Below are positions 1-64,000 of a stretch of 64,000 bases of DNA, in pieces; position 1 is the stretch's first letter, and each line of letters opens with the position of its first letter. Under the pieces are notes generated by a model. That model was not told where the DNA came from and did no database searches. It was given only the letters and a program-made list of their open reading frames with translations. The DNA is from Alcanivorax sp. 24. Its GTDB lineage: Bacteria > Pseudomonadota > Gammaproteobacteria > Pseudomonadales > Alcanivoracaceae. The position numbers and the translations under genes were made by a program. Where the stretch lies: positions 62,001 to 126,000 of the forward strand of contig NZ_SNUA01000008.1 in NCBI RefSeq assembly GCF_004360225.1, given 5' to 3'.

Positions 1-794
1 GCGCTTTCAAGGGCGTCACGGGCGGCCAGCACCTGTTCTTCCTGGTAGTTGGGGCCCTGATGGCCGCCGCGCAGCACCAGGTGGGTGTCGGCGTTGCCCG
101 GTGTTTGCACCAGGGCCGGATGGCCATGGAGGTCCAGCCCCAGGTGGGTGTGGCCGTGGGCGGCGGCGCCGATGGCGTCGCGGGCCACGGTGACGCTGCC
201 GTCGGTGCCGTTCTTGAAGCCCACCGGCAGCGGCAGGCCGCTGACCATCTCCCGGTGGATCTGTGATTCGGTGGTGCGTGCGCCGATCGCCGCCCAGGCC
301 AGCAGATCGCTCAGGTAAGAGGCGGCCAGCGGATTCAACAGTTCCGTCGCCAACGGCAGACCGAGCCCGGCCAGGTCACGCAGCAACTCTCGCGACAGTC
401 GCAGCCCGGCGGCCAGATCGTGGCGGCCATCCAGGTGCGGATCGTAGAGCAGCCCTTTCCACCCCACCGTGGTGCGTGGTTTCTCCACGTAAGCGCGCAT
501 GACCAGCAGCAACGAATCGCCCACCTGCTCGGCGAGGCCGGCCAGCCGCTGGCCGTATTCAAGGGCGGATTCGGGATCGTGCAAAGAGCAGGGGCCGGTG
601 ATCACCAGCAGGCGATCGTCCTCGCCGTTGAGAATGGCGCGGATGGCCTGACGTTGCTGGCGGATGCGGGCTTGTAATGCCGCGTCCAGAGGCAGCGCTT
701 CCCGCAGGGCGACAGGGCTGGGTAGACGTTGGTGGCGGGTTTCCTGGTCCTGGGCTTCGCCGGTTTCGGCCAGGGTGGCGACGGAGGCGTTCAT
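1..794 (-). CDS. aroG: 3-deoxy-7-phosphoheptulonate (DAHP) synthase, 3' end cut by the window
   Basis: Class I DAHP synthase, the first enzyme of the shikimate pathway, condensing PEP and erythrose-4-phosphate in the cytoplasm. The reading frame is open from the ATG at 794 to the window edge (about 264 residues of a usual ~350). Visible family motifs are LLVITGPCSLHD, MRAYVEKPRTTVGWKGL, LLNPLAASYLSDLLAWAAIGART and VGFKNGTDG. The ATG has AAGGAAAGGATT just upstream as ribosome-binding site. It lies immediately after a short aromatic-rich ORF (824-940), suggesting control by aromatic amino-acid supply. The isoenzyme specificity (Phe, Tyr or Trp feedback) cannot be told from this fragment. Confidence 0.93.
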   Translation of the reverse strand, partial: MNASVATLAETGEAQDQETRHQRLPSPVALREALPLDAALQARIRQQRQAIRAILNGEDDRLLVITGPCSLHDPESALEYGQRLAGLAEQVGDSLLLVMRAYVEKPRTTVGWKGLLYDPHLDGRHDLAAGLRLSRELLRDLAGLGLPLATELLNPLAASYLSDLLAWAAIGARTTESQIHREMVSGLPLPVGFKNGTDGSVTVARDAIGAAAHGHTHLGLDLHGHPALVQTPGNADTHLVLRGGHQGPNYQEEQVLAARDALES

Positions 795-816
795 AATCCT
801 TTCCTTGAGCAATCAG

Positions 817-833
817 GCGCCGATCATCGGCGC
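817..833 (-). promoter_or_regulatory. Hairpin just before the DAHP synthase ribosome-binding site
   Basis: Perfect 7-bp stem (GCGCCGA/TCGGCGC) with a 3-nt loop; the loop is exactly the TGA stop codon of the short aromatic-rich ORF. It lies about 15 nt upstream of the AAGGAAAGG ribosome-binding site. A ribosome finishing the leader would open it, one stalled at the early aromatic codons would not, so it could couple leader translation to aroG translation. Structure is seen; function is inferred. Confidence 0.45.
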
Positions 834-940
834 AAGGGTGTCGATGGTGGTGTCGAGTCGTGGCGGCGGCCGGCGGTCAGGCCGGCGCCGCTAAATCGCC
901 AGTAGCAAAACAACGCGAAGTCACGGTAATAGCGGGTCAT
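824..940 (-). CDS. Putative aromatic-rich leader peptide of the DAHP synthase gene (38 aa)
   Basis: A 38-codon ORF that starts MTRYYRDFALFCYWRF: seven of its first 16 residues are Tyr, Phe or Trp, far above chance. It has a plausible RBS (GGAGAAACATC) and stops 29 bases before the DAHP synthase ATG. The second half is Gly/Arg/Pro-rich and looks unconstrained as protein, while its DNA holds hairpins. The known analogy is ribosome-mediated control of amino-acid biosynthesis genes, where stalling at codons for a scarce amino acid changes RNA folding. Assignment as a regulatory leader is inference; no poly-U terminator lies between this ORF and the structural gene, so control here would more likely be translational or work with the terminator at 1000-1029. 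Confidence 0.6.
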   Translation of the reverse strand: MTRYYRDFALFCYWRFSGAGLTAGRRHDSTPPSTPLRR

Positions 941-995
941 GATGTTTCTCCGTCCTGATCTCAATAAAAGTTCATGAAAATGTCGCGCCCAAAAT

Positions 996-1029
996 GAAAA
1001 ACCCCCGGTTGGGAAGCCAACCGGGGGTT
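996..1029 (-). terminator. Strong intrinsic terminator between the two short ORFs (possible attenuator)
   Basis: On the minus strand a perfect 13-bp stem (AACCCCCGGTTGG/CCAACCGGGGGTT) with a 4-nt loop is followed by TTTTTC. It sits 48 nt after the stop of the 35-residue ORF at 1077-1184 and about 55 nt before the next short ORF. The position fits either a terminator for the upstream unit or an attenuator controlling read-through into aroG. Only weak alternative pairing (CCGGG with CCCGG) was found by eye for an antiterminator. Confidence 0.85.
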
Positions 1030-1076
1030 CAGGGGTTCGGCAGGCGTCCCGGATCCGGGCGCCTGGGCGGGAGGGC

Positions 1077-1184
1077 TCAGGCGCTCGAGCGGCTAAACCA
1101 ATACCCGTAAAAATAACCGGCGCACGCCATCACCACCGGGCTACCGGCGGTGTACAAAGCGTTGTCAGGACGTGCGATGGTCAT
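1077..1184 (-). CDS. Short ORF ending in an aromatic run; leader peptide or tiny membrane protein (35 aa)
   Basis: The ORF has a good RBS (TTTTGGAGATTCCCATG) and ends CAGYFYGYWFSRSSA, with six aromatic residues in seven positions near the C-terminus, followed 48 nt later by a strong terminator. A promoter-like TTGCGG-17 nt-TACTCT lies just upstream, giving a 5' leader of about 17 nt. This layout is that of a classical attenuator leader peptide. The alternative is a tiny single-span membrane protein, since residues 14-30 are fairly hydrophobic, linked to norB, which ends 101 bp upstream. I do not recognise a named family. Confidence 0.5.
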   Translation of the reverse strand: MTIARPDNALYTAGSPVVMACAGYFYGYWFSRSSA

Positions 1185-1208
1185 GGGAATCTCCAAAACA
1201 ATGGACGA

Positions 1209-1237
1209 AGAGTACCCCAGCCACGGTGGGGCCGCAA
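1209..1237 (-). promoter_or_regulatory. Candidate sigma-70 promoter for the short-ORF/aroG leader
   Basis: On the minus strand TTGCGG (1237-1232) and TACTCT (1214-1209) are separated by exactly 17 bases; initiation would fall near 1202, about 17 nt before the short ORF. Match to consensus is moderate. Confidence 0.35.
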
Positions 1238-1238
1238 T

Positions 1239-1260
1239 CCCCGGGGAGATTTCCCCGGGG
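1239..1260 (-). terminator. Hairpin after norB
   Basis: Nine-bp perfect stem CCCCGGGGA/TCCCCGGGG with a 4-nt loop, starting 25 bases after the norB stop. There is no U tract, so it is a stabilising or weak terminator hairpin rather than a canonical intrinsic terminator. Confidence 0.4.
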
Positions 1261-1285
1261 GGCCGGCTTCCACTCAGGCGTGGAT

Positions 1286-3559
1286 TCAGGCATTGGACTC
1301 CGCCGGCTCCAGAGCGGGAGCGCGGGCGCCGAACAGCACCCCGGAGACCACCTGCCAGGCCACCGCCAGGGCGCCGATGATGAACACCACATCGCCGAAG
1401 GTGCGCACCCAGCGCAGTGTTTGCAGCAGGTCTTGTTGCATGAACGCTTCGCTGCGGGCATACCACATGCCTTCGCTGACGCTGGCGTGGAACTGGATCA
1501 GCCCCACCGGCAGCAGGCTGGTGGCGATCATCAGCACCAGGCCGATATTGAGCAGCCAGAAGCCATTGCGCATCAGACGGTCACTGAATTGCAGCCGCGG
1601 CCGGATGTAGCGCAGCACCAGCAGCGTGAAGCCCAGGGCCAGGAAGCCGTAGACGCCGAACAGGGCGGCATGGGCATGCACCGGTGTGGTGTTCAGACCC
1701 TGGATGTAATACAGGGAGATCGGCGGGTTGATCATGAAGCCGAACACCCCGGCGCCGAGCATGTTCCAGAACGCCACCGCCACGAAACAGGCCACCGGCC
1801 ATTTCATCTGCCCCATCCACGGAGCCCGTTCACGCAGTTTGCTGTGTTCCCAGGCCTCGTAGCCGAGCACCACCAGCGGCACCACTTCCAGAGCACTGAA
1901 TGTCGCCCCCACCGCCATCACCGGTGTGGTGGTCCCGGCGAAGTACAGGTGATGGAAGGTGCCGGGCACGCCGCCGAGCAGGAACAGGGAGGCGGAGGCC
2001 AGGCTGGCGCCGGTGGCGACGGTACGGGATACCAGGCCCAGGTTGTAGAAGATGAAAGCCAGGGCAGTGGTGGCGAACACCTCGAAGAAGCCTTCCACCC
2101 ACAGATGCACGATCCACCAGCGCCAGTACTCCATGATGGAAAGATGAGTGCGCTCGCCATAGAAGAAGCCGGCGCCGTAGAACAGGCCGATGGCGGTCAC
2201 CGAGGCGGTGAGCAGCACCAGCAGGTGTTTGTCGCCGGGTTTGCGCAGGGCCGGGCCGATACCGCGCAACATCAGCACCAGCCAGAAGGCGACGCCGGTG
2301 AATTTGCCGATCTGCCACAGCCGGCCCAGATCGACGTATTCATAGCCCTGATGACCGAGCCAGAAGTTCAGGTTCTCCGGCATGATCTGGGCGATGGCCA
2401 GGTAGTTGCCAACGAAGGAACCGACCACCACCACCACCAGCGCCCAGAACAGAACATCGACGCCGAGCTTCTGGAACTTCGGGTCCTTGCCGCCATTAAT
2501 GATCGGCGCCAGGAACAGACCGGCGGCGAGGAAGCCGGTGGCGATCCAGAACAGCGCACTCTGGATATGCCAGGTGCGAAGCAGTGAGTAGGGGAAGTAT
2601 TGAGACAACTCGAAGCCGTAGAAATGCTGACCTTCCACGGTGTAGTGCGCCACCCCGCCGCCGAGGAACACCTGGAAGGTGAACAGGGCCACCACCAGGA
2701 ACAGGTATTTGCCCAATGCTCTTTGTGATGGCGTCAGAGAGACCAGACTGAGCGGATCGCGGGCGGGGGCCGGTGGCTCGCCTTCATCGTGGCGGCGCAG
2801 GAAGGCCCAGCCCAGAATCAGGAAGCCGACGCCGGCGATCAGCAGGATGATGCTGATGATCGACCAGACTATGTTCTCGGCGGTGGGCAGGTTATCGATC
2901 AGTGGCTCGTGAGGCCAGTTGTTGGTGTAGGTGGCGTCGCCGTCGGGGCGTTCGGTGGCCGCCGCCCAGGCGGTCCAGAAGAAGAATTGAGTGAGCGCCC
3001 GCCGGCGGTTCTCACTGGGTAGAGTGCCTTCCTTCATGGCGTAGCTTTGCCGCGTGCCACGCAACTCTGGCGCGTCACCGAACAGCCGGGAGTAATAGTC
3101 GGCGGTCAACGCCATGGCTTCGGCACGCCGGTTGCTTACTGTCAGCGTGCCGTCGCTTTCTCCGAAGGTGTTGGTGCGGTAGGCGTCGCGCAGCGCCCGT
3201 TGCAGCATCGCCTGATGTTCGTTGTCCAGAGCGTCATAGGGCTGACCGTAGCGTTCCCGGGCCGCCAGATCGAGCCAGTGGATCAACTCCCGGTGCAGCC
3301 AGTCGGCGGTCCAGTCCGGCGCTTGATAGGCGCCGTGTCCCCAGATCGATCCCAGTTGCATGCCGCCCACGGATTGCCAGGCGGTTTGGCCGTCGAGAAT
3401 GTCATCCCGGGTCATCAGTACGGTGCCGTCCTCGGTCACCACCCGATCCGGGATCGGTGGCGCCTTGCGGTAGACCTCGGTACCGAAGTAACCGAGCAAC
3501 GCGAACGTGACCGCCAGAACGGCGATCAGCGTCCACCAGAGTTTGCGGTAGTGGGCCAT
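1286..3559 (-). CDS. norB: Quinol-dependent nitric oxide reductase (qNorB)
   Basis: Single-subunit, inner-membrane NO reductase that reduces 2 NO to N2O with quinol electrons. The protein of 757 residues has the N-terminal membrane anchor and ~200-residue periplasmic domain (containing QTAWQSVGGMQLGSIWGHG) that marks qNorB, followed by the 12-helix heme-copper-oxidase-like core. Likely heme b, heme b3 and FeB ligands lie in TWHIQSA (about residue 330), HLWVEGFFEVF (about 485), HHLYFAG (about 536) and HAHAALFGVYGF (about 630). The start at 3559 was chosen over ATGs upstream because AGGAGG lies 7 nt before it. Two NsrR-type operators lie 50-100 bp upstream, so NO induction through NsrR is likely. 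The window has no nitrite reductase gene. Confidence 0.96.
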   Translation of the reverse strand: MAHYRKLWWTLIAVLAVTFALLGYFGTEVYRKAPPIPDRVVTEDGTVLMTRDDILDGQTAWQSVGGMQLGSIWGHGAYQAPDWTADWLHRELIHWLDLAARERYGQPYDALDNEHQAMLQRALRDAYRTNTFGESDGTLTVSNRRAEAMALTADYYSRLFGDAPELRGTRQSYAMKEGTLPSENRRRALTQFFFWTAWAAATERPDGDATYTNNWPHEPLIDNLPTAENIVWSIISIILLIAGVGFLILGWAFLRRHDEGEPPAPARDPLSLVSLTPSQRALGKYLFLVVALFTFQVFLGGGVAHYTVEGQHFYGFELSQYFPYSLLRTWHIQSALFWIATGFLAAGLFLAPIINGGKDPKFQKLGVDVLFWALVVVVVGSFVGNYLAIAQIMPENLNFWLGHQGYEYVDLGRLWQIGKFTGVAFWLVLMLRGIGPALRKPGDKHLLVLLTASVTAIGLFYGAGFFYGERTHLSIMEYWRWWIVHLWVEGFFEVFATTALAFIFYNLGLVSRTVATGASLASASLFLLGGVPGTFHHLYFAGTTTPVMAVGATFSALEVVPLVVLGYEAWEHSKLRERAPWMGQMKWPVACFVAVAFWNMLGAGVFGFMINPPISLYYIQGLNTTPVHAHAALFGVYGFLALGFTLLVLRYIRPRLQFSDRLMRNGFWLLNIGLVLMIATSLLPVGLIQFHASVSEGMWYARSEAFMQQDLLQTLRWVRTFGDVVFIIGALAVAWQVVSGVLFGARAPALEPAESNA

Positions 3560-3610
3560 GGTCGGGTCCTCCTGTTGATCCATGGGCATGGGGTTGGCGA
3601 ACAAGTCTTA

Positions 3611-3633
3611 AAGGTGCATATAAAATATATCTT
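3611..3633 (-). promoter_or_regulatory. NsrR-type operator upstream of norB (site 1)
   Basis: Imperfect 11-1-11 palindrome AAGGTGCATAT-A-AAATATATCTT resembling the NsrR consensus half-site AAGATGCATTT. It lies about 52 bp upstream of the norB start. Confidence 0.65.
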
Positions 3634-3635
3634 TA

Positions 3636-3658
3636 AAGATGCATTCACAATACATGTT
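3636..3658 (-). promoter_or_regulatory. NsrR-type operator upstream of norB (site 2)
   Basis: Palindrome AAGATGCATTC-A-CAATACATGTT, 8 of 11 positions symmetric; the left half matches the NsrR half-site closely. It overlaps the stop codon of the nnrS-like gene, so the norB promoter is embedded in its 3' end. Confidence 0.7.
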
Positions 3659-4754
3659 AAGGATAATTTTCCATGCTCAGTGGTCTTGCTCTTCCGTGGA
3701 GCAGGAGCAGCAGGGTCAGATAGGCGAGACTCCAACAGAGAGAGGCCGCCGGCAGCAGCCATGACGGCGCTATCTCCGCGCCCCAGCGGGCCGCCGTGGC
3801 GGCGTTAAGCAATACCATCACCACCATGACCGGGCGGTGCGGCGGAACCCGGCCGCGATGGCGCGGCCCGGCCTGACGGGCCATGACGCCGCAGGAGAGT
3901 GAGCCAAGGGCGCCCACGGTGATACCGTGCAGTGGCGTGGTGATGGCATGACCGTTGATCAAGGCAAGCCCCATGCCACTGAGCCCCAGCGCCAACCAGC
4001 CGTAGCCCTGGCCGAGCAGCCACAAATCCGGCCGGGGCACTGACCACAAGCGCCAACGCCAGAGGCGCGCCAGCACCAGAGTGCCGAGAGCGCTCAGCAA
4101 TAACCCGGTGAGTACGGGGTTGCGCCAGGCGCTGCCCCAGGCCAGTCCGAAGGTGACCAGTAACAGGCCCTCCAGACGGGGCTGCACTCGTGCGTGCAAC
4201 TCCTTTCCCTGTCGTTGCCAGGCCGCCGCGGCCAACGGCGCGATGATGCGTCCGCCCATGTAGGTGAGTAGCGCGGCGAGGGTGAGCACGGCAGGTAAAC
4301 GAGGCCAGGGTGACGGCAGCCACCACACCAGAAGCGGTGTCAGACACAACCAGGGAACCAGACCCAGGCCAACCCGGTTACGCCATTTTCTGGCGTGACG
4401 CAGGCGGGGTAGAAGCAGTGCGGTCAGCAGTACGCCGGTCAACGGATCCCAGCCAGACAGCATAAACGGCGCGTCGGCAAACAGTCGTTGCCAGCGGCCC
4501 AGGCCCCAGAGCAGCGTCAGCCCCCATCGCCGTGCTGGCGGCTGCGGGCCGAGCAGATAGCCGGCGATCAACATCGGCGCCAGTCCGAACAGCATCTCCA
4601 TGCCATGACCGGCACCCAGCAGGCCGGGGGGAGCGCCATTGAGGTAAGCCCAGGTGGAGAGCGGCACCATCACCGCGGCCTCAACGCAGGCGAGAGAAAA
4701 GAACAGCCGGGAGCAAGGCCGCCGACGCGGTGGGAAAGAGGCGGGAGTGGACAT
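3657..4754 (-). CDS. nnrS: NnrS family heme-copper membrane protein (divergent paralogue)
   Basis: A very hydrophobic 365-residue protein with about 12 predicted membrane segments and the NnrS hallmarks: an N-terminal LFFSLACVEAAVMVPLSTW segment, HGMEMLFGLAPMLIAGYLL, and a central TYMGGRIIAPLAAAAW. NnrS proteins bind heme and copper and help cells tolerate NO stress; the molecular mechanism is not settled. It shares a divergent promoter with a second nnrS gene at 4846, with an NsrR-type operator between them. norB follows 97 bp downstream with its own operators. Its C-terminus is diverged from the neighbouring paralogue, suggesting an old duplication. Confidence 0.85.
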   Translation of the reverse strand: MSTPASFPPRRRPCSRLFFSLACVEAAVMVPLSTWAYLNGAPPGLLGAGHGMEMLFGLAPMLIAGYLLGPQPPARRWGLTLLWGLGRWQRLFADAPFMLSGWDPLTGVLLTALLLPRLRHARKWRNRVGLGLVPWLCLTPLLVWWLPSPWPRLPAVLTLAALLTYMGGRIIAPLAAAAWQRQGKELHARVQPRLEGLLLVTFGLAWGSAWRNPVLTGLLLSALGTLVLARLWRWRLWSVPRPDLWLLGQGYGWLALGLSGMGLALINGHAITTPLHGITVGALGSLSCGVMARQAGPRHRGRVPPHRPVMVVMVLLNAATAARWGAEIAPSWLLPAASLCWSLAYLTLLLLLHGRARPLSMENYP

Positions 4755-4772
4755 GGGCTGGTATTTCCTTTA

Positions 4773-4795
4773 AAGATGCATTTGTAATACATCTA
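4773..4795. promoter_or_regulatory. NsrR-type operator between the two nnrS genes
   Basis: AAGATGCATTT-G-TAATACATCTA, the best match of the three to the NsrR 11-1-11 palindrome. It lies 19 bp from the minus-strand nnrS start and 51 bp from the plus-strand nnrS start, so one site could control both directions. Confidence 0.75.
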
Positions 4796-4845
4796 AAATA
4801 TTGTCATCACCCACTGTCGTGCCGGTGGTATCGAGGAACCTTGTC

Positions 4846-6018
4846 ATGGATCAAACATTGCGATCACCAAGACGGCCATGGGTGGTGTTGTTCGCTTTCC
4901 CGTTTCGTATTTTTTTCGTTTCCACGGGTGTTGCCGCGGTACTGTTGTTGCCGCTGTGGCTGTGGTGGCTGCTCGGCGGCGGCGGGCCGGCGATGTCGGC
5001 GTTGCTATGGCATCAACATGAGATGACGGTGGGGCTGCTTAACGCGGCCATCGCCGGCTTCCTGCTTACCGCGGTGTGCAACTGGACCGGCACCGCGCCA
5101 GTTTCGGGGCGCGCGTTGCTGGTTCTGTGGGGGCTGTGGTTGTCGGCCCGTCTCGGATTGTTATTGGGGGACGCCTGGCAGCTGCTGGCGGTGTTGCTGG
5201 ATCTGGCTTTCCTGCCCGTGGTGGCGATACTCGTCGCCAGGCGCGTCTGGTCCGCGCGCCAGGCGCGTCAAGCGCCCTTGATCGGAGTGCTGCTCGCCCT
5301 GTGGGGATTGGACGTGGCGTTTCACTGGAGCGGAGATCCCCGTTTCCTACATGGGCTGGTGCTGCTGGGCGCGTTGCTGATCCTGATGGTGGGCGGCCGC
5401 ATTACCCCGGCTTTCACCGCCAACTGGCTGCGTCTGCACGGCGATGATCCGGGGCGGGTCCGGCGTCGGCCGGCGCTGGATATTGCGGGGCTGGTCTGCG
5501 GATTGGCCGTGGTGGTGCTGGATTTGACCGCGTGGCGGGGGCTTGCGGTGGCCCTGGTGGGGCTGCTGGCGGCACTGATCACCGCCGCGCGGCTGGCAGG
5601 TTGGGCCGGCTGGCGGGTCCGGCGTGAGCCATTGCTGTGGATTCTGCATCTGGGACATCTCTGGGTAGGGCTAGGATACGGGCTCTGGGCGGCGGCCAAG
5701 GCTGGCCTGCCGGTGGCTCCCACGGCCTGGGTGCATGCCTTGGGCGCTGGCGCCATCGGCACCATGATCCTGGGTGTGATCACCCGTGTCGCCATGGGGC
5801 ATACTGGCCGCCCCATGTGCCTGTTGCCGGGCATGCGATGGGGGTTCCTGGCGATACTGGCGGCGGGTCTGGTCCGGGTGCTGGCCGGACTGGGCGTGTT
5901 GCCCTGGCTGCCGGGGCTGTGGCTGGCGGCGGGGTTGTGGTTGCTGGCCTGGTTGTTGTTCCTGTGGCTTTATACCCCGGTGCTGGCGGCGCCGAGGGCG
6001 GATGGGCGGCCGGGCTGA
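4846..6018 (+). CDS. nnrS: NnrS family protein
   Basis: NnrS family multi-pass membrane protein of 390 residues, about 12 membrane helices. Family motifs include FPFRIFF near the N-terminus, LLWHQHEMTVGLLNAAIAGFLLTAVCNWTG (residues ~60-90), LMVGGRITPAFTANWL and LGAGAIGTMILGVITRVAMGHTGRP. The His residues in HQHEM are candidate metal ligands. An in-frame TTG lies at 4801, but the ATG at 4846 has GAGGAACC 8 nt upstream and is preferred. It overlaps the following Rrf2 regulator gene by one base (TGATG), so both are co-transcribed and probably translationally coupled. An NsrR-type operator precedes it. Confidence 0.94.
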   Translation: MDQTLRSPRRPWVVLFAFPFRIFFVSTGVAAVLLLPLWLWWLLGGGGPAMSALLWHQHEMTVGLLNAAIAGFLLTAVCNWTGTAPVSGRALLVLWGLWLSARLGLLLGDAWQLLAVLLDLAFLPVVAILVARRVWSARQARQAPLIGVLLALWGLDVAFHWSGDPRFLHGLVLLGALLILMVGGRITPAFTANWLRLHGDDPGRVRRRPALDIAGLVCGLAVVVLDLTAWRGLAVALVGLLAALITAARLAGWAGWRVRREPLLWILHLGHLWVGLGYGLWAAAKAGLPVAPTAWVHALGAGAIGTMILGVITRVAMGHTGRPMCLLPGMRWGFLAILAAGLVRVLAGLGVLPWLPGLWLAAGLWLLAWLLFLWLYTPVLAAPRADGRPG

Positions 6019-6458
6019 TGCGGATTACCCGCTATACCGACTACGCCCTGCGCGTGCTGATTCAACTGGCGCTGCAACCGCGGCGTCTGACCATAGCCGA
6101 CATGGCCAGGGCTTACGGCATCTCCCGCCACCACCTGACCAAGGTGGTGCATCAACTGCAGCGTCTGGGTTATGTGGAGACCCAGCGTGGACAAACCGGC
6201 GGCGTCCGCTTGGCTTGCCCGGCGGAGGATATCCGGGTGGGCAAGGTGGTGCGGGACATGGAGCCGGACCTGGCTCTGGTGGAGTGCTTCCATGGCGAGG
6301 ACCGCTGCGCGATCACGCCATACTGTCAGCTGCGGGTGGTGTTCGAGCAGGGGCTGAGATTGTTTCTGGAAACGCTGGACGGTTATACCCTGGAAGACAT
6401 GGTTCGCGGGGAGCGCCGGCAATTGATCCGGATTCTGGAACCGCCATCCTTCGGTTGA
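6018..6458 (+). CDS. nsrR: Rrf2 family NO-sensing repressor, NsrR-like (copy 1)
   Basis: Rrf2-type regulator of 146 residues: N-terminal winged helix (MRITRYTDYALRVL... YGISRHHLTKVVHQLQRLGY) and a cysteine cluster ECFHGEDRCAITPYC, the C-x6-C-x5-C pattern expected to hold the NO-sensitive Fe-S cluster of NsrR. Its start overlaps the stop of nnrS. It is therefore part of an nnrS-nsrR unit with an NsrR-like operator at the front, implying autoregulation. A second NsrR-like gene runs convergently 9 bp away. Confidence 0.88.
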   Translation: MRITRYTDYALRVLIQLALQPRRLTIADMARAYGISRHHLTKVVHQLQRLGYVETQRGQTGGVRLACPAEDIRVGKVVRDMEPDLALVECFHGEDRCAITPYCQLRVVFEQGLRLFLETLDGYTLEDMVRGERRQLIRILEPPSFG

Positions 6459-6467
6459 CCGGTCGGC

Positions 6468-6917
6468 TCAGGCGCTCCGCTCGGTGACGGTCGGCAAAAG
6501 CCGCTTATGCAGCGCCCGCCGTGGTTCGATGAGATCGGCCAGGGTGTAGCCATCAAGGACGTGCAGGAACGCGTTCAAGGCTTCATTGAGGGCACTGCGC
6601 AATACGCAATTGGGAGTAAGGACACAAGCATTCTGGTCCCCGAAGCACTCCACCAGACTCATGTTGGCCTCGGTGTAGCGAATCACCTCGCCCACATTGA
6701 TGTCTTCGGGGCGATGAGCCAGGCGCAGCCCGCCGTTCTTGCCGCGCAGGGTTTCCACATAGCCCAGTTGGCCGAGCTGATGCACCACCTTGACGATATG
6801 GTTGCGGGAAATGCCGTAGCTTTCCGAAATAGCGCTGATGGTGCTCAGCGTCTCTCCCCGCAGGCCAAGATAGATCAGTACGCGCAAGGAGTAGTCACTG
6901 TATTGGGTCAGCTTCAT
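6468..6917 (-). CDS. nsrR: Rrf2 family NO-sensing repressor, NsrR-like (copy 2)
   Basis: Second NsrR-like regulator, 149 residues: MKLTQYSDYSLRVLIYL opening, helix-turn-helix YGISRNHIVKVVHQLGQLGY, and Cys cluster ECFGDQNACVLTPNC (C-x6-C-x5-C). The ATG at 6917 was chosen because the family consensus begins MxLTxYTDYxLRVL there. It is about as similar to canonical NsrR as copy 1 and transcribed towards it. Upstream is the divergent SirB2 gene. Which copy governs norB and nnrS cannot be told from sequence. Confidence 0.88.
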   Translation of the reverse strand: MKLTQYSDYSLRVLIYLGLRGETLSTISAISESYGISRNHIVKVVHQLGQLGYVETLRGKNGGLRLAHRPEDINVGEVIRYTEANMSLVECFGDQNACVLTPNCVLRSALNEALNAFLHVLDGYTLADLIEPRRALHKRLLPTVTERSA

Positions 6918-6974
6918 GGTCCCGGTTCCAAACGATGAACAATGGATTAGCCGGCAGTATAACGGAGTCTCGCA

Positions 6975-7364
6975 ATGATGTTGGATTACCTGTTGATCAA
7001 GCACCTGCACATGACCTTGGCGGCGTTGAGTCTGGGGCTGTTCGTGCTGCGTGCGGGTTGGTCGGTGACGGAGTCGCCGATGTTGCGACGGCGTTGGGTG
7101 CGTGTCACCCCTCATCTGGTGGACACGCTGTTGCTGATTCTCGGGGTCACGCTGATGGTTCTGTTGCGGGCCTGGCCTCACCAGACCCCTTGGTTGGCGG
7201 CCAAACTGCTGGCACTGGTGGCCTATATCGGTCTGGGCACGATGGCGATAAAGCGAGGAACCACGCCGGCGCGGAGGGCTGGATACGCGCTGGCGGCGGT
7301 GTTGATCTTTCTCTATATGGTGGGGGTGGCGGTTCGGCATCATCCCGGGTCCTGGCTGAGCTGA
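6975..7364 (+). CDS. SirB2 family membrane protein
   Basis: A 129-residue protein with four hydrophobic segments and the SirB2 family pattern: LIKHLHMTLAALSLGLFVLR, VTPHLVDTLLLILGVTLM, PWLAAKLLALVAYIGLGTMAIKRG and a C-terminal helix. Function of the family is unknown. GGAG lies 7 nt before the ATG. It is divergent from the second NsrR gene with 57 bp between them; no operator is evident there. Confidence 0.8.
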   Translation: MMLDYLLIKHLHMTLAALSLGLFVLRAGWSVTESPMLRRRWVRVTPHLVDTLLLILGVTLMVLLRAWPHQTPWLAAKLLALVAYIGLGTMAIKRGTTPARRAGYALAAVLIFLYMVGVAVRHHPGSWLS

Positions 7365-7642
7365 GACGATGATAAATAAGACAATGAAGTTGACATGGGG
7401 CGATGGTGTTAGAAAGTGTTTTTTTTGAGGAGAATAATTTTACTCAGGTTGGTCGATAAGACCGGAGATAAAGCTTTTAAAGCCAATAGGAGCTTTTTTA
7501 TTTTTTGAACCATGCCTTTTTTTATAAACAAAAAATCGACTTTTACCTTTTGTTACTTGAGCTTCCCGATAGCTGATTTAATGATGCCCTCATCTGGGAC
7601 CTGTCGCGTCTCCAGTTCGTCAGATTGCACGAGGAGCGAAAT
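7365..7642. other. AT-rich intergenic block with a terminator-like hairpin
   Basis: About 280 bp without a convincing gene, markedly richer in A/T than its surroundings. It contains TTGACA at 7390-7395, runs of T, a purine-rich GAGGAGAATAA, and a short stem AAAGC/GCTTT (7479-7496) followed by T-rich sequence, which could end a small RNA or the SirB2 transcript. It probably also carries the promoter of the exported protein at 7643. Confidence 0.4.
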
Positions 7643-8119
7643 ATGAAAAAGCACTGGATGTTGGTACTGGCTTCCACGGCGGCCCTGAGCAGCCAGGTAG
7701 CCGTGGCGGATCTGTCCGCTGGCGTGAATGCCGCGGTAAATGCAGAGGCCGCTGGTGTCAATGCGGCGGTGAAGGCCGACGCCGATGCCAAAGCCGCCGA
7801 GAAAGCTCTGCGTGACAAGCGCGACGCCGCCAAGGACAAGGCCGAAGCTACCCTCGAAAAAGCCAAGGCCGAGAAAGACGCCGCCGTGGAAGACGCGGAG
7901 TCCAGGAAGGAAGCCGCTAAGAATCGCATGGAAGACGCCAAAGCCGAGGCCAACGCCCGGGCCGAAGCCGGCAAAGCCAAGGCCGAAACCAAACGTGAGG
8001 AAGCCATGAAGAAGGTGGACGCCGCTCGGGACAATGCCTCGGTGGAGGCGGAAGCCAACGCCAATGCCAGCGTGAAAGCGGAAGAGAAAGGCAAGCCCTG
8101 GTACAAATTCTGGGATTGA
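7643..8119 (+). CDS. Exported Ala/Lys/Glu-rich coiled-coil protein of unknown function
   Basis: 158 residues. A Sec signal peptide (MKKHWMLVLASTAALSSQVAVA) is followed by a mature region made almost wholly of Ala, Lys, Glu, Asp and Arg, low in hydrophobics beyond Ala, with heptad-like spacing typical of a single long helix or coiled coil (residues ~45-140), and a C-terminal GKPWYKFWD. The ATG at 7643 with GAGGAG 7 nt upstream is preferred over a TTG at 7625. Monocistronic, with a clear terminator after it. The aromatic C-terminal tail might be a membrane or cell-wall interaction motif; this is a guess. I do not recognise a named family. Confidence 0.75.
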   Translation: MKKHWMLVLASTAALSSQVAVADLSAGVNAAVNAEAAGVNAAVKADADAKAAEKALRDKRDAAKDKAEATLEKAKAEKDAAVEDAESRKEAAKNRMEDAKAEANARAEAGKAKAETKREEAMKKVDAARDNASVEAEANANASVKAEEKGKPWYKFWD

Positions 8120-8140
8120 TAGTGCCTCCGCCGATAAATC

Positions 8141-8175
8141 ACCCCGGTCGCCGTCTTGGGCGCCCGGGGTTTTTT
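8141..8175 (+). terminator. Intrinsic terminator
   Basis: ACCCCGG/CCGGGGT stem with an internal loop region followed by TTTTTT, 21 bp after the stop of the exported coiled-coil gene. Confidence 0.8.
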
Positions 8176-8217
8176 GTGCCCAGCGGGAACGGCCGTCCTC
8201 ACAGTCGTAAGAAAGTC

Positions 8218-8317
8218 CGCTTATACGCAACACGCTGATTCGCTGCCAAGGCAGCTTCCCACAGCGACTTCGTAGCCCCCCGTCGTGGGAAGCTGCCTTG
8301 GCGGCGAATCGGCGCGT
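8218..8317. repeat. Palindromic intergenic repeat, copy 1
   Basis: Inverted arms GATTCGCTGCCAAGGCAGCT and its complement flank a short variable loop (arms 8237-8262 and 8285-8310), preceded by CGCTTATACGCAACACGCT. Similar elements occur at 21367, 24334, 26553 and 33408. REP-like bacterial interspersed element. Confidence 0.85.
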
Positions 8318-8634
8318 TTTTATATCGCCTGGACCAATAGAGGGCCACGGCCATGGATTCCGCGGTCAAGCGTCAGAATCATCAGAACTTGTGAGGCAGC
8401 CGTTGCCTCTGGCGATTTTTTGGGCTTGCCTTATTACACCAATGGGCTATGGTCATGGCTTCCATTGGTGCTGAATCCTGATTAGCTCAACGCAAATGAC
8501 TCTCTTCTTTCGTTTTACCTCTCTGACCTTTCCGGTTTAAGCCGGACGGCCTCTGGCTGTTCCGGCATCCCTCGTTTTATTTCGACAACTGTCTGTCGTT
8601 AACCGACTTTCCATGATGACGTGGAGGCGCGCTG
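8318..8634. other. Intergenic stretch with no recognised gene
   Basis: About 317 bp. I see no convincing ORF. Small hairpins GAGGCA/TGCCTC (8393-8409) and TCCGG/CCGGA (8531-8546) are present; a GGAGG at 8622 belongs to the next gene. Confidence 0.4.
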
Positions 8635-9045
8635 GTGAAGCCTGTTCGTGGTTCATGGCTGGAAAAGCGATTTGTACCCATGGTTCGAAAGTATGCGGTG
8701 AGGAACCCGTGTTGCTTCCCTCCTGGTCCCGGAGAAATCAGCGCCGTACTCGGCAAGCTGGAAGCACTGAGGCAGGCTGGGGGAGAGGCCCGGGTTGGCG
8801 TCGGTACCGTCGTGCGGATGGAAGATCTGCTCAGTGGTGAGCAGGGGAGCTTTCAATTGGTATGGCCGGACGAAGCGGCCCCGGAACAACGTCGTCTTTC
8901 GATTCTATCGCCACTGGGCGCTGCTCTGCTGGGAGCCCATCGCGGTGATGAGGTGACGGTGACCTTGTTCGGATGCCGCTGTGAATTTCGAGTTCTGGCC
9001 CTGCGGGAGGCGGAGCCTCGGGAGGGTAGCGCCGTGCGGTTATGA
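8635..9045 (+). CDS. Rnk/GreA C-terminal-domain-like protein
   Basis: 136 residues from a GTG with GGAGG 7 nt upstream. The C-terminal half matches the Rnk/GreA-GreB C-terminal fold: VGTVVRMEDLLSGEQGSF, SILSPLGAALLGAHRGDEV, and a closing beta strand. Such proteins bind RNA polymerase's secondary channel or regulate nucleoside diphosphate kinase levels. The N-terminal ~45 residues lack the usual GreA coiled coil, so direct transcript-cleavage activity is unlikely. An internal ATG at 8680 is a possible alternative start. Its neighbours give no functional hint. Confidence 0.7.
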   Translation: MKPVRGSWLEKRFVPMVRKYAVRNPCCFPPGPGEISAVLGKLEALRQAGGEARVGVGTVVRMEDLLSGEQGSFQLVWPDEAAPEQRRLSILSPLGAALLGAHRGDEVTVTLFGCRCEFRVLALREAEPREGSAVRL

Positions 9046-9157
9046 GTGCGCCGGGCGGGATACCGCGAATCGCCGAGCCCTGTTCCGGGGCCCTGTGACC
9101 CACCTCCCGTCATTGGCGGCGCGGCGGGGGGACGTCTCGTTCACCATGGGTGAGATC

Positions 9158-9235
9158 ATGAGTAAAGAGAAACCCAAAAAGAAGGCGCAAAAATCCCTCA
9201 AGGAAAAACGCCGCGACAAGCGGGAGAAGCGGTAG
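9158..9235 (+). CDS. Very basic 25-residue protein
   Basis: MSKEKPKKKAQKSLKEKRRD followed by KREKR: more than half Lys/Arg. GGTGAGATC precedes the ATG and a clean terminator follows, supporting expression. A start at 9146 would add four residues. Short Lys/Arg-rich proteins of this type are annotated as hypothetical in related bacteria; a nucleic-acid-binding role is a guess. Confidence 0.55.
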   Translation: MSKEKPKKKAQKSLKEKRRDKREKR

Positions 9236-9246
9236 GGGATGCCTGG

Positions 9247-9269
9247 CGGGGCCATTATGGCCCCGTTTT
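9247..9269 (+). terminator. Intrinsic terminator
   Basis: Eight-bp stem CGGGGCCA/TGGCCCCG with a 3-nt loop and TTTT, 11 bp after the small basic ORF. Confidence 0.8.
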
Positions 9270-9427
9270 CCCTGTTCACATGAAAAACCATTTGAAAGCC
9301 GAGAGGGGCGGTGTGGGGCCGGAATTTGAGCTACATCATGATTCTCGGGGGCGCTTCTTGATTCAATAAGGTCCGAGCCGGTCCATTTGCCGGTGGATCG
9401 TCAACCATAATCAAAGAAGAGAGGACG

Positions 9428-10180
9428 ATGTCAGCGATCATTGATGTATTGGCGCGGACGGAGCTGTTCTCGACCCTGAAACCAAACGCCTTACGGGCGC
9501 TGTGTGAGGGTGGCCGGACCATCAATCTGCCAGATAACGGTCATTTGTTTGAAGTGGGGGAGATGGCGAACGCCTACTACCTGATGACCAGTGGCGTGAT
9601 GCGTTTGTACCGGCCGGGTCTGGATGGCGAGGACAAAGTATTCCAAGTGGTCGCCGAGGGGGACCTGGTGGCGGAAACCGCCATGTTTTCCGAGCCTTGT
9701 ATATATCCTTTGTCGGCCGAAGCGGAGAGCGCCAGCACCCTGATCCGCCTGCCTCGACCTGGCTTGCTCGGTCTGGTCCGGGTACAGCCGGATTTCGCCC
9801 TGCGCTTACTGGGAGAGATGTCTCACCGGCTTTATCAGGCGGTGAACCGGTTGGACCAGCTCACGGTGACCAATGCCGGACAAAGGGTGGCGATGTATTT
9901 GCTGGAGTTGACCGAGTGGCGGCCAGAGCATTGGGTGGTGCTGCCGGTAAGCGCCAAGGTGCTGGCGAGACAGCTGAATGTAACACCGGAAACGCTGTCG
10001 CGTCTGCTCACCCGTTTTCGCCAGAGCGGCCTGATCAGCGGGCGCGGACGTCGCTGGATGATCCTTGATCCCACGGAGTTATGCCGGGCCGCCAATCTGC
10101 CGTTACCGGACGCTCAGTGCCATTGTGCCGGCTCGCAGTTTTTTCGCTGTTGTAATTTCAGTCACCGATCCTGCTCATAG
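9428..10180 (+). CDS. Crp/Fnr family regulator, DNR/ANR-like
   Basis: 250 residues: cyclic-nucleotide-binding-like beta barrel (residues ~1-120), a long dimerisation helix, and a C-terminal helix-turn-helix LARQLNVTPETLSRLLTRF. The recognition helix carries E-x2-S-R as in FNR, predicting binding to TTGAT-N4-ATCAA, the boxes seen at narK/ubiT, nrdD, ubiU and cydD. It lacks the N-terminal Cys cluster of FNR/ANR, so it resembles DNR, the NO/heme-dependent denitrification regulator. Odd: the C-terminus extends past the fold with a Cys-rich tail (CHC, CC and C within about 20 residues) not usual for DNR. It is convergent with the nar operon's last gene. Confidence 0.85.
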   Translation: MSAIIDVLARTELFSTLKPNALRALCEGGRTINLPDNGHLFEVGEMANAYYLMTSGVMRLYRPGLDGEDKVFQVVAEGDLVAETAMFSEPCIYPLSAEAESASTLIRLPRPGLLGLVRVQPDFALRLLGEMSHRLYQAVNRLDQLTVTNAGQRVAMYLLELTEWRPEHWVVLPVSAKVLARQLNVTPETLSRLLTRFRQSGLISGRGRRWMILDPTELCRAANLPLPDAQCHCAGSQFFRCCNFSHRSCS

Positions 10181-10193
10181 GCGTATTCGTCGC

Positions 10194-10571
10194 TTAGTGG
10201 TCCAGGGTATTGATCAGGGTGACGACCTGATCGATCACCTGTTCAATGTCCTCCTCACCATAACGCCGCCCGCGTCTTTTTCGCAGTCCGTTCTGATAAA
10301 GACGAACGTGGTGGTCCGGTCGTACATCCGCGCGTTTGAGACAGTGCTCGGCGCAGTGCATCTGGCAGCCGTCGATGGCGATGATCACCCGCCCGGAGCG
10401 GGCCTTGCGTACCAGACCAGGCACGCCGCCGCCGACGCCGGCGATACAGGACATTTCGGCGTGCCCGGCGTGGTCCAGACGCACCGCCACTTCGTTGGCG
10501 AGCTGAGCCACGTCGGAGCAGCCGGAACAGGAATACAACAAGGGCGGTTTGCGTGAACGCTGGCCGGTCAT
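10194..10571 (-). CDS. DGC-domain putative zinc-binding protein
   Basis: 125 residues with an N-terminal YSCSGCSDVAQLANEVAVRL, a middle MSCIAGVGGGVPGLV and VIIAIDGCQMHCAEHCL; the Cys pattern (C-x2-C, IDGCxxxC, C) fits the DGC-domain family of putative zinc- or metal-binding proteins. Function is unproven. Its start overlaps the stop of the PPIase gene by 4 bp, so it is the last gene of the nar operon. Homologues often travel with nitrate-reductase genes, suggesting a maturation or electron-transfer role; this is inference. Confidence 0.8.
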   Translation of the reverse strand: MTGQRSRKPPLLYSCSGCSDVAQLANEVAVRLDHAGHAEMSCIAGVGGGVPGLVRKARSGRVIIAIDGCQMHCAEHCLKRADVRPDHHVRLYQNGLRKRRGRRYGEEDIEQVIDQVVTLINTLDH

Positions 10572-11344
10572 GAATCCTCCTCGAGGCGGAATCCGCGCAC
10601 GCCGATATCGTTCTCCAGCGCCAGAAGATACTGGTGCAGGGCGCGTCGGCTGGCTTGCTCGAGCAGTTCGTGACGCACGCGTTCATTGACGTGTTCATAG
10701 GGCAGGGGGCGCGCTGGCCGCAGCTCTCTGATGTGTACCAGATGCCAACCGTAACGGCTGGCCAGTGGCCTCCCGTGCAGCCCCGCCGGCAGGCGCGCCA
10801 GCACTCGGTCCAGCTCGGCGACGGTCTGCCCTGGCCCCAGCCAGCCCAGTTCGCCACCCTGATCCCGCGAGGGGCAGTCGGAGTAACGTTGGGCCAGTTC
10901 GGTGAAACGATGTTCCGCCGTCTCCAGTTGGCGAAGCAGTTTCTGTCCCAGACGATACTGTCGGTCCCGCGTCCGGGCGTCGTCCGGCGCGGCGGCCAGC
11001 AGGATGTGTTGCAGGTGCCAGCCGGGCGGGGTTTGGAAGCGCTCGGGGTGACTGTGGTAATAACGCCGGCAATCGTCCGGCTGCGGTTCAGGGACCTTCA
11101 GTTCCTGCTCCAACAGAGCACTGATAGAGGCTTCCTCGTTGTTCAAATCCAGCCCGCATTGGGCTGCCCGTTGTAGTAGCAGCTGACGAACGACCAGAGC
11201 GCGCGCCGCCCGCCGCCGGGCCTGGTTCAGATCAGTGGCGGGATGGTGCTGGGTTTCCCGGGCGATCTCGCTCTCCTCGATGAGGACATCGCCGACCTGA
11301 ATCACACCGCCGCCGGGGCGTTCCACCATATCGATGCGTTGCAT
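10568..11344 (-). CDS. NifM/SurA-like parvulin peptidyl-prolyl isomerase
   Basis: 258 residues. Residues ~110-210 form a PpiC/rotamase domain: LQHILLAAAPDD, FTELAQRYSDCPSRDQGGELGWLGPGQTV and SRYGWHLVHI. The N-terminal ~100 residues resemble the SurA/NifM chaperone segment. There is no signal peptide, so it is cytoplasmic. It follows narI by 3 bp; a parvulin in this place is known from nar operons of Pseudomonas and relatives, where it is thought to assist nitrate reductase folding or maturation. Confidence 0.85.
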   Translation of the reverse strand: MQRIDMVERPGGGVIQVGDVLIEESEIARETQHHPATDLNQARRRAARALVVRQLLLQRAAQCGLDLNNEEASISALLEQELKVPEPQPDDCRRYYHSHPERFQTPPGWHLQHILLAAAPDDARTRDRQYRLGQKLLRQLETAEHRFTELAQRYSDCPSRDQGGELGWLGPGQTVAELDRVLARLPAGLHGRPLASRYGWHLVHIRELRPARPLPYEHVNERVRHELLEQASRRALHQYLLALENDIGVRGFRLEEDS

Positions 11345-11347
11345 GGC

Positions 11348-12037
11348 TCAGGCCCGTCTGCGGACGATTTGATAGCGACGGAAAAGATAGCCCAGGGGCA
11401 GGCTCCAGACGTGCACCAAACGGCTGAACGGAAACACCAGGAAAATGGTCAGGCCGATGAAAATGTGCACCTTGTAGATCCAGCCCACGCTTTCCAGGTA
11501 AGCGGCGGCGCCACCCTGGAAGAAAGCGATGGCCTGGGCCCAGTGCGCCAGCTGCAGCATCAGGCCACCGTCCAGATGCCCGAGGGCCGGGCCGATGGTG
11601 GCCAGCCCGAGGGTAACCTGTACCACCAACAGAGCAATGATGAAGGTATCCATGGCACTGGAACTGGCCCGCACGCGTGGATTGAATAGGCGTCGCCACA
11701 GCAGCATGACACCGCCAATAAAACAGAGCACGCCGGCGATGCCGCCCACCAGGATCGCCATGATCTGTTTGGCCCCCGCGCTGATAATCCAGGCGTAGGC
11801 CCAGTGCGGCGTCAGCAGTCCCACCAGATGGCCGAAGAAAATCACCAGAATGCCGATGTGGAAGCAATTGCTGGCCACACGCATGTGCCGTGACGACAGC
11901 ATCTGGCTGGAGCCGGTTTTCCAGGTGTACTGGCCGTGATCGAAGCGGATCAGGCTGCCCACCAGAAAGACGCTGACGGCGATATAGGGATAGATGCCGA
12001 ACAGCAATATGTGCAGATGATGCGACAAGGATTCCAT
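11348..12037 (-). CDS. narI: Respiratory nitrate reductase gamma subunit (cytochrome b)
   Basis: Membrane diheme cytochrome b of NarGHI that passes electrons from quinol to NarH. 229 residues, five predicted membrane helices: LLFGIYPYIAVSVFLVGSLI, HIGILVIFFGHLVGLL, a third around IMAILVGGIAGVLC, IIALLVVQVTLGLATIGP, and HIFIGLTIFLVFPFSRLVHV. Conserved His residues in helices 2 and 5 (positions about 56, 66, 187 and 205 in the family) are present as heme ligands. The narJ stop lies 4 bp upstream. Confidence 0.96.
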   Translation of the reverse strand: MESLSHHLHILLFGIYPYIAVSVFLVGSLIRFDHGQYTWKTGSSQMLSSRHMRVASNCFHIGILVIFFGHLVGLLTPHWAYAWIISAGAKQIMAILVGGIAGVLCFIGGVMLLWRRLFNPRVRASSSAMDTFIIALLVVQVTLGLATIGPALGHLDGGLMLQLAHWAQAIAFFQGGAAAYLESVGWIYKVHIFIGLTIFLVFPFSRLVHVWSLPLGYLFRRYQIVRRRA

Positions 12038-12041
12038 CAGC

Positions 12042-12800
12042 TCACTCCTTGGCGCGACCGCTGACGGCCGCCGCTGTGGGTGGGACGAAACGGACCGGTT
12101 GTTCCTCGGCCCGTTGCCGTTGTCGGGTCCGGTGACGGCCTTGGGCGGATTGCAACTGACAGTCCTGATCGGATTCGGCGGAGAAGCGCACGGCTTCCTC
12201 TTCCCACACCGCGTCCAGGGCCTGGGGAGTGTGGTCCGGTGCTTCCCGGGATACCTCGGGCCGATGCGCCTGGATTTCCGATTCCGCGCCGATCAGAGCC
12301 AGTAAAGCGGTGATCGCCAGGGCCTGGGGCGCCTGCCGGCTTTCCAGCCGTGCCGCCAGCCGGGCCAGAATGGCACGGACTTCGCCGAGCCAGCGGCCGA
12401 TTTCCGCTTCCCGGCGGGTCGATAGAAACTCCAGAAACAGGGGCAGGTAGTCGGGTAGCTCCCGGGCTTCCAGTCGGAAGCCGGCCTGTTGATAGTGGTC
12501 GAGCAAATCCACCATGGCCTGGCCCCGGTCCCGGGACTCACCATGGACATGCTCGAACAGCAGCAGTGACGTGGCGCGGCCACGGTCGAACAGGGCCACG
12601 TATTCGGCTTGCAGGTCCAGCAAATCGGCGGTGGCAATCCGTTCGCACCATTGGCCAAGCCGGTCCCGCATCGACAGGGTCCAACGTCGTTCGGCGTTCA
12701 GGGCGGCGGCCAGTTCCGGCACCGCCTGTTGCAAGTCGGCTTCGGGATACTCCAGCAGGCGAGCGAGGGCGCGCAGGCTTCGTTGGGTGATCTCAGTCAT
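12042..12800 (-). CDS. narJ: Nitrate reductase assembly chaperone (delta subunit)
   Basis: Cytoplasmic TorD-family chaperone that keeps apo-NarGH from membrane docking until the molybdenum cofactor and Fe-S clusters are in. 252 residues. Motifs: SLRALARLLEYPEADLQQAVPELA, LQAEYVALFDRGRATSLLLFEHVHGESRDRGQAMVDLL and the ELPDYLPLFLEFLS helix. The last ~50 residues are Gln/Arg-rich, poorly conserved and probably disordered. It overlaps narH by 8 bp. Confidence 0.95.
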   Translation of the reverse strand: MTEITQRSLRALARLLEYPEADLQQAVPELAAALNAERRWTLSMRDRLGQWCERIATADLLDLQAEYVALFDRGRATSLLLFEHVHGESRDRGQAMVDLLDHYQQAGFRLEARELPDYLPLFLEFLSTRREAEIGRWLGEVRAILARLAARLESRQAPQALAITALLALIGAESEIQAHRPEVSREAPDHTPQALDAVWEEEAVRFSAESDQDCQLQSAQGRHRTRQRQRAEEQPVRFVPPTAAAVSGRAKE

Positions 12801-14349
12801 GACGCGCCTCCTGCTGACCCGGTTCGAAACGCTGTGGCTTTACCAGGGTGGCGGTTTGTTTGTGCCCGCCGAACAGGCTGGTGTCGTCATCGCCGCCCTG
12901 GCAACCATTGCCGAAGGTGAAGCCGCAGCCGCCGCGTTCCGGAAACGCCTCGCGGGCCAGTTCGCGATGGCTGGTGGGGATGACGAAACGGTCCTCGTAG
13001 TTGGCGATGGCCAGATAGCGGTACATTTCCATGACCTGGGTTTCGCTGAGACCCGCCTGGTCGAGCACGCTGGTATCGGTTTCGCCATCAATCTGCTTGC
13101 CACGCATATACAGGCGCATGGCGAGTAGCCGTTTCAATGCCAGCACCACCGGTTCTTCCTCGCCGGCGGTGAGCATGTTGGCCAGATACTTCACCGGGAT
13201 ACGCAGGGATTCGATTTTCGGCAACATGCCGTCGAATTCCAGATGGCCCGCCTCGGCGGCGGACTGGATCGGCGACAGCGGCGGCACGTACCAGACCATG
13301 GGCAAGGTGCGATACTCCGGGTGCAATGGCAGAGCCAACTGCCAGTCCACCGCCAGTTTGTACACCGGCGAGGCCTGGGCGGCGGCGATGACGTTGTCGG
13401 GAATGCCATCGGCCCGCGCCTGTTCGATAACGTCCGGGTCATGAGGATCGAGAAAGATGTCCCGCTGGCGGTGGTACAGATCCCGCTCGTCCGGGCTTTC
13501 CGCCACTTCCTTGATGCGGTCCGCGTCGTAGAGCAGCACTCCCAGATAACGGATGCGGCCGACACAGGTTTCCGAACACACGGTGGGCTCGCCGGCTTCG
13601 ATGCGCGGGAAACAGAAAATGCACTTCTCGGATTTGCCGCTTTTCCAGTTGTAATAAACTTTCTTGTACGGACAGCCGGACACACACATACGCCAGCCGC
13701 GGCACTTGTCCTGGTCGATCAGGACGATACCGTCCTCCTCGCGTTTATAGATGGCACCGCTGGGACAGGAGGCCACGCAGGTCGGGTTAAGGCAGTGTTC
13801 ACACAGACGCGGCAAATACATCATGAAGGTGTGCTCGAACTGCCCGTAGATGTCAGCCTGTATCTGGTCGAAGTTGCTGTCCTTGCAGCGCCTGGCGAAC
13901 TCGGTGCCGAGAATTTCCTCCCAGTTGGGACCCCATTCGATTTTCTTCATGCGCTCGCCGGAAATCAGCGAACGGGGACGTGCCACCGGCTGATGTTTAC
14001 CGGGTTTGGCCTGGTGCAGATGTTGATAATCGAAGTCGAAGGGTTCGTAGTAATCGTCGATTTCCGGCAGATCCGGATTGGCGAACAGATTGGCCAGCAC
14101 CCGCCATTTGCCGCCGATGCGGGGCTCGATGCGGCCGTCCTTGCGGCGCAGCCAGCCGCCCTTCCATTTGTTCTGGTTCTCCCATTCCTTGGGGTAGCCA
14201 ATGCCGGGTTTGGTTTCGACGTTGTTGAACCAGGCGTATTCCACGCCTTCGCGGCTGGTCCAGACGTTCTTGCAGGTCACCGAGCAGGTGTGGCAGCCGA
14301 TGCATTTGTCCAGATTGAGGACCATGCCGACCTGGGATCGAATAGTCAT
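12793..14349 (-). CDS. narH: Respiratory nitrate reductase beta subunit (Fe-S)
   Basis: 518 residues. Electron-transfer subunit with four ferredoxin-like clusters. Cys groups are visible: CIGCHTCSVTC near residue 18, CEHCLNPTCVASCP (about 184), CRGWRMCVSGCPYKK (about 217; Trp replaces one Cys, marking the [3Fe-4S] site) and CIFC...CSETCVGRIRYLG (about 244-268). It overlaps narG by 4 bp (ATGA). Cytoplasmic side of the inner membrane. Confidence 0.97.
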   Translation of the reverse strand: MTIRSQVGMVLNLDKCIGCHTCSVTCKNVWTSREGVEYAWFNNVETKPGIGYPKEWENQNKWKGGWLRRKDGRIEPRIGGKWRVLANLFANPDLPEIDDYYEPFDFDYQHLHQAKPGKHQPVARPRSLISGERMKKIEWGPNWEEILGTEFARRCKDSNFDQIQADIYGQFEHTFMMYLPRLCEHCLNPTCVASCPSGAIYKREEDGIVLIDQDKCRGWRMCVSGCPYKKVYYNWKSGKSEKCIFCFPRIEAGEPTVCSETCVGRIRYLGVLLYDADRIKEVAESPDERDLYHRQRDIFLDPHDPDVIEQARADGIPDNVIAAAQASPVYKLAVDWQLALPLHPEYRTLPMVWYVPPLSPIQSAAEAGHLEFDGMLPKIESLRIPVKYLANMLTAGEEEPVVLALKRLLAMRLYMRGKQIDGETDTSVLDQAGLSETQVMEMYRYLAIANYEDRFVIPTSHRELAREAFPERGGCGFTFGNGCQGGDDDTSLFGGHKQTATLVKPQRFEPGQQEARHD

Positions 14350-17300
14350 TTCGCGGCCTCCTGAACGAAGTCCTGGCCTTCACCGTCCAGCCAGTCGACG
14401 TGTTTCATGCGCCGGACCATGACGAATTCGTCACGATTGGAACCGACGGTGCCGTAATAGTTGAACCCGTAGGCGAGCTGCGCGTAGCCGCCAATCATAT
14501 GGGTGGGCTTGGGACACACCCGGGTCACCGAGTTGTGAATGCCGCCCCGGGTGCCGGTGACCTCCGAGCCGGGCACATGCACGTTGCGTTCCTGGGCGTG
14601 GTACATCATCGCCATGCCCGGTTTCACCCGCTGGCTGACCACCGCCCGGGCGGCGATGGCGCCGTTGGCGTTGTACAGCTCGATCCAATCGTTGTCGGCC
14701 ACGCCGAGATCGGCGGCATCGGATTCCGACAGCCACACCACCGGTCCACCCCGGTTCAGCGTCAACATCAGCAGATTGTCGCTGTAGGTGGAATGAATAC
14801 CCCACTTCTGATGCGGGGTGAGAAAGTTCAACGCTTTGCTGGGATAACCGTTGTCCGCCGGCGGCGTGACGCTGCTGGCGGCACGAGTATCGATGGGTGG
14901 ACGGTAAACCAGCAGGCTTTCGCCGAAGGCGCGCATCCAGGGGTGGTCCTGATAAAGCTGCTGACGGCCGCTCACCGTGCGCCAGGGAATCAGTTCGTGC
15001 ACGTTGGTGTAGCCGGCGTTGTAGGACACATGTTCGTCCTCCAGGCCGGACCAGGTGGGGCTGGAAATGATTTTGCGCGGCTGGGCGACGATATCGCGGA
15101 AGCGGATTTTCTCCTCTTCCTTGGGCCGAGCCAGATGGCCGTGGTCGCGCCCGGTGAATTTCGACAGCGCCTGCCAGGCCTTGACCGCCACCTGGCCGTT
15201 GGTCTCCGGCGCCAGGCTGAGAATCACCTCGGCGGCGTCGATGGCGGTTTCGATGCAGGGGCGATCCTTGGCCGGGCCCGCTGTCTTGCGGCGGTTAAGC
15301 TGGCCAAGAAAAGCCACTTCCTTATCCGTGTTCCAACTGATGCCCTTGCCGCCATTGCCGAGTTTCTCCAGGGCCGGGCCCAGGGCGGTGAAGCGTTCGT
15401 AGGTGGCTGGATAGTCCCGTCGCACCTCGATCAGCGAGGGCATGGTTGTTCCCGGCACCGGTTCGCATTGGCCTTTTTTCCAGTCCTTCACCCGCGGCTG
15501 TGCCAGCTCCGCCGGAGAATCGTGTTGCAGGGGCAGGGTGACCAGATCGGTTTCCTCACCCAGGTGGCCTTCACAGACATGGGAAAACGCTTTGGCGATG
15601 CCTTTGTAGATATCCCAGTCACTGCGTGATTCCCAGGCCGGATCGGTGGCGGCGGTGAGCGGATGAATGAACGGGTGCATGTCCGAGGTATTGAGATCGT
15701 CTTTCTCATACCAAGTGGCGGTGGGCAGCACCACGTCGGAGTAGAGGCAGGTGGTGGACATACGGAAATCCAGCGTCACCAACAGGTCGAGCTTGCCCTC
15801 CGGGGCGTCGTCGCGCCAGGTCACTTCCCTGGGGCGTTCATCACCACTGGCGCCAAGGTCCTTGCCCTGAATACCGTGGCGGGTGCCGAGCAGGTACTTG
15901 AGCATGTACTCGTGGCCCTTGCCGGAGCTGCCCAATAAATTAGAGCGCCACACGAACAGATTGCGTGGGAAGTTTCGCGGATCGTCCGGATCTTCAGCGG
16001 CGAATTTCAGCGCACCGGATTTCAATTGCGATACCGCGTAGTCCGCGGTGCTCTGTCCGGCCTGCCGCGCGGCTTGGGCCAAACGCAGCGGGTTGGTGTT
16101 CAATTGTGGCGCCGAAGGCAGCCAGCCCATGCGTTCGGCGCGCACATTGAAATCAATCAGGCTGCCACCGTAGTCCTCCGTCTTGGCCAGGGGAGAGAGC
16201 AGGCTCTTCACGTCCAGTTTTTCGTAACGCCATTGGGAGGAGTGGGCATAGAAAAACGAGGTACCGTTCATTTGGCGTGGCGGCCGCGACCAGTCCAGAG
16301 CAAAGGCCAGAGGCAGCCAGCCGGTTTGCGGCCGCAGCTTTTCCTGACCCACGTAATGAGCCCAGCCGCCACCGCTTTGTCCCACGCAGCCGCACATCAC
16401 CAGCAGGTTGATCAGACCCCGGTAATTCATGTCCATGTGGTACCAGTGGTTCATACCGGCGCCGACGATGATCATGGACCGGCCGCGGGTCTTGTCGGCG
16501 TTGCTGGCGAATTCCCGGGCGATACGGAGGCACTGGTCCGCCGGCACGCCGGTGATTTTTTCCTGCCAGGCGGGAGTGTAGGGGCGCAGTTGTTGGTAAT
16601 CGGTGGCGCCCTGGTCCTCTCCGAGCCCCCGGTCGATGCCGTAGTTGGCGCAGAGTAGATCGAATACCGTTACCGCCAGAATCTCGTCGCCATCGGTGCC
16701 GGTGAATACTTTTACCGGCAGGCTGTGGGTGAGAGTGTCATCACCGTCACTTTTCACATGGGGAAAGTGTTCGTGGGGGATGCCGCCGAAATAGGGGAAG
16801 GCGACCTTCTCCACCCGGTCGTGATCGCCGGCCAGGCTGAGTCGGGGCCGGATCTCCTGGCCATCGGCGTCAACAGGTTCCAGATTCCATTTGCCCTGTT
16901 CGCCCCAGCGGAAGCCGATGGAACCGCGCGGTACCGCCAGCCGCTCTCCGCTCTCATCCCAGACCAGGGTTTTCCAGTCCGGATTGTTGTCCTGGCCCAG
17001 GTTGTCGGCGAAGTCGCCGGCGCGCAGCTGCCGGCCGGGCACATAGCGGCCATCGTCACGGCGTTCCAGTGCTACCAAACAGGGCAGGTCGGTATAACGC
17101 CGCACGTAGTCAGTGAAGTAGGCGCTGGGGGAATCCAGGTGAAACTCCTTGAGGATCACATGGCCCATGGCCAAAGCGAGGGCGGCATCGGTGCCCTGCC
17201 TGGCGCTGACCCACTCATCGGAGAGCTTGGCCACCTCGGCGTAGTCCGGGGTGATCGCCACGGTCTTGGTGCCCTTGTAACGCACTTCGGTGAAGAAGTG

Positions 17301-18095
17301 GGCATCAGGGGTCCGGGTCTGCGGCACGTTGGAGCCCCAGGCGATGATATAGCCGCTGTTGTACCAGTCCGCGGATTCCGGCACATCGGTCTGCTCGCCC
17401 CAGGTTTGCGGCGAGGCCGGCGGCAGGTCGCAGTACCAGTCATAGAAGCTCAGGCAGACACCGCCGATAAGGGAAAGGTAACGGGCGCCAGCGGCGTAGG
17501 ACACCATGGACATGGCCGGGATGGGCGAGAAACCGATGATGCGATCCGGTCCATACTGTTTGGCGGTGTAGACGTTGGCGGCGGCGATCAGTGTATTCAG
17601 TTCATCCCAGTCAGCACGTACGAAACCGCCCATGCCCCGGTTTTTCTTGTATTGGGCGGTCTTGTCCGGATCCTCCACCAGGCTGGCCCAGGCATCCACG
17701 GGATCGGTATGCCGGGCCAGCGCCTCGCGCCACAGCCGCCACAACGATTGCCGCACCAGCGGATACTTGAGCCGGTTGGCGCTGTACAGATACCAGGAAT
17801 AACTGGCGCCACGGGGACAGCCCCGGGGTTCATGATTGGGCAGATCCGGACGGGTACGGGGGTAGTCGGTCTGCTGGGTTTCCCAGGTCACCAGGCCGTT
17901 TTTCACGTAGATCTTCCAACTGCAGGAGCCGGTACAGTTCACCCCATGGGTGGACCGCACGATCCTGTCGTGTTGCCAGCGGGCCCGATACCCGTCTTCC
18001 CAGTCTCGGTTTTCGTCGCGGGTTTCACCATGGTGGTCGGAAAATTCGGTTGGCTTCTTTCCGAGATACCTCAGGCGATCCAGAAAGTGGCTCAT
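14346..18095 (-). CDS. narG: Respiratory nitrate reductase alpha subunit (Mo-bisMGD)
   Basis: Catalytic subunit reducing nitrate to nitrite in the cytoplasm, 1249 residues, full length. The N-terminal [4Fe-4S] ligands are in HGVNCTGSCSWKIYVKNG (H-x3-C-x3-C). The Mo-coordinating Asp is expected in PESADWYNSGYIIAWGSN. The C-terminal molybdopterin-binding region carries the NarG pattern NRGGPVVWLSESDAADLG and ERNVHVPGSE. No Tat signal, as is normal for NarG beyond its vestigial N-terminus. The gene follows narK by 10 bp with AGGAGC as ribosome-binding site. Confidence 0.98.
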   Translation of the reverse strand: MSHFLDRLRYLGKKPTEFSDHHGETRDENRDWEDGYRARWQHDRIVRSTHGVNCTGSCSWKIYVKNGLVTWETQQTDYPRTRPDLPNHEPRGCPRGASYSWYLYSANRLKYPLVRQSLWRLWREALARHTDPVDAWASLVEDPDKTAQYKKNRGMGGFVRADWDELNTLIAAANVYTAKQYGPDRIIGFSPIPAMSMVSYAAGARYLSLIGGVCLSFYDWYCDLPPASPQTWGEQTDVPESADWYNSGYIIAWGSNVPQTRTPDAHFFTEVRYKGTKTVAITPDYAEVAKLSDEWVSARQGTDAALALAMGHVILKEFHLDSPSAYFTDYVRRYTDLPCLVALERRDDGRYVPGRQLRAGDFADNLGQDNNPDWKTLVWDESGERLAVPRGSIGFRWGEQGKWNLEPVDADGQEIRPRLSLAGDHDRVEKVAFPYFGGIPHEHFPHVKSDGDDTLTHSLPVKVFTGTDGDEILAVTVFDLLCANYGIDRGLGEDQGATDYQQLRPYTPAWQEKITGVPADQCLRIAREFASNADKTRGRSMIIVGAGMNHWYHMDMNYRGLINLLVMCGCVGQSGGGWAHYVGQEKLRPQTGWLPLAFALDWSRPPRQMNGTSFFYAHSSQWRYEKLDVKSLLSPLAKTEDYGGSLIDFNVRAERMGWLPSAPQLNTNPLRLAQAARQAGQSTADYAVSQLKSGALKFAAEDPDDPRNFPRNLFVWRSNLLGSSGKGHEYMLKYLLGTRHGIQGKDLGASGDERPREVTWRDDAPEGKLDLLVTLDFRMSTTCLYSDVVLPTATWYEKDDLNTSDMHPFIHPLTAATDPAWESRSDWDIYKGIAKAFSHVCEGHLGEETDLVTLPLQHDSPAELAQPRVKDWKKGQCEPVPGTTMPSLIEVRRDYPATYERFTALGPALEKLGNGGKGISWNTDKEVAFLGQLNRRKTAGPAKDRPCIETAIDAAEVILSLAPETNGQVAVKAWQALSKFTGRDHGHLARPKEEEKIRFRDIVAQPRKIISSPTWSGLEDEHVSYNAGYTNVHELIPWRTVSGRQQLYQDHPWMRAFGESLLVYRPPIDTRAASSVTPPADNGYPSKALNFLTPHQKWGIHSTYSDNLLMLTLNRGGPVVWLSESDAADLGVADNDWIELYNANGAIAARAVVSQRVKPGMAMMYHAQERNVHVPGSEVTGTRGGIHNSVTRVCPKPTHMIGGYAQLAYGFNYYGTVGSNRDEFVMVRRMKHVDWLDGEGQDFVQEAAK

Positions 18096-18105
18096 GGTGT
18101 TGCTC

Positions 18106-20748
18106 CTAACAGGGAATCACCGCTTTTCTGCGGGTGTAGTAAAACCAGGTCAGTCCCAGACACAGGACATAGAACAGCAGGAAGCCGTACAGTGCCGGCT
18201 CGGCGCCGCCGGTGAGCTCCAGGGCCGTGCCAAAAGCCTTGGGAATAAAGAAGGCACCGTAGGCGGCGATGGCGGACGTGAAGCCGACCACGGCGGCGGC
18301 TTCGCGGTCGCTTTCCAGTTGTTGTTGCCGGGCATCCCGATCCGGCATCAGCCGGGCCACTTCGTGGCGGAAGATGGCGGGCACCATTTGGAAGGTGCTG
18401 GAGTTGCCCACCCCGGAGACCAGGAACAGCCAGAGGAAACACACGAAGAAGCCGACGAAGGCGCCGGGTTGATCGCGCTGATCGAGGAACCAGAGCAGGC
18501 CGATCACGCCGGCGATCATGCCCGCGAACACCCAGAAGGTGACGCGGCCACCGCCGAGCCGGTCCGACACACCACCGGAGAAGGCGCGGCTCAGCGCACC
18601 GAGCAGCGGACCGAGGAACGCCAGCTTGAGAGCGTCCACCTCGGGAAACAAATGGGAACTGAGCAACGGGAAGGCGGCGGCGAAGCCGATGAAGCTGCCG
18701 AACGTGCCGGTGTACAGCACGCACATCAGCCAGTTGTGTTTACGCCGGAAAATCACCGCCTGATCCTGGAACGAGGATTTGGCGCTGGCGATGTCGTTCA
18801 TGCCGAACCAGGCCGCCACGGTGGCGGCAACGATGAAGGGCACCCAGACGAAGCCGGCGTTCTGCAGCCATAGGCGTTCGCCGTCGGCGGTGGTCTGCGG
18901 ATCACCGACCACGAAAGTGAACACACCGGTGGTGATCACCAACGGCACCACGAACTGCATCAGGCTCACGCCAAGATTACCGAGGCCGGCATTGAGTCCC
19001 ATGGCGGCACCTTTTTCTTTTTTCGGAAAGAAAAAGGATATATTGGCCATACTGGAAGCGAAGTTGCCGCCGCCGAAACCGCACAGCAAAGCGAGCACCA
19101 GCATCACCAGATATGGGGTATCCGGGTTGCGTACCGCGAAGCCGATCCACAACGCCGGCAGCAACAGCGACGCGGTGGAAAAAGCAGTCCAGCGGCGGCC
19201 ACCGAAAATGGGTACCATGAAACTGTAGAACACTCGCAGGGTAGCGCCGGACAGGCCCGGTAACGCCGCCAGCCAGAACAGTTGGTTGGCGCTGTAGTTG
19301 AAGCCCACTTGCGGCAGCCGTGCCACCACCACCGACCACACCATCCAGACGGAAAAGGCCAGTACCAGGTTGGGAATGGAAATCCACAGGTTACGGCGGG
19401 CGATGGCGCGGCCTTGGTGCTCCCAGAAATCGACGTCCTCCGGCCGCCAGTCCTGTAGCACCAGCTTGCTCGGTGTGGACAGCTCCGGCAGGTCGCCGGT
19501 TTCACGCTGTTGCGTCCATTCCACCCGGCTGGCCTTGATAATGGCGTAATGCATCCAGGCCAGCGCCCCGGCCACCAGCACGAACAGCAGCATGAAGCAG
19601 CTCTGCCAGATGCCCACCACGTCATTGAGCATGCCGAAAGTCAGCGGCAGGAAGAAACCGCCCAGGCCGCCAACCATGCCCACCACGCCGCCGACGGCGC
19701 CCACGTGTTCGGGGTAGTAGGTGGGAATGTGTTTGAAGACCGCCGCCTTGCCCAGAGACATAAAAAAGCCCAGCACCATGATCAGCAGCACGAAGGGCGG
19801 CAGGCCCATGTTCAGAGAGAAACGCAGTTCGCCCTCGATGCCCTGGATACGGTATTCGGTGGGGGGATAACTGAGCAGGAAGGTGCAGACCAGACAGGCG
19901 ATGAAGGTCCAGTACATCACTCGCCGGGCGCCGTACCGGTCGGAGAGCCAGCCGCCGAGAATGCGGAAGAGGGAGCCGGGCAGGGTGAACAAAAGCGTGA
20001 TCATGCCGGCGGTGGTGAGACTCACCCCGTAGGCTCTCATCAGGTAGTGGGGCAGCCACAGGGCCAGGGCGACGAAGGCGCCGAAGACGAAAAAATAGTA
20101 GAGCGAGAAACGCCATACCCGAAGGTCCGCCATGGGCGCGAGACGCTGACCCAGGGTCAGGGACCGGGCCGGGCGTTGCGGGTCCCGTGCGAACACCAGG
20201 AAGCCCAGTCCCATCAACGCCAGCACCAGCGCATAGACCTGGGCGGTGCCTTGCCAGCCCAGTGCCACCAGCAGCAGGGGCGCGGCGAAGTTGGTCAGCG
20301 AGGAGCCCATGTTGCCGGCGCCGAATACGCCCAGAGCCGTGCCTTGACGGTCACCGCCAAACCAGCGTGAAACGTAGGCGGTACCGACGGCGAAGGCGCC
20401 GCCGGCCAGCCCCAGCCCCAGTGCCGCCAACAGCAGCATCGGGTAGCTGCGCGCCAGAGTCAGGAGGTAGACGCAACTGGCGCTGACCAGCAGCAGGACG
20501 CCCATTACCGGACGCCCGCCGAAGCGGTCGGTGAGAATGCCGAGAACTGGCCGGCTGACGGAGCCGGTGAGCACCGGCGTGGCGATCAACAGAGCCAGCT
20601 CGGTGTCGGTGAGATTGAGTTCTTTGCTGAGCGGGATACCGATGATGGACAACAGCGTCCATACAGCGAAACACAGAGTGAATGCCAGGGTGGAAAGGAA
20701 CAACGCCTGCCCCGAGCTGGGGTGTGAGACCGGTTCCGTTGATGCCAC
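18106..20748 (-). CDS. narK: NarK1-NarK2 fused nitrate/nitrite transporter
   Basis: 880 residues, two complete MFS nitrate transporters in one chain. The first half (about 1-430) has the NarK1-type start and GGWLSDRYGARRVMYW signature; the second half (about 440-880) contains GFGGGNFASSMANISFFFPKKEKG and SGGVSDRLGGGRVTFW, the NarK2 type. Such fusions are known from Paracoccus and relatives: the first half is a nitrate/proton symporter, the second a nitrate/nitrite antiporter. First gene of the nar operon; an FNR-type box lies 65 bp upstream. Confidence 0.95.
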   Translation of the reverse strand: MASTEPVSHPSSGQALFLSTLAFTLCFAVWTLLSIIGIPLSKELNLTDTELALLIATPVLTGSVSRPVLGILTDRFGGRPVMGVLLLVSASCVYLLTLARSYPMLLLAALGLGLAGGAFAVGTAYVSRWFGGDRQGTALGVFGAGNMGSSLTNFAAPLLLVALGWQGTAQVYALVLALMGLGFLVFARDPQRPARSLTLGQRLAPMADLRVWRFSLYYFFVFGAFVALALWLPHYLMRAYGVSLTTAGMITLLFTLPGSLFRILGGWLSDRYGARRVMYWTFIACLVCTFLLSYPPTEYRIQGIEGELRFSLNMGLPPFVLLIMVLGFFMSLGKAAVFKHIPTYYPEHVGAVGGVVGMVGGLGGFFLPLTFGMLNDVVGIWQSCFMLLFVLVAGALAWMHYAIIKASRVEWTQQRETGDLPELSTPSKLVLQDWRPEDVDFWEHQGRAIARRNLWISIPNLVLAFSVWMVWSVVVARLPQVGFNYSANQLFWLAALPGLSGATLRVFYSFMVPIFGGRRWTAFSTASLLLPALWIGFAVRNPDTPYLVMLVLALLCGFGGGNFASSMANISFFFPKKEKGAAMGLNAGLGNLGVSLMQFVVPLVITTGVFTFVVGDPQTTADGERLWLQNAGFVWVPFIVAATVAAWFGMNDIASAKSSFQDQAVIFRRKHNWLMCVLYTGTFGSFIGFAAAFPLLSSHLFPEVDALKLAFLGPLLGALSRAFSGGVSDRLGGGRVTFWVFAGMIAGVIGLLWFLDQRDQPGAFVGFFVCFLWLFLVSGVGNSSTFQMVPAIFRHEVARLMPDRDARQQQLESDREAAAVVGFTSAIAAYGAFFIPKAFGTALELTGGAEPALYGFLLFYVLCLGLTWFYYTRRKAVIPC

Positions 20749-20812
20749 GGTGCCTCCTTGAGGTATGGGCCGTCCGTGCGTGGCAATCTGTCAGAATCAA
20801 CTGTCAGGCGTG

Positions 20813-20826
20813 TTGATGCGGGTCAA
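20813..20826. promoter_or_regulatory. FNR/DNR-type box between narK and ubiT
   Basis: TTGAT-GCGG-GTCAA, 9 of 10 conserved positions of the TTGAT-N4-ATCAA consensus. It lies about 65 bp from both divergent start codons, so it can serve narK and ubiT. Confidence 0.75.
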
Positions 20827-20888
20827 TATCCCTCCGACCAATGGCATGGAGTATGGAGATCCGGTCATGACAGCCTGGAGACTGCCCA

Positions 20889-21356
20889 ATGTCATTCCCC
20901 TTCACGCCGCCCAGGCCACCGTCGCCGCTGGCGGTGTTTCGCCATATCGATGCTCATGCTCCGGTGCCACTGAAGCGTCCTTTTCTGGAACCGCTGATGA
21001 ATCGTTTGCTGGCGGAACCGTTGGCGGCGGGGGAGTTCGAGCCCTTGCAGGGCCGCTATCTCACGCTTGATCTGGCCGATGGCGCGCCGCGTTTTACCGT
21101 GACGCTGCAAGCAAACCGGCTGCGGTTAAGTGAGCGCCCCGGCGAGGCGTGCATTCGTGGTGGTTGGCGTGAGTTCCTGCAGCTTCTTGGCAGAGAGCAG
21201 GATCCGGACACCCTGTTTTTCCAACGTCGTTTGTTGGTGGAAGGAGATACCGAATTGGGGTTGTGGGTGAAGAACCTGCTTGATGGCCTGGACCAGAGCG
21301 GCTGGCCGGGGCCGGTGCGGGAGGGGGTGCGGTTGTTGGCGTGGGGGCTTCGCTGA
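20889..21356 (+). CDS. ubiT: SCP2-domain anaerobic ubiquinone biosynthesis accessory protein
   Basis: 155 residues with an SCP2 lipid-binding fold (residues ~35-135: LEPLMNRLLAEPLAAGEFEPLQGRYLTLDLADG, IRGGWREFLQLLGREQDPDTLFFQRRLLVEGDTELG). UbiT (E. coli YhbT) works with UbiU and UbiV in oxygen-independent ubiquinone synthesis, probably carrying the lipid intermediates. It sits divergent to narK, sharing an FNR-like box, with ubiU/ubiV 3 kb away, which supports the call. GGAG lies 8 nt before the chosen ATG. Confidence 0.9.
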   Translation: MSFPFTPPRPPSPLAVFRHIDAHAPVPLKRPFLEPLMNRLLAEPLAAGEFEPLQGRYLTLDLADGAPRFTVTLQANRLRLSERPGEACIRGGWREFLQLLGREQDPDTLFFQRRLLVEGDTELGLWVKNLLDGLDQSGWPGPVREGVRLLAWGLR

Positions 21357-21366
21357 ATCACCTTTC

Positions 21367-21465
21367 CGCTTGCACGCAACACGCTGATTCGCTGGCAAGC
21401 CAGCTTCCCACAGCGGCTTTGCCGCTTTTTCTGTGGGAAGCGGCCTTGGCCGCGAATCAGCGTGC
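21367..21465. repeat. Palindromic intergenic repeat, copy 2
   Basis: Arms GATTCGCTGGCAAGCCAGCT and AGCGGCCTTGGCCGCGAATC type (21386-21412 and 21432-21458) with GCACGCAACACGCT in front. It lies between convergent ubiT and nrdG and may act as transcription end. Confidence 0.85.
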
Positions 21466-21489
21466 TGGCGTGTCAGCGCTTTTTGAACA

Positions 21490-22200
21490 TCAGCGCACGC
21501 TGAGCGTTTCAAATAACGGTCGCAGTCGGTCCGCCAGGTCGGGCAGGGGATTGGCTATCGGTGACGGTTGCTGGTAGGACGGTGACAGACACTGTTGTGG
21601 CCGTGCCCATTGCAGGGCGTAGTGGCGCACGCCTTTAGCGGCCAGCCAGCGTGCCAGCCGTTCCAGGGCGTCCTCATCGAAATCCCGCCAGTGCACGGTG
21701 GTGCGGCACTCCAATGCCAGATCGGCGGCCAGCAACTGATCCAGACTATCGCACTGTTGCCGCCACTGCCGGCTGCGTCCGGTGATGCGATCGATCTGGT
21801 TCGCATCCCCTTTTACATCCAGGCCCACCCAGTCCAGCTCCGGTATCAGCGTGGCCAGACGCCGGGGGTAACTGCCGGCGGTGTGCAGACCGATGCCGAA
21901 ACCCCGCTCGCGGGCACGTCGTACCGCCAGCGGCAGGTGCGGATGACGGGTGGGCTCGCCGCCACTGAAGACCACCGCTTCCAACAGGCCGCGCCGTGTG
22001 TCGAGAAAGGATTCGACCTCGAGCCATTCCCGTACATGACCGCGTCGGGGCGGAATCATGTGTGGGTTATGGCAATAGCCGCAACGCAGCGGGCAACCCT
22101 GCACGAACACGACGCAGGCCAGATAACCTGGATAATCCAGGGTCGTTAGCGGTGTCAGCCCCGCCACGGGCAGGGCCGGACCGGGACCGATATCAGCCAT
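21490..22200 (-). CDS. nrdG: Anaerobic ribonucleotide reductase activating enzyme (radical SAM)
   Basis: 236 residues. Radical SAM protein that installs the glycyl radical of class III ribonucleotide reductase. The Fe-S/SAM motif CPLRCGYC (C-x3-C-x2-C, residues 36-43) is followed by VVFSGGEPTRHP. It overlaps the small glycyl-radical ORF by 8 bp, so the two are co-translated. Longer than E. coli NrdG (154 aa) and of the type found with NrdD in pseudomonads and alphaproteobacteria. A DUF or pyruvate formate-lyase activase alternative is unlikely given the neighbours. Confidence 0.93.
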   Translation of the reverse strand: MADIGPGPALPVAGLTPLTTLDYPGYLACVVFVQGCPLRCGYCHNPHMIPPRRGHVREWLEVESFLDTRRGLLEAVVFSGGEPTRHPHLPLAVRRARERGFGIGLHTAGSYPRRLATLIPELDWVGLDVKGDANQIDRITGRSRQWRQQCDSLDQLLAADLALECRTTVHWRDFDEDALERLARWLAAKGVRHYALQWARPQQCLSPSYQQPSPIANPLPDLADRLRPLFETLSVR

Positions 22201-22375
22201 TCAGGCACGCCTGGTCTTCGCGGAAATGACGGCGGTGCCGGTGTTCGGATTGTTTGCCGGGATTGAATTGACTCACCGGCCGGTGGTACCCCATGACCCG
22301 GGTCCAGACCTCGCAACGTTGCCGCTCTTCTGCGGGCAGAGTGTCACGGGGATTCAGGGAAAGAGTCGCGTTCAT
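22193..22375 (-). CDS. Separate glycyl-radical domain of class III ribonucleotide reductase (60 aa)
   Basis: 60 residues containing CEVWTRVMGYHRPVSQF and NPGKQSE, the C-terminal glycyl-radical motif of NrdD (R-V-x-G-Y, radical Gly at residue 29, then the F-N-x-G-K-Q pattern). In most bacteria this is the last part of NrdD itself. Here the main NrdD ends before it, in a different reading frame, and this ORF has its own excellent ribosome-binding site (AAAAGGAGACTGACC-ATG). It is thus a genuine separate subunit rather than a simple frameshift product. It overlaps nrdG by 8 bp. Confidence 0.85.
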   Translation of the reverse strand: MNATLSLNPRDTLPAEERQRCEVWTRVMGYHRPVSQFNPGKQSEHRHRRHFREDQACLNG

Positions 22376-22422
22376 GGTCAGTCTCCTTTTATGGGCTTAA
22401 TGAGAATCGAAATGCGGGAAAA

Positions 22423-24153
22423 TCAGGCGATGCTTCTGTTGCGTTGCGCCGTCTGGCGTGCCAGCAAGGCGTCGTCGCAGTGCGGGCAGAACTCGTGTTC
22501 GCCAGCCAGATAGCCATGTACCGGGCAAATGGAAAAAGTCGGCGTCACGGTGATGTAGGGCAACCGGAACCGGGACAAGGCGGTGCGCACTAACTGACGA
22601 CAGGCCCGGGCGCTGGAGAGCCGCTCGCGCATGTACAAGTGCAGAACGGTGCCGCCGGTATAACGGGTCTGCAGCGGGTCCTGGTGCATCAGCGCTTCGA
22701 ACGGGTCCTCGGTGTGGCCCACGGGCAGTTGGCTGGAGTTGGTGTAATAGGGCGCTTCGGGCGTACCCGCCTGGAGGATGTCGGGATAACGACGGGCGTC
22801 TTCCTTGGCGAAACGATAAGTCGTGCCTTCCGCGGGCGTGGCTTCCAGATTGTAGAGATGGCCGGTTTCCTCCTGGAATCCCCGCATCCGATCGCGCACG
22901 TGTTCAAGCAGGCGCAGCGCCATATCGCGGCCCGCCTGCGTGGCGATGTCCTGCTGGTCGCCGGTGAAATTGCGCACCATCTCATTGAGGCCATTCACCC
23001 CCAGCGTGGAAAAATGATTGCGCAGGGTGCCCAGATAGCGGCGGGTATAGGGGTAAAGACCGGCGTCCATCCAGCGCTGAATGCAACCGCGTTTGATTTC
23101 CAGGCTGTCGCGGCCCAGTTCCAGCAGCCGGTCCAGTTCCCGATAGAGTCCTCTTTCGTCGCCGGCGAAGCGGTGACCCAGCCGCGCGCAGTTGATCGTC
23201 ACCACGCCCACGGAGCCGGTTTGCTCGGCGCTGCCGAACAGGCCGTTACCGCGTTTGAGCAGCTCGCGCACGTCCAGCTGCAGGCGGCAGCACATGGAGC
23301 GCACCATGTGCGGCTGCAGATCGGAATTGAGGAAGTTCTGGAAGTAGGGCAGACCATACTTGGCGGTCAGCGCGAACAGCCGCTCCGTGTTGGGCGCGTC
23401 CCAGTCGAAATCCTCGGTGATGTTGTAAGTGGGGATCGGGAAAGTGAAAACCCGACCGCGTTGGTCACCGGCTTCCATCACTTCCAGATAGGCGCGGTTG
23501 ATCAGGTCCATCTCCGCCTGCAGCTCGCCATAGGTGAACGGCTGCTCCTCGCCGGCGATCACCGGCACCTGCTCGCGCAGATCCTCCGGGCAGGTCCAGT
23601 CGAAGGTCAGGTTGGTGAAGGGCGTCTGGCTACCCCAGCGGGACGGTACGTTCAGGTTATAGATGAACTCCTGGATGGCCTGATGCACCGCCGGATAATC
23701 GAGGTTGTCGCGGCGCACATAAGGGGCCAGATAGGTGTCGAAGGAACTGAAGGCCTGAGCGCCGGCCCATTCGTTTTGCAGCGTGCCGAGGAAATTGACC
23801 ATCTGGCCAAGCGCGCTGGAGAGGTGCCTGGGCGGACCGCTCTCGGCGCGGTCGGCGACGCCGTTGAACCCTTCCATCAGCAGGCTGCGCAGGGACCAGC
23901 CGGCGCAGTAGCCGCTCAGCATGTCCAGATCGTGCAGGTGAAGATCGCCTTCCCGGTGAGCCGCGCCGACGTCCGGCGGGTAGACCTGATCAAGCCAGTA
24001 GTTGGCGATCAGCTTGCCGGAGATATTGAGAATCAATCCGCCCAGGGAGTAGCCCTGATTGGCGTTGGCGTGCACGCGCCAGTCGGCGCGACTGAGGTAT
24101 TCCTCGACGGTGGTGCTCACTGCCACCGTGCTGTCCGGGCGGGGTGTGGTCAT
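22423..24153 (-). CDS. nrdD: Anaerobic (class III) ribonucleotide reductase, catalytic part lacking the glycyl-radical C-terminus
   Basis: 576 residues; reduces ribonucleoside triphosphates under anoxia. It starts directly with the catalytic barrel (EYLSRADWRVHANANQGYS, YWLDQVYPPDVGAAHREGDL, SGYCAGWSLRSLLMEG with a candidate active-site Cys), without an N-terminal ATP-cone. It ends with a zinc-site segment CPVHGYLAGEHEFCPHCD and has no R-V-x-G-Y glycyl motif; that motif is on the next gene, 47 bp downstream. The ATG at 24153 is preferred: upstream in-frame codons have no RBS and the family begins here. An FNR-type box lies 86 bp upstream. Confidence 0.9.
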   Translation of the reverse strand: MTTPRPDSTVAVSTTVEEYLSRADWRVHANANQGYSLGGLILNISGKLIANYWLDQVYPPDVGAAHREGDLHLHDLDMLSGYCAGWSLRSLLMEGFNGVADRAESGPPRHLSSALGQMVNFLGTLQNEWAGAQAFSSFDTYLAPYVRRDNLDYPAVHQAIQEFIYNLNVPSRWGSQTPFTNLTFDWTCPEDLREQVPVIAGEEQPFTYGELQAEMDLINRAYLEVMEAGDQRGRVFTFPIPTYNITEDFDWDAPNTERLFALTAKYGLPYFQNFLNSDLQPHMVRSMCCRLQLDVRELLKRGNGLFGSAEQTGSVGVVTINCARLGHRFAGDERGLYRELDRLLELGRDSLEIKRGCIQRWMDAGLYPYTRRYLGTLRNHFSTLGVNGLNEMVRNFTGDQQDIATQAGRDMALRLLEHVRDRMRGFQEETGHLYNLEATPAEGTTYRFAKEDARRYPDILQAGTPEAPYYTNSSQLPVGHTEDPFEALMHQDPLQTRYTGGTVLHLYMRERLSSARACRQLVRTALSRFRLPYITVTPTFSICPVHGYLAGEHEFCPHCDDALLARQTAQRNRSIA

Positions 24154-24238
24154 GGCGCTGATTCCCATATTTGGTATATTTTTCGTGTTCTGGTACAAGA
24201 TATGGTGGTCAGGGTAAAGGCGGGGTGGAAGGAAAAGG

Positions 24239-24252
24239 CTGATCTGAGTCAA
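24239..24252 (-). promoter_or_regulatory. FNR-type box upstream of nrdD
   Basis: On the minus strand TTGAC-TCAG-ATCAG, 8 of 10 consensus positions, 86 bp from the nrdD start. Matches the anaerobic role of the operon. Confidence 0.6.
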
Positions 24253-24333
24253 AGAAAGAGAGAGTGGGAAAAGTTTCAAAGGAAAAGAATCCCGGCCGTG
24301 AGCTGCTGCTGTCTCACAAGTTTTGGGCCAGCC

Positions 24334-24455
24334 CGCTTACACGCAAAAGCGCCGATTCGCTGCCAAGGCCGCTTCCCACAGCGGCTCCGTAGCTCCCTTT
24401 GTGGGAAGCTGCCTTGGCAGCGAATGCAGCGCGAATTCATGTATCCAAGGCAACA
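24334..24455. repeat. Palindromic intergenic repeat, copy 3
   Basis: Arms at 24353-24380 and 24401-24425 (GATTCGCTGCCAAGG... / ...CCTTGGCAGCGAAT), preceded by CGCTTACACGCAAAAGCGCC. The tail GCGCGAATTCATGTATCCAAGGCAACAGA (shortened here as GCGCGAATTCATGT) is shared with copy 4, so the unit is longer than the palindrome. Confidence 0.85.
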
Positions 24456-24481
24456 GACTGACCACGGCCGCGATTAGCGCG

Positions 24482-25369
24482 CTACCGCCGGTCCATCCCC
24501 GGGGCACCGTGCCAGTAGCCGTCACAGCGCGCTTCGTCCACCAGGGCAAGCGGGTCCCGGTGGTCCGGCTGGCCTCGGCGCACTTGATCAAAAGCCGCCA
24601 CTATCTCCGCCATCGGCTCGTCGGCGACTACCAGGCGCGCGGTGCTTACCCCCATTTCGGCCATCACCGGCAGCTCCCGACGCAGGTCCTGTGGCCAGGC
24701 GGAGAGGGTCTGGATGCCGTTGAGCGTGAACAGCCGGCGGCCGTCCTGGCTGAACAAGGGCAGGCCTTGCGGGTCATCCCGGCAGACAAACTGGCAGCGG
24801 TCCTTGGGGAGGCCCCGCCGTCGGGCGGTAAAACAACGGGCGGACCAGGCCAGTGCCAGATGACCGTAGGCATGCACCTCGCAAGGCAGCGCCAAACCCT
24901 GCCGCCGCAGGGCCGTCATCAGGGTGGTAAGCGCCTGCCGGGACAACTCCAACGGCGCATGCCAGCCCTGCATGCCGGAAGCGGCCAACAGGCGGATGGC
25001 TTCCACGTTATAAAGGTTGAGAGAGGCGCCGCCGATAAAGGGAATGCCCGCTTCGCTGAGCAAATGGACGGCGCTCATATCATTGGCTTCCACCGGCAAT
25101 TCGCCGTTGTCGCAGAGGCGACGCAACGCGCGCAGGTCGGCGCCGGCCTCGATCAGGGTCTGCGAGGACAGCACCACGGCCTTGCCCTGGGCGCGCAGTT
25201 CCCGGGCCAGTCCGAGCCAGTGATCCAGTTTCATATCCCGCCGTCGCCCGCACACGGTTTCGCCCAGATAGACCCGTTCCAGCGGCCAGCCCGCGGCCTG
25301 GGCGTAGAAGGTCTCATAGTCTTTCTGGTGCCAGTAAAACGGCACCGGTCCCAGGGCCAGATCCAGCAT
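24482..25369 (-). CDS. ubiV: Anaerobic ubiquinone hydroxylation protein UbiV (U32 peptidase-like)
   Basis: 295 residues of the U32 family, a [4Fe-4S] protein that with UbiU performs oxygen-independent hydroxylation steps of ubiquinone synthesis. Conserved Cys residues are visible at 40 (LGETVCGRRRD) and in CFTARRRGLPKDRCQFVC near residue 175. The start at 25369, after AGGAGA, places the MLDLALGPVPFYW beginning expected for UbiV. Only 11 bp separate it from ubiU, so the pair is an operon. Confidence 0.92.
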   Translation of the reverse strand: MLDLALGPVPFYWHQKDYETFYAQAAGWPLERVYLGETVCGRRRDMKLDHWLGLARELRAQGKAVVLSSQTLIEAGADLRALRRLCDNGELPVEANDMSAVHLLSEAGIPFIGGASLNLYNVEAIRLLAASGMQGWHAPLELSRQALTTLMTALRRQGLALPCEVHAYGHLALAWSARCFTARRRGLPKDRCQFVCRDDPQGLPLFSQDGRRLFTLNGIQTLSAWPQDLRRELPVMAEMGVSTARLVVADEPMAEIVAAFDQVRRGQPDHRDPLALVDEARCDGYWHGAPGMDRR

Positions 25370-25380
25370 GCCCGTGTCTC

Positions 25381-26388
25381 CTATTTCCAGCGGCGCTCGT
25401 AAGCACCCAGAGTGGTGGTGGAGCCTTCGGACAGGGCGCCCAGAGTGTCTTGCCAGGCCGGGTCGGATCGGAATGCGGACGGTGTCCGGGAGAGATGATC
25501 CAGCGCCTGGCGCCATACACGGGTGACCTCCCGTACATAAGCGGGACTGCGTTGCCGGCCTTCGATCTTCACCGCGGCGATGCCGAGGGCCTGCAACTCC
25601 GGCAGCAGCTCCAACGTGTTCAGGCTGGTGGGTTCCTCGATGGCGTGATAAAGCTCGTCATCGACCCGGAAGCGGCCTTTGCACAACGTCGGGTAACCGG
25701 CCTTTTCGCCGGGGCCGTAACGATCGATGAGCACGCCGTTGAGGCGGGAACTGAGACCGCCGTCCTGTTCTTCCCAACGTACGTGGGCGGCCGGTGAGCA
25801 GGCGCCGTGGGTATTGGGAGATTCGCCGGTGAGATAAGAGGAAAGATAACAGCGCCCCTCCACCATGATGCACAGGCTGCCGAAGCCGAACACTTCCAGA
25901 GCCACTGGAGACGCGGCAGCCAGTTGTTTGACCTGATCCAGTGACAGCACCCGGGGCAGTACCGCGCGTCGAATATCAAAATGACAATGATAGAACCGCA
26001 AGGCTTCGGCACTGGTGGCGGAACCCTGCACGGAAAGATGTCGGGGCAGGTCCGGGTGGCGGCGGCTGGCGTATTCGAGCAGACCCAGGTCCGCCAGAAT
26101 CAAGGCGTCCACGCCCAGGTCGGCGGCCTGGTCCACGGCCCGGGTCCACAGTGGCCAGCCGTCGTGTTGCGGATAGGTGTTGATGGCGCAGAAGACTTTG
26201 CGGTTTCGCTGGTGAGCGTAGTCGATGCCTTCCCGGGCCCGTTCCGGGGTGAAGTTGAGACCGGCGAAACGGCGCGCGTTGGTGATGTCCTTGAAGCCCA
26301 TGTAAACCGAGTCGGCGCCTTCATCCACCGCGGTTTTCAATGCCGGCAGATTGCCGGCGGGACAGACCAGTTCCGGGGACCCGCTCAT
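25381..26388 (-). CDS. ubiU: Anaerobic ubiquinone hydroxylation protein UbiU (U32 peptidase-like)
   Basis: 335 residues. U32 family start MSGSPELVCPAGNLPALKTAVD and the four Fe-S Cys at about 173, 180 (SLCIMVEGRC), 197 (NTHGAC) and ~236 (LCKGRF); their spacing matches E. coli UbiU. It partners UbiV in the heterodimer. No protease activity is expected. First gene of the ubiUV operon, with an FNR-type box 60 bp upstream. Confidence 0.94.
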   Translation of the reverse strand: MSGSPELVCPAGNLPALKTAVDEGADSVYMGFKDITNARRFAGLNFTPERAREGIDYAHQRNRKVFCAINTYPQHDGWPLWTRAVDQAADLGVDALILADLGLLEYASRRHPDLPRHLSVQGSATSAEALRFYHCHFDIRRAVLPRVLSLDQVKQLAAASPVALEVFGFGSLCIMVEGRCYLSSYLTGESPNTHGACSPAAHVRWEEQDGGLSSRLNGVLIDRYGPGEKAGYPTLCKGRFRVDDELYHAIEEPTSLNTLELLPELQALGIAAVKIEGRQRSPAYVREVTRVWRQALDHLSRTPSAFRSDPAWQDTLGALSEGSTTTLGAYERRWK

Positions 26389-26447
26389 CTCTCCTCCCGT
26401 GCCAGATGTGTTGGCCGGTCAGGATAAAGCCGCGGGGTCGCATCGGG

Positions 26448-26461
26448 CTGACCTGGGTCAA
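26448..26461 (-). promoter_or_regulatory. FNR-type box upstream of ubiU
   Basis: Minus strand TTGAC-CCAG-GTCAG, with conserved TTGA-like left half; 60 bp from the ubiU ATG. Match is moderate but position and context agree with anaerobic induction. Confidence 0.55.
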
Positions 26462-26552
26462 GGGGGAAACCGGACGCTGGACGCTTTAGAATGGCGCACC
26501 GTCGAACATTGCGAATATAAATGACCGCTTCCAATGCCTGCCGGGGGCAGTC

Positions 26553-26697
26553 TGCTTACACGCAACACGCAACACGCAACACGCAACACGCCTGTTCGCT
26601 GCCAAGGCAGCTTCCCACAAGCGGCGTCACGAAGACGCTGTGGGAAGCTGCCTTGGCAGCGAATACTGCGCGGATTCATGTCACCAAGGTCAATAGA
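26553..26697. repeat. Palindromic intergenic repeat, copy 4, with a 7-bp tandem array
   Basis: Arms TTCGCTGCCAAGGCAGCTTCCCACA and the reverse (26594-26618, 26640-26664) as in the other copies. Its leading ACGCAAC segment has expanded to 4.3 tandem 7-bp copies (26560-26590). The tail GCGCGGATTCATGTCACCAA (26668 on) matches the tail of copy 3. No gene occupies 26389-26784 otherwise. Confidence 0.85.
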
Positions 26698-26784
26698 TAA
26701 ACCTTCGCCATGGGGGCAACGCTCAAGCGCTGGAGCAGTCCCAATTTGTTCGGTTGCGGCAGGCCCGGTTTTTCCTTATCGGCG

Positions 26785-28440
26785 TCAGACCTCAAGAACC
26801 AACCGCTTTTCCATCCGTTCGGCGTGGCGTCGGTCATGGGTGACCATGATCAAGACCCGGTCGTTCAGGGTGGCATGGAGAATGTCGAACAACGCGTCGG
26901 CGGTGGCCGGCTCCAGACCGGTGAAGGGCTCGTCCAGCAGGACGACCGGACTGTCCCGCAGCAGCACCCGGGCCAGCGATAAACGCCGTCCCTGTCCGCC
27001 GGAGAGGTGCATGCCGTTGGTGCCGATCCAGTGATCGAGGCCACCACGTTGCCGTACCAGATCCGCCAGCCGGGCCTGTTCCAGCACCCGCCAGAGTTGT
27101 TCGTCGGTGACCTCCGGTCTGGCCAGGCGCAAGTTATCCCTCAGGGTGCCGGTGAACAGCTGCTGTTGCTGCAATAACAGGGCGAAACAGTGACGCCAGG
27201 CGTCGCTGTCCGCCCGCGCCTGGCTGACACCGCCGAAACGGATCTCGCCAGCGCTGATCCGTTGCAGGCCCATCAGACAATGCAGCAGGGTGGATTTACC
27301 ACTGCCGCTTGGGCCGACGATGGCCAGTGGGGCGCCGGCTCGCGCTTGCAGATCAAGACCGCTGAACAAAGCCGGTTGCCCAGGCCAGGCGAAACTCAGT
27401 CCGGAGACCATCAAATCACCGTCGGCCCGGGGAATCTCGCTGCCACTGGCGGCTGGCGGCGGGATCGGCGTGCCGGTCAGGGTGTCCAGGCGTGTCACGG
27501 TGGCACGGGTGTCCGGCCAGCCCTGCCAGGCCTGGGCCAGGGGCAGGGTCACCTCGGCGGCGGCCAGAACCAGCAACATCAGCGCCAGCGCCATGGGCGC
27601 GTCGATCATTTCCTGCCGTACCGGCGCGATCAGGATCAGCAGCATCGCCACCGCCAGCCATTGCATCAGACTCTGGATCAGGGTTTGAGTGATGGCGTGC
27701 TGCAGCGCCAGCCGGTGTTCGAGCCCGGCCAGATCGGCCAGCCGGCGGCGCCACTGTTCGAGTAATGACGGCCGCAGACCATAGGCGAGCACATCGGGCA
27801 GTCCGTTGAGGGTTTGCACCAAATCCCCACGAAGCTGTTCGCGTTGCCAGGCCCGTTGTTCCAATGGTTCGGCGGAAACTTTCGACAAGTGCCGCAGTAG
27901 CAGGAACATCGTGATAAAACCGGCCAGCATGGCCAGGGCCGCCGCCGGTCCGGCGATCCAGAACCCGGCCAGCAGCAATACCAGGGCGGTGGCGGCGGCC
28001 ACCAGGGCGGGTTGTCCCTGTCCCAGCCAGGCGTTTTCCAACCGTTCCACATCGCCCAGCAGACGTTCCAGTAAATGGCCGCTGCTCAGCGACGACAGAG
28101 GGCCGGGGATGCGCGGCAGAATCGCCGCGAACAATCGCGTGCGCAGCCGCTGCATCACGTGGAAGGTGGCGTCATGGCTGACCAGCCGTTCGAAATAGCG
28201 GGATACGGTACGGCCCACTGCCAGGGCGCGAATGCCGGAACTGGGTACCAGCATGTTGAACGCCACCGCCGGGCCGCCGGCGGCCATCCCGGCCAGGGCG
28301 GCGGCACTGATGAACCAGCCGGACAGCCCCAGTAGCGCCATGGCGGCGAGCGCGGTGATCAGTGCCAGCACCGCGGCGTTGCGCAGCCGCGCGCCTTCTC
28401 CTTTGAACTGATGACGAAGCCAGGTGATGTGGTCAGCCAT
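26785..28440 (-). CDS. cydC: Cytochrome bd assembly ABC transporter, CydC
   Basis: 551 residues: six-helix membrane domain (about 1-310) and an ABC ATPase domain with Walker A GPSGSGKST, signature LSGGQGRRLSLARVLL and Walker B VVLLDEPFTGLEP. CydDC exports cysteine and glutathione to the periplasm and is needed for cytochrome bd assembly. It overlaps cydD by 8 bp and lies in a cydDC operon divergent from cydABX. Confidence 0.95.
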   Translation of the reverse strand: MADHITWLRHQFKGEGARLRNAAVLALITALAAMALLGLSGWFISAAALAGMAAGGPAVAFNMLVPSSGIRALAVGRTVSRYFERLVSHDATFHVMQRLRTRLFAAILPRIPGPLSSLSSGHLLERLLGDVERLENAWLGQGQPALVAAATALVLLLAGFWIAGPAAALAMLAGFITMFLLLRHLSKVSAEPLEQRAWQREQLRGDLVQTLNGLPDVLAYGLRPSLLEQWRRRLADLAGLEHRLALQHAITQTLIQSLMQWLAVAMLLILIAPVRQEMIDAPMALALMLLVLAAAEVTLPLAQAWQGWPDTRATVTRLDTLTGTPIPPPAASGSEIPRADGDLMVSGLSFAWPGQPALFSGLDLQARAGAPLAIVGPSGSGKSTLLHCLMGLQRISAGEIRFGGVSQARADSDAWRHCFALLLQQQQLFTGTLRDNLRLARPEVTDEQLWRVLEQARLADLVRQRGGLDHWIGTNGMHLSGGQGRRLSLARVLLRDSPVVLLDEPFTGLEPATADALFDILHATLNDRVLIMVTHDRRHAERMEKRLVLEV

Positions 28441-30133
28441 GCGCGGCTCCTTCCATGGACTCGGCTGAAGGGCCGAGCCACAGACTTTGATCGGCCAGGG
28501 TGGCGAAAGCCGGGGAATGGGTGGCGATCACCAGGGTGCGTCGTCCCTTGCGGGCTCGCAGCGCTGTGATGATTCGTTGTTCCAGCGCATCGTCCAGTTC
28601 CGCGGTGGGTTCATCGAGCAACAATAGCGGCGCCGGGCTCAACAGGGCCCGGGCCAGTGCCAGCCGGCGTCCCTGGCCACCGGAAAGACCGCCGCCGTTC
28701 TCATCGAGGCGTGTGTCCAGTCCGGCGGGCAAGTGCTCCAGACCGCACTCGGCCAGTACCTGATGGAGGGCGGCGTCATCGGCGTCCGGGGCGCCCAGGC
28801 GCAGATTGTCGGCCACCGTGCCATGGATGAACCACGGATGTTGTCCGGCCCAGGCCAGGTTGCCGGTTGTTTGTGCCAGCAGCGGGGCGGGCCGGCCGTC
28901 ATGGCGCACCTCGCCGGTGTCCGGCGCCAGCAGACCCGCGATCAGCTTCAAAAGGGTGCTTTTGCCGGTACCGCTGTCCCCTCTGAGCACCAGACAGGTT
29001 CCTGCTTGAACGGTCAGATCGCAGTTACTCAGCAGTGTGTCCTCGCTGTCGGGGTAAGCAAACGAGACCTGATCCAGAGTCAGGGCGGTGGCGGTGGTGG
29101 AGACGGCGTTGGAGCCGGATACGGATTGACGTTCCTCAAGCAGTGGCGCCAGCGCCTCGGCGGCGGCGTGGGCGGCGGCGCGATCATGATAGCCGGCCGC
29201 CAACTGACGCAACGGCTGATAAAACTCCGGTGCCAGCAGAAGGAGCCAGAGCCCGGTGGCGAAATCAAGCCCCGGGCCGGGACCAATGGCAATCAGATTG
29301 AGCAGGTGCAAGCCCACATACAACGCCACCAGGGCTACCGATAGCGCGGCGAATAGTTCCAGCACGGCGGAGGTAAGGAAGGCGATCCGCAGAACCTTCA
29401 TGGTGCGTTTGCGGTATTCGACGTTGACGCGATCCACCGCCTGCTGCTCCGCGGCTTCACGGGCAAACGCGCGCAGCGTCAACACGCCGCGCAGACGATC
29501 AAGAAAATAGCCGCCAAGAAAGCGCAGGCTGTCCAGTTGCCGATCCGCCGCCCGCTGCGCGCCACTGCCCACCAGCATCATGAACACCGGGATCAGTGGC
29601 GCGGTGCACAGAAAAATCAGGCCGACGACCCAGTCCACGCTGAACGCGGCCAGCAGGAACAGCACCGTGGCCACGCTGGCCACCCGTCGTTGTATCGCGA
29701 AACCAGCATGATAGCGCCCCACCGCCCCGGCTTGTTCCAGCAGCGCGGTACTGGCCTCCCCCGCCGTCAAAGTGCCACCGGCGCCACGCAGCAGCGCCTC
29801 CGCCACGTCGCGCCGTACCGCCTGGCTGATATCAGCACCGGCGCCGGCGCTGAAGCGGGCACGGGCGGCGCCGGCCAGGGCCCGCAGCGCCAGCGTCAGC
29901 ACCAGCAGGGCCGCCGGTAACCATAACGAAGGCGCGCCGTTGAGCAGAGCCGCGGCGAGCCAGGCCAACAGTCCCGCCTGAACAATAGCCAGTGGTGTAT
30001 CCGCCAGCGCGCTCAGGTACAACCAACGCACCATGATCCTGGCGTGATGTCCCTGGCTATTCAGCCAGAGCCGGGGATCGGTCGGGACTTGCGTGGACGA
30101 CGAGGCGGAATCTTGATGTAAATCAATGGGCAT
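28433..30133 (-). CDS. cydD: Cytochrome bd assembly ABC transporter, CydD
   Basis: 566 residues, half-transporter partner of CydC: membrane domain to about residue 320, then an ABC domain with RGDSGTGKSTLLKL (Walker A), LSGGQGRRLALARAL and LLLLDEPTAELDD. The start is uncertain: a TTG at 30145, ATG at 30133 (used here; conservation with CydD begins near DPRLWLNSQGHHARIMVRW) or ATG at 30034, whose RBS is also weak. With 30133 a perfect FNR box lies over the first codons. The divergent gene is cydA, about 360 bp away. Confidence 0.93.
   Translation of the reverse strand: MPIDLHQDSASSSTQVPTDPRLWLNSQGHHARIMVRWLYLSALADTPLAIVQAGLLAWLAAALLNGAPSLWLPAALLVLTLALRALAGAARARFSAGAGADISQAVRRDVAEALLRGAGGTLTAGEASTALLEQAGAVGRYHAGFAIQRRVASVATVLFLLAAFSVDWVVGLIFLCTAPLIPVFMMLVGSGAQRAADRQLDSLRFLGGYFLDRLRGVLTLRAFAREAAEQQAVDRVNVEYRKRTMKVLRIAFLTSAVLELFAALSVALVALYVGLHLLNLIAIGPGPGLDFATGLWLLLLAPEFYQPLRQLAAGYHDRAAAHAAAEALAPLLEERQSVSGSNAVSTTATALTLDQVSFAYPDSEDTLLSNCDLTVQAGTCLVLRGDSGTGKSTLLKLIAGLLAPDTGEVRHDGRPAPLLAQTTGNLAWAGQHPWFIHGTVADNLRLGAPDADDAALHQVLAECGLEHLPAGLDTRLDENGGGLSGGQGRRLALARALLSPAPLLLLDEPTAELDDALEQRIITALRARKGRRTLVIATHSPAFATLADQSLWLGPSAESMEGAAHG
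30114..30127. promoter_or_regulatory. Perfect FNR-type box at the cydD start
   Basis: TTGAT-GTAA-ATCAA, a perfect match to the FNR/ANR palindrome. It lies within the first codons of cydD if translation starts at 30133, or 80-93 bp upstream if it starts at 30034. Confidence 0.8.
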
Positions 30134-30145
30134 GCCGGTTTTCAA

Positions 30146-30493
30146 CTCTTCTCTGGAGCGCTGACGTGAACGAGGGCAGGGCCGGTGCTATGCTTATAAC
30201 GGTTTCACAAGCGCGAACAATAATGGGGAACAATGGTAGACCCGATTGCTCAGGCTTTCACCCGCGGCCTTTGCTCGCGGAGGTGGAAGTCGGCTGGCGG
30301 ATTTTTATCTTGAATCGTTTCTTCGTTGACGCGGAAACGTTTCCCCCATCGTATTCGTGCACTGGTAAATGAGGGCCACGGAAGGTCTTCCGCAGGGAAT
30401 GGCGTGCCGTCTATGCTCCCGCTGAAACGGAGTGGACCGAATGATCCGGTCTGATTGGCGGCCCGCCAGGGTGTATTCAGGGGAGAAACGCAG
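30146..30493. other. cydD-cydA divergent intergenic region
   Basis: About 350 bp. No convincing ORF was accepted: an open frame of 68 codons (30166-30372) lacks an RBS and any recognisable similarity. No FNR box or NsrR site was seen apart from that at 30114. It must hold the cydAB promoter, but I cannot place it. Confidence 0.4.
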
Positions 30494-32074
30494 ATGATCG
30501 ACGCTACTCTGGTTGAGTTGTCGCGGGCGCAATTTGCCCTGACAGCAATGTACCATTTCCTTTTTGTACCTCTGACTCTGGGACTGTCCTTCATGATCGC
30601 CATCATGGAGAGCGTCTATGTCATGACCGGGCGCACCATCTGGCGTGACATGACCAAGTTCTGGGGGTTGCTGTTCGGCATCAACTTCGCCATGGGCGTG
30701 GCCACCGGTATCGTCATGGAATTCCAGTTCGGTACCAACTGGGCCTATTACAGTCATTACGTCGGTGACATCTTCGGTGCGCCCCTGGCCATTGAAGGTC
30801 TGATGGCGTTCTTCCTGGAAGCTACTCTGGTGGGCCTGTTCTTCTTTGGCTGGGACAAGCTCGGCAAAGTGCAGCACCTGGTGGTGACCTGGCTGGTGGC
30901 GCTGGGGTCCAACCTCTCGGCGCTCTGGATTCTGGTGGCCAACGGCTGGATGCAGAATCCGGTGGGATCTTTCTTCAATCCCGACACCATGCGCATGGAG
31001 GTCACGGACTTCGCCGCGGTGATCTTCAATCCGGTGGCGCAGGCCAAGTTCGTCCACACCGTCGCCGCCGGCTACGTCACTGGCGCGGTCTTCGTGCTGG
31101 CGATCAGCGCTTACTATCTGCTGCGCGGCCGTTACCAGGCGCTGGCCAAACGTTCCTTCACGGTCGCCGCCTCGTTCGGCCTGGCGGCGGCACTGTCGGT
31201 GGTGGTACTCGGGGACGAATCCGGTTACGCCATTACCGAAAACCAGAAAATGAAACTGGCGATGATCGAGGGCATGTGGCACACGGAAGAAGCGCCGGCG
31301 TCGTTCTCCCTGTTTGGTATCCCTGACCGCGAAGCTCAGGAAACGCACTATGAGCTGAAGATTCCCTGGGTCATGGGGCTGATCGCCACGCGCAGTTTCA
31401 GCCAGGAGATTCCCGGCATCATGGAACTGGCGGCACTCTCGGAGATGCATATCCGCGATGGCCTGCTGGCTTACGACGCGTTGGAGACGTTGAAGGTTGA
31501 CGAGGCCAACGCCGAGGCCCGCGAGGCGTTTGTTCAGAATCAGGAATATCTGGGCTACGCACTGCTGTTGAAAAAGTACGTGGAGGATCCTCGCGAGGCC
31601 AGCGATCAGCAGATCGTCATGGCGGTGCAGGATTCGCTGCCGAATGTCTTTGCGTTGTTCTGGTCATTCCGTTTCATGGTGGCGATCGGGTTCTACATGA
31701 TCGCCTTGTTCGGCCTGGCGTTTTATCTGATATCGCTACGGCGCCGGGTGCCGCGCTGGTTCCTGAGAGTGTCGTTCTACACTTTACCCTTGCCCTGGCT
31801 GGCGGCGGAACTGGGTTGGCTGGTGGCGGAATACGGTCGGCAGCCCTGGGTCATCGAAGGCGTATTACCGACTTTCCTCGGAGTCAGTTCCATTGGCATC
31901 AGTGACATTCTGATTTCCCTGGGTGGCTTCATGGTGTTGTACACGGTGCTGGCGGTGATCGAGATCCGCCTGATGCTCAAATACATCCGCAAGGGGCCGG
32001 AAGAGGAAAGCGGTGACGATCCCGCCAAACTGGACGCCGGCTTGTCACCGGCCTTCGCCAAGCCCCAGGAATGA
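30494..32074 (+). CDS. cydA: Cytochrome bd ubiquinol oxidase subunit I
   Basis: 526 residues; quinol oxidase subunit carrying hemes b558, b595 and d. Nine-helix topology. Signature segments: SRAQFALTAMYHFLFVPLTLG (His ligand near residue 19), WGLLFGINFAMGVATGIVMEF, AIEGLMAFFLEATLVGLFFFG and a later Met/Glu-containing region with LALIAxx type helices. The ATG at 30494 is chosen for its RBS (GGGGAGAAACGC) and the family start; an in-frame frame begins 13 codons earlier. Followed by cydB and cydX. Confidence 0.96.
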   Translation: MIDATLVELSRAQFALTAMYHFLFVPLTLGLSFMIAIMESVYVMTGRTIWRDMTKFWGLLFGINFAMGVATGIVMEFQFGTNWAYYSHYVGDIFGAPLAIEGLMAFFLEATLVGLFFFGWDKLGKVQHLVVTWLVALGSNLSALWILVANGWMQNPVGSFFNPDTMRMEVTDFAAVIFNPVAQAKFVHTVAAGYVTGAVFVLAISAYYLLRGRYQALAKRSFTVAASFGLAAALSVVVLGDESGYAITENQKMKLAMIEGMWHTEEAPASFSLFGIPDREAQETHYELKIPWVMGLIATRSFSQEIPGIMELAALSEMHIRDGLLAYDALETLKVDEANAEAREAFVQNQEYLGYALLLKKYVEDPREASDQQIVMAVQDSLPNVFALFWSFRFMVAIGFYMIALFGLAFYLISLRRRVPRWFLRVSFYTLPLPWLAAELGWLVAEYGRQPWVIEGVLPTFLGVSSIGISDILISLGGFMVLYTVLAVIEIRLMLKYIRKGPEEESGDDPAKLDAGLSPAFAKPQE

Positions 32075-32087
32075 GGGAGGAAACGCC

Positions 32088-33218
32088 ATGATTTTCGATT
32101 ACGAAGTGTTGCGTTTGATCTGGTGGGCCTTGCTCGGTGTCCTGCTGGTGGCCTTCGCCGTCACCGATGGCTTCGATATGGGCGTGGCCGCGCTGCTGCC
32201 GGCGGTGGCCCGAAGCGACGGCCAGCGCCGCCAGGTGATCAATACCGTGGGACCAGTATGGGAAGGCAATCAGGTCTGGTTCATTCTCGGTGGCGGCGCC
32301 ATTTTCGCCGCCTGGCCGGCGCTCTACGCAGTCAGCTTTTCCGGGTTTTATCTGGCCATGTTCCTGATTCTGTCGGCGCTGATTATCCGGCCGGTGGCGT
32401 TCAAGTTCCGCTCAAAAAGGGACGAGCCGGCCTGGCGTGCGCGCTGGGACGCGGCTTTGTGCTTCAGTGGCGTGGTGCCGGCACTGATTTTCGGCGTTGC
32501 CGTTGGCAACGTGCTGCAGGGGGTTCCCTTCCACTTTGACAGCGATCTGCGGCCGTTCTATACCGGGTCCTTCTTCGGGCTGCTGAATCCATTCGCGCTG
32601 CTGTGCGGGCTGGTGTCGCTGTCGATGCTGATTCTGCACGGCGCTACCTGGTTGCAGATCAAGGCGGACGGTGAGCCGGCCGAGCGGGCCCGAAAATACG
32701 GCATGATCGCCGCCGTGGTGGTGATAGTACTGTTTGCCATCGGCGGTATCTGGATCAGCAATATGGAAGGGTACCGGATCGCAACCGCGCTGGATCCGAA
32801 CGGCCCCAGTAACCCATTGCGCAAGGAAGTGCTTCAGGAGGCGGGTATCTGGCTGAGCAACTATCGGGCTCAGCCGATTCTGTGGCTGGTGCCGCTGATC
32901 GGGTTCGGCGGAGCGTTGCTGGCGTTGTTGGGGCTGTTCTCGCGCATCGGTGCACTCAGCTTCCTTGGATCCAAGTTGTCGGTTGCCGCCATCATCACCA
33001 CGGTGGGGGTAGCCATGTTCCCGGTCATCCTGCCAAGCAGCTCGGAGCCCGGCCACAGCCTGACGGTCTGGGACAGTTCGTCCAGCCATTACACGCTTGG
33101 CATCATGCTGGTGGCGACCGCGATTTTTCTGCCAATCATCCTGCTGTATACCGCCTGGGTGTATAAGGTGCTGTGGGGCAAGGTCAGCGAAAGCGACGTC
33201 AACAAGGACATGTACTGA
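32088..33218 (+). CDS. cydB: Cytochrome bd ubiquinol oxidase subunit II
   Basis: 376 residues, eight or so membrane helices. Motifs: LRLIWWALLGVLLVAFAVTDGFDMGVAALLP, VGPVWEGNQVWFILGGGAIFAAWP, YAVSFSGFYLAMFLIL. RBS GGGAGGAAACGCC precedes the ATG at 32088; the in-frame region upstream overlaps cydA. 13 bp after cydA; cydX follows by 12 bp. Confidence 0.96.
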   Translation: MIFDYEVLRLIWWALLGVLLVAFAVTDGFDMGVAALLPAVARSDGQRRQVINTVGPVWEGNQVWFILGGGAIFAAWPALYAVSFSGFYLAMFLILSALIIRPVAFKFRSKRDEPAWRARWDAALCFSGVVPALIFGVAVGNVLQGVPFHFDSDLRPFYTGSFFGLLNPFALLCGLVSLSMLILHGATWLQIKADGEPAERARKYGMIAAVVVIVLFAIGGIWISNMEGYRIATALDPNGPSNPLRKEVLQEAGIWLSNYRAQPILWLVPLIGFGGALLALLGLFSRIGALSFLGSKLSVAAIITTVGVAMFPVILPSSSEPGHSLTVWDSSSSHYTLGIMLVATAIFLPIILLYTAWVYKVLWGKVSESDVNKDMY

Positions 33219-33230
33219 GGAGAATAGAGT

Positions 33231-33353
33231 ATGTGGTACTTCAGTTGGATTCTCGGCGTGGGCCTGGCTTGTACGTTCGCCATCCTCAACGCCATGTGGT
33301 TCGAGTTGTCCGAAGTGGATGAGCGGGCCCGTGAGGTCGAAGACAAGGAGTGA
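33231..33353 (+). CDS. cydX: Cytochrome bd small subunit CydX
   Basis: 40-residue single-span protein beginning MWYFSWILGVGLACTFAILN, close to the E. coli CydX pattern MWYFAWILG. It stabilises the CydAB oxidase. AGGAGAATAG precedes the ATG. Its presence supports the bd-type rather than cyanide-insensitive variant. Confidence 0.93.
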   Translation: MWYFSWILGVGLACTFAILNAMWFELSEVDERAREVEDKE

Positions 33354-33407
33354 TCGACGGCAACCGCGGGGCGGCCCTTTTCTGAACAAGAGGGCCGCCA
33401 CCATGCC
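33354..33407. other. Hairpin after cydX
   Basis: GGCGGCCCT/AGGGCCGCC stem (33370-33378 and 33391-33399) without a T tract. It may end or protect the cydABX transcript, possibly with the adjoining repeat. Confidence 0.4.
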
Positions 33408-33479
33408 CTTCGCTGCCAAGGCAGCTCCCACAGCTGCCTCGCAGCTTTCTCCGTGGGATGCTGCCTTGGCAGCGAAGGG
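33408..33479. repeat. Palindromic intergenic repeat, copy 5
   Basis: CTTCGCTGCCAAGGCAGCTC ... CTGCCTTGGCAGCGAAGG, a long inverted repeat as in the other four copies but without the leading ACGCAACACG segment. It lies downstream of cydX. Confidence 0.85.
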
Positions 33480-33728
33480 CGTTTAAGTGTGTCTCCCGAC
33501 AGCGGGGGAACAGCACCAACCCTGGAACCGTGATGTCTTTTCGTGTAAGGGAAATACCGGAAAGGAGAAGCGGAAAGGAAAAATGGAAAGGCGGGAAGAA
33601 TAAGTGCCGCCGCCGAGCCCCCCAACGACCGGACGGAGCGCGAACCAGGGGACGGGGAGTGGCGACGGCGAGTTCAGGCTACCGGTTCACCGTTTCCGCG
33701 GTCTTGACCTGGATCAAGGGAATACCGC
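33480..33728. other. Intergenic region holding an orphan FNR box
   Basis: 250 bp without a gene, between cydX and the DUF488 stop. Purine-rich in parts. Contains the FNR-type box at 33703-33716 and no visible start region for a protein gene. A small RNA transcribed leftwards or rightwards from it is possible. Confidence 0.35.
33703..33716. promoter_or_regulatory. Orphan FNR-type box
   Basis: TTGAC-CTGG-ATCAA, 9 of 10 consensus. It lies 12 bp beyond the stop of the DUF488 gene and 350 bp beyond cydX, with no promoter-proximal gene in either direction. Confidence 0.6.
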
Positions 33729-34109
33729 TTAGTGCGAGCGGTGCTTTTTCTGCTGTGCTTGCAGATGGTTTTTCAGCGCCACGGCGTTGTTGTGGCGGGT
33801 ATCTCGGGCCGCGTAGAGCAATGTCAAAGTGTGGTCCGCGCTGGATTGTAGCAGGCCCTCGACGAGCTCGGGGTTGGCATCCAGTTCTTCGTGATAACGT
33901 TTCTGGAATTCCTCCCAGCGTTGCGGGTCGTGGTCGAACCATTTGCGCAACGCGGTGGAGGGGGCCAGCTTTCGAAACCAGCCATCGGCAGCCACCTGTT
34001 CTTTCTTCATGCCGCGCGGCCAGGCACGGTCCACCAGCGCGCGGTAGCCGTCGTCGTCGTCCCGATCGTCATAGACACGTTTGCATTGAATCCGGGCAGG
34101 ACCTTGCAT
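33729..34109 (-). CDS. DUF488 family protein
   Basis: 126 residues. RVYDDRDDDDGYRALVDRAWPRGMKKEQ and a downstream HDPQRWEEFQKRYHEELD are DUF488 family marks; function unknown. It follows the nitronate monooxygenase by 9 bp and is the last gene of the cysJI-dsrE operon. Confidence 0.88.
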   Translation of the reverse strand: MQGPARIQCKRVYDDRDDDDGYRALVDRAWPRGMKKEQVAADGWFRKLAPSTALRKWFDHDPQRWEEFQKRYHEELDANPELVEGLLQSSADHTLTLLYAARDTRHNNAVALKNHLQAQQKKHRSH

Positions 34110-34118
34110 GTTGGAACC

Positions 34119-35129
34119 TCATGGGGCGCTGGTTAACCGGGTCAGGGTTTCGGCGGCCTCCTCGATGATGTGGTTCAGACGTTGCTTCGCGCTCAGCAGT
34201 TGCTGAATCTGTCCGCAGGATTGTCCGGCGTACAACGCCATGTCATCGACTTCACCGCGGGCATCGGCCAGTGGCGAGTCGGTGGAGAACAGATAAACCG
34301 GCTGCCCGTCCTGCTCCCCGATGATCTCGGAAATCCGCGCATGCCGCAAATCGTCGTATTCCCCCCGGGTAACGCGGCTACGCAGCACCCTTACCGGGGC
34401 CGGCTCATGCCAGTTGCGGGTAAAATGGCGGCAGTGCACGGTATCACCGGCTTCCGCGTTGAGCAGTCTTTGTTGATGGTGACGATGGGCATTGGCCTCT
34501 TGCGTGGCCAGGAAGGCGCTGCCCAGGCTCGCGCCTTGGGCGCCGAGGGCAAGGGCCGCCACCAGGGACCGGCCATTGGCGATGCCGCCGGACGCCACCA
34601 CGGGCACCGGACAGAATGGAACGAGTTCGGCCAGCAGGCTCAAGGTACCGATCTGGCCGCGTACGTGACCGCCGGCCTCCCAGCCCTGGGCGATGATGAT
34701 TTCAGCGCCGGCGTCGATGGCCAGCTCGGCGTCCCAGCGACTGCCGACCTGGTGAATGACACCAATGCCTTCGCTGACCAGGTGGCGTATCAGGGCGCTG
34801 TCCACGTCCCAGAACAGCACCACGAACGGCACCTGAAGGTTCAGACAAGTATGCACTTGCTGATGGAGCAGAGCGGGATCGGTAGCCGCGGGGATCAGAT
34901 TGACCGCGAACGGTTTATCAGTGAGGTGTCGTAACGCCAGGACTTCATCGCGGATTCGTTCCACCGGCTCGCGCACCATGCCCAGCACGCCGAAGCCACC
35001 GGCCTGGCAGACCGCCGCGGCCAGCCGGTGCCGGGCGACGCCGCCCATGCCGGCCAGCAAGATCGGGTAAGCGCAGCCCAATTGCTGGCAAAGCGGGGTG
35101 CGTAGTGCCGATGGTGCTACCACTGCCAT
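34119..35129 (-). CDS. Nitronate monooxygenase family flavoprotein (2-nitropropane dioxygenase-like)
   Basis: 336 residues. TIM-barrel FMN protein: PILLAGMGGVARHRLAAAVCQAGGFG at the N-terminus, GWEAGGHVRG around residue 150 and PVVASGGIANGRSLVAALALGAQGASLGSAFL, the FMN phosphate-binding loop. Homologues oxidise alkyl nitronates; others are enoyl reductases (FabK-like), so the substrate is open. Its first codons overlap the last 13 bp of the preceding DsrE-family gene. Confidence 0.88.
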   Translation of the reverse strand: MAVVAPSALRTPLCQQLGCAYPILLAGMGGVARHRLAAAVCQAGGFGVLGMVREPVERIRDEVLALRHLTDKPFAVNLIPAATDPALLHQQVHTCLNLQVPFVVLFWDVDSALIRHLVSEGIGVIHQVGSRWDAELAIDAGAEIIIAQGWEAGGHVRGQIGTLSLLAELVPFCPVPVVASGGIANGRSLVAALALGAQGASLGSAFLATQEANAHRHHQQRLLNAEAGDTVHCRHFTRNWHEPAPVRVLRSRVTRGEYDDLRHARISEIIGEQDGQPVYLFSTDSPLADARGEVDDMALYAGQSCGQIQQLLSAKQRLNHIIEEAAETLTRLTSAP

Positions 35130-35497
35130 ATTTGATCGGCCTGCTGGTACAGATCCACCAGTCCGGTCTGGCTCACCAGTTCCACGCCGGCTTGCAGGGG
35201 CAGGTTGGCGAGGCCGCGCTCCTCCAGATCCTCACGTACCACGAAGATGGGAACGCCGCTTTCGGTGAGATCGGTCAGGTCACGCAACAGTTCCGCCGGT
35301 TGGCTTTGTTTCCAGTTACCCAGCTCCAGCGGTGGTTGGCGTTGACTCAGCACCGCGTAGTGCACGCCATGGCCGCTGAGCAGCACTTGCAAATCGCCAC
35401 CGGCGCCGCGCATGGACCGTGTCAGCCAGAGAATGGTGTCGTCCTGTTCTTCCACCGTGGTGCGGAAGGCTTGATCGATAACCTGCAGTACTTTCAT
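35117..35497 (-). CDS. DsrE family protein, no Cys
   Basis: 126 residues with a Rossmann-like DsrE/TusC fold: MKVLQVIDQAFRTTVEEQDD, GADLQVLLSGHGVHYAVL and SGVPIFVVREDLEERGL. No Cys residue is present, so it cannot carry persulfide itself; in TusBCD/DsrEFH complexes only some subunits do. Placed after two DsrE genes in a cysIJ operon. Confidence 0.75.
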   Translation of the reverse strand: MKVLQVIDQAFRTTVEEQDDTILWLTRSMRGAGGDLQVLLSGHGVHYAVLSQRQPPLELGNWKQSQPAELLRDLTDLTESGVPIFVVREDLEERGLANLPLQAGVELVSQTGLVDLYQQADQIWQW

Positions 35498-35502
35498 GGC
35501 GC

Positions 35503-35916
35503 TTACCTCGTGCCGATGGTCAGGGTATTGAAGGCGTCACTGGCGTAGCGCCACAGGTCCGGCGGGCCGCCCCGGCCGCAGCCGTCGATCACCTCATTGA
35601 CGCCGCGTTCGTCCACGCACAGACCGCAGTTTATCCACTCGAAGCTCAACGTTTTGGCGGCGGCTTTTTCTTGCAGCGCCCGGATCCATTCCCGGGTCAG
35701 CGGATGATCTTCTTCCGCCGCGTCACGGCCGTGCACCGCGTTGCCGTGAGGGGACTGTCTGGCGAAAGCCAGGGCCACGGCCCCCTCATAAGCGAAGACT
35801 CGCAGCGAAGCGCCACGCTCCAGAGCGGCATCCAGCAGGCGGAAGAAGGTCACCGTGCGTTCGCTTTCGAAGGGTGGATCCATGAAGGCGAAGGTCAGGG
35901 TTTTCGGGTTGTTCAT
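35503..35916 (-). CDS. DsrE family protein with Cys residues
   Basis: 137 residues, similar in type to TusD/DsrE: FAFMDPPFESERTVTFFRLLDAAL, VFAYEGAVALAF, and a CGLCVDERGV segment with two Cys near residue 97 plus a third (CGRGG). The CxxC is the likely sulfur-relay site. It follows the next DsrE gene by 8 bp. Confidence 0.78.
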   Translation of the reverse strand: MNNPKTLTFAFMDPPFESERTVTFFRLLDAALERGASLRVFAYEGAVALAFARQSPHGNAVHGRDAAEEDHPLTREWIRALQEKAAAKTLSFEWINCGLCVDERGVNEVIDGCGRGGPPDLWRYASDAFNTLTIGTR

Positions 35917-35924
35917 GGGTCCTC

Positions 35925-36251
35925 CTAGTTCCAGATCACTTTGGCGCCGGCCAGCAGCGCGTCGATGGCATCGCCGACATCGCCCACCGCCACGTCGGCT
36001 TTCAAATCCGAGGCTTCGATTTCCCGTTGCTTTAATGAGAAGCCATCGGCGCTGACCGCGACACCGCTGGCGATCAAAGTGTCAAAAGCGCCATCGCGGG
36101 CATCCCGGCGGGCGGGCACGACGCCGTTCTGCACCAATAGAACGGCAACTTGATGGCCAGCCTCGCGGAGCTGACGGGCCAATCGGTATTGCGCCGCGCA
36201 GCGGACCTCGGTAAACGGGTCCTGGCTTTGGATGAACAGATAGTCGGACAT
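35925..36251 (-). CDS. Small DsrE family protein
   Basis: 108 residues. MSDYLFIQSQDPFTEVRCAAQYRLARQL, VAVLLVQNGVVPAR and a C-terminal AIDALLAGAKVIWN are DsrE/DsrF features. One Cys (position 18). First of three in tandem and directly after cysI (14 bp). Confidence 0.78.
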   Translation of the reverse strand: MSDYLFIQSQDPFTEVRCAAQYRLARQLREAGHQVAVLLVQNGVVPARRDARDGAFDTLIASGVAVSADGFSLKQREIEASDLKADVAVGDVGDAIDALLAGAKVIWN

Positions 36252-36265
36252 GGACGTCTCCAGGA

Positions 36266-37963
36266 TCAGGAAGAAAGGGAAGTCAGCGGACGTTCTTCCA
36301 GCAGCTGCTTGCGCAGCAGGAAGTCACCGAAATGTTCGCCATCACGGCGTTGGCCGGCATAGCGTTCGAACATGGGCGCGAGCAACGCGAGGAAGCGTTC
36401 TTCGTCCACGTTGCCGGCGTACAGTTGCGCCAGCCGGTCGCCATGAAAGCTGCCGCCCAGATACAGGTTGTACAGCCCTGGGGCGCGGCCGGTGAGGGCG
36501 ATCTCGGCCAGATAAGGCCGGGCGCAGCCGTTGGGGCAGCCGGTCAGACGCAGGGTGATGGGTTCCTCGCGCAGTCCGTATTGGCCCTTGAGCCGCTGGA
36601 AGCGCTCCAGAAACGTGGGTAAGTAACGTTCCGCCTCGGCCATGGCCAGGCCGCAGGTCGGCAGTGCCACGCAACTGAGGGTATGGGCGGCCTGCGCTTC
36701 CGGATCGAGGCGCCAATCCAGTCCCAGGTCTTCAAGGCGCCATTGCACCTGTTCCAGCTCGTGCGTCTCGATATGGGTCAACTGCAGGTTCTGGTTGGTG
36801 GTTAGCCGCAGGCGGCCGCCATACTGTTCCAGAAAGCCGCCCAGTTGGGTGCGCAGGGCATCGTCCACGCGGCCGCTTTCCACATAGAGCGTGGCGTGCC
36901 AGAGGCCATCGTCGCCCTGCTGCCAGCCAAGTCGATCGCCGTTGTGGTCGAAGTGGACGCCGAGGGCCGGCTCCAGCGGGCGGCCACGACGGCGTTCCAG
37001 TTCTTCCAGGAACCAGGGCAGGCCGAGACGATCCAGGGTGTATTTGAAACGGGCCCGGTGGCGATCCTGACGATCACCGAAGTCGCGCTGGATGCTCATC
37101 ACCAATTCGGCGAAGGCGGGGGCCTCGTCCGCCTCGATAAAACCGATTTCCTCCGCCAGACGGGGATAGCTGTCCTCGCGGTTGTCCAACTGACCCATGC
37201 CGCCGCCGACACAGACGTTGAAGCCGATCAGATCGCCTTTGTTCACCACCGCGATATAGCCCAGATCCTGGCCGTGGATGTCGACGTCGTTGACTGGCGG
37301 CAGCACGAAGCCGACCTTGAATTTGCGTGGCAGGTACAGCTTGCCATAGACCGGCTCCTCGCCGTCGCTCACCGGCGTTGGCTGTTGATGCCAGATGTCC
37401 GCATAGGCGCCGGTTTTCGGAATCAGACGGTCACTGGTGATCCGCGCCAGCTGCTGCACCCGCTCGTGAGCTTTGGACAAGTACGGATTGGCGCCGCACA
37501 CCACGCCGCGGCTGTCGTCGCCGCAGGCGGCGATGGTGTCCAGCCCTAACGGCCGCAGTCCTTGAATCAGCGAGCGCAGCTGCGATTTGCGCACACCATG
37601 CAACTGAACGGTGCCCCGGGTGGTGATGCGCAGGCCCCGTTCGGCGTAGAGACGGGAAAGACGGTCCAGACCCTGCCATTGGCGCTTGTCCAGCACACCG
37701 CCGGGAATACGCAGGCGCACCATGAACTGGTAAGCCGGTTCCAGGCGGCGCTGGCGGCGATCGGCGCGGCGGTCGCGGTCGTCCTGCTGATAGATGCCAT
37801 GGAACTTCATCAGCAGTGGGTCTTCCCCGGGCACCGCGCCGGTGAGCAGGTCGTCGAGCCCCTCGGCGATGGTGCCGCGCAGATGGCGGCTGCGGGCTTT
37901 CAGTTGTTCGTTCTCGTGCAGTCGTTCCACCGGCTGACTGAGATCGGGACGGGAATCGCTCAT
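36266..37963 (-). CDS. cysI: Sulfite reductase hemoprotein (beta subunit), CysI
   Basis: 565 residues. Siroheme/[4Fe-4S] ligands are in CVALPTCGLAM and LTGCPNGCARP. NADPH sulfite reductase reduces sulfite to sulfide for cysteine synthesis. The start ATG at 37963 has GGAG 6 nt upstream; a GTG three bases before is less likely. Eleven bases separate it from cysJ; it heads the dsrE genes. A ferredoxin-nitrite reductase alternative is unlikely next to CysJ. Confidence 0.93.
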   Translation of the reverse strand: MSDSRPDLSQPVERLHENEQLKARSRHLRGTIAEGLDDLLTGAVPGEDPLLMKFHGIYQQDDRDRRADRRQRRLEPAYQFMVRLRIPGGVLDKRQWQGLDRLSRLYAERGLRITTRGTVQLHGVRKSQLRSLIQGLRPLGLDTIAACGDDSRGVVCGANPYLSKAHERVQQLARITSDRLIPKTGAYADIWHQQPTPVSDGEEPVYGKLYLPRKFKVGFVLPPVNDVDIHGQDLGYIAVVNKGDLIGFNVCVGGGMGQLDNREDSYPRLAEEIGFIEADEAPAFAELVMSIQRDFGDRQDRHRARFKYTLDRLGLPWFLEELERRRGRPLEPALGVHFDHNGDRLGWQQGDDGLWHATLYVESGRVDDALRTQLGGFLEQYGGRLRLTTNQNLQLTHIETHELEQVQWRLEDLGLDWRLDPEAQAAHTLSCVALPTCGLAMAEAERYLPTFLERFQRLKGQYGLREEPITLRLTGCPNGCARPYLAEIALTGRAPGLYNLYLGGSFHGDRLAQLYAGNVDEERFLALLAPMFERYAGQRRDGEHFGDFLLRKQLLEERPLTSLSS

Positions 37964-37973
37964 CACGGTCTCC

Positions 37974-39716
37974 TCAATACAGGTTGCGGTGCAGGCGCTT
38001 GTTGCGGCCCAGTTGCTTCCAGGCGCCGTCTCCCTGGCGCTGGTCCAGAGCGGTTTTCAAGCTGTTCTCCAGGTCGCTCAATCGACCCTTGTCGCCACAC
38101 AGGTAGAGATGCGCGCCTTGTTCGATCCAACTGGCCAGACGATCGATCTGGTTGAGCAGCGGATCGATCAGGCTGGCGCCGGGGCGGTCCTGGTAAAACA
38201 CCGTATCCACCTGTTCCAGCACGCCATCCGCGTGGGCCTGCTGAATATCCAGCTGATAAAGAAAGTCCTCTTCGAAACGCTGCTCAGCGAACACCAGCCA
38301 GCACGGCGGGCGTTGAGGCCGCTGTGACAGCGCTTGCAGGAAAGCGCGATAAGGGGCGATGCCGGTGCCTTCGGCAATCAGGATCAGCGGAGCGTCGTCA
38401 TCCGGCAGACGGAAACGGGTGTTGCGATGCGGGTACAACCGCACCGGGTCGCCGGGCTGCAAATCCAGCAGATAGCGGGAGGCGATACCCTGTTCGTGCC
38501 GTTCCCGGAACGGATAGCGGAACGCCTTGATGGTAAGGTGCAACTCGTCGTCCAGCTCCGCCAGGCTGTTGGCCACGTCATAGAGCCGGGGTTGCAAGGG
38601 ACGCAGGGCGTTTACCAGAGCCTGGGCCGGCGCATGTGCCGGATACTGGCTGAGCAGATCGAGCAGTTGATGCTGGCGGAGAAAGGCCCGCTGCTCCCGG
38701 CTCTCCGCTTCGCACAGCGTTTTCAGCGCCGGGGCATTGCTGTGTTCCGCCCAGAAGGTGAGAAAACCGGTGCCGACGATGGTCAGATCCCGGGATTGGC
38801 GCAGGGCCTGCACCAGGGGCTGGGCGTCGCCGTCCAGGGTCACCGGCTGCTCGCCGGACAGCTCGCAGGCGTCCAGCACCGCCGCCACCAGCTCGGGCGG
38901 GTTGTCGGCGAGAATACCGACGGCGTCGCCGGGGAGCAGGTCCGGAATTGCTTGATCCAGGGCCAACTCCAGATGGTGTATCGGCTGGCGGCGATCAGCG
39001 GCGCTCAGGTTCTGGTTGACCAGCACCTCCACCGTCAACGGATGGTGTTTGTCGTAGCGAAAAGGGCTGGAGGCCGGGGCCGGCGATGGGCCCGGCGCCG
39101 CGTCCGTGTTTCCGGTCTTGGGCAATGCTTCCAACAGGCGGGCGATCCAGTCCCGGGCCAGCTGTTCGAAGTCCACGTCACAGTCTTGCCGGGCGATCAG
39201 CCGTTCGCCGCCCAGCGCCTCCAGACGCTGATCGAACTCCTGACCGGTGACACAGAAGCGCTCGTAGCTGCTGTCTCCCAGGGCCAATACGGCGAATTTG
39301 AGGTTGTCCAGCTTTGGAGCATCGTCGCTCATCAGGCCCTGATAAAACGCCTGGATCGGTTCCGGCGGGTCGCCGTCGCCGTGGGTGGCGGTGATGATCA
39401 CCAGGTGATCGCGCCGTGCCAGTTGCCGGGGCCGCAACCGGGCCAGATCAATCACTTCCGTGGCGATGCCCGCGGCTCCGCAACGTTCGCTCAACAGCCT
39501 GGCCAGTTGCCGGCAGTTATCGGTTTCCGTGCCGTAGCCGATCAGCACCGGATGCGGAGCGTCCGTCCTGGCCGCGGCGGTGTCCGGCGCTGTGCCGGTG
39601 GCGGTGAGATAGCCGCTCAGCCACCAGCGTTGCCGCTCGTCCAGGGCGCCCAGTAATTGTCGGACCTGGCGCCATTGAGGGTCGGAAAAAGGGGGCGGTG
39701 TGGCGTGCGCCGTCAT
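37974..39716 (-). CDS. cysJ: Sulfite reductase flavoprotein (alpha subunit), CysJ
   Basis: 580 residues: flavodoxin domain (VLIGYGTETDNCRQLARLLSE at ~60, TATHGDGDPPEPIQAFYQ, VLALGDSSYERFC) and a FAD/NADPH module (RYLLDLQPGDPVRLYPHRNTRFRLPDD, ILIAEGTGIAPYRAFL, LYLCGDKGRLSDLENSLKTALD). It is first of the seven-gene operon and divergent from a LysR gene. Confidence 0.95.
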   Translation of the reverse strand: MTAHATPPPFSDPQWRQVRQLLGALDERQRWWLSGYLTATGTAPDTAAARTDAPHPVLIGYGTETDNCRQLARLLSERCGAAGIATEVIDLARLRPRQLARRDHLVIITATHGDGDPPEPIQAFYQGLMSDDAPKLDNLKFAVLALGDSSYERFCVTGQEFDQRLEALGGERLIARQDCDVDFEQLARDWIARLLEALPKTGNTDAAPGPSPAPASSPFRYDKHHPLTVEVLVNQNLSAADRRQPIHHLELALDQAIPDLLPGDAVGILADNPPELVAAVLDACELSGEQPVTLDGDAQPLVQALRQSRDLTIVGTGFLTFWAEHSNAPALKTLCEAESREQRAFLRQHQLLDLLSQYPAHAPAQALVNALRPLQPRLYDVANSLAELDDELHLTIKAFRYPFRERHEQGIASRYLLDLQPGDPVRLYPHRNTRFRLPDDDAPLILIAEGTGIAPYRAFLQALSQRPQRPPCWLVFAEQRFEEDFLYQLDIQQAHADGVLEQVDTVFYQDRPGASLIDPLLNQIDRLASWIEQGAHLYLCGDKGRLSDLENSLKTALDQRQGDGAWKQLGRNKRLHRNLY

Positions 39717-39819
39717 CTCCGGCTCCGTACTTCAACGTGGACCGACAGTATGGGGACGTATTTTGAATAGAAATAATGAAATAGAATGCGGTTTAAATTC
39801 AAAGAAGTTGATATAAATC

Positions 39820-40665
39820 ATGGATATCGATCTGGCCCGAACGTTTCTGGAGATTGTCCGTACCGGCAGTTTCATGGCCGCCGCCGAGCGTCTGCACATC
39901 ACCCAGACCACGGTGACCGCCCGCATCCATAACCTGGAAGGGCAACTGGGTTGCCGGCTGTTCGTGCGCAATCGGGCCGGGGCCCGGCTCACGCCCCATG
40001 GTGAACGCTTCACCCCGCATGCCAGTCAGTTGGTCCGTACTTGGGAAGCCGCGAGGCGGGAGTTGCCGTTGCCGGATGGGGCCGAGGATATGCTGGTGCT
40101 GGGTGGTGAAACCAGTCTGTGGAATCCGCTGCTGCTGAACTGGGTTACCCGCTTGCGTCAGCACCACCCGAATGTCGCCACTCGTGCCGAAGTGCACGAC
40201 GGCGAAGCGTTGCAGGAACGCCTGGAAAGGGGGGTACTGGACGCGGCGCTGGTGCACCGGCCCGCTTACTGGCCGGGGTTGCAGGTGGAGCAACTGCTGG
40301 AAGAAAAACTGATCCTGGTGCGGTCGGTCCGCACCGAGGAGCCCTATGTCTACGTGGACTGGGGGGCGGATTTTCGCAAGCAGCACGACGTCGCTTTGCC
40401 GGAGCGGGCGCGCTCGCCGGTGTCCGCGAATTTCGGTCCGCTGGCGATTCAGTTTCTGCTGCAGCAAGGGGGCAGCGGCTATTTTCGTACCCGCGTGGCC
40501 GAGCCTCATCTGCGCGAGGGGACGCTGGAACGGGTCGCCGATGCGCCGGAATTCACCTATCCGGTGTACCTCGCCCGCGCCCGGGGGAAACACGGCCCGC
40601 TGCTGGATCAGGCCTTTCGGGTGTTGCGGGCGGTGGCGGAGGAAAGCGCCGAGTGGTCAGCGTAA
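39820..40665 (+). CDS. LysR family regulator, divergent to cysJ
   Basis: 281 residues. Winged helix opening MDIDLARTFLEIVRTGSFMAAAERLHITQTTV, then a LysR substrate-binding domain (LVLGGETSLWNPLLLNWVTRL...). The 103-bp divergent intergenic region is AT-rich and likely holds the shared operator. Likely control of the cysJI-dsrE operon is inference. Confidence 0.88.
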   Translation: MDIDLARTFLEIVRTGSFMAAAERLHITQTTVTARIHNLEGQLGCRLFVRNRAGARLTPHGERFTPHASQLVRTWEAARRELPLPDGAEDMLVLGGETSLWNPLLLNWVTRLRQHHPNVATRAEVHDGEALQERLERGVLDAALVHRPAYWPGLQVEQLLEEKLILVRSVRTEEPYVYVDWGADFRKQHDVALPERARSPVSANFGPLAIQFLLQQGGSGYFRTRVAEPHLREGTLERVADAPEFTYPVYLARARGKHGPLLDQAFRVLRAVAEESAEWSA

Positions 40666-40670
40666 CCTCC

Positions 40671-40698
40671 GTGGGAGCGATCCTGGCCGCGAATGGCG
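40671..40698. repeat. Half copy of the intergenic palindrome
   Basis: GTGGGAGCGATCCTGGCCGC and GAATGGCG matches the right arm of the repeat family only. It fills the gap between two convergent genes. Confidence 0.55.
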
Positions 40699-41337
40699 TC
40701 ATGGCACGCGCAATCGCAACGGATCCACCAGCCCGGCGGCCACCGCCATGCCGACCAGATCCGGCAGGCGTTCGGCGCCCATTCGCTTCATCACCCGCGA
40801 CCGGTACAGATCCACGGTTTTGACGCTGACGTCCAATTGCGCGGCGATCTCGCGGTTGGTGTAGCCCTTGACCAGTGGCAGCAGCACGTCCCGCTCACGG
40901 GGTGTGAGAGTGTCCAGTTTTTCATCCACCTGTTGCCGGCCGGTGGCCTGTTTATCCTCTTTGCGTTCACTATTGAGCGCCTGCTGCACGCTGTCCAGCA
41001 ACAGTTGTTCGTTGTAGGGCTTTTCGATGAAATCCACGGCGCCGGCCTTGAACGCTCGCACCACGATGGGCACGTCGGCATGGCCGCTGACGAAGATGAT
41101 GGGGTAGTCCAGCCCGCGATCCTTCATCGCCTGCTGTACATGCAGTCCGCCCAGGGTGGGCATGCGGACGTCCAGCAGCACACAGGCGTTGGCTCCCGAT
41201 ACGCAGGCTTCGAGAAAGTCGCCGCCGTTGGTGAACGGGCGGGCGTCCAGACCGACCGACTCCAACAGCCAGACGGTGGACTCCAGCATGCCGGGGTCGT
41301 CGTCCACCACGTAAACGATTTGTGTGCCGGTGGTCAT
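40699..41337 (-). CDS. FixJ/LuxR-type response regulator
   Basis: 212 residues. Receiver domain IVYVVDDDPGMLESTVWLLES with phospho-Asp in LLDVRMPTLGG (~residue 56), Lys in FIEKPYN; C-terminal LuxR helix-turn-helix LTPRERDVLLPLVKGYTNREIAAQL. Its ATG overlaps the kinase stop by 4 bp, making an operon with it. Target genes are not visible; a divergent acyl-CoA ligase gene lies beyond the kinase. Confidence 0.93.
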   Translation of the reverse strand: MTTGTQIVYVVDDDPGMLESTVWLLESVGLDARPFTNGGDFLEACVSGANACVLLDVRMPTLGGLHVQQAMKDRGLDYPIIFVSGHADVPIVVRAFKAGAVDFIEKPYNEQLLLDSVQQALNSERKEDKQATGRQQVDEKLDTLTPRERDVLLPLVKGYTNREIAAQLDVSVKTVDLYRSRVMKRMGAERLPDLVGMAVAAGLVDPLRLRVP

Positions 41338-43652
41338 GGGGTCTCCTCGTTATGGGCCAGCGGCAGCCGGCAGTACAGCTCCAGTCCGTGTTCGAGCAAA
41401 CGGGCATTCAATTCACCGCCGAGCCCTTCGATGACTGAACGGCTCATGGACAATCCCAGCCCCAGGCCGTCGGGTTTGCTGGTATAGAACGGCGTGAACA
41501 TATGCTTGAGTGTCTCGGGGTCGGCACCGGCGCCTTGATCAATGACGCGGATCACCAGGAAGTTGTCGGGTGCGCGCAGGGTGGCGACGGTGATTTCGGA
41601 GGGTTGCTCCGGCCAGCGTTCGCGATTGGCGTCGAGCGCGTTACGCAGCAGATTTACCAGCACCTGTTCCAGCAGAATACGGTCCGCGTACAGTGGCGGC
41701 AGGTCCACGGCAAACTGTCTGGCGATGGTAATACGATGGCTCTCCGCTTCCCAGGCGCAAAGGTGAATGGCTTGATTCGCCACCGTGTTGATATCGAGCG
41801 CTTCCAGGCGCCGCTGACCTTTGCGGAGAAACGCGCGCAGCCGCCGGATCACTTCCGAAGCATGGTGGGCGTGTTCGCTGATACGATTCAAACCCTGGGC
41901 GACTTTTTCGATTTTCGGCCCGGCAGCGGACGCCGGGTCGTATTCGGTTGGACTGTCGTGGACAGGTGATTGGAGCGAGCGAAGGTGGCGCAGACTGGCC
42001 GCGGCGTAATTATTGATCGCCGCCAGCGGCTGGTTGATTTCATGGGCGATGCCGGAGGCCAGTTCGCCCATGGCGATCAACCGGCTGCTTTGCGCCAGTT
42101 CATTCTGATGGCGGCGTTGCTGGGCTTCGCGCAGGGCCCGTTCGGTCATATCCCGGGCAACCAGGGAATAGTACTGGTCGTTGCCCGCGCCGCGATGGGC
42201 CAGCAGTACCAGGGATACTGGAAAGGATTCGCCGGAGTCGCCGGCGCGCAGTTGCGCCTCGCTGGTCCACACCCCTTGTTCCCGGGCGCTGTTCCAGCCT
42301 TGTTCGCGCAGCCGCCGGATGTCCTCGGCGGCGAATAACTCGGCCAGATCCGGCCACGGATCCGGGCCGATGGCCAGCGCCTCACGAGCGGCACGGTTGG
42401 CGTAGGTGAGGCGTTCGTCGAGCCCGACGAACAGCACCAGATCGGTGTTCGCTTCCACTACTTCGGCCAGACGGCGGCGGTTTTCTTCCGCCCGGACCCG
42501 GGCGGTAATGTCGCGGGTGACGCTGACCACCTCCACCACCGCGCCGGTATAGGTCTCGCGGATGGCATGGCTGGCGGTCTCGAACCACAGATAGTGGCCG
42601 CGCCGGTGGCGGATCTGATAGGTCATGGTGTGATAACCCAACTCCTCCAGCGCCGCCTTGGCCTGTTGTTGCAACCGCTCCCGGTCCTGTTCATGAAACA
42701 GCGTCCGCACCGCCGTGCCGCGTAATTGTTCCGGCCAGTAGCCCAACAAGCCCCAGGAGGCTGGCGAAGCGTCAAGGAAAACGCCGTCCGGCGTGTGCCG
42801 CGAGATCAAATCAGTGGTGTTCTCGGTGATCAGACGGTACAAGCGGCGGGCGCGGTTGCCGGCCTTTTCGTTCCGTAGCTGTTCGGTGGCGTCACGGCCG
42901 CGGGCCAGGATGCGTTGGCCAGGCAGGTCGGGAATAAAGCTCCACAGTAAAATGCGATCACCGAGTCGCGCTTCCACATCAACGATGGCGCGGCCCTGGG
43001 AAAGGCAGGCGGTGGCCAGGGCCTGGTGGTTGATTGGCAGGCACGTGCCGGCGTCGATGTGGTGTTCACCGAGCCATTGTTGCAGAGCGTGGTTGGTATC
43101 GACGGCCTGGCCGTGATTATCAAGCACCGCCATCAGTTGGGGGTCGTTGCTGAGCAGTGCAAAGGCCCCCTCCCGGTGGGGTAATGGGCGGGCCAGTTGA
43201 TTGAGCATGGCGGCCAGCGAGAGCAGCCACTGGCTGCCGCAGTGCGGGGACAATTCCAACAGCAGCAGGCCCGGGCTGTCGTCATCCAGCGACAGTGGCA
43301 GAATCGCGCCATGGTGCAGAGCGGCGCGTCGAACCCGGCCGGCGAGCCAGCAGGGCAGGACGCGCAACTCGCTCAGTGATAGCGCTGTTTCTCCGGCCAG
43401 CCGTTGGTGCAAGGCATGATCCGAAGCCAGGAACGGATCGCCGGGGCCTGGTGGCAGACCGGCCTGGCCTTCCGCGTCGTCGTAAACCCCGGCATCCGCC
43501 TGCCAGAACAGGTAGAAAGCCCGCCGCACTTCCGGGGTAGACGCCATCATCCGGCACAAGCCGGCGGCGCGTTGGGAACGGGGCATGCGGTCCTGCTGCA
43601 ATCGCAGCCAGTTCCGTAGCAACAGGGGAAAGGTATTGTCCTGGTCCATCAT
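41334..43652 (-). CDS. PAS-domain sensor histidine kinase
   Basis: 772 residues, cytoplasmic (no clear membrane spans). A ~270-residue N-terminal region without an obvious family is followed by two PAS-type segments (about 270-390, with DLISRHTPDGVFLDASPASWGLLGYWP, and 400-510), then HisKA H-box GIAHEINQPLAAINN and HATPase with NLLRNALDA, RVIDQGAGADPET and DGLGLGLSMSRSVIEG. The paired regulator follows. It resembles FixL/StyS-type kinases in order but lacks a known heme PAS signature. The first ATG could also be at 43649. Confidence 0.9.
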   Translation of the reverse strand: MMDQDNTFPLLLRNWLRLQQDRMPRSQRAAGLCRMMASTPEVRRAFYLFWQADAGVYDDAEGQAGLPPGPGDPFLASDHALHQRLAGETALSLSELRVLPCWLAGRVRRAALHHGAILPLSLDDDSPGLLLLELSPHCGSQWLLSLAAMLNQLARPLPHREGAFALLSNDPQLMAVLDNHGQAVDTNHALQQWLGEHHIDAGTCLPINHQALATACLSQGRAIVDVEARLGDRILLWSFIPDLPGQRILARGRDATEQLRNEKAGNRARRLYRLITENTTDLISRHTPDGVFLDASPASWGLLGYWPEQLRGTAVRTLFHEQDRERLQQQAKAALEELGYHTMTYQIRHRRGHYLWFETASHAIRETYTGAVVEVVSVTRDITARVRAEENRRRLAEVVEANTDLVLFVGLDERLTYANRAAREALAIGPDPWPDLAELFAAEDIRRLREQGWNSAREQGVWTSEAQLRAGDSGESFPVSLVLLAHRGAGNDQYYSLVARDMTERALREAQQRRHQNELAQSSRLIAMGELASGIAHEINQPLAAINNYAAASLRHLRSLQSPVHDSPTEYDPASAAGPKIEKVAQGLNRISEHAHHASEVIRRLRAFLRKGQRRLEALDINTVANQAIHLCAWEAESHRITIARQFAVDLPPLYADRILLEQVLVNLLRNALDANRERWPEQPSEITVATLRAPDNFLVIRVIDQGAGADPETLKHMFTPFYTSKPDGLGLGLSMSRSVIEGLGGELNARLLEHGLELYCRLPLAHNEETP

Positions 43653-43805
43653 GGGCTCAATAGAAATGATCTAGTAAAAATACTATAAGACTCTGGTTTT
43701 ATTTCCATATTTGTTCTTTATGGTCTATAAATGCGCCTCGTAGTTGCAGGCTTATGCTGGTAACTCTACCCGAAGAATACCGCGAACAACCACGGGACGG
43801 TCATT
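43653..43805. promoter_or_regulatory. Divergent AT-rich promoter region
   Basis: 153 bp between the kinase start and the acyl-CoA ligase gene, AT-rich in its first half with several TATAAGA/TATTTCCATA-like motifs. Expected to hold both promoters; no operator could be defined. Confidence 0.4.
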
Positions 43806-45434
43806 ATGTCCATTTATGAGCAGGGCCTTTCGCCCACCGAAGTCAATCATGTTCCCCTGACCCCGCTGAGCTTTATTGAGCGTACCGCGGCGGTGTACCC
43901 CGATTATCCGTCGGTGATCCATGGTGATATCCGGCGCACCTGGCGGGAAACCTATCGGCGCTGCCGGCGGCTGGCTTCGGCCCTGGCCGGCCGTGGTATC
44001 GGCAAGGGCGATACCGTGGCGGCGATGTTGCCGAACATTCCGGCTATGCTGGAAGCCCACTTCGGCGTACCGATGATCGGCGCCGTTCTCAATACCCTCA
44101 ATGTCCGTCTGGATGCCGACGCCATCGCCTACATGCTGCGCCATGGCGAAGCCAAGGTATTGATCGTGGATCGCGAATTCCATCAAGTGATCGGTGACGC
44201 CGTGGCCAAACTGGAGACGCCACCGCTGCTGATCGATGTGGACGATCCCGAATACGGTGAAGGAGAGCCGGTCAGTGAGCTGGATTACGAGGCCTTCCTG
44301 GCCGAGGGGGACCCGGAGTTCCCGTGGCAGTGGCCGGACAACGAGTGGAATGCCATTTCCCTCAACTACACCTCCGGCACCACCGGTGATCCCAAGGGCG
44401 TGGTTTACCACCACCGCGGCGCCTACCTGAATTCCCTGGGCAACCAGGCCACCTGGTCCATGGGGCTGCATCCGGTGTATCTGTGGACGCTGCCCATGTT
44501 CCACTGCAACGGCTGGTGCTATCCCTGGACCATCACCGCCCAGGCTGGCGTGCATGTGTGTCTGCGCCGGGTTGATCCGCAGCGTATTCTGACGCTGATT
44601 CGTCAGCATCAGGTCTCTCATCTGTGCGGTGCGCCGGTTGTGCTCAATGCCCTGATCAACATGCCGGATGAGGCCAAGGCCGCCATTGATCATCCGGTCA
44701 ACGCCATGACCGCCGGTGCGGCGCCGCCGGCCAAAGTGATCGGAGCGGTGGAGGAAATGGGCATCAACGTCACCCATGTGTACGGCCTGACCGAAGTCTA
44801 CGGGCCGGTCACCGTCTGTGCCTGGCACGGCCACTGGGATGAGTTGCCGTTGGAGGAGCGCGCCGCGATCAAGTCCCGCCAGGGTGTGCGTTACCCGACT
44901 CTGGAAGGGGTGATGGTGGCGGACCCAAAGAGTCTGCGGGCGGTTCCCAAGGATGGTGAAACCATCGGCGAGATCTTCATGCGCGGCAATACCGTGATGA
45001 AGGGTTATCTGAAGAACGAAGACGCCACCTGCGAAGCCTTCGAGGGCGGCTGGTTCCATACCGGTGACTTGGCGGTGTGGCATGAGGACGGTTACGTGGA
45101 GATCAAGGACCGCCTCAAGGACATCATTATTTCCGGTGGCGAGAACATTTCCACCATCGAGGTGGAGAACACGCTTTACCGCCATCCCTCCGTATTGGAA
45201 GCGGCGGTGGTGGCGCGTCCCGATGAAAAATGGGGCGAGACGCCTTGCGCCTTCGTCACCCTCAAGGCCGGGCAGGAGCACACCGCCGTCACCGGGGCGG
45301 ATGTGATCGGCTTCTGCCGTGAACATCTGGCCGGATTCAAAGTACCCAAGACCGTGGTGTTTCAGGATCTGCCGAAGACTTCCACCGGCAAGATCCAGAA
45401 GTATGTACTACGGGAGTGGGCGAGGAACCTGTAG
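43806..45434 (+). CDS. Medium-chain acyl-CoA ligase (AMP-forming), AlkK-like
   Basis: 542 residues. AMP-binding superfamily: YTSGTTGDPKGVVYHHRG P-loop, HVYGLTEVYGPVTV, GWFHTGDLAVWHEDGYVEI, KDRLKDIIISGGENISTIEVE and the catalytic Lys in KTSTGKIQKYVLRE. Activates fatty acids or related carboxylates to CoA thioesters; the exact chain length is unknown. Divergent from the two-component genes, which may control it. A strong terminator follows. Confidence 0.9.
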   Translation: MSIYEQGLSPTEVNHVPLTPLSFIERTAAVYPDYPSVIHGDIRRTWRETYRRCRRLASALAGRGIGKGDTVAAMLPNIPAMLEAHFGVPMIGAVLNTLNVRLDADAIAYMLRHGEAKVLIVDREFHQVIGDAVAKLETPPLLIDVDDPEYGEGEPVSELDYEAFLAEGDPEFPWQWPDNEWNAISLNYTSGTTGDPKGVVYHHRGAYLNSLGNQATWSMGLHPVYLWTLPMFHCNGWCYPWTITAQAGVHVCLRRVDPQRILTLIRQHQVSHLCGAPVVLNALINMPDEAKAAIDHPVNAMTAGAAPPAKVIGAVEEMGINVTHVYGLTEVYGPVTVCAWHGHWDELPLEERAAIKSRQGVRYPTLEGVMVADPKSLRAVPKDGETIGEIFMRGNTVMKGYLKNEDATCEAFEGGWFHTGDLAVWHEDGYVEIKDRLKDIIISGGENISTIEVENTLYRHPSVLEAAVVARPDEKWGETPCAFVTLKAGQEHTAVTGADVIGFCREHLAGFKVPKTVVFQDLPKTSTGKIQKYVLREWARNL

Positions 45435-45440
45435 CTTTTG

Positions 45441-45487
45441 CCTCGCTCCGGCGCACTCAGCAAGCCGCCGGGGCGGGGTTTTTTTGA
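45441..45487 (+). terminator. Intrinsic terminator after acyl-CoA ligase
   Basis: 13-bp stem CCTCGCTCCGGCG/CGCCGGGGCGGGG (two G-U pairs), 12-nt loop, then seven T. Confidence 0.9.
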
Positions 45488-45586
45488 GTAAGGCCCGATA
45501 GCCGGGGCCCGCCCGGCGTTTCCGGTAGCAAGCTTTCCGACAACAACAATGACCCTGCCGGCGCTCGCCGGTCGAGGAGAACCACA

Positions 45587-46942
45587 ATGCAAATGTATCA
45601 ACGCAAAGACGGCGAGCAGCAACCGTGCTGGCCGTTGGGGCCCTTCCGAATCCGCTTACCGTTCGTTCATTACCGCTGGGAAATGGCGGAAATGATTCAG
45701 GCACTGATCATGTTCGTGGTCAGCCTGGCGATGATCCCGTTGCTGCAGAAACACCTGGGATTACCTTATGACGTGGCACTGGCCTATGTGGTGATTTGTG
45801 GCATCGGCTTCATGTTGCCGGCGCTGCTGGGCGTGCCGCTGGTGCCGGGTTGGATCACCCCGGCAATCCCGGTGGTGGTGCTGTACCTCGGTCAGTTCGA
45901 GCCAGGGCCCGAGGCGATCCAGGGCCTGTTCGCCTTGCAATTCCTGGTGTTCCTGATCTTCCTGATCCTCGGTGTCACCCGCCTGGGCAGTACGCTGGTG
46001 CGCATCATTCCCAACTCGATGAAGGCGGGGATTATCATCGGCGCCGGCATCGCCGCTATTACCGGTGAAATCAGCGAGGGCGGTCGGGTCGCCAATACTC
46101 CGATTTCGCTAGTGGTGGGCGGGTTGATCTGCCTTTACTTCATGTTCTCGGCGTCGTTTCAGGAGTACGTGAAGCAGTTCCCGCTGGCGCGCAAGATCGT
46201 CAATTACGGCATGGTGCCAGGCATGCTGGTGGCCATCGGTGTGGGTATCGCGGTGGGCGAATACAAAATGCCGGAGCTGCAATGGGGGATTACCCGCCCG
46301 GCCTTTGCTCAGCTCTGGCAGTATCTGCCGTTCGCTCATGGATTACCGGACGCCAAGGTGTTCCTGTACGCGGTGCCCACGGCGGTGATCGCTTACGTGA
46401 TCGCTTTTGGCGATATCATCGTCGGGCAATCGCTGATGCAGCGGGCGGATGAATTACGCAGTGACGAAGTGATCGAAATTGATCTGGACCGGGTTCATCT
46501 GGTGACCGCCATCCGCAACGCGCTGCATGCTTTCTTCGCTCCCTATCCGGGGCTGGCCGGGCCGCTGTGGACGGCGGTGGGGGCCACCATGGCCGAGCGC
46601 TATAAATATGGCCGGGACGCCATGGATTCGATCTACAGCGGTGCCGGGACTTTCTGGATCGCCGGCTTCCTGGCGCTGTTCATGCTGCCGCTGGTCAGTT
46701 TTTTCCAGCCGGTACTACCGATCGCCTTGTCGCTGACGCTGATTCTGACCGGTTATATCTGCCTGATGGTAGGTTTCGAGCAGCTCAACAACAACCTGGA
46801 GCGGGGCATCGCCGGCACCATGGGCGTGGTGCTGGCGGTCTATGGCGCTGGTTGGGGGTTGGCGGCCGGGGTCATTCTCTACCTGGCGTTGGAGCGGCCG
46901 CGTTTGCTGGGCCGCTGGAAGCAGGCCGGCGCCGCCGAGTGA
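45587..46942 (+). CDS. NCS2/SulP-like solute permease
   Basis: 451 residues with about 12-14 membrane segments. The pattern [41 protein letters not shown] and [19 protein letters not shown] resembles the nucleobase/ascorbate (NCS2) transporters; AxFGD ([13 protein letters not shown]) fits their substrate site. Substrate unknown, could be a purine or organic acid. Start ATG preceded by GAGGAGAACCACA. Next gene is a thiolase. Confidence 0.65.
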
Positions 46943-47000
46943 GCAGGCCGGGACGCGCCGCCCCGATCAAGCTATCATGCGAGGCCAATTTTCATCATTC

Positions 47001-47019
47001 CGCCGGGCCCGGCCCGGCG
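47001..47019 (+). promoter_or_regulatory. GC-rich hairpin in the thiolase 5' region
   Basis: CGCCGGGC/GCCCGGCG perfect 8-bp stem with a 3-nt loop ending 17 nt before the thiolase ATG. It may mask initiation or be an upstream terminator; no T tract. Confidence 0.35.
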
Positions 47020-47036
47020 TGACCGGGAGAGACATT

Positions 47037-48215
47037 ATGCAAGACGTGGTCATCGTCGCCGCCACCCGCACCGCGGTCGGTGCTTTTCAGGGTTCCCTGG
47101 CCAATCTGCCCGCCACCGCTTTGGGTGAAGCGGTGGTGCGCAAACTGCTGGCGGATACCGGGGTGGCGCCGGACCGGATCAGCGAAGTGATCCTCGGCCA
47201 GGTGCTCACTGCTGGCGCCGGCCAGAACCCGGCGCGTCAGACCGCGATCAACGCCGGCCTGCCGCGGCAGGTGCCGGCGCTTACCATCAACAAGGTGTGC
47301 GGTTCCGGTCTCAAGGCGGTGCATTTGGGCAGCCAGGCAATCCGCTGCGGGGAAGCCGATATCATCATCGCCGGCGGCCAGGAAAACATGAGCCTGGCGC
47401 CTTATGTGCTGCCCAAGGCCCGCACTGGTCTGCGCATGGGCCACGCCTCGCTGGTGGATTCGATGATCCAGGACGGCCTGTGGGATGCCTTCAACGACTA
47501 CCACATGGGCATCACCGCCGAGAACCTGGCGGAGAAGTACGGTGTTACCCGGGAGGAGCAGGACGCCTTCGCCGCCGCCAGCCAGGCCAAGGCGCTGGCC
47601 GCCATCGAAAGCGGCCGCTTCAAGGATGAGATCACGCCGGTCACGATTCCCCAGCGCAAGGGGGACCCGAAGGTATTCGACACCGACGAGCAACCGCGCG
47701 CCGGCACCACCGCGGAGACCCTGGCCGGCTTGCGTCCGGCGTTCAAGAAGGACGGTACGGTGACCGCGGGTAATGCCTCCACACTGAATGACGGTGGTGC
47801 GGCGGTAATGCTGATGAGCGAAGCCCGCGCCAGGGAACTGGGGCTGCCGATCCTCGCGCGTCTGGCCGGGCAGGCCAGCGCTGGCGTGGACCCGGCGATC
47901 ATGGGCATCGCCCCGGTGTCCGCCACCCGCCGTTGTCTGGAACGGGCCGGCTGGACTCTGGATCAGGTGGACTTGATCGAAGCCAATGAAGCGTTCGCCG
48001 CCCAGGCGCTGTCGGTGGGCAAGGAACTGGAGTGGGACGCGGAGAAGGTCAACGTGAATGGCGGCGCCATCGCTCTGGGACACCCGATCGGCGCGTCCGG
48101 CTGCCGTATCCTGGTCACTCTGCTGCATGAAATGCAGCGCCGCGACGTCAAACGTGGTCTCGCCACGCTGTGCATCGGTGGTGGTCAGGGCGTGGCCCTG
48201 GCGGTGGAACGCTGA
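47037..48215 (+). CDS. atoB: Acetyl-CoA C-acetyltransferase (thiolase)
   Basis: 392 residues. Active-site Cys in [19 protein letters not shown] (~residue 88), His in [14 protein letters not shown] and second Cys in [10 protein letters not shown]. Either biosynthetic (acetoacetyl-CoA, PHB) or degradative. The ATG at 47037 is chosen because conservation begins at MQDVVIV; GGGAGAGACATT lies before it. Confidence 0.9.
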
Positions 48216-48222
48216 TCGAACG

Positions 48223-48256
48223 CGAGTGCGGTGGCGGCTATCGGCTACCGCACTCG
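48223..48256 (+). terminator. Hairpin after thiolase
   Basis: 10-bp perfect stem CGAGTGCGGT/ACCGCACTCG with a 14-nt loop, ending 41 bp after the thiolase stop. No T tract; weak terminator at best. Confidence 0.45.
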
Positions 48257-48446
48257 ACGCAAGGAATAATTGTCATTCCTTCCTTTTAACGTTAGCAAGC
48301 CTCTCGATTCCCTCCTCGCCCCGGTCAATGTTTTGTATATCCACAAAGCAGATCGGAGGCGAGGGCTCAATCATGGGGGATTGGCCTACACGTTCCCTTC
48401 TGACATAGACTCATCCTGGACTCCCAATACCTGTAATAGGAGATTC

Positions 48447-49334
48447 ATGGATACCCCGGACCGGCAACTCCGCTGTTTCGTTCACATCGCGGAACTCAAG
48501 TCACTTTCCAAAGCCGCTGAAAAGCTAAATCGAACGCAGTCATGGATCAGTAAGGAGCTGGCGGCGTTGGAGACGGGCCTGGGAAAGTCCCTGTTCACTC
48601 GAACCGGCCGTGGTGTGGCGCTGACCGAAGCTGGCGAGAAGCTGTACGGAGTTCTCAAGCTGTCTTATCAACAAATCGATCAGGCCGTGGATGGCATTCG
48701 CCAAGAGCACGGCATCACGCGGGGCACCGTGCGCCTGGCAACGGTGCATACGTTGAGCTATTACTTCATGTCGGATGTGGTGGCGAGCTTTGTTAGCAAA
48801 CACCCCAGTGTCAATTTGTCACTGCTGGGGCGGAGCTCACCCGAAGTCGTGGAGCTGGTGGAAAGCGGAAAAGCGGATTTGGGCTTCGTCTACGACTCCG
48901 TTGTGGCGTCCCGTTCCTTGAACTCCCAACCCTTATTCGATGATGACATGTGCTTGATCACTCATCAGAAGTCCGCCCTCGGTGTTGATGGCAGTATCAA
49001 TCTGAATGATGTGGATCTCAGGCTTGTTGGCTTCCCGTCACATTATGCGCTTCGGCGTATGCTGCAAAGCGGGGGGCTGAAACCGGTATATGTGGCGGAA
49101 GCAGAAACTATTGACGCTATGTTGAAGCTGGTTTCGTCGGACGTCGGTGCTTGCATCCTTCCTGGGCGTATTCCGGATGCGCTGCTTGCTGATTACCAGC
49201 TTCGAAAAGTCCGGATAGTCAATCCTTTGCTGCGCCGAAAGGTCGTAGCTATCAGTCCGGTAAAACGATCATCCTTGCCTCTGGCGGAGGACCTTCTGCA
49301 ATGTGCGTTACGCATATGCAGGCAATTGACATAA
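48447..49334 (+). CDS. LysR family regulator
   Basis: 295 residues. Winged helix: LRCFVHIAELKSLSKAAEKLNRTQSWISKEL, then the substrate-binding domain. ATG preceded by TAGGAGATTC. It starts a less GC-rich cassette and directly precedes the aldolase gene on the same strand, so it may activate it. Promoter and ligand are unknown. Confidence 0.88.
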   Translation: MDTPDRQLRCFVHIAELKSLSKAAEKLNRTQSWISKELAALETGLGKSLFTRTGRGVALTEAGEKLYGVLKLSYQQIDQAVDGIRQEHGITRGTVRLATVHTLSYYFMSDVVASFVSKHPSVNLSLLGRSSPEVVELVESGKADLGFVYDSVVASRSLNSQPLFDDDMCLITHQKSALGVDGSINLNDVDLRLVGFPSHYALRRMLQSGGLKPVYVAEAETIDAMLKLVSSDVGACILPGRIPDALLADYQLRKVRIVNPLLRRKVVAISPVKRSSLPLAEDLLQCALRICRQLT

Positions 49335-49428
49335 ATCATGGAATAGCTGGTATGACTCTCACTCCATGGCTCTGAAAATATAGTCCTCCGATACTGACTC
49401 CTGATTATCAATGTACGAAGGAGTCAGC

Positions 49429-50208
49429 ATGAATTCCTCCCTTAGAGAAAAATCCTATTTCGATCAGCGAGCGACGCAGGAAATGGAGCAGCATCTCCAT
49501 GGCGTGGAGCGCGATGTTCGAGAAACCATGGCTTATGCTTGCCGCATCCTGGCGATGACCGAACAAGAAGCCGGTTTGGCGGGGCAGATAAGCGTTCGCT
49601 CGCAACGTCCAGGTGCATACTGGACACTCAGGTTCGGGCTTGGGTTCGATGAGGCCACTCCCGATGATTTCATAGAGGTCGATCGTGATCTACATACTCT
49701 GACGGGAGAGGGAATGGCGAATCCAGCCACCCGATTCCATCTTTGGGTCTACGATGCGCGGCCGGACGTCAACTCTATCGTTCATACCCATTCACCCTGG
49801 GCATCGGCCCTTGCCGCGGCGAGGCAGCCGTTGGTGATTTCACAGATGGATATGACACCTTTGCACGATGACTGCGCCTTTTTGGCGGACTGGCCTGGCG
49901 TGCCCATCGCTGATCAGGAAGGGGTAATTATTTCCGAAGCCATCCAGGACAAGAAGGCGATTATCCTGGCCCATCACGGCTATTTAACCGCCGGCGTGTC
50001 CTGCGAAGAAGCGACTTACCTGTCCGTTTATCTGGAACGGGCCGCCAGAATGCAGGTCAGGGCGCGAGTATTCGGGCCGCTGACTCCAGTGGACGACGAA
50101 CTTGCCCGTGAAGCCCACGATTACCTACTCAAACCATCGATCGTCAACGCTACTTTTAACTACTGGGCCCGACAGACACACGGCATTCCTCCATTGCCGT
50201 CGAAATGA
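49429..50208 (+). CDS. Class II aldolase/adducin-domain protein
   Basis: 259 residues. Class II aldolase fold: TRFHLWVYDARPDVNSIVHTHSPW (the HTH metal ligands), AILAHHGYLTAG (third His). These Zn enzymes split hydroxy-acid or sugar-phosphate substrates; the substrate is unknown here. ATG preceded by AAGGAGTCAGC. First gene of the 49429-52198 unit. Confidence 0.85.
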   Translation: MNSSLREKSYFDQRATQEMEQHLHGVERDVRETMAYACRILAMTEQEAGLAGQISVRSQRPGAYWTLRFGLGFDEATPDDFIEVDRDLHTLTGEGMANPATRFHLWVYDARPDVNSIVHTHSPWASALAAARQPLVISQMDMTPLHDDCAFLADWPGVPIADQEGVIISEAIQDKKAIILAHHGYLTAGVSCEEATYLSVYLERAARMQVRARVFGPLTPVDDELAREAHDYLLKPSIVNATFNYWARQTHGIPPLPSK

Positions 50209-50255
50209 GCTCGGCACTCATTTGAAAACAACAACAACGTATAAAGGACACTAAA

Positions 50256-51584
50256 ATGACTACGCATACGCCGGCGGCGGCTCGCACTCGCCGCCAATAT
50301 ATCACCGCCGGACTGGCCAGCATGATGGGAACAACCATTGAATGGTACGATTTTTTCCTCTATGGCACCGCGGCGGCTTTGATCTTCAATAAAATATTCT
50401 TTCCTGAATTTGATCCCCTCATGGGTACTTTAGCCGCGTTTGCCACCTACTCGGTGGGGTTCTTTGCCCGTCCTCTCGGTGGTTTGATATTCGGTCATTT
50501 TGGTGATCGGGTCGGGCGCAAATCCATGTTGCTCATTACACTGTTCCTGATGGGTATTCCCACTATTCTCATCGGTCTTATTCCCACCTATGAAGATATC
50601 GGCTATTGGGCCGCCGTCCTGTTGGTTCTGATGCGCTTCCTGCAAGGCATCGCCGTGGGAGGCGAGTGGGGCGGGGCCGTACTAATGGCGGTGGAATCCG
50701 CACCTCAGGGTAAGAAAGGGTTCTTCGGTAGCTTGCCCCAAGCCGGCGTTGCTCCTGGTCTGATCCTGTCATCGTTCGCCATGGGATTGGTTGCCACCCT
50801 GCCAGAAAGCGAGATGTTGAGTTGGGGATGGAGACTGCCATTCCTGGCTAGCGTCGTATTGCTTTTGATTGGGTGGTTCATCAGGGTGAAGGTAGCTGAA
50901 TCGCCGGATTTCGAAAAAATGGAAGAGAAGGGCAACAAGGTGGACGTGCCGGCATTGGAAGTCCTGCGGCGCTACCCGAAGGAGGTCCTCGTTGTGGTGG
51001 GAGGACGCTTGGCGGAGGTTACCTGGTTCTACACGGTAGTTACCTTTGCGCTTACCTATGTTACCAGTACGCTGGGGTTGGAGCGCGGGATTATGTTGGA
51101 TGCCACTATTTGGGGCGCCTTCGCGGCCTTGGTGTTCATTCCATTATTCGGGATGCTGGGGGATCGGGTAGGCTATAAATGGATCTTCATGGGAGGCTCT
51201 GTTGGAATAGCGCTTTTTTCGCCAGTGTTTTTCTCCCTGTTACAAACCCTGGAAGTGACTTACATCACGCTGGCCGTAGTGATCGCAATTGGTGGCGTGT
51301 ATTCATCTCTGTACGGTCCCGAAGGCGGCTTGTTCTCCGCTCAATTTCCCGCGGAAGTGCGTTATAGCGGTATTTCCATTGCCGTTCAGGTGTCGGGGGC
51401 CATTGGCGGTGGGTTGGCTCCCATTATGGCGACGTCTTTACTTGGCCTTGGTGACGGTGACCCTCGTTATATTATTTGGTATCTGAGCGCACTCGGAGCC
51501 ATCGCCGTAGTCTGCTCGTTCCTGATGCACGGTCCAGGGCGGTTTGTCATACCGGATCGTATAACGGAAGGAGTGGGTGCATGA
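50256..51584 (+). CDS. MFS metabolite:H+ symporter (MHS family)
   Basis: 442 residues, 12 membrane segments. MHS marks: MGTTIEWYDFFLYGTAAALIF, GHFGDRVGRKSMLL and FLQGIAVGGEWGGAVLM. Members import organic acids such as citrate, shikimate, or proline betaine. Overlaps the next gene by 4 bp. Confidence 0.9.
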   Translation: MTTHTPAAARTRRQYITAGLASMMGTTIEWYDFFLYGTAAALIFNKIFFPEFDPLMGTLAAFATYSVGFFARPLGGLIFGHFGDRVGRKSMLLITLFLMGIPTILIGLIPTYEDIGYWAAVLLVLMRFLQGIAVGGEWGGAVLMAVESAPQGKKGFFGSLPQAGVAPGLILSSFAMGLVATLPESEMLSWGWRLPFLASVVLLLIGWFIRVKVAESPDFEKMEEKGNKVDVPALEVLRRYPKEVLVVVGGRLAEVTWFYTVVTFALTYVTSTLGLERGIMLDATIWGAFAALVFIPLFGMLGDRVGYKWIFMGGSVGIALFSPVFFSLLQTLEVTYITLAVVIAIGGVYSSLYGPEGGLFSAQFPAEVRYSGISIAVQVSGAIGGGLAPIMATSLLGLGDGDPRYIIWYLSALGAIAVVCSFLMHGPGRFVIPDRITEGVGA

Positions 51585-52198
51585 AAGTCGAGGCCATCGA
51601 TTACTACTTCTGGATGAACTCGGATTGGGCCTATCTTGGTGCGGATCGTCTGGAAGCTCTGGCAGAGCGGCAAAATATACGGGTGTTATACAAACCAGTT
51701 GATTTGCCCAATATTTATTATAGAACAGGAGGGCAGCTCCTGAGTGATCGTTCACCCGAGCGGCGGGCCTATCGTGTATTGGAATTAAAGCGGTGGTGTC
51801 GCAAGCTGAAAATATCGATTAACGCGCAACCTGCTTTCATGTGCCCGAATGCTGATCTGGCGTCTTGCATCGTTATTGCCGCCGACCGTCAGGGACTCCC
51901 GGTGGGACCACTGTATAAGTCGATTCTCCATGCACAGTGGTGCCAAGACCGGGATATCTCTTCGGAGCGGACATTGCTTGATATCTTGAATGAGAGGGGA
52001 TTGGACGGTGGTCGTCTGATCTCTCTGGCCAGACAAAGCGATATTGCCGATGTGTATCGTTACTATACCGATGAAGCGGTGAGTGCCGGGGTATTTGGTT
52101 CTCCGTCTTACGTTTTTCAGGGAGAACTCTTTTGGGGACAAGATCGCCTGGAGATGCTGGAGGAGGCTGTGGAGGCGGCAATGGGAAGAAGTGAGTAG
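51581..52198 (+). CDS. DsbA-family isomerase, 2-hydroxychromene-2-carboxylate isomerase-like
   Basis: 205 residues. Thioredoxin/DsbA-kappa-GST fold; starts MKVEAIDYYFWMNSDWAYLG where a Ser replaces the CxxC, as in HCCA isomerase. C-terminal SAGVFGSPSYVFQGELFWGQDRL is family typical. HCCA isomerase acts in naphthalene and related aromatic catabolism with glutathione; real substrate here is unknown. Confidence 0.82.
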   Translation: MKVEAIDYYFWMNSDWAYLGADRLEALAERQNIRVLYKPVDLPNIYYRTGGQLLSDRSPERRAYRVLELKRWCRKLKISINAQPAFMCPNADLASCIVIAADRQGLPVGPLYKSILHAQWCQDRDISSERTLLDILNERGLDGGRLISLARQSDIADVYRYYTDEAVSAGVFGSPSYVFQGELFWGQDRLEMLEEAVEAAMGRSE

Positions 52199-52207
52199 GA
52201 GTACAGC

Positions 52208-52232
52208 GCGCTAGCGGCGATGCCGCTAGCGC
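52208..52232 (+). terminator. Perfect inverted repeat after the isomerase gene
   Basis: GCGCTAGCGGC/GCCGCTAGCGC, 11-bp stem with a 3-nt loop, no T tract. Lies between convergent genes, so may end both. Confidence 0.5.
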
Positions 52233-52272
52233 ACCCGGTATCCTCTCCAGACAGGGAAAACAGCCGCGTTGC

Positions 52273-52845
52273 TTAGCGGGTCATGCCCTTGTAGGCCTGA
52301 TAACGCGCCCCCTTTTCGTACTCTTTCACCCGCTCCCGCGCCAGAGCCTTGAAGCCGTCTGGCTCCCAGGTGTATTCCTTGCGGCCGTCGTCGCGGGGGA
52401 TGCTCAGCGTTACCGGCTTGCCGGCGATCAGCGCCGCGCTGATGTCATGAGCGGCATCCACGCCTTTGAACGAATAGTGGGTGTGGCCTTCCAGGCAGTT
52501 TTCCGAAGAGGGAAATTCCTGACCATTCACCTTCATCAGACGGGACGGGTCGGGGGCTTTCAGGGTCATGGTCTTGCCGTCGCTCTGACCGCAGCTTTCC
52601 ACGGGCGCATCGAATACGCCGAGGAACTGTTCGGTGCTGCCGATGACGGTTTCGAAGGTGAACACCATTTGCATCTCGCCGTCGGTGGACAGCGCCGCCA
52701 CGGACAGGCGGTTGTCTTCCTCGGCCTGGGCCACGGTTTTCCAGGTGGTACCTTCGGCCTTGCCCAGGGGATACAGATCCCCGGCCAGGGCGGCCGGGCT
52801 GAACAGGGGGAGGGCAATCAGGGGGACGAGTACGCGTTTTTGCAC
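52273..52845 (-). CDS. Exported protein of unknown function
   Basis: 190 residues with a signal peptide (MQKRVLVPLIALPLFSPAALA). Two Cys (ESCGQ, ENCLEG) could form a disulfide. I recognise no family. It lies alone between convergent operons. Confidence 0.7.
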   Translation of the reverse strand: MQKRVLVPLIALPLFSPAALAGDLYPLGKAEGTTWKTVAQAEEDNRLSVAALSTDGEMQMVFTFETVIGSTEQFLGVFDAPVESCGQSDGKTMTLKAPDPSRLMKVNGQEFPSSENCLEGHTHYSFKGVDAAHDISAALIAGKPVTLSIPRDDGRKEYTWEPDGFKALARERVKEYEKGARYQAYKGMTR

Positions 52846-52959
52846 GGGGCTCTCCTTTGCGCGTCAAAAACGCGCAAGTTTAGGCGGCGCGTGCGGCGTC
52901 TTCAAAGACACCCTCTGGAACGGTGACCTGCGTCTCAAATGAGCGGATGGCACCCGGTG

Positions 52960-54513
52960 TCAGCTTACCCGCCGTTGCCGGCCCTCCCAGAAGGGTTTGC
53001 GCAACTCGTACTTGAGGATCTTGCCGGCGCCGGACATGGGCAGGGCATCACGGAACTCGATGCTCTTGGGGCATTTGTAGCCGGCGATCAGATCACGGCA
53101 GTGAGCGTCGATGCGCTGCTCGTCCAGTTGCTGACCGGGGGCCGTCACCACCACCGCGTGCACGCGCTCCCCCCAGCGCTCATCGGGTACGCCGATCACC
53201 GCGCATTGGGCGACCTCAGGCAGTTTCAGCAGGGCGTTTTCCACCTCCGCGGAATAGACGTTCTCGCCGCCGGTGACGATCATGTCCTTGATCCGGTCGA
53301 CCACGTAGATAAAGCCGTCGTCGTCCATGTAGCCGCCATCGCCGGTGTGCATCCAGCCGCTACGCAGGGCCTCGGCGGTTTGTTCCGGTTTGTTCCAGTA
53401 GCCTTCCATGACCATGGGGCCGCGCGCGATGATTTCGCCCACCTGGCCCGGCGGAACGTCGTTATCGTTTTCGTCAACGATGCGGACTTCCGCGTTGGGC
53501 AGCGGATAGCCGGCGGACTTCAGCTTGCCGGCGCGGCGTCCCTCGGCGGTGTGGTGCCAGCCGCTGAGGATCGAGATCACCGGCGACAGTTCGGTCATGC
53601 CGTAGCTCTGCGAGAATTCCGCGCCGGGCAGGACTTCCATGGCCCGCAGCAGCAGCGCCTCGTCCATGGGGGAGGCACCGTAGCGCAGGTACTTCAGCGC
53701 TGAAAGATCGCGCCGGGAGAAGTCCGGATGATCCAGCAACATGCGCAGCATGGTCGGTACCAGAAAGGTTTCTTCCACGCCTTCGCGCTCGATGGTGTCC
53801 AGCACCACCGCCGGATCGAAGCCCGGCAGAATTACATGGGTGCCCTGGCGCACCGCGATCTGCACCACCGAGGCCATGCCGGCCACATGAAACAGCGGCG
53901 AGGAGTACAGGGCCACCGGGTGATGGCTGCGCTGTACCGCCGCCATCTGCCCCAGAGTGCCGGAGTACAGATTGCGATGGCTGAGCATTACTCCCTTGGG
54001 CGCGCCGGTGGTACCGCCAGTGTAGAGAATGGCGGCCAGTTGTTGGTGGCTGGCGATCTGGTCGTCCAGCTCGGGGGCATCGGCGATCCATCTCTCGTAG
54101 CCGATGAGGTCCCCCGGTGCATCGTCATCCAGATAGATCACTTCTTCCAGGGCTTCGGACAATTCCCCCAATTGCGGCACCATGCCGAGGAAGTGGCGGT
54201 CCACCAGCAATACCCGGGTACCGCAGTCGTCCAGGGAATAGGCGATTTCTCGCGGACTCCAGCGAATGTTCACCGGATTGATCACAGCGCCGCGCCACCA
54301 GCAGCCGTAAATGGTTTCCAGGTAACGGTCCGAGCCCAGGGCGAGAATGCCGACGCGGTCGCCGGGCGCCACGCCAAGACCCTGCAGAGCCCCGGCCACC
54401 CGGGCTACCCGCGGGACCCATTCGGCGTAGCTGTGGCGCCGACCATCGCAAACGGTGGCGGTGCGCTCGGGACATTGTTGCAGGGCCTTGTGCAGGGATT
54501 GCGTCAGGTACAT
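52960..54513 (-). CDS. AMP-forming acyl-CoA ligase
   Basis: 517 residues of the long-chain-fatty-acid/feruloyl-CoA ligase kind. YTGGTTGAPKGVMLSHRN, SQSYGMTELSPVI, GWMHTGDGGYMDDDGFIYVVDR, MIVTGGENVYSAEVE and GKILKYELRKPFWEG. It is the last gene of the TRAP operon, 22 bp after dctM. Substrate may be the transported acid; inference. Confidence 0.9.
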   Translation of the reverse strand: MYLTQSLHKALQQCPERTATVCDGRRHSYAEWVPRVARVAGALQGLGVAPGDRVGILALGSDRYLETIYGCWWRGAVINPVNIRWSPREIAYSLDDCGTRVLLVDRHFLGMVPQLGELSEALEEVIYLDDDAPGDLIGYERWIADAPELDDQIASHQQLAAILYTGGTTGAPKGVMLSHRNLYSGTLGQMAAVQRSHHPVALYSSPLFHVAGMASVVQIAVRQGTHVILPGFDPAVVLDTIEREGVEETFLVPTMLRMLLDHPDFSRRDLSALKYLRYGASPMDEALLLRAMEVLPGAEFSQSYGMTELSPVISILSGWHHTAEGRRAGKLKSAGYPLPNAEVRIVDENDNDVPPGQVGEIIARGPMVMEGYWNKPEQTAEALRSGWMHTGDGGYMDDDGFIYVVDRIKDMIVTGGENVYSAEVENALLKLPEVAQCAVIGVPDERWGERVHAVVVTAPGQQLDEQRIDAHCRDLIAGYKCPKSIEFRDALPMSGAGKILKYELRKPFWEGRQRRVS

Positions 54514-54535
54514 GAGGGCTTTTCTCCAGGAACCG

Positions 54536-55870
54536 TTACATGAGGTTGGGCAGGAACGTGACCAGATCCGGGAACAGGATCAGGATGGCGACGGTGATGA
54601 CGTCGAGGACGATGAACCAGGTTACCCCGTGGAAGATCTGGCCGAGACTCACCGATTTGCCCACCACGCCTTTGATGATGAAGCAGTTGATCCCCACCGG
54701 TGGCGTGATCATGCCGATTTCCAGATACTTGATCATGATGATGCCGAACCAGATCAGGTCGTATTCCAGGCCTTTGATGATCGGGATCACCACCGGCAGC
54801 GTCAGCAGCATGATCTCGATGGAACCCATGAAGGTGCCGAGAAATACATAGAGCAACGTCAACGACAGCAGGATCACCACCGGTGGCAGATCCAGGTTGC
54901 CGGCCCAGGAGGTCAGCTCCGAGGCGATGCCGGTGAGGGCGGTGAAGGAGGTCACCATGTAGGCGCCGATCACCGCGGCGAACAGCATCGAGGTGGTCTT
55001 GAGGGTTTCATTCAGGGCGCTGCGGGTTTTTTCCCGGTCCAGACGGCGGGTGACGATACACATCAGGAACGCCACCGCGGCGCCCACCGCGCCTGCTTCC
55101 GAAGGGGTAAAAATACCGGTGTAGAGGCCGATCACGATCAGCGCGATCAGTGCCAGCATGTTCCAGCTTTTTTTCAGTGCCGCCATCTTCTCGGCCATGT
55201 CCACCTTGGGCACCGGTGGTGCCAGTTCCGGATTCATCTTCGAGCGGATCATGACGAAGCCGACATAAATACCGAGGGACAGAATGCCGGGAATGATGCC
55301 GGCGATGAACAGTTTGGCGATGGACTGGTCGGTGAACACCGCGTAGAGAATCATCAGAATACTGGGCGGAATCAGTGAGCCGAGGGTGCCGGAGGCGGCC
55401 ACCACGCCGGTGGCGAGCCGCTTGTCGTAACCGTGCTTGAGCATTTCCGGAATCGCCATGCGGCCCATGGCGGCGGCGGTGGCCAGGCTCGAACCACTGA
55501 TCGCGGCGAACAGCGCGCAGCCCACCGAGGACGCCACGGCCAGGCCGCCGGGGACCCTTGCCAGCCACAGCCGGGCGGTCTGATAGATATCACGGGTGAA
55601 ACCGGCTTCGGTGGCCAGGTAGCCCATCAACAGAAACATGGGAATGGTGGTGAAGGTGTATTCCGCGGTGGAGGAATAGGGCAGATCCGAGAGGAACTGA
55701 TTGGCGGTACTCAACCCGCGTGCCAGATCGAATTCGCCGGTGCGTACCGCCATGACCAGCACCAGGCCGACATAGCCGGTGCTGACCAGAACCACGGCAA
55801 TGGGAATGCGCAACAATAACAGGGCCACCATTACCACGGTGACCGCAATGCCGATCGTAACCGGATCCAT
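54536..55870 (-). CDS. dctM: TRAP transporter large permease (DctM)
   Basis: 444 residues, about 12 membrane segments. TRAP DctM motifs: FLLMGYLATEAGFTRDIYQTARLW, GALFAAISGSSLATAAAMG type region and EAGAVGAAVAFLM. Drives substrate uptake with Na+ gradient. Confidence 0.93.
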   Translation of the reverse strand: MDPVTIGIAVTVVMVALLLLRIPIAVVLVSTGYVGLVLVMAVRTGEFDLARGLSTANQFLSDLPYSSTAEYTFTTIPMFLLMGYLATEAGFTRDIYQTARLWLARVPGGLAVASSVGCALFAAISGSSLATAAAMGRMAIPEMLKHGYDKRLATGVVAASGTLGSLIPPSILMILYAVFTDQSIAKLFIAGIIPGILSLGIYVGFVMIRSKMNPELAPPVPKVDMAEKMAALKKSWNMLALIALIVIGLYTGIFTPSEAGAVGAAVAFLMCIVTRRLDREKTRSALNETLKTTSMLFAAVIGAYMVTSFTALTGIASELTSWAGNLDLPPVVILLSLTLLYVFLGTFMGSIEIMLLTLPVVIPIIKGLEYDLIWFGIIMIKYLEIGMITPPVGINCFIIKGVVGKSVSLGQIFHGVTWFIVLDVITVAILILFPDLVTFLPNLM

Positions 55871-55952
55871 CGGATCTCCTGTTGTTATCGTTCTTCAAGG
55901 GGATGGACGCCTGAAATACCGAGAGGACCTGTGCTATCCCGATACTGAAAAG

Positions 55953-56495
55953 TCAGGCGTCCTCGGACTCGCGCAAGGTGCGTTCCACCTCGGACTCCGG
56001 CGGTTCGCGGGTCCAGGGCATCAGCAGTTGAATCAGCATGCGCACGCACCACCAGATCAGGCCCAATGGAATCAGGGCGCGCACCGGCCACTCCGGTAAA
56101 CCCAGCGTGCTGGCGTAGGCGATTTCTCCCCACTCATAGGATTCCCAGGCCTTGCCGGCGCTGAGCCAGGCCATCCAGGCGAACATGACGATGCCGATGA
56201 TCAGCCCCAGCGAGACCAGGGTTTCCTGCAACCAGTGGGGCAGGTGATCGGTGAGCACGGTGACTTCGATATGGGCGCGAATGGACTGAACATAGCTCAG
56301 TGGCACGAACACGATCGCCACCATCAGCATTTCCGAAAGCAGCAGATCATCAGGGACCGGGCTGCGGAAAAAACTCCGCCCCACCACCGACACAAAGGTG
56401 ATGCCGACCATGGCGGCGAGCAGTGCCTGGGACAGCCATACCAGGATCTGATCCACCCGGTCCATCACACGAACGGGCCACGGCATTCGAGACAT
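55953..56495 (-). CDS. dctQ: TRAP transporter small permease (DctQ)
   Basis: 180 residues, four membrane segments. LSQALLAAMVGITFVSVVGRSFFRSPVPDD, MLMVAIVFVPLSYVQ (DctQ type) and a C-terminal charged tail. dctP lies 3 bp upstream. Confidence 0.92.
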   Translation of the reverse strand: MSRMPWPVRVMDRVDQILVWLSQALLAAMVGITFVSVVGRSFFRSPVPDDLLLSEMLMVAIVFVPLSYVQSIRAHIEVTVLTDHLPHWLQETLVSLGLIIGIVMFAWMAWLSAGKAWESYEWGEIAYASTLGLPEWPVRALIPLGLIWWCVRMLIQLLMPWTREPPESEVERTLRESEDA

Positions 56496-56498
56496 GAA

Positions 56499-57590
56499 TC
56501 AGTTCCCGGCGACTTTTTCGGATTGCCAGGGGTAGCCGTTGTCCGCCACTTCTTTCTGCACCGCGCGCAACTCGTTCTGGAAACTTTCGAAAATTTCCAG
56601 GGCACGGGGATCACGCTTCGCCAGTTTTTCCGCGTAGGCCCGTTCGACCGGTTCCAGGGCGGCTTGCCAGGCTTTTTGCTGTTCCTGGGTGAGGATATGG
56701 AATTCGGTGGGGAATTCTTTATTGGTGCGCATCATCTCGCGCGCATCCCCGGCTTCCTGAAGGCCGGCGCGGGCCATGCGGAGACGGTACTCACCGTTCA
56801 GATCGGCAAACACCTGCTGCTGTTCCGGCGTCAGGCTGTTCCAGGTGTTCAGATTCATGTTGACCACCACCATGGACTGGCCGATGCCGGTTTCCACCGC
56901 GTATTTCGCTACTTCGTGGTGTTTGTAGGGAGGCATCAGATAGGTGTAGGTCTGGGCGCCATTGATGGTGCCGCGATCCATGGCGGAATAGATATCGGCG
57001 AACGCCACTTGCACCGGTGTCACGTTCCAATCGGCTTGTTTGGCTGCCTGCACCGCTCTGGGCGTCATGCGGACCTTGTCGCCCTTGAAATCATCGGGTG
57101 TCAGATAGGGGCGGCTGGTGCTGGCGTTGACGCGCGGGCCGCTGGAATAGGCGATCAGATGCACCATGTTGTTTTTCTTCAGTTCCTCGGCCATGGCCGG
57201 GTTTTTTTCCAGAACACGGTGCCAGGCTTCGTTGGCGATATAGTTGTCGCCGGAGCCGATTTCGGTCTGTGACAGTGTCCACAGCGGGAAACGGGATTCC
57301 ACGTACTCCGGATTCATCGGCGAGATATCGGCGAGCCCGGAACTGAGCGCCTGGGCGGAATCATGATATTTCACCAGGCTTTGCAGCCAGTGGACTTCAA
57401 TCTCGATTTCGCCGTTGGTGCGTTCCTTGACCTCATTGGTCCACCAGCGCAGCACCTCGTTACTGGGACGGTCGGTGGGAGGGGCCGGGGTGGCGTAATG
57501 GAGCGTGCGCGTTTCGGCGCCGGCCAGAACACTGGAGAGCGTGAGAGTAACGGCCGCGCCGGCGACCATCAGATTTTTTTTCAGCGACAT
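56499..57590 (-). CDS. dctP: TRAP transporter substrate-binding protein (DctP), copy 1
   Basis: 363 residues with a signal peptide ending at SVLAGA. Motifs EVKERTNGEIEIEVHWLQSL and RMTPRAVQAAKQADWNVTPVQVAFADIY are DctP-like; the conserved Arg near RMTPRA binds carboxylates. Probably binds an organic acid. 176 bp upstream lies a second dctP. Confidence 0.93.
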   Translation of the reverse strand: MSLKKNLMVAGAAVTLTLSSVLAGAETRTLHYATPAPPTDRPSNEVLRWWTNEVKERTNGEIEIEVHWLQSLVKYHDSAQALSSGLADISPMNPEYVESRFPLWTLSQTEIGSGDNYIANEAWHRVLEKNPAMAEELKKNNMVHLIAYSSGPRVNASTSRPYLTPDDFKGDKVRMTPRAVQAAKQADWNVTPVQVAFADIYSAMDRGTINGAQTYTYLMPPYKHHEVAKYAVETGIGQSMVVVNMNLNTWNSLTPEQQQVFADLNGEYRLRMARAGLQEAGDAREMMRTNKEFPTEFHILTQEQQKAWQAALEPVERAYAEKLAKRDPRALEIFESFQNELRAVQKEVADNGYPWQSEKVAGN

Positions 57591-57766
57591 TTAACAGGGC
57601 CTCCACTATTACTATTCTTATTAATGGTTTGATCCATTACATCCGAGGCAGGGGCGGCCAGCGGGCCACCCTATTCGAATTTCAGTCTGTCGCTCCCCTG
57701 GTCGGGCAACAATGACCTATCGCGACAAAAGATTTGGCGTAAAGCACCAGTGCGACGGGCGCCGGT

Positions 57767-58858
57767 TCAGCGATCCGCCACCTCATTCCGTTCCCAGGGA
57801 TAACCGTCCTCTCTTACCTCCGAGGCCACCTCCTTGAGGCGTTCCTGGAAGCGCTCGAATACTGATACCGCCTGGGGTGAGCGCTTGCTGGTCCGTTCCG
57901 CGAAGGCGCGCTCCACTGGCAGGTACCCGGCTTCCCACTGAGCTTGCTGTTCGGCATCAAGAATGTGGTATTCGGTGGGGAACTCGCGGTTGTTCCGGAT
58001 CATCTTCCGCGCCTGTTCCAGCTCTTCCAGGCCGGCTTCCGCCATCCGCACTTCCAGTTCCCGGTTCACTTCGCTGAACACCCGTTGCTGCTTCGGGGTC
58101 AGGCTGTTCCAGGTGTCGAGGTTCATGGCCTCCAGGATCATGGACTGGCCGTTACCGGTTTCGACGATGTGCGTGGCGACCTCGTGGTGTTTGAACAGCG
58201 GTACCAGATAAGCGGCGGACTGAGCGCCATTGAGGGTGCCGCGATCCATGGCGGAATAAATATCGGTAAAGGTCAGATTGATCGGCGTCACATCCCAATC
58301 CGCCCGCTGCGCGGCCTGAACGCTGCGAGGCGTCAGTCGCACACGGTCACCCTCGAAGTCCGCCGGCGTCAGATAAGGGCGGGTGTTGCTGATCAGGACC
58401 CGTGGTCCGGTGGAGTACACCGACATGAACGCCATGTTGTTACGCCGTAGTTCTTCCTGGAGAGCAGGGGTGTTCGCCATCATGCGCCGCCAGGCTTCGG
58501 CGGAAATGTAGTGGTCGCCCGGGCCGACTTCGGTTTGTGACAGCGCCCACAGCGGGAAACGGGCGGCGGTGTAATCCGGTGTCATCCCGGCGATATCCGC
58601 CAGGCCGGAACTGACAGCCTGGGCGGTATCCGGATACTTCACCAGACTCTGCATCCAGTGAATTTCGATTTCGATCTCGCCGTTGGTGCGTGCCTTGATC
58701 TGCTCCGCCCACCAGCGGCGGGCCTGGTTGTTGGGACGATCGGTGGGCGCCACGGCGGTGGCGTAATGCAGGGTCCTCGGCTCGGCCTGGACGGATGGGG
58801 AAAGACACCACAGTGACAGTATGGAAAGAACGCACAAAGCACGAGCGAACGGCGTCAT
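57767..58858 (-). CDS. dctP: TRAP transporter substrate-binding protein (DctP), copy 2
   Basis: 363 residues, same length and closely similar along its length to copy 1 (EPRTLHYATAVAPTDRPNNQ, AQAVSSGLADIAGMTP, RLTPRSVQAAQRADWDVTP). Signal peptide MTPFARALCVLSILSLWC... is different. ATG preceded by GGAGGCCATGCC. It has no own permease genes, so it may use the same DctQM. Tandem duplication is likely. Confidence 0.92.
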   Translation of the reverse strand: MTPFARALCVLSILSLWCLSPSVQAEPRTLHYATAVAPTDRPNNQARRWWAEQIKARTNGEIEIEIHWMQSLVKYPDTAQAVSSGLADIAGMTPDYTAARFPLWALSQTEVGPGDHYISAEAWRRMMANTPALQEELRRNNMAFMSVYSTGPRVLISNTRPYLTPADFEGDRVRLTPRSVQAAQRADWDVTPINLTFTDIYSAMDRGTLNGAQSAAYLVPLFKHHEVATHIVETGNGQSMILEAMNLDTWNSLTPKQQRVFSEVNRELEVRMAEAGLEELEQARKMIRNNREFPTEYHILDAEQQAQWEAGYLPVERAFAERTSKRSPQAVSVFERFQERLKEVASEVREDGYPWERNEVADR

Positions 58859-59074
58859 GGCATGGCCTCCGGTATTGTTATTGTTCTGATCATTGCGGCT
58901 GTATGCCGGCGACGAACAGAGTATGTCGAGAGGCGGACGGCGAGGTTCCCGCTGCAGGCCGGCTTCCAGTCTGAAGGCGCGGGGCGTCGCCACAATGGCC
59001 GGCTGCGACAAAGCCATTGGCGAAAACGATCAGGCCCGGTACGGTGTGGCCTGGGCGAACAGAGGGCAACAGCC
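58859..59074. promoter_or_regulatory. Divergent region dctP copy 2 / DUF4336 gene
   Basis: 216 bp between divergent genes. No defined operator was seen. Holds the TRAP operon promoter presumably. Confidence 0.35.
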
Positions 59075-59821
59075 ATGAGCACTGCGGGGGGAAACCGCGT
59101 TTACGCTCCTTTGAATCAGTTGAAACCGGTGGCGGATTCGGTCTGGATCGTCGACGGACCGCTGATCCGCTTCGGAGCACCGGGCGTGAAGATGCCGTTT
59201 CCGACACGCATGACGCTGGTGCGTTCGGCCGACGGCGGACTGTTCGTGCATTCGCCCACGGTCCTGACCGAGCCGTTACGGCGGCAGGTGCAGGCCCTCG
59301 GTGAGCCACGCTGGTTGATTGGTCCCAATCGCATTCACTATTGGTGGCTGCCGCAGTGGCAAGATGCTTTCCCCGCCGCCCGCACGTTCGTGGCGCGGGG
59401 AATCAAGGAGAGGGCCCGGGGGCGCATCGATTTCCCCGTGGAGGTACTGGACCGTGACGGGCCCTGGCCCTGGGATGATCTGCTGCGGACCCTGCCGGTG
59501 ACCAGCCGCTACATGACCGAGGTGGTGTTCTTCCATCCGCACAGCCGCACCCTGATCCTCACCGACCTGATCGAAAACTTCGAAGCGGCGCGTCTGGCGC
59601 CGGCCCAGCGCTGGCTGGCTCGCCTGGGTGGCGTGCTGGACCCGGACGGCCAAATGCCCCGGGACATGCGACTCACCTTTCTTGGCCGCCGGGCGGGGTT
59701 GCGCGCCGCGGTGCGGACCATGCTCGACTGGGAGCCGGAACGGGTGATTCTGGCGCATGGCCGCTGGTACCAGGAGCGTGGTACGGAGGAACTGCAGCGC
59801 TCGTTCCGCTGGCTGCTGTAG
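59075..59821 (+). CDS. DUF4336 domain protein (metallo-beta-lactamase-like fold)
   Basis: 248 residues. VWIVDGPLIRFGAPGVKMPFPTRMTLVRS, WLIGPNRIHYWWLPQW and LILTDLIENFEA are DUF4336 features, an MBL-fold-like family without established function. A short RBS-like AGAGGGCAACAGCC lies before the ATG. Confidence 0.75.
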   Translation: MSTAGGNRVYAPLNQLKPVADSVWIVDGPLIRFGAPGVKMPFPTRMTLVRSADGGLFVHSPTVLTEPLRRQVQALGEPRWLIGPNRIHYWWLPQWQDAFPAARTFVARGIKERARGRIDFPVEVLDRDGPWPWDDLLRTLPVTSRYMTEVVFFHPHSRTLILTDLIENFEAARLAPAQRWLARLGGVLDPDGQMPRDMRLTFLGRRAGLRAAVRTMLDWEPERVILAHGRWYQERGTEELQRSFRWLL

Positions 59822-59883
59822 CGGGGCCGGTGGTTCGCCGATGGTGGAACAGCGCCGGTGCGGGGTTGTGATTTTTTCTGTTT

Positions 59884-59900
59884 TTGTTATGTTATAACAA
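59884..59900. promoter_or_regulatory. Zur-type operator upstream of pyrC
   Basis: TTGTTAT-GTT-ATAACAA, perfect 7-3-7 inverted repeat containing GTTATGTTATAAC, matching the proteobacterial Zur box core (GTTATRTTATAAC). It lies 93 bp before the pyrC ATG. Confidence 0.75.
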
Positions 59901-59992
59901 ATTGGCGCAATGCCATGGGAAACCGGTTCTTCAGGGCAAGTGCCGGCGGTTTTTCGTATCATGGCACTTTTCCCGGAACCGACAGTTTTCCT

Positions 59993-61030
59993 ATGACCGA
60001 TACCCTCACACTTTGCCGCCCCGATGATTGGCACCTGCATTTTCGCGACGGTGCCATGCTGGCCGAGACCGTGCCGGTGACCGCACGGGTGTTCCGCCGC
60101 GCCATTGTCATGCCCAACCTGACTCCGCCGGTCACCACCGTGGCCCAGGCCGAGGCCTATCGGCAGCGCATCGTGCCCCACATTCCCGCCGGCGTGGCGT
60201 TCGAACCGCTGATGGTGCTTTACCTCACCGACGAGACGCCGGTGGAGGAGGTGGCAAGGGCGGCCGCCAGTGGCTTTGTGCATGCCTTCAAACTGTATCC
60301 CGCCGGTGCCACCACCAACTCCGACAGCGGCGTTACCGATCCGTCACGGATCGCCCATCTCTATGAGGCGATGGAGAAGCACGATGTACCGTTGCTGGTT
60401 CACGGCGAGGTGACCGAGGCGGAGATCGACGTGTTCGATCGGGAGAAGGTCTTCATCGACCGTTATCTCACCGATATTCGCCGCCGTTTCCCAGCTTTGC
60501 GCATTGTGTTCGAACACGTCACCACCGGTGAAGCGGTGGATTTCGTCAAGGACTCCGGCGACGCCACCGCCGCCACCGTGACACCGCAGCACCTGATGAT
60601 GAACCGCAATGATCTGCTGGTGGGCGGCGTGCGCCCGCATAATTACTGCCTGCCGGTGCTCAAGCGCCGCACCCATCAGGAGCGTATTCAACAGGCGGTG
60701 CTGGAAGGGCATCCGCGCTTCTTCCTGGGCACTGACTCCGCTCCGCACGCCCGCGACAAGAAAGAAGCCGCCTGCGGTTGCGCCGGCTGTTATTCGGCGC
60801 GGGCGGCGCTGCCGTTGTACGCCACTTTCCTGGAGCGTCATGGCGCGCTGGACAAACTGGAAGGCTTCGCCAGTCATTTCGGCGCGGATTTTTATCGCCT
60901 TCCCCGCAATCCGGACACCATTACCCTGCGGCGGGAACCCTGGGCGGTACCGCAACAGGTGCAGGCCGCCGGTGAAGAGTTGGTGCCGTTCCTGGCCGGC
61001 GAAACGCTGCCCTGGTCGGTCGCGCCGTGA
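59993..61030 (+). CDS. pyrC: Dihydroorotase (type II), likely Zur-controlled copy
   Basis: 345 residues. HxH in DDWHLHFRDG, carboxylated Lys in HAFKLYPAGATTNSDSG, HGEVTE, FEHVTT and catalytic Asp in GTDSAPHA are all present, so it is an active type of Zn enzyme forming dihydroorotate. A Zur-like box upstream and a zinc-GTPase gene overlapping downstream make it the likely zinc-starvation paralogue (pyrC2-like); whether a second pyrC exists elsewhere cannot be seen. Confidence 0.93.
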   Translation: MTDTLTLCRPDDWHLHFRDGAMLAETVPVTARVFRRAIVMPNLTPPVTTVAQAEAYRQRIVPHIPAGVAFEPLMVLYLTDETPVEEVARAAASGFVHAFKLYPAGATTNSDSGVTDPSRIAHLYEAMEKHDVPLLVHGEVTEAEIDVFDREKVFIDRYLTDIRRRFPALRIVFEHVTTGEAVDFVKDSGDATAATVTPQHLMMNRNDLLVGGVRPHNYCLPVLKRRTHQERIQQAVLEGHPRFFLGTDSAPHARDKKEAACGCAGCYSARAALPLYATFLERHGALDKLEGFASHFGADFYRLPRNPDTITLRREPWAVPQQVQAAGEELVPFLAGETLPWSVAP

Positions 61031-62031
61031 CCCCTTTGCCGGTGGTGGTGCTGACCGGCTTTCTCGGCAGCGGCAAAACCACGGTGCTGAATCACTGGCT
61101 GTCCGGGCGCGATGATCTGGCGGTGATCATCAATGAGCTGGGGCAGGTGGGCATCGACCAGGCGCTGGTGGGTGAGGCATCGGCGCCGGTAAGTCTGCTG
61201 GCCGGCGGTTGCGTCTGCTGCACGGTGCAAGGGTCGTTGCGCACCACCTTGCGCAACCTGTTCATGGCCCGTGCCGCCGGCGACGTGCCGCGCTTTTCCA
61301 CCGTATTGGTGGAAACCACCGGCGCCGCCGATCCTTTCGGCGTCACCTCGGTGCTGGAACAGGATCCATGGCTGCGGCGTCATTTTCAGCTGCGATCGGT
61401 GATCACCACGGTGGACGCCCGATCCGGCATGGCGGGGTTGAGCCGGCATCCCGAGGTGATCGAGCAGGTGCGTGCCGCCGATGTGCTGTTGCTGACCAAG
61501 GCGGATCAGGTGGAACTGGAACAACGCGGGCCTCTGGAAGCCGCCCTGGCGGAATTGAACTCCGCCGCCGAACGGCAGTGGAGCGAACAGGGGCGGGTGG
61601 AACCGGCGTTGCTGGATCACGCCTTTCCACGCCGTTGCCGGGTCACCGGGCAGCTGAGCGCGGTGGCCGGCGCCGCCAGCCCGCCACTGGTCGTGGCGCC
61701 AGAGGCGGGCCGCCACCGGCTGCACGCCGCTGACCTGCGTTGGCGCGGCGCGGTGGACTATTTCGCGCTGCAGCCATTGTGGGCGGACCTGCTGGAGCGG
61801 TGTGGCCCGCGTCTGGTGCGGCTCAAGGCGCTGGTGGCGGTGGACAAACTGGATGGGCCCTTGTTGGTCCAAGGCGTGGGTGGCCAGCCATTGGAGGTGT
61901 CGCCGCTGCCGTCGTGGCCTGGTGGCGATGAGGGTAGCCGGCTGGTGCTGATTACCGATGGCGACGACCCGGTCTTTCCCGGCCAGTGCCTGGCGGCGTT
62001 CCGCGCGGAGCTGGATTCCATACGGCACTGA
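61027..62031 (+). CDS. COG0523-family GTPase, zinc metallochaperone-like (ZigA/YjiA kind)
   Basis: 334 residues from GTG overlapping pyrC by 4 bp. Walker A GFLGSGKTTVLN, the CxCC metal motif in GGCVCCTVQGSLRTTL, switch region VLVETTGAADPFGV, and NKxD-like LTKADQVE. Zur-regulated COG0523 proteins load Zn into target enzymes during starvation; target may be the dihydroorotase beside it. Confidence 0.88.
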   Translation: MTPLPVVVLTGFLGSGKTTVLNHWLSGRDDLAVIINELGQVGIDQALVGEASAPVSLLAGGCVCCTVQGSLRTTLRNLFMARAAGDVPRFSTVLVETTGAADPFGVTSVLEQDPWLRRHFQLRSVITTVDARSGMAGLSRHPEVIEQVRAADVLLLTKADQVELEQRGPLEAALAELNSAAERQWSEQGRVEPALLDHAFPRRCRVTGQLSAVAGAASPPLVVAPEAGRHRLHAADLRWRGAVDYFALQPLWADLLERCGPRLVRLKALVAVDKLDGPLLVQGVGGQPLEVSPLPSWPGGDEGSRLVLITDGDDPVFPGQCLAAFRAELDSIRH

Positions 62032-62059
62032 CATTCTGCATATAAAGAGGAGCACCACC

Positions 62060-62653
<594 letters not shown>

Positions 62654-62692
62654 GGACGTTGCAATTGAGAGAGGCACAACGCGGGAGGAGTA

Positions 62693-63376
62693 ATGAGCAC
62701 TGAGGTGCTGCGCTGCCAGGACCTGATTTTCGGCTGGCGCGAGACACCGGTGCTGGTGCTGGAATCGCTTTGCGTGGCCGCCGGGGAGAGGGTGTTTCTG
62801 AGTGGTCCCAGCGGTTCCGGCAAGTCCTCGTTACTGGCCCTGATCGCCGGTCTGGTGCTGCCGCGACAGGGCAGCGTCGCGGTGGCCGGGCAGGACCTGG
62901 CGGGCCTTTCCGCCGCCGGCCGTGATCGCTGGCGGGCCCGTCACCTGGGCATCATTTTCCAGCAGTTCAACCTGGTGCCGTACCTGAGCGGCCTGGACAA
63001 CGTGCTGCTGGCCGCGTCGCTCTCCGGTATTGGCCGTGCGCCCGGCAAGGAGCAGGCGCTGGCGCTGGCGCAGCGCCTGGAACTGTCGGAAACACTGCTG
63101 GCCCGGAAAGCCACGGAGCTATCGGTCGGGCAGCAGCAGCGGGTGGCCGCGGTGCGGGCGATGATCGCCGAACCGGCGCTGCTGATCGCCGACGAGCCCA
63201 CCTCGGCACTGGACGATCGCCGCCGGGACCACTTCATGACGCTGTTGCTGCGTGAGAGCGAACGCCAGAACAGCGCGGTATTGTTCGTCAGCCACGATCA
63301 ACGGCTGGCGGCGCATTTCGACCGCCATCTTGATTTGCCCGCCCTCAACGGAGCGACGCCATGCTCTGGCGATTGA
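62693..63376 (+). CDS. ABC transporter ATP-binding protein (MacB/LolD type), zinc-related
   Basis: 227 residues. Walker A GPSGSGKSSLLALI, Q-loop FQQFNLVPYLSGLDNVLL, signature LSVGQQQRVAAVRAM, Walker B LLIADEPTSALDD. It belongs to the LolD/MacB-like class paired with FtsX-like permeases. It follows DUF2796 by 39 bp in the likely zinc operon, corresponding to PA4064 / ZrgC-like genes. Confidence 0.9.
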   Translation: MSTEVLRCQDLIFGWRETPVLVLESLCVAAGERVFLSGPSGSGKSSLLALIAGLVLPRQGSVAVAGQDLAGLSAAGRDRWRARHLGIIFQQFNLVPYLSGLDNVLLAASLSGIGRAPGKEQALALAQRLELSETLLARKATELSVGQQQRVAAVRAMIAEPALLIADEPTSALDDRRRDHFMTLLLRESERQNSAVLFVSHDQRLAAHFDRHLDLPALNGATPCSGD

Positions 63377-64000
63377 CCCTGCGCAGCCTCTGGCATCGCC
63401 GCGCCACCCTGGTGCTGGTGGTGCTGGCGATTGCTTTGAGCACCGCCTTGCTGGCGGGCGTGGAGCGGGTCCGCCAGGAAACCCGCGACCGTTTCACCAG
63501 TACGGTTTCCGGAGTGGACCTGATCGTCGGCAAACCCAGCGGTGCTCTGAATCTGCTGCTCTATAGTGTGTTCCGCCTGGGTGAGCCGGTGGCGAACCTG
63601 GACTGGGGAAGCGTCGAGGCGATCACCAAGCGGCCGGAAGTGGCGTGGGTGGTGCCGATCTCCCTCGGCGACAATCTGCGTGGTTTTCCGGTGGTGGGGA
63701 CCACCACCGATTATTTCCGTTATTACCGTTATGGTCGCGATGAACCACTGCGTTTCAGTGACGGAGAACCGTTCGATGATGTGTTCGACGCGGTGCTGGG
63801 CGCCGGGGTGGCGGCGCGGCTGGGACTGAAAGTAGGCGACGAGGTGGTGCTGGGGCATGGCACCGGCACGGTGTCGGTGCGGCGCCATGACACCATGCCG
63901 TTCAAGGTCCGTGGCGTGCTCGCCGCCACCGGCACGCCGGTGGACCAGTCGGTGCATATCTCACTGGCGGCAATGACCGCGATCCACCTGGATTGGGTGG
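63361..64000 (+). CDS. FtsX/MacB-like ABC permease, zinc-related, truncated by the window
   Basis: At least 213 residues; begins MLWRLTLRSLWHRRATLVLV, with one N-terminal membrane helix and a large periplasmic MacB-PCD domain. Overlaps the ATPase gene by 16 bp. Corresponds to PA4065-like permease. The end lies outside the window. Confidence 0.85.
   Translation, partial: MLWRLTLRSLWHRRATLVLVVLAIALSTALLAGVERVRQETRDRFTSTVSGVDLIVGKPSGALNLLLYSVFRLGEPVANLDWGSVEAITKRPEVAWVVPISLGDNLRGFPVVGTTTDYFRYYRYGRDEPLRFSDGEPFDDVFDAVLGAGVAARLGLKVGDEVVLGHGTGTVSVRRHDTMPFKVRGVLAATGTPVDQSVHISLAAMTAIHLDWV

Follow-up and report, generated by a model that had tools for sequence, protein, structure and literature searches.

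A probable transcription attenuator reading phenylalanine, tyrosine and tryptophan precedes aroG in Alcanivorax and corresponds to the Pseudomonas RNA P15

We analyzed a 64,000-nucleotide stretch of the Alcanivorax sp. 24 genome (the window), in which the minus strand carries, in order, a norB-type gene, a promoter, a short open reading frame (ORF1), a terminator, a second short open reading frame (ORF2) and aroG (Table 1). The aroG product matches TIGR00034 (aroFGH, E 1.2e-98) and PF00793 (E 2.3e-54), which upholds the assignment of this gene as a DAHP synthase in a preliminary description made by reading the sequence. That description had also named the promoter, both short ORFs, the terminator and a hairpin with the ORF2 stop codon in its loop, and each of them was found where it had been placed. 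In the window, the terminator begins 46 to 49 nt past the ORF1 stop, and ORF2 has seven aromatics in its first 16 residues (Y4, Y5, F8, F11, Y13, W14 and F16). The 461-nt region from 780 to 1240 has a folding z of -5.06. Of 33 non-redundant leaders, 28 have a promoter-like pattern, TTG-N16-18-YAnnnT, at most 75 nt ahead of ORF1, compared to 5% of shuffled sequences; a stricter promoter scan of window positions 1 to 3000 listed none. The gene upstream of the leader encodes a protein with NorB and COX1 domains, a nitric oxide reductase. Positions 1286 to 10180 appear to hold a nitric oxide response cluster, with the NorB-type reductase, two NnrS proteins and a Crp-family regulator; two further ORFs in it look Rrf2-like by reading alone. 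Between norB and the ORF1 promoter there is a GC-rich hairpin, CCCCGGGG...CCCCGGGG (1239-1260, minus strand), without a T run.

Table 1. Positions of the aroG leader features within the window
Feature	Positions	Strand	Basis
Promoter-like TTGCGG (1237-1232), 17-nt spacer, TACTCT (1214-1209)	1209..1237	-	Sequence reading; YAnnnT-type pair in relatives
ORF1, putative 35-aa leader peptide MTIARPDNALYTAGSPVVMACAGYFYGYWFSRSSA, SD GGAG, C-terminal end GYFYGYWFSRSSA	1077..1184	-	ATG 1184, stop 1079-1077
Control codons TAT TTT TAC GGG TAT TGG TTT (Tyr, Phe, Trp)	1095..1115	-	Codon conservation
Segment B, ORF1 end and stop codon; predicted partner C during a stall at the control codons	1072..1092	-	Covariation, occlusion folding
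Segment C, hairpin II 5' arm	1056..1065	-	Folding, covariation
Segment D, hairpin II 3' arm; alternative partner, terminator apex	1041..1051	-	Covariation
Intrinsic terminator E:F, 14 pairs, then TTTTT 1001-997	999..1030	-	Terminator scan, covariation
Terminator apex GGCUUCCCA, predicted antiterminator target of segment D	1010..1018	-	Covariation, swap test
Rfam RF00627 (P15) match, 64.5 bits, gathering score 70	1002..1119	-	Rfam covariance search
ORF2, 38 aa, second aromatic-rich ORF, start MTRYYRDFALFCYWRF	824..940	-	ATG 940, stop 826-824
7-bp hairpin, loop formed by the ORF2 stop codon	817..833	-	833-827 paired with 823-817
aroG, type I DAHP synthase, truncated by the window edge	3..794	-	ATG 794; 357-aa open frame in genome

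We collected relatives by searching genome contigs with AroG and keeping the best 80 of at least 546 confirmed matches, a set that was not chosen for the presence of a leader. The aromatic core of ORF1 precedes aroG in all 80 of these best matches. The first sequence pattern caught 79 of the 80 cores, and a looser one caught L011 (YRFGYWFSHWRA), which makes 81 with the window. Among the matches listed, the closest relatives are Alloalcanivorax species, with 96% identical AroG. Searching for the leader itself, we found the 15-nt core pattern GGGTATTGGTTTAGC in 9 of 369 genomes of the class: the window's own, three with other leaders (L085, L088 and L089) and five in which it lies, by reading, in other places, so that aroG adjoins three of the eight outside matches. 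The Rfam model RF00627 at E ≤ 0.001, run with filters that lose weak matches, hit 21 of 244 genomes of the order, once in each, and all 20 hits outside the window's genome adjoin AroG (L097 to L116). An AroG match thus lies downstream in each of the 23 added loci, the 3 pattern leaders and the 20 Rfam loci. Pooling the window, the 80 AroG loci and these 23 gave 104 loci, which are not all distinct genomes (L089 is L099, L105 resembles L008 and L110 resembles L010); we derived 34 non-redundant leaders from them. The core is present in 104 of 104 pooled loci, as judged by a list of patterns to which variants already observed had been added. The element is single-copy in the window's genome, where our own model of it, R1, scores no other place above 26 bits. 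R1 was also run on 274 genomes of the class. Its four matches above 70 bits all adjoin aroG, and one of them comes from a family outside the order; the remaining matches scored about 32 bits or less, and the 21 of these that were returned with their locus lacked an AroG match. In the window's genome, the second DAHP synthase gene has neither such a leader nor an aromatic-rich ORF in the 500 nt that precede its match, and a search of plasmids with the L042 leader gave no match. One record, OQ572414.1 ("Pseudomonas phage Y13," marked UNVERIFIED), carries a leader, an ORF2-like stretch and aroG at positions 2501-3659 of locus L096, with 64% AroG identity; this is most likely host chromosomal DNA in the record.

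The conservation of ORF1 is concentrated in its control codons. Phe, Tyr and Trp are all present in the end of ORF1, and an ATG with a Shine-Dalgarno sequence (SD) precedes it, in 103 of the 104 loci; the one locus without them, L026, runs into a contig end and was mis-sliced. The core codons GGG, TAT, TGG, TTT and AGC are kept in 96, 101, 104, 102 and 102 of the 104 loci, respectively. Before the core, 138 of 178 Phe codons and 114 of 136 Tyr codons end in U, whereas in the aroG genes of the same loci UUU makes up only 19 of 283 Phe codons and UAU only 52 of 418 Tyr codons. Disfavored U-ending Phe and Tyr codons are what a starvation sensor would use. Residues upstream of the core interchange F and Y, with W in a few loci. 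The residues after it are SHWRA in 66 loci, SRSRA in 8 and SRSSA in 5, down to the single cases SAGVPAARSD, MTGVPAAMS and RNGHA. The part before the core has a pN/pS of 0.68 (44 distinct sequences), compared to 1.01 and 0.57 for the other frames. The variable part of ORF1 is therefore without clear coding constraint, as expected if it is translation and not the peptide that matters. The element GGGUAUUGGUUUAGC, within 1077-1115 in the window and likewise in relatives, is nearly invariant without a covarying partner, and no covarying helix accounts for the near-invariance of GGG TAT TGG TTT AGC. This element and UGGCGAUUUA of most ORF2s share G-N-UUUA. The shared motif resembles what we take to be an RNase E site.

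Folding each of the 34 leaders gave both hairpin II (C:D) and the terminator (E:F). Together with two alternative pairings, these helices form an overlapping chain, B:C, C:D, D:apex and E:F, in which the apex spans the last part of E, the loop and the first part of F. When D pairs with the apex, neither hairpin II nor the closed terminator can form. In the window, this helix pairs CGGGAcGCC with GGCuUCCC; other examples are GGGUUGCC with GGCAACCC in L112 and CGUGCUGCC with GGCAGCACG in L116. We aligned 22 of the 34 leaders and counted cells in which both partners change and the pair is kept, against 500 shuffles that ignore phylogeny. All four helices exceeded every shuffle (0/500 each): 11 cells versus 4.2 in shuffled alignments for B:C, 8 versus 1.6 for C:D, 15 versus 7.1 for D:apex and 7 versus 1.6 for E:F. 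At the D:apex pair 93-134, the leaders have AU in 8 cases, UA in 8 and CG in 2. By covariation score, C:D, D:apex and E:F outscore their own slid versions. For B:C, a partner slid by -2 columns scores 0.164 versus 0.151, with 12 versus 11 cells and fewer cells paired, and the numbers of double-change pairs and of pair types among the 22 leaders are not above shuffles; the B:C register is therefore loose and not unique. Hairpin I (A:B) was dropped as a covarying helix, since its covariation is not above shuffles and it is weak in the swap test described below (166/20,000). A pairing of D with the terminator base (GGG:CCC) can be drawn in most leaders but never shows double changes, and it was superseded by D:apex.

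As an alignment-free measure, we compared the duplex energy of segments from the same leader with that of segments swapped between leaders, using 20,000 permutations that ignore phylogeny; this test was first run on 18 chosen representatives and then covered all 34 leaders. Cognate segments win for B:C, C:D, D:apex and E:F (0/20,000 each). The result is weak for A:B and also for A:C, which is outside the model (303/20,000), and nine other segment combinations are not significant, from 2,310 (D-E) to 19,924 (B-apex) of 20,000. Conserved aromatic codons with compensatory changes in the stems were the check that the preliminary description had proposed for its attenuation idea, and the relatives have both. 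The same description had worried that the antiterminator pairing was weak. The answer to this doubt is that the partner of hairpin II's 3' arm is the terminator apex and not the terminator base.

To model ribosome occlusion, we placed a ribosome covering 30 nt at each codon in turn and folded the nascent leader as far as the terminator apex. For stalls from TAT (1115) to TTT (1097) in the window, B:C has a probability of 0.70 to 0.91 and D:apex one of 0.70 to 0.72. With the A site one codon further on, at AGC, hairpin II rises to 0.85 and D:apex falls to 0.10. At later ORF1 codons the picture is less clear-cut: D:apex wanders between 0.05 and 0.43 and climbs back to 0.14 to 0.43 at some of them. 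Its mean is 0.71 before the core and 0.27 past it. Without a ribosome, the window leader is in a mixed state (hairpin II 0.40, D:apex 0.41). Across 33 leaders, L026 being omitted for its contig end, the antiterminator probability drops by at least 0.2 past the aromatic codons in 27, and the mean drop is 0.40, compared to 0.03 when segment B is shuffled. The shuffled control also drops, by 0.20 to 0.41, in L115, L109, L007, L046, L089, L104 and L088. There is almost no computed switch in 5 of the 33 leaders (L015, L113, L116, L010 and L038), four of which (L010, L015, L113 and L116) also lacked it in a folding of 11 leaders, and in L114 the probability moves by 0.13 in the opposite direction. 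Where a switch occurs, its boundary is at or near the last aromatic codon, as an attenuation model requires.

The block from ORF1 to the terminator is thus, with high probability, a ribosome-mediated transcription attenuator of aroG that would sense charged tRNA-Phe, tRNA-Tyr and tRNA-Trp together. This model is grounded in the conservation of the block, in the covariation of its mutually alternative helices and in computed folds that, for most leaders, switch at the expected codon. Attenuation of this kind, reading Phe, Tyr and Trp through ORF1, is what the preliminary description had suspected, and covariation, codon conservation and occlusion folding all support it. We infer that the peptide is made, that stalling occurs and that aroG expression responds. 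Transcription would start ahead of ORF1. If any of the three charged tRNAs is scarce, the ribosome would stall in the YFYGYWF codons, B would pair with C, and D would be left free for the terminator apex; with D:apex formed, the terminator could not close and polymerase would continue into aroG. With ample supplies of all three, the ribosome would pass the aromatic codons and mask B, C:D would form hairpin II, and the terminator would close and release a short RNA. In Pseudomonas, this released RNA would be "sRNA P15."

The strongly conserved end of ORF1, together with core third bases that are conserved without a covarying partner, could also be explained by an arrest peptide of the TnaC type, whose C terminus GYWFS..RA stalls the ribosome on a free aromatic compound. 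We consider this unlikely: the residues that follow the core vary in step with B:C pairing, and the aromatic residues upstream of it swap F for Y, or W in a few loci.

The name P15 belongs to Rfam family RF00627. Of seven loci scanned with its model, six (Pseudomonas, Azotobacter, Halopseudomonas and Alcanivorax S71-1-4) score 94.5 to 121.8 bits, including 95.6 to 121.8 bits in five loci of the Pseudomonas group: L015, L079, L042, L046 (Halopseudomonas) and L032 (Azotobacter). L010 scores 61.4 bits, and the element of Alloalcanivorax xenomutans (L004) reaches 70.6 bits. The window matches over the full length of the model (1-119) with E 1.6e-12, and an Rfam scan at the gathering score gave no match there because its 64.5 bits fall under the threshold of 70. 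The window element is a P15 homologue, formally just under the Rfam cut-off. A hit of another model, RF02243 (Xoo8), over the leader was set aside, as that model matches 99 of 274 genomes at E ≤ 0.001, only 1 of them above its cut-off; an excerpt of PMC3039613 places Xoo8 between lpxC and ftsZ.

Rfam files RF00627 as "Gene; Pseudomonas sRNA P15," and an excerpt of PMC2375449 lists P15 among the small RNAs detected by Livny et al., both of which would fit an independent trans-acting small RNA that merely adjoins aroG. A terminated leader RNA would give the same blot picture and could also act in trans. That the block is an independent small RNA we regard as quite improbable: it stands in cis before aroG in 80 AroG loci (the best 80 of at least 546) and in the 20 Rfam matches outside the window's genome, with one match per genome in 21 genomes; it holds an ORF with an SD in 103 of 104 loci and U-ending aromatic codons; and the computed state of its switch helices follows the position of a ribosome. 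Another proposal comes from an excerpt of PMC2527527, where P15 "may correspond to a riboswitch" on the basis of synteny with a TPP riboswitch, and the ORF2 part of the leader does have a candidate pseudoknot and invariant stretches, as described below. For the first block, however, the conserved core is a run of Tyr, Phe and Trp codons read in the frame set by a start codon with an SD, and ribosome occlusion accounts for the helices, which makes a ligand-binding riboswitch in place of a ribosome-sensing leader very improbable. In the ORF2 part, a riboswitch is conceivable. Least credible of all is the idea that ORF1 encodes a small membrane protein, a doubt already raised in the preliminary description, with the terminator as the plain end of its gene: the middle of ORF1 looks hydrophobic by reading in the window and it follows a nitric oxide reductase gene, but its N-terminal two thirds vary freely and are dissimilar across families, the aromatic codons are near-invariant including third bases, and there is no Pfam or NCBIfam hit at E ≤ 1.

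Downstream of the terminator, we defined ORF2 by an ATG, an SD, a length of 20 aa or more and no fewer than three aromatics, and found it in 97 of 104 loci. The other layout, a single leader with a T run 23 to 61 nt before aroG, is that of L005, L006, L008, L011, L105, L109 and L111. ORF2 has exactly 50 codons in 62 loci. In Pseudomonas, the pN/pS of its aromatic part is 0.26; for the whole it is 0.50, versus 1.27 and 0.70 in the other frames. Many Pseudomonas have a candidate pseudoknot in ORF2. Its junction motif, defined as a sequence pattern, is present in 68 of the 88 ORF2s with TGGCGATTT; it is absent from ORF2 of the window, which has the 7-bp hairpin with the stop codon in its loop instead. 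In 36 distinct gapless ORF2 sequences, 94% of the cells of this candidate, of the H type, pair. Its helix 1 has three double-change pairs (2/500 shuffles) and one column pair, 24-48, that is unpaired in 28 of the 36; helix 2 is always paired, with one-sided variation. Partners slid by +3 columns have a covariation of 0.107 versus 0.058, but only 61% of their cells pair, compared to 94%. Two other candidates were rejected. A frameshift fusion of ORF2 with aroG, prompted by the candidate pseudoknot following UGGCGAUUUA, does not fit the frame of aroG, which is 0, 1 and 2 in 45, 19 and 33 of 97 loci, and long-range ORF2 helices from RNAalifold (18 Pseudomonas loci) have a double change in 1 of 29 pairs.

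The preliminary description had further suggested a translational step through ORF2. This was not supported: in the window and 20 relatives, folded as secondary structure without pseudoknots, accessibility of the aroG SD does not depend consistently on the position of a ribosome stalled in ORF2, and there is no consistent aromatic-codon effect. Across stalls, access ranges from 0.28 to 0.95 in L057, 0.02 to 1.00 in L115, 0.21 to 0.48 in L007 and 0.45 to 0.71 in the window. The exception is masking by a ribosome near the ORF2 stop or the SD in family f4 (L112 to L115 and L088). There, the distance between the end of ORF2 and the beginning of aroG is -4 to 26 nt, short enough to suggest translational coupling in this family. 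Family f4 also has CCUCC, complementary to an SD, at the pseudoknot junction, possibly for coupling or as an anti-SD. ORF2 appears to be real and conserved; our guess is that it serves as a second, weaker control of aroG translation or in coupling. One could imagine two leader ORFs in series, with the ORF1 attenuator and its apex-invading antiterminator followed, after readthrough, by ORF2 as a second sensor whose aromatic codons would set a pseudoknotted RNA and so tune aroG translation through a freed anti-SD or coupling, though we offer this as a speculation with the odds against it. If true, ORF1 and ORF2 together would gate the first step of the shikimate pathway in two stages and according to three amino acids, a role concealed by the small-RNA name.

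Under the attenuator model, an RNA family of Pseudomonas and its relatives that is catalogued as an sRNA would gain a function, and a single leader would explain how the entry step of aromatic synthesis can be matched to the supply of Phe, Tyr and Trp alike. It would also be a clean case of an antiterminator aimed at a terminator apex, with a possible use in engineering aromatic products in Pseudomonas putida and Alcanivorax. Attenuators in proteobacteria were reportedly surveyed by Vitreschak et al. in 2004, and P15 is said to originate with Livny in 2006. Public notes on P15 may mention the neighboring DAHP synthase gene already. In the literature we searched, we found neither P15 described as an attenuator nor a tandem leader before a DAHP synthase gene. 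The terms P15, leader peptide, DAHP, PA1750, aromatic and aroF are absent from the main text of PMC8297930.

How does this leader compare with known systems? The aroG leader block and RF00627 are the same RNA. RF00627, however, is filed as an sRNA-type gene, and its structure line draws one folded state (a long hairpin, hairpin II and the terminator) and marks neither the ORF nor the alternative helices. TnaC-type leaders encode a conserved peptide with an essential Trp near its end, and ORF1 shares the conserved peptide and the Trp near the end; unlike in TnaC, its conservation lies mainly in the nucleotides, and the core is followed by variable residues. The nearest known form is what we take to be the his-like A-F chain, known from the enteric attenuators of hisL, pheL/pheA, thrL and trpL. 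With these, the aroG leader shares a leader peptide with control codons, a chain of alternative helices, an intrinsic terminator and a predicted stall that favors readthrough. It differs in that one leader would serve all three aromatic amino acids, its target is a type I DAHP synthase, the antiterminator hits the apex of the terminator hairpin, and a second aromatic-rich ORF lies past the terminator. The sequences thus describe what is very likely an attenuator, and its novel points would be the reassignment of the P15 family, a single three-aromatic leader before aroG, an apex-directed antiterminator and the second ORF.
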